Positions 1-11,528 of a DNA stretch of 11,528 nt are shown here, piece by piece (position 1 is the stretch's first letter; each line of letters begins with the position of its first letter). The position numbers and the translations under genes are program-made. Under the pieces are notes generated by a model. It saw nothing but the letters and a program-made list of their open reading frames with translations, was not told the DNA's origin and did not search any database. Origin of the DNA: Desulfobacteraceae bacterium (GTDB lineage Bacteria; Desulfobacterota; DSM-4660; Desulfatiglandales; Desulfatiglandaceae); assembly GCA_030589225.1 (NCBI GenBank), contig JAUUWD010000019.1:1-11528 (forward strand). The letters run 5' to 3'.

Positions 1-436
1 CTTCCTGCTTACAGTAGGTCTCCATCACCTGTACCTGATAACCCTGTCCTTTATAACCACTGTATGTTGCGTCAGGATCTGAAGGGTTCTGAAGAGAGTC
101 AGAAGGAATTTCTTTTGGCTTTTTCACTTCAACCGGATTCTTATCATCTGATACATTGACATTGCATTGTTCATTCAAAACGCGCTCAAGCAGTTTGTAA
201 CTATGCATAGCCTTGACTTCGGGATGATCTTTGAACTGCTGAACCAGATCAAAAAGATCAGCGCTAACTGAGGCAAGAGTTTTGGCCGATTCTGAAGGCT
301 TCACCATAGAAAAGCATTGCAGGGATTTTTCGGAAAGGTATTTCTCAATGATTCCTTTATCTACAGTATCAAATAGCTCTTTGTGCCCTCGCTTTAAGTT
401 GACCAGGAAGAAAAAAAGGAGACATGCGAAGAATAC
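1..436 (-). pseudogene. Transposase fragment (DDE type, IS1182/ISNCY-like), interrupted and cut by window edge
   Basis: Read on the minus strand, an open frame runs from a stop at 437-439 to the window edge. Its C-terminal visible part reads SDPDATYSGYKGQGYQVQ followed by VMETYCKQE. This is the pattern of the catalytic-core region of IS1182/ISNCY-like DDE transposases, where an Asp (here in the DPDA segment) precedes a GYKGQGYQ block. Upstream come a helical stretch with DTVDKGIIEKYLSEK and a charged linker. The family normally has a long N-terminal part before this. Here the frame degenerates into hydrophobic, non-transposase-like residues beyond about position 385 and then hits the stop, so the 5' part is missing or frameshifted. 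The only in-frame ATG inside (305-307) would remove the helical part. I infer a dead insertion-sequence remnant. The exact IS family is uncertain, and the C-terminal half lies outside the window. Confidence 0.7.
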
Positions 437-539
437 TTAACTTAGCCTCTCCTTTTGTGTTATTTAGTATCAAAGTCAAAGAGGAATTGAAAATTGAAGG
501 ATAGAAAAGAAAGCGGAGAAGGGACAGGCAAAAGAGAAA

Positions 540-746
540 ATGCGTTATGCGAACCAATTTGACCCATCCAAGTTGATCCGGGTCGCTTTATGCCCGATGG
601 TGAACGGTATAATTCCATTAAATAATCAAAGAGTTAACGACTTCAAGGACTTAGCCCCATTGAACGGCATAAAATTTGCGTATGACCTGTGTGCTGAGGA
701 GAATTTAAACCGGGAGATGATATTTACAACCGCTATTGGTTATTAG
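540..746 (+). CDS. Doubtful small ORF, 68 codons
   Basis: An ATG-started frame of 68 codons with product beginning MRYANQFDPSKLIRV. I do not recognise the product. It has no signal peptide or membrane segment, and only a weak purine run (AGAGA) lies upstream as a possible ribosome binding site. It contains two similar pieces (VNGIIPLN and LNGIKF), which may be a small internal duplication. It sits in gene-poor DNA next to a transposase remnant, so it may be a chance frame or the relic of an older gene. Confidence 0.2.
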   Translation: MRYANQFDPSKLIRVALCPMVNGIIPLNNQRVNDFKDLAPLNGIKFAYDLCAEENLNREMIFTTAIGY

Positions 747-783
747 CGATGTCAGTTGTCCGTTGAAATAAGAGGAAAACCAC

Positions 784-891
784 ATGATTCCAGAGAACTA
801 TCATTCCACTCTTTATATTCTTTTACTTGCAAGTCCTCAAAAATTCCGGGCTATGTTAGAAAAATCCCCCCTGGCCCAGACCTGGCCTTGA
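784..891 (+). CDS. Possible 35-aa small protein
   Basis: A 35-codon frame beginning MIPENYHSTLYILLLASP and ending in TWP before TGA. It is preceded by AGAGGAAA about five bases before the ATG, a better ribosome binding site than that of its larger neighbour. The product has a short hydrophobic stretch (LYILLLA) and a basic C-terminal half. No family is recognised, and the length is well within chance. Listed because the start signal is good. Confidence 0.2.
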   Translation: MIPENYHSTLYILLLASPQKFRAMLEKSPLAQTWP

Positions 892-996
892 TACGTTGCG
901 AGAGTGGCTGATCGAACATAACTGATTAATTATATTACGACATATGACCGAGGCAGATTGAAGTTCTACTGAATACTGATTTGAGGCTATGTAATT

Positions 997-2712
997 ATGA
1001 AAAGTAAGAAATCGGATGTGCCCTACAGTGGTACACCAGTTAATCTATTTGCGGATGCTGAACGTAGCGCTATACTAAAAGAAATAGCATTTAACATTCC
1101 GGATGTAATTTTGAAGGAACGACAGTTATGCGACCTCGAACTCCTGGCGACTGGAGCATTTTCACCTCTCGAAGGCTTTATGACCCGGGCTGATTATGAG
1201 TCTGTTCTTGACCGAATGCGCCTTCAGAGTGATCTCCTTTGGCCTGTCCCGATCTGTCTGGATATCTCTGATACCCAGGCTAAAATACTTGAAGCGGGCC
1301 AGTCTGTGGCGCTCAGGGATGCGGAAGGTTTTCTTCTTGCTGTTCTGCATATTGAGGATATCTGGGCTGTTGAAAAGGAAAAAGAGGCATCACAGCTCTT
1401 TGACACCCTGGATCGAAACCATCCTGGCGTTCTGTATCTCTTTGAAAACGGCAGTGACTGCTATCTGGGGGGGGAAATCGAGGTTTTGAGTTTGCCTCTT
1501 CACTCTGATTTCAAGCAGCTTCGGTTGGCACCAGAAGAAATTAAAGCCACTTTCAAGAGGCTCAGTTGGCAACGGATAGTGGGATTTCAGACAAGCAACC
1601 CGATTCACCGGCCCCAGTTGGAGATAGCCATCTCTGCCATGCGGCAGGCCAAAGCCAACCTGCTCCTTCTCCCCATTGCCGGTATGACAAAGCCGGGGGA
1701 TTTCGACCACTATACCCGCGTCAGGTGCTATCGCGCGGTAACCCACCGCTTGCCGCCGGATTCTTTTATCATAAACCTCTTACCCCTTGCCATGCGTATG
1801 GCAGGTCCAAGGGAGGCTATTTTACATTCTATCATCGCGAAAAACTATGGGTGCACTCATTTTGTTGTAGGACGAGACCATGCAAGCCCCGGCTCGGATA
1901 GTCACGGAGAGCCCTTTTATGAAAGTGACGCAGCCTGCAAACTCACTGAAAAATTTAGCGAAGAACTGGATCTGAGCATTGTTCGTTTTGAGGAAATGGT
2001 CTATCTGCCTTTTGAGGATGAATACCGGTCGATAGATAAGGTGCCGGATGGGATGCAGACCATCTCTCTTTCCGGGTCTGATATTAGGGAGCGAATACGT
2101 ACAGGCCGGCGGATCCCCGAATGGGCCACCTTTCCGGAAGTCACTGATGAACTTCTCCAGGCCTATCCGCCGCCTCGAAAGCAGGGGCTTACGGTTTTTC
2201 TGACCGGGCTTTCAGGTTCCGGGAAATCCACCATTGCCAAGGTGCTCCTGTCTCGATTCCTTGAAATAGGGGATCGCCCGGTCACTCTATTAGATGGAGA
2301 CATTGTCCGTCAAAACCTGTCCAGGGAGTTGGGGTTTTCCAAAGAGCACCGAGACATCAACGTTAGCCGCATTGGCTATGTGGCAAGCGAGATTACAAAG
2401 AACAGAGGTGTTGCGATTTGCGCGCCCATTGCTCCTTATGAAGCCACAAGGGCGGGGATAAGGTCCACCATAGAAGCTTACGGAGGATTCATCGAAGTTC
2501 ATGTGTCCACGCCCATTGAGGAGTGTGAAAAACGAGATAGGAAAGGGATGTACGCCAAGGCCAGGGCAGGACTTATTAAGGGGTTCACAGGCGTGGATGA
2601 TCCATACGAGGTTCCCGTTTCCCCTGAGGTGCGCATCGACACCACGGATCTCACTCCGGACGAGGCAGCCCAGGAGGTCCTTCTGTTCTTGGGGCAGAAA
2701 GGATATATATAG
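997..2712 (+). CDS. Bifunctional sulfate adenylyltransferase / adenylylsulfate kinase; sulfurylase half has altered active-site motif
   Basis: 571 aa, cytosolic, the usual length for fused ATP-sulfurylase/APS-kinase. Domain order: N-terminal PUA-like domain (about 1-165), ATP-sulfurylase catalytic domain (about 170-395), APS kinase (about 400-571). The kinase half looks intact: P-loop GLSGSGKS at 404-411, then DGD, the CAPIAPYE segment and AKARAGLIKGFTG. It should phosphorylate APS to PAPS, the sulfate donor of sulfotransferases. The sulfurylase half keeps GMTKPGDFDHYTRVRC and GRDH (292-295). However, the family motif QxRNPxHxxH reads QTSNPIHRPQ (198-207), with Arg to Ser and the second His to Gln, so ATP-dependent APS formation may be lost. 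A GAGG precedes the ATG by 10 bases. The stop codon TAG is completed by the first base of the MITE-like element. Without that insertion the protein would end three residues later (YLG). Context, upstream of GDP-mannose and UDP-glucuronate genes, suggests supply of PAPS for polysaccharide sulfation (inference). Confidence 0.9.
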   Translation: MKSKKSDVPYSGTPVNLFADAERSAILKEIAFNIPDVILKERQLCDLELLATGAFSPLEGFMTRADYESVLDRMRLQSDLLWPVPICLDISDTQAKILEAGQSVALRDAEGFLLAVLHIEDIWAVEKEKEASQLFDTLDRNHPGVLYLFENGSDCYLGGEIEVLSLPLHSDFKQLRLAPEEIKATFKRLSWQRIVGFQTSNPIHRPQLEIAISAMRQAKANLLLLPIAGMTKPGDFDHYTRVRCYRAVTHRLPPDSFIINLLPLAMRMAGPREAILHSIIAKNYGCTHFVVGRDHASPGSDSHGEPFYESDAACKLTEKFSEELDLSIVRFEEMVYLPFEDEYRSIDKVPDGMQTISLSGSDIRERIRTGRRIPEWATFPEVTDELLQAYPPPRKQGLTVFLTGLSGSGKSTIAKVLLSRFLEIGDRPVTLLDGDIVRQNLSRELGFSKEHRDINVSRIGYVASEITKNRGVAICAPIAPYEATRAGIRSTIEAYGGFIEVHVSTPIEECEKRDRKGMYAKARAGLIKGFTGVDDPYEVPVSPEVRIDTTDLTPDEAAQEVLLFLGQKGYI

Positions 2713-2731
2713 TGCCTGAACGAAAACCCCG
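2712..2731 (+). repeat. Left terminal inverted repeat of the MITE-like element
   Basis: GTGCCTGAACGAAAACCCCG, preceded by TA. Its first base is the G of the upstream gene's TAG stop codon. Confidence 0.8.
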
Positions 2732-2965
2732 GTCAGGCACGATTTTGGATTTTAGATTGCGGATTTTGGCCTGCCCTCTCCGTCCCGAGACCGGGACGGG
2801 ATCGGGAGGCGCGACTTATTAGGTTCGAACCTGGCGACCCGATATTTAGTTCATTGAATGATCCGTTTTTGATGCCCCGGATAACCAGGCCTGGGCCAGG
2901 GAGTCAAAAAAGAAAACAATCTCAGTGCGTTGAAAATTTCCGGGTAAAACCGGAAAACCATATTT

Positions 2966-2985
2966 CGAGGTTTTCGTTCAGACAC
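2966..2985 (-). repeat. Right terminal inverted repeat of the MITE-like element
   Basis: CGAGGTTTTCGTTCAGACAC, followed by TA. It matches the left end in inverted orientation at 18 of 20 positions. Confidence 0.8.
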
Positions 2986-3031
2986 TATTTAGGGTAACCA
3001 CACAAAAAATTATACCTGGAGGGTAAAAAGA

Positions 3032-4420
3032 ATGCTTCATGCAGTAATACTGGCAGGAGGAAGCGGAACACGGTTTTGGCCTCTCAGTCGCGAGAAGATG
3101 CCAAAACAGTTGCTCCACATACTCGGGGATCGAAGTATGCTCGCCATGACCCTGGATCGGGCATGTGCCCTGGTACCTGAAGAACGGATTTGGATCGTTA
3201 CCACGCGTTCTCAGGCAAGCGAGATAAAACAGGAACTCCACACACTCCATTTAGAAAAGCTCCAGGTAATCGAGGAGCCGGCCGGCCGAAATACGGCTGC
3301 AGCTATTGGTCTTGCTGCTGTACGAATCCATCAAAATGATCCCAAAGGTGTCCTGGCGGTTTTACCTGCTGACCACCATATTGAGGAGAAGGATCGCTTC
3401 CTTGAACTGTTGCACGCTGGTAAAAGGGTGGCTGAAACGGGATGGCTGGTGACCCTGGGTATCAGCCCAACAAGGCCGGAGACAGGATATGGATACATTT
3501 GGAAGGGTAGCCGTATAGACTCATTAGATCTAAGCAACCTCGAATTTGATGTCTTTAAAGTCTCCCGATTTACTGAAAAACCAGATCAGGAGACGGCGGA
3601 GGAATATTTACGCTCCGGAGACTTCTTTTGGAACAGCGGGATTTTCCTGTGGCGAGCAGATCAATTCATGGATGAGATGAAAAGATCCCTTCCTGAGCAT
3701 TACAGGGGCTTGATGGAGATTGGTTCCCTTGGTGATTTTTCCTCAAATCCGGATCGGGTGGAGGAGATCTACGAGGGGCTAACAGCCGTTTCAGTGGACT
3801 ACGGGATAATGGAACATTCGGACAAAGTGGCTATGATCCCCGCCAGCGTTGGATGGAGCGATGTGGGGAGTTGGGCGGCCTTGAGGGAAATTAGTGAGAA
3901 GGACCTGAACGGTAATGTGGTAAAGGGGAATGTTCTGGCTGTGGATAGTCGAAATTCCCTGCTTTATGGTCAGGATCGTCTGGTTGCTGCCCTGGGGTTG
4001 GAAGGATTGGTTGTTGTAGACACTCCAGATGCAGTTTTGGTATGTCGCGAAGATATGAGCCAGGACGTGCGGAAGATTGTAAAGCAATTGCTCGATGAAG
4101 GAAGAGATGAGGCCCTGGTGCATAGGGAAGTGCTCAAGCCATGGGGTGCATATAAGATGCTGGATCGTGGGGAAGCATACCAACTGGGTTGGCTGGATGT
4201 GTTGCCGGGGGAACAGTTAAGTTTGAAAAACCATATACACAGGTCTGCTCACTGGATTGTCGTGGCTGGTACAGCTACGGTGACGTTTAATGACAGGGTT
4301 GTAGATGTGTTCTGCGGAGAGCATATACGTGTCCCTGAAGGGAGCCTGCATCGAGTTGAAAATAAGGGGAGTGAAAAACTCCGAATGATTGAAATACAAA
4401 CGATGTCAGTTGTTAGTTGA
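3032..4420 (+). CDS. manC: Mannose-1-phosphate guanylyltransferase (fused to a diverged type II phosphomannose isomerase cupin domain)
   Basis: 462 aa, cytosolic; forms GDP-mannose from mannose-1-P and GTP. The N-terminal nucleotidyltransferase domain (about 1-285) has the signature GGSGTRFWPLSRE at the start, then EEPAGRNTAAAIGLAA, LPADHHIE, GYGYIWKG, FTEKP, FFWNSGIFLWRA and SVGWSDVGSWAAL, so this half looks intact. The C-terminal cupin (about 365-458) begins LKPWGAYKMLD but departs from the usual type II isomerase motif [20 protein letters not shown]. Here the segment is LSLKNHIHRSAHW then IVVAGTA, with Gln to Lys and the cupin Glu to Ala; two His remain (H401, H403). The usual C-terminal tail (GEDDI..YGR type) is absent, replaced by TMSVVS. 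I expect guanylyltransferase activity and doubt isomerase activity. A GGAGG lies about 10 bases before the ATG. Before the MITE insertion, the upstream stop would have been 34 bases away, implying an original operon. Confidence 0.92.
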   Translation: MLHAVILAGGSGTRFWPLSREKMPKQLLHILGDRSMLAMTLDRACALVPEERIWIVTTRSQASEIKQELHTLHLEKLQVIEEPAGRNTAAAIGLAAVRIHQNDPKGVLAVLPADHHIEEKDRFLELLHAGKRVAETGWLVTLGISPTRPETGYGYIWKGSRIDSLDLSNLEFDVFKVSRFTEKPDQETAEEYLRSGDFFWNSGIFLWRADQFMDEMKRSLPEHYRGLMEIGSLGDFSSNPDRVEEIYEGLTAVSVDYGIMEHSDKVAMIPASVGWSDVGSWAALREISEKDLNGNVVKGNVLAVDSRNSLLYGQDRLVAALGLEGLVVVDTPDAVLVCREDMSQDVRKIVKQLLDEGRDEALVHREVLKPWGAYKMLDRGEAYQLGWLDVLPGEQLSLKNHIHRSAHWIVVAGTATVTFNDRVVDVFCGEHIRVPEGSLHRVENKGSEKLRMIEIQTMSVVS

Positions 4421-4478
4421 TCGTTGTCAATATATTGAAACTTGACATAACTTCTACAATACAAAAACGGAGCTTATT

Positions 4479-5795
4479 ATGAGAATTGTACTTATTGGAA
4501 CTGGATATGTGGGCCTGGTGTCCGGGGCCTGTTTGGCGGAGTTTGGCCATCATGTTGTGTGCGTAGATAAGGATCAGGACAAGATCGCTTCTCTGAAACA
4601 GAGGATTGTTCCAATATACGAACCCGGATTGAACGATATGGTCGAGAGAAATGTCTCACAAAGCAGGCTTTTTTTCACTACGCATCTTGAAGAGGCGGTT
4701 GGGGAGGCCGACGCCGTTTTTATCGCTGTAGGAACACCATCGTCAAGAAGAGGAGACGGTTACGCAGATCTCACTTATGTTTATGAGGCGGCCAGGGAAC
4801 TGGCTCCCTTTCTGAAGGCCTATACTGTAGTGGTAGATAAGAGTACGGTCCCGGTCGGGACAGCACGTCAGGTGAAGCGGCTGATAAAAGAGGCGAATCC
4901 GGATGCAGATTTTGACGTGGCCTCGAACCCTGAGTTTCTCCGTGAAGGGGCTGCTATTAGTGATTTTATGCGTCCTGACCGCGTTGTGATTGGCGTGGAC
5001 AGTGACCGTGCTGCGGATGTTCTCAAAAGGGTTTACCAGCCGCTTTATCTGATTGAAACACCCATGGTGATTACAGGGCTCGAAACAGCAGAGCTAATCA
5101 AATACGCAGCTAACGCCTTTCTGGCCACCAAGATAAGTTTCATCAATGAGATGGCAAACCTTTGTGAGGCAGTGGGAGGAGATGTGGTGGGGCTGGCCAA
5201 AGGTATTGGGTTAGACGGTCGAATCGGGAAGAAATTCCTGCATCCCGGGCCGGGATATGGTGGTTCGTGCTTTCCTAAGGATACCCTTGCATTGATCCGG
5301 GTTGCACAGGAGCATGGCTCTCCCTCTCGAATTGTGGAAACAGTAGTAGAGGTGAACGCGGCCCAAAAGGCCAGGATGATCTGGAAGATTCGTAATGCGC
5401 TGGGCGGAAGCGAAGCAGGTAAGACAATTGCCGTGCTGGGGCTTACGTTTAAACCTGAAACTGACGATATGAGGGAGTCGCCTTCATTGACGGTATTGCC
5501 AGCCCTCGTTGAGAAAGGAGCGATTGTTAGGGCCCATGACCCTCAGGGGATGTCTGCTGCCGAAAAATTAATGCCTGAATTACAATACTTTGATGATCCG
5601 TACGAAACTTGTATAGATGCAAGCGGGGTTGTTCTTATGACTGAGTGGAACCAGTATCGAGCTCTCGATTTGAAGAGAATCAAAGATTTGATGAAAGATC
5701 CCATTTTCATTGACTTGCGGAACGTCTATGATCCGAAAACCATGTCTGAGCTTGGTTTTTCTTATACGTGTGTGGGGAGAGCGAACGGATCGTAA
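4479..5795 (+). CDS. ugd: UDP-glucose 6-dehydrogenase
   Basis: 438 aa, normal family length, cytosolic. It oxidises UDP-glucose to UDP-glucuronate with two NAD+, a precursor of acidic polysaccharides. The N-terminal Rossmann domain starts at residue 1 with GTGYVGLVSGACLAEFGH and an acidic residue after the second strand (VCVDKD). The substrate and central domain includes DKSTVPVGT, SNPEFLREGAA, the conserved Lys segment ETAELIKYAANAFLATKISF and the catalytic-Cys motif GPGYGGSCFPKD (Cys264). The C-terminal domain has GLTFKPETDDMRESPS. All expected catalytic residues are present. A CGGAG sits eight bases before the ATG. The gene follows the guanylyltransferase by 58 bases in the same direction, so co-transcription is likely. 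Unlike its two upstream neighbours, nothing in it looks degenerate. Confidence 0.95.
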   Translation: MRIVLIGTGYVGLVSGACLAEFGHHVVCVDKDQDKIASLKQRIVPIYEPGLNDMVERNVSQSRLFFTTHLEEAVGEADAVFIAVGTPSSRRGDGYADLTYVYEAARELAPFLKAYTVVVDKSTVPVGTARQVKRLIKEANPDADFDVASNPEFLREGAAISDFMRPDRVVIGVDSDRAADVLKRVYQPLYLIETPMVITGLETAELIKYAANAFLATKISFINEMANLCEAVGGDVVGLAKGIGLDGRIGKKFLHPGPGYGGSCFPKDTLALIRVAQEHGSPSRIVETVVEVNAAQKARMIWKIRNALGGSEAGKTIAVLGLTFKPETDDMRESPSLTVLPALVEKGAIVRAHDPQGMSAAEKLMPELQYFDDPYETCIDASGVVLMTEWNQYRALDLKRIKDLMKDPIFIDLRNVYDPKTMSELGFSYTCVGRANGS

Positions 5796-5867
5796 AGGCT
5801 TGAGGCTGAAGGCCAGTTGCCGGTTCAGGGTTTGAAATGATGTTTCAGCTTGGTAAGGCGAACAATA

Positions 5868-7538
5868 ATGAAACATGAAAAAAAGACAGAAAAACAACTC
5901 ACTGATGAACTGGAAGCCCTGCGCCAACGGGTAACCGAGTTGGAGGTATTGGAAGTAGAAAGGAATCGGACAGAGGAGGCCTTGAGGAAGGCAAATACTT
6001 TTCTCAAGAATATATTGGACAGCTCATCTTCCATTTCCATTCTCTCTACTGATCTTGAAGGCAATGTGCTGTTCTGGAATACGGGTGCAGAAAACATATT
6101 TGGATATAAGGCTGATGAAATGGTCGGCCGGCAAAAAATAGATATTCTATATTCTGATGATGAAACAAACAAGGTAACAAAGGAACTCAGTGCATCATTG
6201 TTGAAGGATGGGGAGGGAAAAAGTTGCGAAATTAAAGAAAGAACAAAAAATGGGCGCGAACTTTGCATACACCTGACATTAAGCCCCAGGTTCGATGAGA
6301 ATGGTGAAATTGTGGGAATCCTGGGGATTGGTGAAGATATCACTGAACGCGTGCAGGCGGAAGAAGCGCTCAAAACCAGCCAGGAAAAACTCTATCAGGC
6401 ACAGAAGATGGACACTCTTGGGACCTTAGTTGCTGGTATGGCCCATGAGATCAACAATCCCATCAACCTGATTATGTATAATATTTCTCTTTTTCAGAAG
6501 GTCTGGCATGATTGCTTACCTGTTCTGAACCAATATGGAGGCAAAGAACCCGGTAGAAAGTACGGTGGCTTGACCTATGATTTTTTAGAAGAAAATTCAG
6601 ACCGGCTGCTTTCCGATATGGATATGGCTGCAAATCGGGTGGCCAAGATTGTAAGCGACCTTAAGAACTTTGCCAGGCAATCAAATGTTGTCGATAAGAG
6701 TTCCATGCAGATTAATACGGCAGTGGAAAATGCTTTGCGACTGGCTCAAACCAGCCTTCGGAAGTCAGGAGTTGAACTGGAAGTTGATCTTGCCAGTGAT
6801 CTTCCTTCGCTGAAAGGGAATCTCCAGAATATTGAACAGATAATTTTGAATTTAGTCATAAACGCTGTCCAGGCGATAGATCACGACCAGGGAGTGGTCA
6901 GGATTGCCACCGGATTTCAGAATAAGGATAGACGAATATTCGTTTCAATAACGGACAATGGCTGTGGTGTTGCCCCGGACATCTCTGATAAGCTTTTTGA
7001 TCCATTTGTTACTGATAAACAGGCTGAAGGAGGCACGGGACTTGGCCTTTCTGTAACATACAGCTTGGTCAATGCTCATGACGGAGAGATTGTTTTCCAG
7101 AGCCAAAAGGGAAAGGGAACAACCTTTACCGTGTTTTTTCCTACCGTTGTTAAAGAAGCAACAGGCAGGATTCTTGTTGTGGACGATGATAAATCGATTC
7201 GGGATATGCTGACAAAAGCACTTGCCGAGGCAGGGCCTTACCTGGTGGAGGAGGCGTCCAATGGAATAGAGGCCTGCATCAAGCTCGGGACATATCGCCC
7301 GGACCTTCTCATTTTAGATATGTTTATGCCCGAGATGGATGGCCTCGAGGTCTGTCGCACAATAAAGTCGGAAACTGAGTTTTCCGATATGAATGTGATT
7401 ATTACCACCGGATTTCCAGATCACCAGAAATTGAAAGAAGTTGCAGCATTGGGTTTTGACAGGATACATTACAAGCCTTTTAATTTACCGGATTTTCTTA
7501 AGGCAGTCAGCAATATTTTCAGCCAGGGTTTACCCTAA
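5868..7538 (+). CDS. Soluble PAS hybrid sensor histidine kinase with C-terminal receiver
   Basis: 556 aa from the ATG at 5868, which has AAGGCG seven bases upstream. A TTG at 5850 would add six residues but has no better start signal. Order: N-terminal charged coiled coil (about 1-45), PAS domain (about 45-165, ending GIGEDITERVQAEEAL), HisKA dimerisation domain with H-box GMAHEINNPIN (phospho-His about 193), HATPase_c with N-box NLVINAVQAI, G1 DNGCGV and G2 GGTGLGLSVTYSLV, then a receiver starting RILVVDDDKS. The receiver has its phospho-acceptor Asp about 484 (LILDMFMPEMDG), the TT switch residues (IITTGF) and Lys (YKPF). No transmembrane segment or signal peptide is visible, so it senses a cytoplasmic cue through PAS; the ligand is unknown. 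It is followed in the same direction and same frame by a sigma54 regulator, its likely partner. Its TAA stop lies within the left arm of a large inverted repeat. Confidence 0.92.
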   Translation: MKHEKKTEKQLTDELEALRQRVTELEVLEVERNRTEEALRKANTFLKNILDSSSSISILSTDLEGNVLFWNTGAENIFGYKADEMVGRQKIDILYSDDETNKVTKELSASLLKDGEGKSCEIKERTKNGRELCIHLTLSPRFDENGEIVGILGIGEDITERVQAEEALKTSQEKLYQAQKMDTLGTLVAGMAHEINNPINLIMYNISLFQKVWHDCLPVLNQYGGKEPGRKYGGLTYDFLEENSDRLLSDMDMAANRVAKIVSDLKNFARQSNVVDKSSMQINTAVENALRLAQTSLRKSGVELEVDLASDLPSLKGNLQNIEQIILNLVINAVQAIDHDQGVVRIATGFQNKDRRIFVSITDNGCGVAPDISDKLFDPFVTDKQAEGGTGLGLSVTYSLVNAHDGEIVFQSQKGKGTTFTVFFPTVVKEATGRILVVDDDKSIRDMLTKALAEAGPYLVEEASNGIEACIKLGTYRPDLLILDMFMPEMDGLEVCRTIKSETEFSDMNVIITTGFPDHQKLKEVAALGFDRIHYKPFNLPDFLKAVSNIFSQGLP

Positions 7539-7614
7539 CGTTGCATAAAATCTGTCGACAAAAACCGTTTCACTCTAACGCATTTTTGTTCGAAGTTTTA
7601 TGCAACGTTAGGGT
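7532..7614. repeat. 83-bp palindromic element: 19-bp perfect inverted repeat between kinase and regulator
   Basis: ACCCTAACGTTGCATAAAA (7532-7550) is perfectly inverted as TTTTATGCAACGTTAGGGT (7596-7614). The 45-base interior can pair further (CGACAAAAACCGTT near 7556 against AACGCATTTTTGTTCG near 7577, imperfectly), so the RNA could form one long hairpin. The kinase stop codon (7536-7538) is in the left arm. No U-run follows, so it is not a classical terminator. It might be an RNA processing or stability element that tunes kinase against regulator levels, or a small mobile palindrome. The outer ends CCCTAAC and GTTAGGG resemble integron attC core sites (RYYYAAC...GTTRRRY) but fail the outermost base on each side. 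Confidence 0.8.
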
Positions 7615-7640
7615 TAAGACTCTTGGAAGGCTATTTAACT

Positions 7641-9035
7641 ATGGAATCTATTCCCGACAATCATACCCCGATCCTTGTTGTTGATGACGACGTAGGTCTC
7701 CTTTCGAGTATCAAGGCCACCCTTGTCAGTTCGGGCATTCCTGAGCCAGTCCTTGTTTCTGATAGCAGGCGTGTCATGGACTTGGTCAGGGAGCACCGTT
7801 TTATGTTAGTTTTTTTGGACCTTGTCATGCCTCACATAAATGGTATGGAGGTCCTTCAACAAATAAAGAAGGAGTTTCCGGAAATAGAATGTGTGATTGT
7901 GACAGCCACTGACGATGTCTCCTCCGCAGTTCAGGCCATGAAATATGGCGCATATGATTATCTCGTCAAACCACTCAACAGTGAAAAGCTTATTATAGTC
8001 ATCAATCGTGCCCTTGAGAGATATAACTTGCGACAAGGCCTGGCGCTTTTTGAAAAAAAGCAATCATTTTCAGACCTAAAAAACCCCCAGGCTTTTACTG
8101 ATATGATAGCAGAAGATGAGTCAATGGCATTAGTATTTCATCAGGCTGAGTCTGTTGCTCCCACCGATTACAGTGTTGTCATTTCTGGGGAATCCGGGAC
8201 CGGCAAGGAGATGCTGGCTCGTATAATACATGATTTGAGTAATCGTTCAAATGGTCCTTTTTTTGCAGTAAATATGGGCGCTTTTAGCAGAACGCTTTTT
8301 GAAGATGAATTCTTTGGCCATACCAAAGGGGCCTATACAGGTGCTGTGAGCGAAAAAAAAGGCTTCTTTGAGGCTGCGCGGGGTGGCACGCTTTTTCTGG
8401 ATGAGATAACTGAACTTGAACCATCGCTGCAAGGTAAACTCTTGAGAGTCCTGCAGGAGAGTGAGCTATACCGTCTGGGGAGCACAAGGCTTGAGAATGT
8501 TGACGTTCGAATTGTGGCAGCCACAAACCGTGACATTAACGGGGAAATTGAAGACGGGCGTTTTAGGGCTGACTTGTTTTATCGGCTAAATATGTGCCAT
8601 ATAAAGGTGCCACCGCTCAGTGAACGAAAAAAAGATATCTTGCCGCTGGCCCGCCATTTTTTAAAGATACACGCATTGAAAAATGAGAAGGAAATTGATT
8701 CATTGAGTCAGGATTTGGCTGGCCGTTTATTAGAATATCCCTTCCCGGGTAATGTTCGCGAACTGGAAAATATCATGGCAGCCGCAATACTCCTGGAAAA
8801 GGGGAAGGCCCTGACTTTATCTTCAGTTAGTGCCCTGTTAGCTAATTCAGAACCAGGCCAGGGATGTAATCAGGAACTCATTACCCTGTCAGAGCTGGAA
8901 AAGTTGCATATTCAGAAGGTGCTTGAGGCAATGAATGGAAATCGAACACGGGCTGCAAAAATCCTGGGTATTGGCTTGAGAACGCTCCAGAGAAAAATAA
9001 AAATATTCGGTGCATTACCAACTGCGCCAATGTGA
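7641..9035 (+). CDS. Sigma54-dependent response regulator, NtrC family
   Basis: 464 aa from the ATG at 7641 (GGAAGG ten bases upstream). A TTG at 7623 would add six residues. Order: receiver (about 10-125) starting ILVVDDDV, with phospho-acceptor Asp60 (LVFLDLVMPHINGME), switch Thr in IVTATDD and Lys in YLVKPL; then the AAA+ sigma54-interaction domain (about 155-385) with Walker A GESGTGKE (183-190), the sigma54-contacting loop GAYTGA (230-235, a common variant of GAFTGA), Walker B GGTLFLDEI and arginine-finger region RFRADLFYRLN; then a Fis-type helix-turn-helix (about 420-460, NRTRAAKILGIGLRTLQRK). All residues for ATP-driven remodelling of the sigma54 holoenzyme are present. It lies directly after the hybrid kinase. 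About 210 bases beyond its stop is a well-matched sigma54 promoter, its most obvious local target (inference). Confidence 0.94.
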   Translation: MESIPDNHTPILVVDDDVGLLSSIKATLVSSGIPEPVLVSDSRRVMDLVREHRFMLVFLDLVMPHINGMEVLQQIKKEFPEIECVIVTATDDVSSAVQAMKYGAYDYLVKPLNSEKLIIVINRALERYNLRQGLALFEKKQSFSDLKNPQAFTDMIAEDESMALVFHQAESVAPTDYSVVISGESGTGKEMLARIIHDLSNRSNGPFFAVNMGAFSRTLFEDEFFGHTKGAYTGAVSEKKGFFEAARGGTLFLDEITELEPSLQGKLLRVLQESELYRLGSTRLENVDVRIVAATNRDINGEIEDGRFRADLFYRLNMCHIKVPPLSERKKDILPLARHFLKIHALKNEKEIDSLSQDLAGRLLEYPFPGNVRELENIMAAAILLEKGKALTLSSVSALLANSEPGQGCNQELITLSELEKLHIQKVLEAMNGNRTRAAKILGIGLRTLQRKIKIFGALPTAPM

Positions 9036-9054
9036 CGCATGGTACGTCATTTTT
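9033..9054 (+). terminator. Probable intrinsic terminator overlapping the regulator stop codon
   Basis: TGACG (9033-9037) pairs with CGTCA (9045-9049) around a 7-base loop, followed at once by five T. An outer TGCGC/GCGCA pair around it may add stability. The stem is short, so termination may be partial. It would insulate the regulator transcript from the sigma54 promoter downstream. Confidence 0.5.
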
Positions 9055-9243
9055 GCGCACAAACGCTAACCTATTGAAATAGCGTATAGAAACTTAAGGA
9101 ACTGTACAGAATGGTATGCCGTAATGACGCAGTATTCTAACCTCATATAGCTTCCCTTACACGCATGTTTTCCTTCCCGGATTGGCATTCTCTAACCATT
9201 TGTAATTATAAACTAAATTAGGCTGTCCAGCCATTGCAGCGAT

Positions 9244-9260
9244 TTGGCACGGTTTATGCT
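9244..9260 (+). promoter_or_regulatory. Sigma54 (-24/-12) promoter driving the riboswitch leader
   Basis: TTGGCACGGTTTATGCT matches the consensus TTGGCACG-N4-TTGCT with one mismatch in the -12 box. The invariant GG (9246-9247) and GC (9258-9259) are separated by exactly 10 bases. Transcription would start near 9271 and run through the c-di-GMP riboswitch into the gene at 9631. The 200 bases upstream, where an enhancer-binding protein would bind, contain short dyads: ACGCTA/TAGCGT near 9063-9085, CTGTACAG near 9103, and GGCTG/CAGCC just upstream of the promoter. I cannot say which is an operator. Confidence 0.8.
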
Positions 9261-9323
9261 GTTTTCTAATGCAGTGCAGACACTTTCCATACTGCCGAGA
9301 GTGTTATACGAACAAAGGTGCTA

Positions 9324-9431
9324 ATGCGTGAAAACAAAAAGGCGAAAGACAATATCTCACAGTCATGTTTGTTTGACGCAATTAGGGATCAGGCCCAAGA
9401 GCCTGTCAGGGGGATTAGCCTTCTATATTAA
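9324..9431 (+). CDS. Possible 35-aa leader ORF between promoter and riboswitch
   Basis: ATG with AAAGG five bases upstream, 35 codons, stop 9429-9431, ending about 15 bases before the riboswitch. The product starts MRENKKAKDNISQS, then CLFDAIRDQAQEPV, with a basic N-terminus and an amphipathic middle. No family is recognised. It would be translated from the sigma54 transcript ahead of the riboswitch, so ribosomes could influence leader folding, but this is speculation. It may be a chance frame. Confidence 0.3.
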   Translation: MRENKKAKDNISQSCLFDAIRDQAQEPVRGISLLY

Positions 9432-9444
9432 TTAGACACATATC

Positions 9445-9532
9445 GAACGAAAGGGCAAAACCGTCAAAAGACGGTGACGCAAAGCCACGGGTCTAAAGCC
9501 GGAAGGATATGATCGCCGGGCTACCGAAGGTT
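9445..9532 (+). promoter_or_regulatory. Cyclic di-GMP-I (GEMM-I) riboswitch aptamer
   Basis: The core is clear: AGGGCAAAA, then hairpin CCGTC-AAAA-GACGG, then the nearly invariant linker GACGCAAAGCC. Next come the second hairpin ACGGGTCTAAAGCCGG through ATATGATCGCCGGG, which carries a CTAAAG...ATATG pattern like the 11-nt tetraloop receptor, and finally the closing GCTACCGAAGG. These match the GEMM-I pattern (GGGCAAA...GACGCAAAGCC...CCG) in order and spacing. The P2 loop is AAAA rather than the usual GNRA (GAAA), a small deviation at the tetraloop docking contact. An intrinsic terminator follows directly, so control is probably by transcription termination. I cannot see from the sequence whether c-di-GMP turns expression on or off. 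GEMM-I switches commonly control motility, pili, matrix and surface-protein genes, which fits the exported proteins downstream. Confidence 0.93.
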
Positions 9533-9533
9533 A

Positions 9534-9580
9534 TTAAAAAAAACGCCTTTGAGTGTGTATGCTCAGAGGCGTTTTTTTTG
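9534..9580 (+). terminator. Strong intrinsic terminator, expression platform of the riboswitch
   Basis: A run of A leads into AAACGCCTTTGAG, a 7-8-base loop, then CTCAGAGGCG and eight T. The stem is about 13 pairs with one G-U wobble. It lies just after the aptamer and about 50 bases before the ribosome binding site of the gene at 9631. Both its position and strength fit a riboswitch-controlled terminator. Confidence 0.9.
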
Positions 9581-9630
9581 TGGGGAATAGGTTTCTAAAA
9601 ATGGGATCGCAAAAGAAAAGGAGAAATCAG

Positions 9631-10452
9631 ATGATGAGCTTTAAGAAGTGCATCGGATGTTCTGTCATTGCACTGCTTTTCTGCTTTGTAACACCATGCC
9701 ATGCCATGGATATAACCCTTGCCTGGGATGCTAACACCGAACCTAATCTGGCCGGGTATATGATTTATTATGATACCGATGGTAGTGGCGAACCATATGA
9801 CGGCACAGGGGCAATGGAAGGTGGCTCGCCAATAGATGTGGGAAATGTAACGGAATTCACACTGAGTGACCTGTCAGATGGCGAAGTTCATTTTTTCGCT
9901 GTTACTGCCTATAATGATGAAGGGCTTGAAAGTGGTTATTCCAATGAGGTGGATGCCCTATCAATTAGCTTGTTCCAGGGTTCGAACCTAATCTCCTTAT
10001 ACAGACAACCTGGAGATACAGATATTGCATCGGTATTGAGCTCCATTTCCGGCAAATACACAAGTGTGTGGGCCTTTATAGATAATACTTGGAAGGCCTA
10101 TGATCCAGTAAATCCCGGTTTCAGCGATTTGACGACCATGGAGGCTGGAAGGGGTTACTGGGTTGAGATGAATGAATCCGCAACAATGATTGTGGCTGGT
10201 TTGGTTCCATCGAATTCCACTGACCTTATAAATGGTTCGAATCTGGTGGGGTATAATTCGGCCAGTTCCCGGGATATAGCTGATGCTGTTGCATCAATTG
10301 AAGGGCAGTGTGTGTCTGTATGGGCCTTCATAGAAGGTAGTTGGAAGGTGTATGACCCTGCCAACCCTGGATTCAGCGATCTGACGACAATGGAGCCAGG
10401 TTATGGTTACTGGATTGATGTCTCAGAGGCATGTGTATGGAATGTGCCATAA
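9631..10452 (+). CDS. Exported protein with one FN3 domain and a duplicated Trp/Tyr-rich module, c-di-GMP riboswitch-controlled
   Basis: 273 aa from the ATG at 9631, preceded by AAAGGAG at seven bases. Longer frames starting near 9553 lie in the terminator and are rejected. Residues 1-25 are a signal peptide with a basic n-region, hydrophobic core and cleavage after CHA. An FN3 domain (about 26-110) opens MDITLAWDANTEPNLAGY and has YFAVTAY-like strand FFAVTAYNDEG and YSNEV. Then come two copies of a module of about 68 residues (113-180 and 197-264) with shared GSNL, SVWAFI, W-K-YDP, NPGFSDLTTME and G-GYW. The C-terminus is a short tail without membrane anchor, LPXTG or PEP-CTERM motif. It is likely secreted or periplasmic, perhaps a matrix or adhesion component; the module's function is unknown to me. 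It is the first gene after the sigma54 promoter, riboswitch and terminator, so expression should need the regulator and the riboswitch decision. Confidence 0.88.
   Translation: MMSFKKCIGCSVIALLFCFVTPCHAMDITLAWDANTEPNLAGYMIYYDTDGSGEPYDGTGAMEGGSPIDVGNVTEFTLSDLSDGEVHFFAVTAYNDEGLESGYSNEVDALSISLFQGSNLISLYRQPGDTDIASVLSSISGKYTSVWAFIDNTWKAYDPVNPGFSDLTTMEAGRGYWVEMNESATMIVAGLVPSNSTDLINGSNLVGYNSASSRDIADAVASIEGQCVSVWAFIEGSWKVYDPANPGFSDLTTMEPGYGYWIDVSEACVWNVP
9967..10170 (+). repeat. First copy of the Trp/Tyr-rich module (protein-level duplication)
   Basis: Encodes residues 113-180, with GSNLISLY, SVWAFIDNTWKAYDP and NPGFSDLTTMEAGRGYW. The best-conserved half is the C-terminal one, shared nearly word for word with the second copy. 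Confidence 0.8.
10219..10422 (+). repeat. Second copy of the Trp/Tyr-rich module (protein-level duplication)
   Basis: Encodes residues 197-264, with GSNLVGYN, SVWAFIEGSWKVYDP and NPGFSDLTTMEPGYGYW. It is offset by 84-85 residues from the first copy. Confidence 0.8.
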
Positions 10453-10501
10453 GCTGAAACATGAGCTTAGGCGGTTTTCTTGGAATATTTTAGTTTGCAG
10501 T

Positions 10502-10519
10502 TACCCAGTTTCGATTGGG
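10502..10519 (+). promoter_or_regulatory. Small UUCG-capped hairpin in the intergenic leader
   Basis: ACCCAGT-TTCG-ATTGGGT forms a 7-bp stem with one G-U pair and a UUCG loop. It lies in the 95-base gap between the two exported-protein genes, about 15 bases before the second gene's ribosome binding site. No T-run follows, so it is not a terminator. It could stabilise or process the mRNA. A weaker TAAGCT/AGCTTA stem sits at the first gene's stop codon. Confidence 0.35.
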
Positions 10520-10547
10520 TGGAAATGATGCCAAAAGGAGGGATCAG

Positions 10548-11528
10548 ATGATAAGGTTTAGGAAGTACTTATGGTACTTTACAATTTTATTTGTATTTTT
10601 CTTCTCCACTGTGGCTGAGAGCGCAATCCCTCTGCCTGCGAGGATTTACGGCACAGTAACGGTTGATGGGACAGTGCTAACCCAGGATACCGATGAAGGC
10701 TATACATTCGAGGTGACCCGGGAGGACGGAACCTCATATGTGCCTGCGGCCGAACTTACAGATGGGCTCAATTTTTATGATGGATATGGTATAAATGTGC
10801 CGCTTTATGACGCAGACGATCAACCAGAAGGAGCGAATCCGGGCGATACAGCCGTAATTCATGTTTACAAAGACGGTTCGGAATTGTCTGTTATGTCTCC
10901 TGTCAGTGGGCAATTTACAGTGGGAGAGGGTGGTTCTTTCAATCACATTAACCTTTCTGTTATTTCGTCCCAACCTGCACAGTACCAACTGACTGCTATT
11001 GTAGTCGGTGGTCATGGAACGGTCTCTCCCACAAGTGGTACCTATGATGAAGGGACTGTAGTAACGCTAACCGCTGATCCGGATACTGGCTATCGAGTCG
11101 AGGACTGGAGCGGAACTGACAACGACGGATCCAAAGTTAATACAAACACTGTAACAATGAATTCCAATAGGAGTGTTACAGTCCAATTCGAAGAGGTACC
11201 GGCGACACAGTACCAATTGACTGCCACAGTAACAGGTGGTCATGGTACTATTTCCCCCACAAGCGGGACCTATAGTGAAGGAACAGTGGTAACATTAACC
11301 GCTGCTCCGGATACTGGCTATCGTGTGGTGTCCTGGAGCGGAACAAATAATGATAGCTCCACTGCTACTACAAATACCGTAACAATGAATTCCAACAGGA
11401 GCGTCACGGTTCAATTTGAAGAGATTCCCGCCACGCAATACCAGTTAAGCGCGAGAGTAGCTGGTGGTCATGGTACTATTTCCCCCACAAGCGGCACTTA
11501 TAATGAAGGAACTGTAGTAACAATAACT
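10548..11528 (+). CDS. Exported protein with 76-aa tandem InlB-B/Listeria-Bacteroides-type repeats, partial (3' end outside window)
   Basis: Open from the ATG at 10548 (AAAAGGAGGG seven bases upstream) through the window end: 327 codons, no stop. Residues 1-26 are a signal peptide (basic MIRFRKY, then a Phe-rich hydrophobic core, cleavage near ESA). An N-terminal domain (about 27-140) begins ARIYGTVTVDGTVL and has EVTREDG, INVPLYDADD and a strand-rich pattern; it resembles the small carboxypeptidase-regulatory/Ig-like domains of surface proteins but is not firmly assigned. From residue 145 come tandem 76-residue repeats: QYQLTA, GGHGTISPTSGTY, EGTVVTLTA, PDTGYRV, WSGT, NTVTMNSNRSVTVQFEE. Two are complete and a third begins. 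The pattern is that of the InlB B-repeat / Listeria-Bacteroides repeat (Flg_new-like), found in secreted and surface proteins. It is probably co-transcribed with the preceding gene, and so under the same sigma54 and c-di-GMP control (inference). Confidence 0.88.
   Translation, partial: MIRFRKYLWYFTILFVFFFSTVAESAIPLPARIYGTVTVDGTVLTQDTDEGYTFEVTREDGTSYVPAAELTDGLNFYDGYGINVPLYDADDQPEGANPGDTAVIHVYKDGSELSVMSPVSGQFTVGEGGSFNHINLSVISSQPAQYQLTAIVVGGHGTVSPTSGTYDEGTVVTLTADPDTGYRVEDWSGTDNDGSKVNTNTVTMNSNRSVTVQFEEVPATQYQLTATVTGGHGTISPTSGTYSEGTVVTLTAAPDTGYRVVSWSGTNNDSSTATTNTVTMNSNRSVTVQFEEIPATQYQLSARVAGGHGTISPTSGTYNEGTVVTIT
10980..11528 (+). repeat. Tandem repeat, exact period 228 bp (76 codons), at least 2.4 copies
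   Basis: Copies begin at 10980 (CAGTACCAACTGACTG), 11208 (CAGTACCAATTGACTG) and 11436 (CAATACCAGTTAAGCG), a period of exactly 228 bases. Many differences are at third codon positions (for example the ISPTSGTY and MNSNRSVTVQFEE blocks), so the protein repeat is conserved more than the DNA. The array continues beyond the window. Confidence 0.95.

Follow-up and report, generated by a model that had tools for sequence, protein, structure and literature searches.

A predicted sigma54 promoter in series with a c-di-GMP-I riboswitch ahead of exported-protein genes in a Desulfobacteraceae bacterium

FleQ, FlrA and VpsR are activators that bind c-di-GMP themselves. In these systems, as would be the case in the locus described here, c-di-GMP and a sigma54-type activator converge on one surface or matrix gene. 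Their ligand acts on the activator protein, whereas here it would act on RNA after initiation. Transcription from sigma54 promoters requires an activator, and GEMM-I riboswitches sense cyclic dinucleotides once initiation has taken place. The c-di-GMP-I/cGAMP (GEMM-I) riboswitches of Geobacter, which belong to the same aptamer family as the one studied here, precede surface and electron-transfer genes within the same wider group of bacteria (PMC2700814, PMC6456294), but the accessible parts of these accounts do not link them to sigma54 promoters, unlike the present case. NtrC-type activators and -24/-12 promoters are found before exterior and biofilm genes of G. sulfurreducens and D. vulgaris (PMC2725144, PMC4641369, PMC3162934), a combination that these sigma54 regulons share with our locus. 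Riboswitch and c-di-GMP do not appear as terms in the accessible main text of PMC2725144 and PMC4641369, and in the accessible parts of PMC3162934 cyclic-di-GMP is mentioned only for an activator class. No earlier description of a coupling between sigma54 promoters and GEMM-I riboswitches was found in an open-access library.

The window, i.e. the whole analysed stretch of 11,528 nt, comes from a relative of sulfate-reducing bacteria and contains both kinds of element (Table 1). The NtrC-type regulator gene, -24/-12 promoter, GEMM-I aptamer, terminator and exported-protein gene reported by the first-pass annotation are all present in a single orientation, and the GG-N10-GC spacing it gave for the promoter was confirmed. 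Its aptamer, placed at 9445-9532, was recovered with ends that differ by a few bases. We consider it likely that these parts form a serial two-lock control, with a sigma54 activator acting at initiation followed by a c-di-GMP aptamer in the leader. Sigma54-RNA polymerase would form a closed complex at 9244-9260 that only an activator can open. This activator is most likely the NtrC-type protein encoded next to it, which would be phosphorylated via the adjoining kinase and occupy the dyads near 9033 and 9115. In the leader RNA the aptamer would then form, and its ligand state would set whether the terminator forms before the FN3-like and InlB-repeat protein genes. The parts, their order and spacing, their conservation and the excess of promoter-aptamer pairs among relatives are established at the sequence level, whereas use of the promoter, the identity of the activator, binding of the ligand and the direction of the switch are inferences.

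Table 1 Features of the window and the evidence for each
Feature	Position	Strand	Evidence and remarks
Hybrid histidine kinase gene (PAS, HisKA, HATPase, receiver)	5850-7538	+	Pfam matches
NtrC-type sigma54 activator (response regulator) gene	7641-9035	+	Pfam Response_reg, Sigma54_activat, HTH_8
Candidate activator-binding dyad, TGACGCA-N3-TACGTCA	9033-9049	+	6/7 pairs; dyad scan
Candidate second, degenerate dyad, TATGCCG-N3-TGACGCA	9115-9131	+	By eye; 82 bp after the first
Sigma54 (-24/-12) promoter, TTGGCACGGTTTATGCT	9244-9260	+	GG-N10-GC; predicted start ~9271
c-di-GMP-I (GEMM-I) aptamer, RF01051	9444-9528	+	79 bits, E 1.3e-14, full length
Candidate antiterminator	9525-9531 paired with 9545-9551	+	Folding of partial transcripts
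Intrinsic terminator hairpin	~9535-9580	+	Folding; also in L032/L117
Exported FN3-like protein gene, first behind the switch	9631-10452	+	273 aa; Pfam, homologues
Exported protein gene with InlB B-repeats (PF18998)	10548-11528	+	Pfam; cut by contig end

The pairing of promoter and aptamer recurs well beyond this genome. A strong sigma54 site was counted if it lay on the same strand within 250 nt upstream of a GEMM-I aptamer, and such sites precede 28 of 115 aptamers from 61 relatives. The corresponding controls gave 2/115 for the reverse strand, an average of 1.8 for shuffled sequences, 2/113 farther upstream and 2/111 downstream. The 115 derive from 116 aptamers by exclusion of L019, which has 61 nt upstream, and four matches below the cut-off (G036:C267, G055:C264, G037:C206 and G058:C1:1363427) were left out; the control-locus set numbers 15, without L314, which is the flank of the strong-site locus L145. 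Strong sites occur in 19 genomes of 15 genera, 29-200 nt from the aptamer. Other riboswitch leaders gave 0/30 for cobalamin (a subset of the >150 matches) and 0/28 for TPP (28 of 29). Across the phylum, 24 of 65 GEMM-I loci carry a strong site (reverse strand 2, shuffle mean 1.1) in a sample that is the top of the aptamer-score ranking (25 loci and the next 40) and not random. A third sample of 20 extra loci, from copy-rich genomes lower in that ranking and possibly including Geobacter-like bacteria, contained only one site among 19 leaders (L366 had too little upstream sequence and was excluded), so the habit is not universal.

The pairing is strongest before FN3-type exported proteins, with 24/35 loci compared to 27/159 others, a partly circular contrast as the 23 seeds of the FN3 profile were drawn from the same loci. 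Loci with less than 300 nt downstream were excluded from this comparison, leaving 112, 64 and 18 in the three samples. In many of these FN3 relatives the expression platform looks translational in folding models rather than terminator-based. When 18 loci of this set (19 chosen, L251 skipped) were folded to read the sign of the switch, the ribosome site was mostly paired, with an unpaired fraction of 0-0.35, whether the outer stem of the aptamer was imposed or disallowed. Of the two-signal checkpoint proposed in the first-pass annotation, the arrangement of sigma54 promoter and c-di-GMP aptamer in series is the part supported by the sequence itself, promoter conservation in the sister species and same-strand enrichment. 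The order regulator-promoter-GEMM-FN3, for which a search of relatives had been suggested, recurs in L032, the sister genome. L029 and L112 show it with different activators, which in L112 lies 1.2 kb away. In the window itself, the product of the first gene behind the switch has an FN3 match under the Pfam cut-off (20.9 vs 25 bits), with PF00041 present in many of its homologues, a signal peptide assigned by eye and 91% identity to its counterpart in L032/L117. The InlB-repeat product is 84% identical in L032, and its gene is probably the second of the unit.

The covariance-model score of the aptamer compares to a curated cut-off of 35 bits and covers model positions 1-87. At the presumed ligand-type position it reads GGGCAAA, which we tentatively take to be G20 and hence possibly the c-di-GMP type, an A marking the cGAMP type. 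A G20A variant binds cGAMP (PMC6274999). Immediately 3' of the aptamer lies a strong hairpin with a T run (z -4.5 for the fold of 9430-9583), which a simple terminator scan of the window did not pick up; pairing of the T run with the stem may account for this. The candidate antiterminator includes the aptamer's 3' edge, so that c-di-GMP would oppose it, and we lean, only slightly, towards ligand-promoted termination (activator AND NOT c-di-GMP). This antiterminator pairs with a probability of ~0.9 in partial transcripts from 9430 but of at most 0.10 with the leader from 9272, and is weak in the full leader. Alternatively, c-di-GMP could prevent termination and both signals would be required, the AND gate supposed in the first-pass annotation, and this opposite sign falls not far short of an even chance. 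c-di-GMP commonly increases the expression of matrix genes, as this alternative would have it. In its favour, too, ligand switches a Geobacter GEMM-I reporter on via an antiterminator, in the accessible part of that account (PMC6456294).

The product of the regulator gene combines a receiver, a Sigma54_activat AAA+ domain and a Fis-type HTH, each exceeding its Pfam cut-off. Its translation also contains GESGTGKE and GAYTGA, read as the Walker A motif and the GAFTGA-like loop, which completes the set of parts of an NtrC-type activator. The hybrid kinase is the candidate partner and was matched at >45% identity in 27 of the 80 loci with orthologues of the regulator (L032-L111). The genome also encodes rpoN and GGDEF proteins. 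The regulator was considered as the conserved unit and rejected, since a GEMM aptamer lies just 3' of it only in L032 and L034 (2/80); in L065 the aptamer lies 5 kb before the regulator, and L072 has a sub-threshold match. In L034, whose regulator is 74% identical, no score-10 site was found before the aptamer. Judged by these comparisons, the recurring unit is promoter and aptamer, often with an FN3 gene, and not the regulator. Perhaps promoter and riboswitch are real but a different sigma54 activator drives the promoter while the adjacent gene controls something else. Although 10/28 strong-site loci have an activator-type gene in the near upstream flank, compared to 3/87 others, the remaining 18 have none, 23 of 24 loci re-examined with up to 6 kb of flank have none nearby, and 12 Sigma54_activat matches (nine strong) occur in the genome. 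Against this, the genes for regulator, kinase, FN3 and InlB proteins remain clustered in L032 and L034, and in the window as in L034 and L037 the regulator gene is followed by candidate dyads with related half-sites, spaced by ~80 bp. The first dyad has equivalents in L032, L034 and L037, and the dyad scan returned the second 80 bp after the first in L034 and L037 but did not return it in the window. We regard a different activator as unlikely, though deserving of weight, and retain the neighbouring protein as the candidate.

A third explanation, which we consider rather improbable, is that a sigma70 promoter within the long leader, or read-through from the regulator gene, supplies the riboswitch RNA, with the -24/-12 site playing a minor part. 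The 183 nt between promoter and aptamer, longer than in most strong-site relatives, leave room for another promoter, and a TATATT-like string was seen by eye just 5' of the aptamer. Read-through could feed the riboswitch, as the only terminator candidate between the regulator gene and the aptamer is a weak one at 9408-9424. However, the promoter scan of the window found no sigma70-type pair between the sigma54 promoter and the aptamer; the pair at 9182-9209 precedes the sigma54 site, and L032 has an altered first hexamer there. That sigma54 sites are enriched ahead of GEMM aptamers likewise argues against this explanation. The points that speak against serial two-lock control are the 183 nt gap, the 2/80 regulator loci with GEMM, L034, the 1/19 sample and possible read-through.

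The promoter matches 12 of 13 scored positions in a YTGGCACG-N4-TTGCW context, is identical at 16 of 17 positions to the G. sulfurreducens RpoN consensus as given in the accessible part of PMC2725144, and together with the preceding 33 nt is identical in L032, even though the leader there is ~130 nt longer. Strings of -24/-12 type with lower scores (10-11 of 13) lie within genes at 6251 (+), 6418 (+) and 2428 (-). As a 17-mer with up to three mismatches the site is the sole match in the window (expected 0.06), and while 11 of 200 shuffled windows hold such a match, a chance match is very improbable given the exactly matched tested core, the position and strand, the conservation in L032 and the recurrence across genomes and genera.

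Taken more broadly, sigma54 promoters in series with cyclic-dinucleotide riboswitches may on balance form a class of control that recurs through much of the phylum, by the names of the relatives presumably Desulfobacterota. Such units would often adjoin their own activator gene and place phosphorelay and second-messenger checkpoints on one transcript. They would mainly control genes for PEP-CTERM and FN3-type exported proteins, and in certain genomes also the sigma54-activator genes themselves. The result supplies a list of loci where AND versus AND NOT logic is directly testable. If the coupling is habitual, many surface-protein genes would follow a two-signal logic that is only half visible to surveys of promoters or riboswitches alone.

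The window, contig C332 of a draft genome that is 65.7% complete, contains every element named in the first-pass annotation: an NtrC-type regulator, a sigma54 promoter, a GEMM-I aptamer, a terminator and an exported-protein gene. The closest named relatives of the regulator are Desulfobacteraceae and Deltaproteobacteria MAGs. The inverted repeat in front of the regulator has diverged partial copies at other places in the genome, resembling a small dispersed repeat, and may separate the kinase and regulator transcripts.

Features of the window in gene order
Feature	Position	Strand	Remark
ATP sulfurylase/APS kinase		+	first gene
Mannose-1-phosphate guanylyltransferase type protein		+	second gene
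UDP-glucose dehydrogenase type protein		+	third gene
Hybrid histidine kinase		+	5' of regulator
Inverted repeat	7532-7614		kinase-regulator gap; long, almost perfect (fold z -10)
NtrC-type regulator		+	between kinase and leader
-24/-12 promoter	9244-9260	+	leader
Full c-di-GMP-I aptamer	9444-9528	+	leader
Strong hairpin with T run		+	directly 3' of aptamer; from folding
FN3-like protein		+	exported; 3' of leader
InlB-repeat protein		+	exported; after FN3-like gene, truncated by contig end

With up to three mismatches allowed, TTGGCACGGTTTWTGCT matches the window once, where 0.06 matches are expected. The abstract of PMC2725144 gives TTGGCACGGTTTTTGCT as the RpoN consensus, to which the promoter is identical at all but one of its 17 positions. 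The sister genome (L032) has an identical promoter, the same 33 nt in front of it and a 98% identical regulator, with a leader about 130 nt longer. Locus L116, the third sequence of the alignment, represents a different neighbourhood and is uninformative on the promoter.

The pairing of promoter and aptamer recurs in relatives. The relatives, 61 in all, supplied 116 GEMM-I aptamers, of which 115 had 150 nt or more of upstream sequence and were scored on 13 positions of the sigma54 consensus, GG and GC being obligatory; this consensus agrees with PMC2725144. Within 250 nt upstream of the aptamer, scores of at least 10, 11 and 12 were reached at 28, 20 and 7 loci, compared to 2, 0 and 0 on the reverse strand, 2, 0 and 0 of 113 at 500-750 nt upstream, 2, 0 and 0 of 111 downstream, and means of 1.8, 0.3 and 0.03 after dinucleotide shuffling. 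The 28 loci with a strong site (at least 10) are spread over 19 genomes and 15 genera. Cobalamin (0/30) and TPP (0/28) leaders of the same genomes never reached 10, and two of each scored 9. A phylum sample, for which 65 additional aptamers were taken from the higher-ranking portion of a phylum-wide list, gave strong sites at 24 loci in 21 genomes (reverse strand 2, shuffle mean 1.1), and a third sample of 20 aptamers from copy-rich genomes gave one among the 19 usable. Given 28/115 and 24/65 versus 1/19, the coupling is common in some of the phylum and rare elsewhere in it. By the letter at presumed position 20, strong sites accompany G at 18/68 and A at 8/33 loci in the relatives, and G at 16/46 and A at 8/16 in the phylum sample, the others differing or being unreadable; A stands there in 11/19 of the third sample.

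No sigma54 site lies within 250 nt of the genome's second GEMM-I, L002 (G000:C323), which precedes a protein resembling, by eye, the PilM-type pilus proteins. Tandems of two or three aptamers occur at L337 (377-962), L143, L151, L170 and L171.

Strong sites are concentrated before FN3 genes, called with a profile constructed from these same loci: in the relatives 11/13 versus 15/99 other loci (Fisher p 9e-7), in the phylum sample 13/22 versus 11/42 (p 0.015), in the third sample no FN3 locus and 1/18 others, and 24/35 versus 27/159 when pooled. The relatives' two misses are L005, with a site scoring 9, and L117, with a perfect site more than 250 nt away; counting both post hoc gives 13/13. The rule is not strict: in the phylum sample, nine FN3 loci have no site scoring at least 10, and at six of them the score does not exceed 7. 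Of ten downstream proteins scanned from non-FN3 strong-site loci, four carry PEP-CTERM, one is a NiFe hydrogenase small subunit, one a sigma54 activator, and one each has a prepilin-type N-terminus or a PilZ domain; one shows sub-threshold cytochrome matches alone and one no match. In L034, an FN3 orthologue (5487-6394, 57%) has a score-10 sigma54-like site in front and no GEMM, and the GEMM of that contig precedes an InlB-repeat gene.

Activator-type AAA+ matches on either strand within about 1.5 kb upstream, with receiver-only matches excluded, were found at 10/28 strong-site loci versus 3/87 others (L005, L017, L117). The order regulator-promoter-GEMM-FN3, for which the first-pass annotation suggested searching related genomes, was seen with other activators in L029 (35% identical to the window regulator) and L112 (31%, 1.2 kb from the aptamer). 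When up to 6 kb of upstream sequence was retrieved anew for 24 strong-site loci, L112 alone had an activator; two of 15 loci without a site had one, each 2.3 kb off on the opposite strand. Among 25 phylum loci the counts were 3/12 with and 1/13 without a site. Behind the window's regulator lies a dyad, TGACGCA-N3-TACGTCA, with a degenerate second dyad, missed by the dyad scan, 82 bp beyond; at the corresponding location L034 and L037 carry a pair of dyads, spaced by 80 bp, whose half-sites are related. These dyads are candidate binding sites of the regulator. In L027, L144 and L145, a sigma54 site and GEMM precede a sigma54 activator gene with a second activator gene upstream, possibly a cascade. 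The window's genome carries rpoN and has two matches to GGDEF and 12 to Sigma54_activat, of which nine are strong.

Folding predicts a terminator as the window's expression platform, with a 7-bp antiterminator (aptamer 3' edge with terminator 5' arm) that probably forms in short partial transcripts and probably does not once the whole leader is folded. In many FN3 relatives a stretch after the aptamer is, by eye, complementary to the ribosome site; L013, L026, L029, L118, L252 and L272 keep the layout with a CACCTCC-like stretch able to pair with it. As the ribosome site is also mostly paired in all 18 FN3 relatives computed, this points to translation control in many of them, unlike the window's terminator; folding of these 18 loci did not distinguish ligand states.

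In the open-access literature searched, we recognised no paper joining sigma54 promoters to c-di-GMP riboswitches, subscription literature being mostly outside the search. According to PMC12316311, Desulfobacteria have the most sigma54 activators; the word riboswitch occurs there only within a reference title. The parts are ordinary, their combination uncommon and recurrent. Of the proposed two-input gate, the serial wiring of sigma54 promoter to c-di-GMP riboswitch is well supported by parts, order and recurrence in relatives, and its function is predicted from sequence: an activator would be required before initiation starts, and the leader would then sense c-di-GMP.
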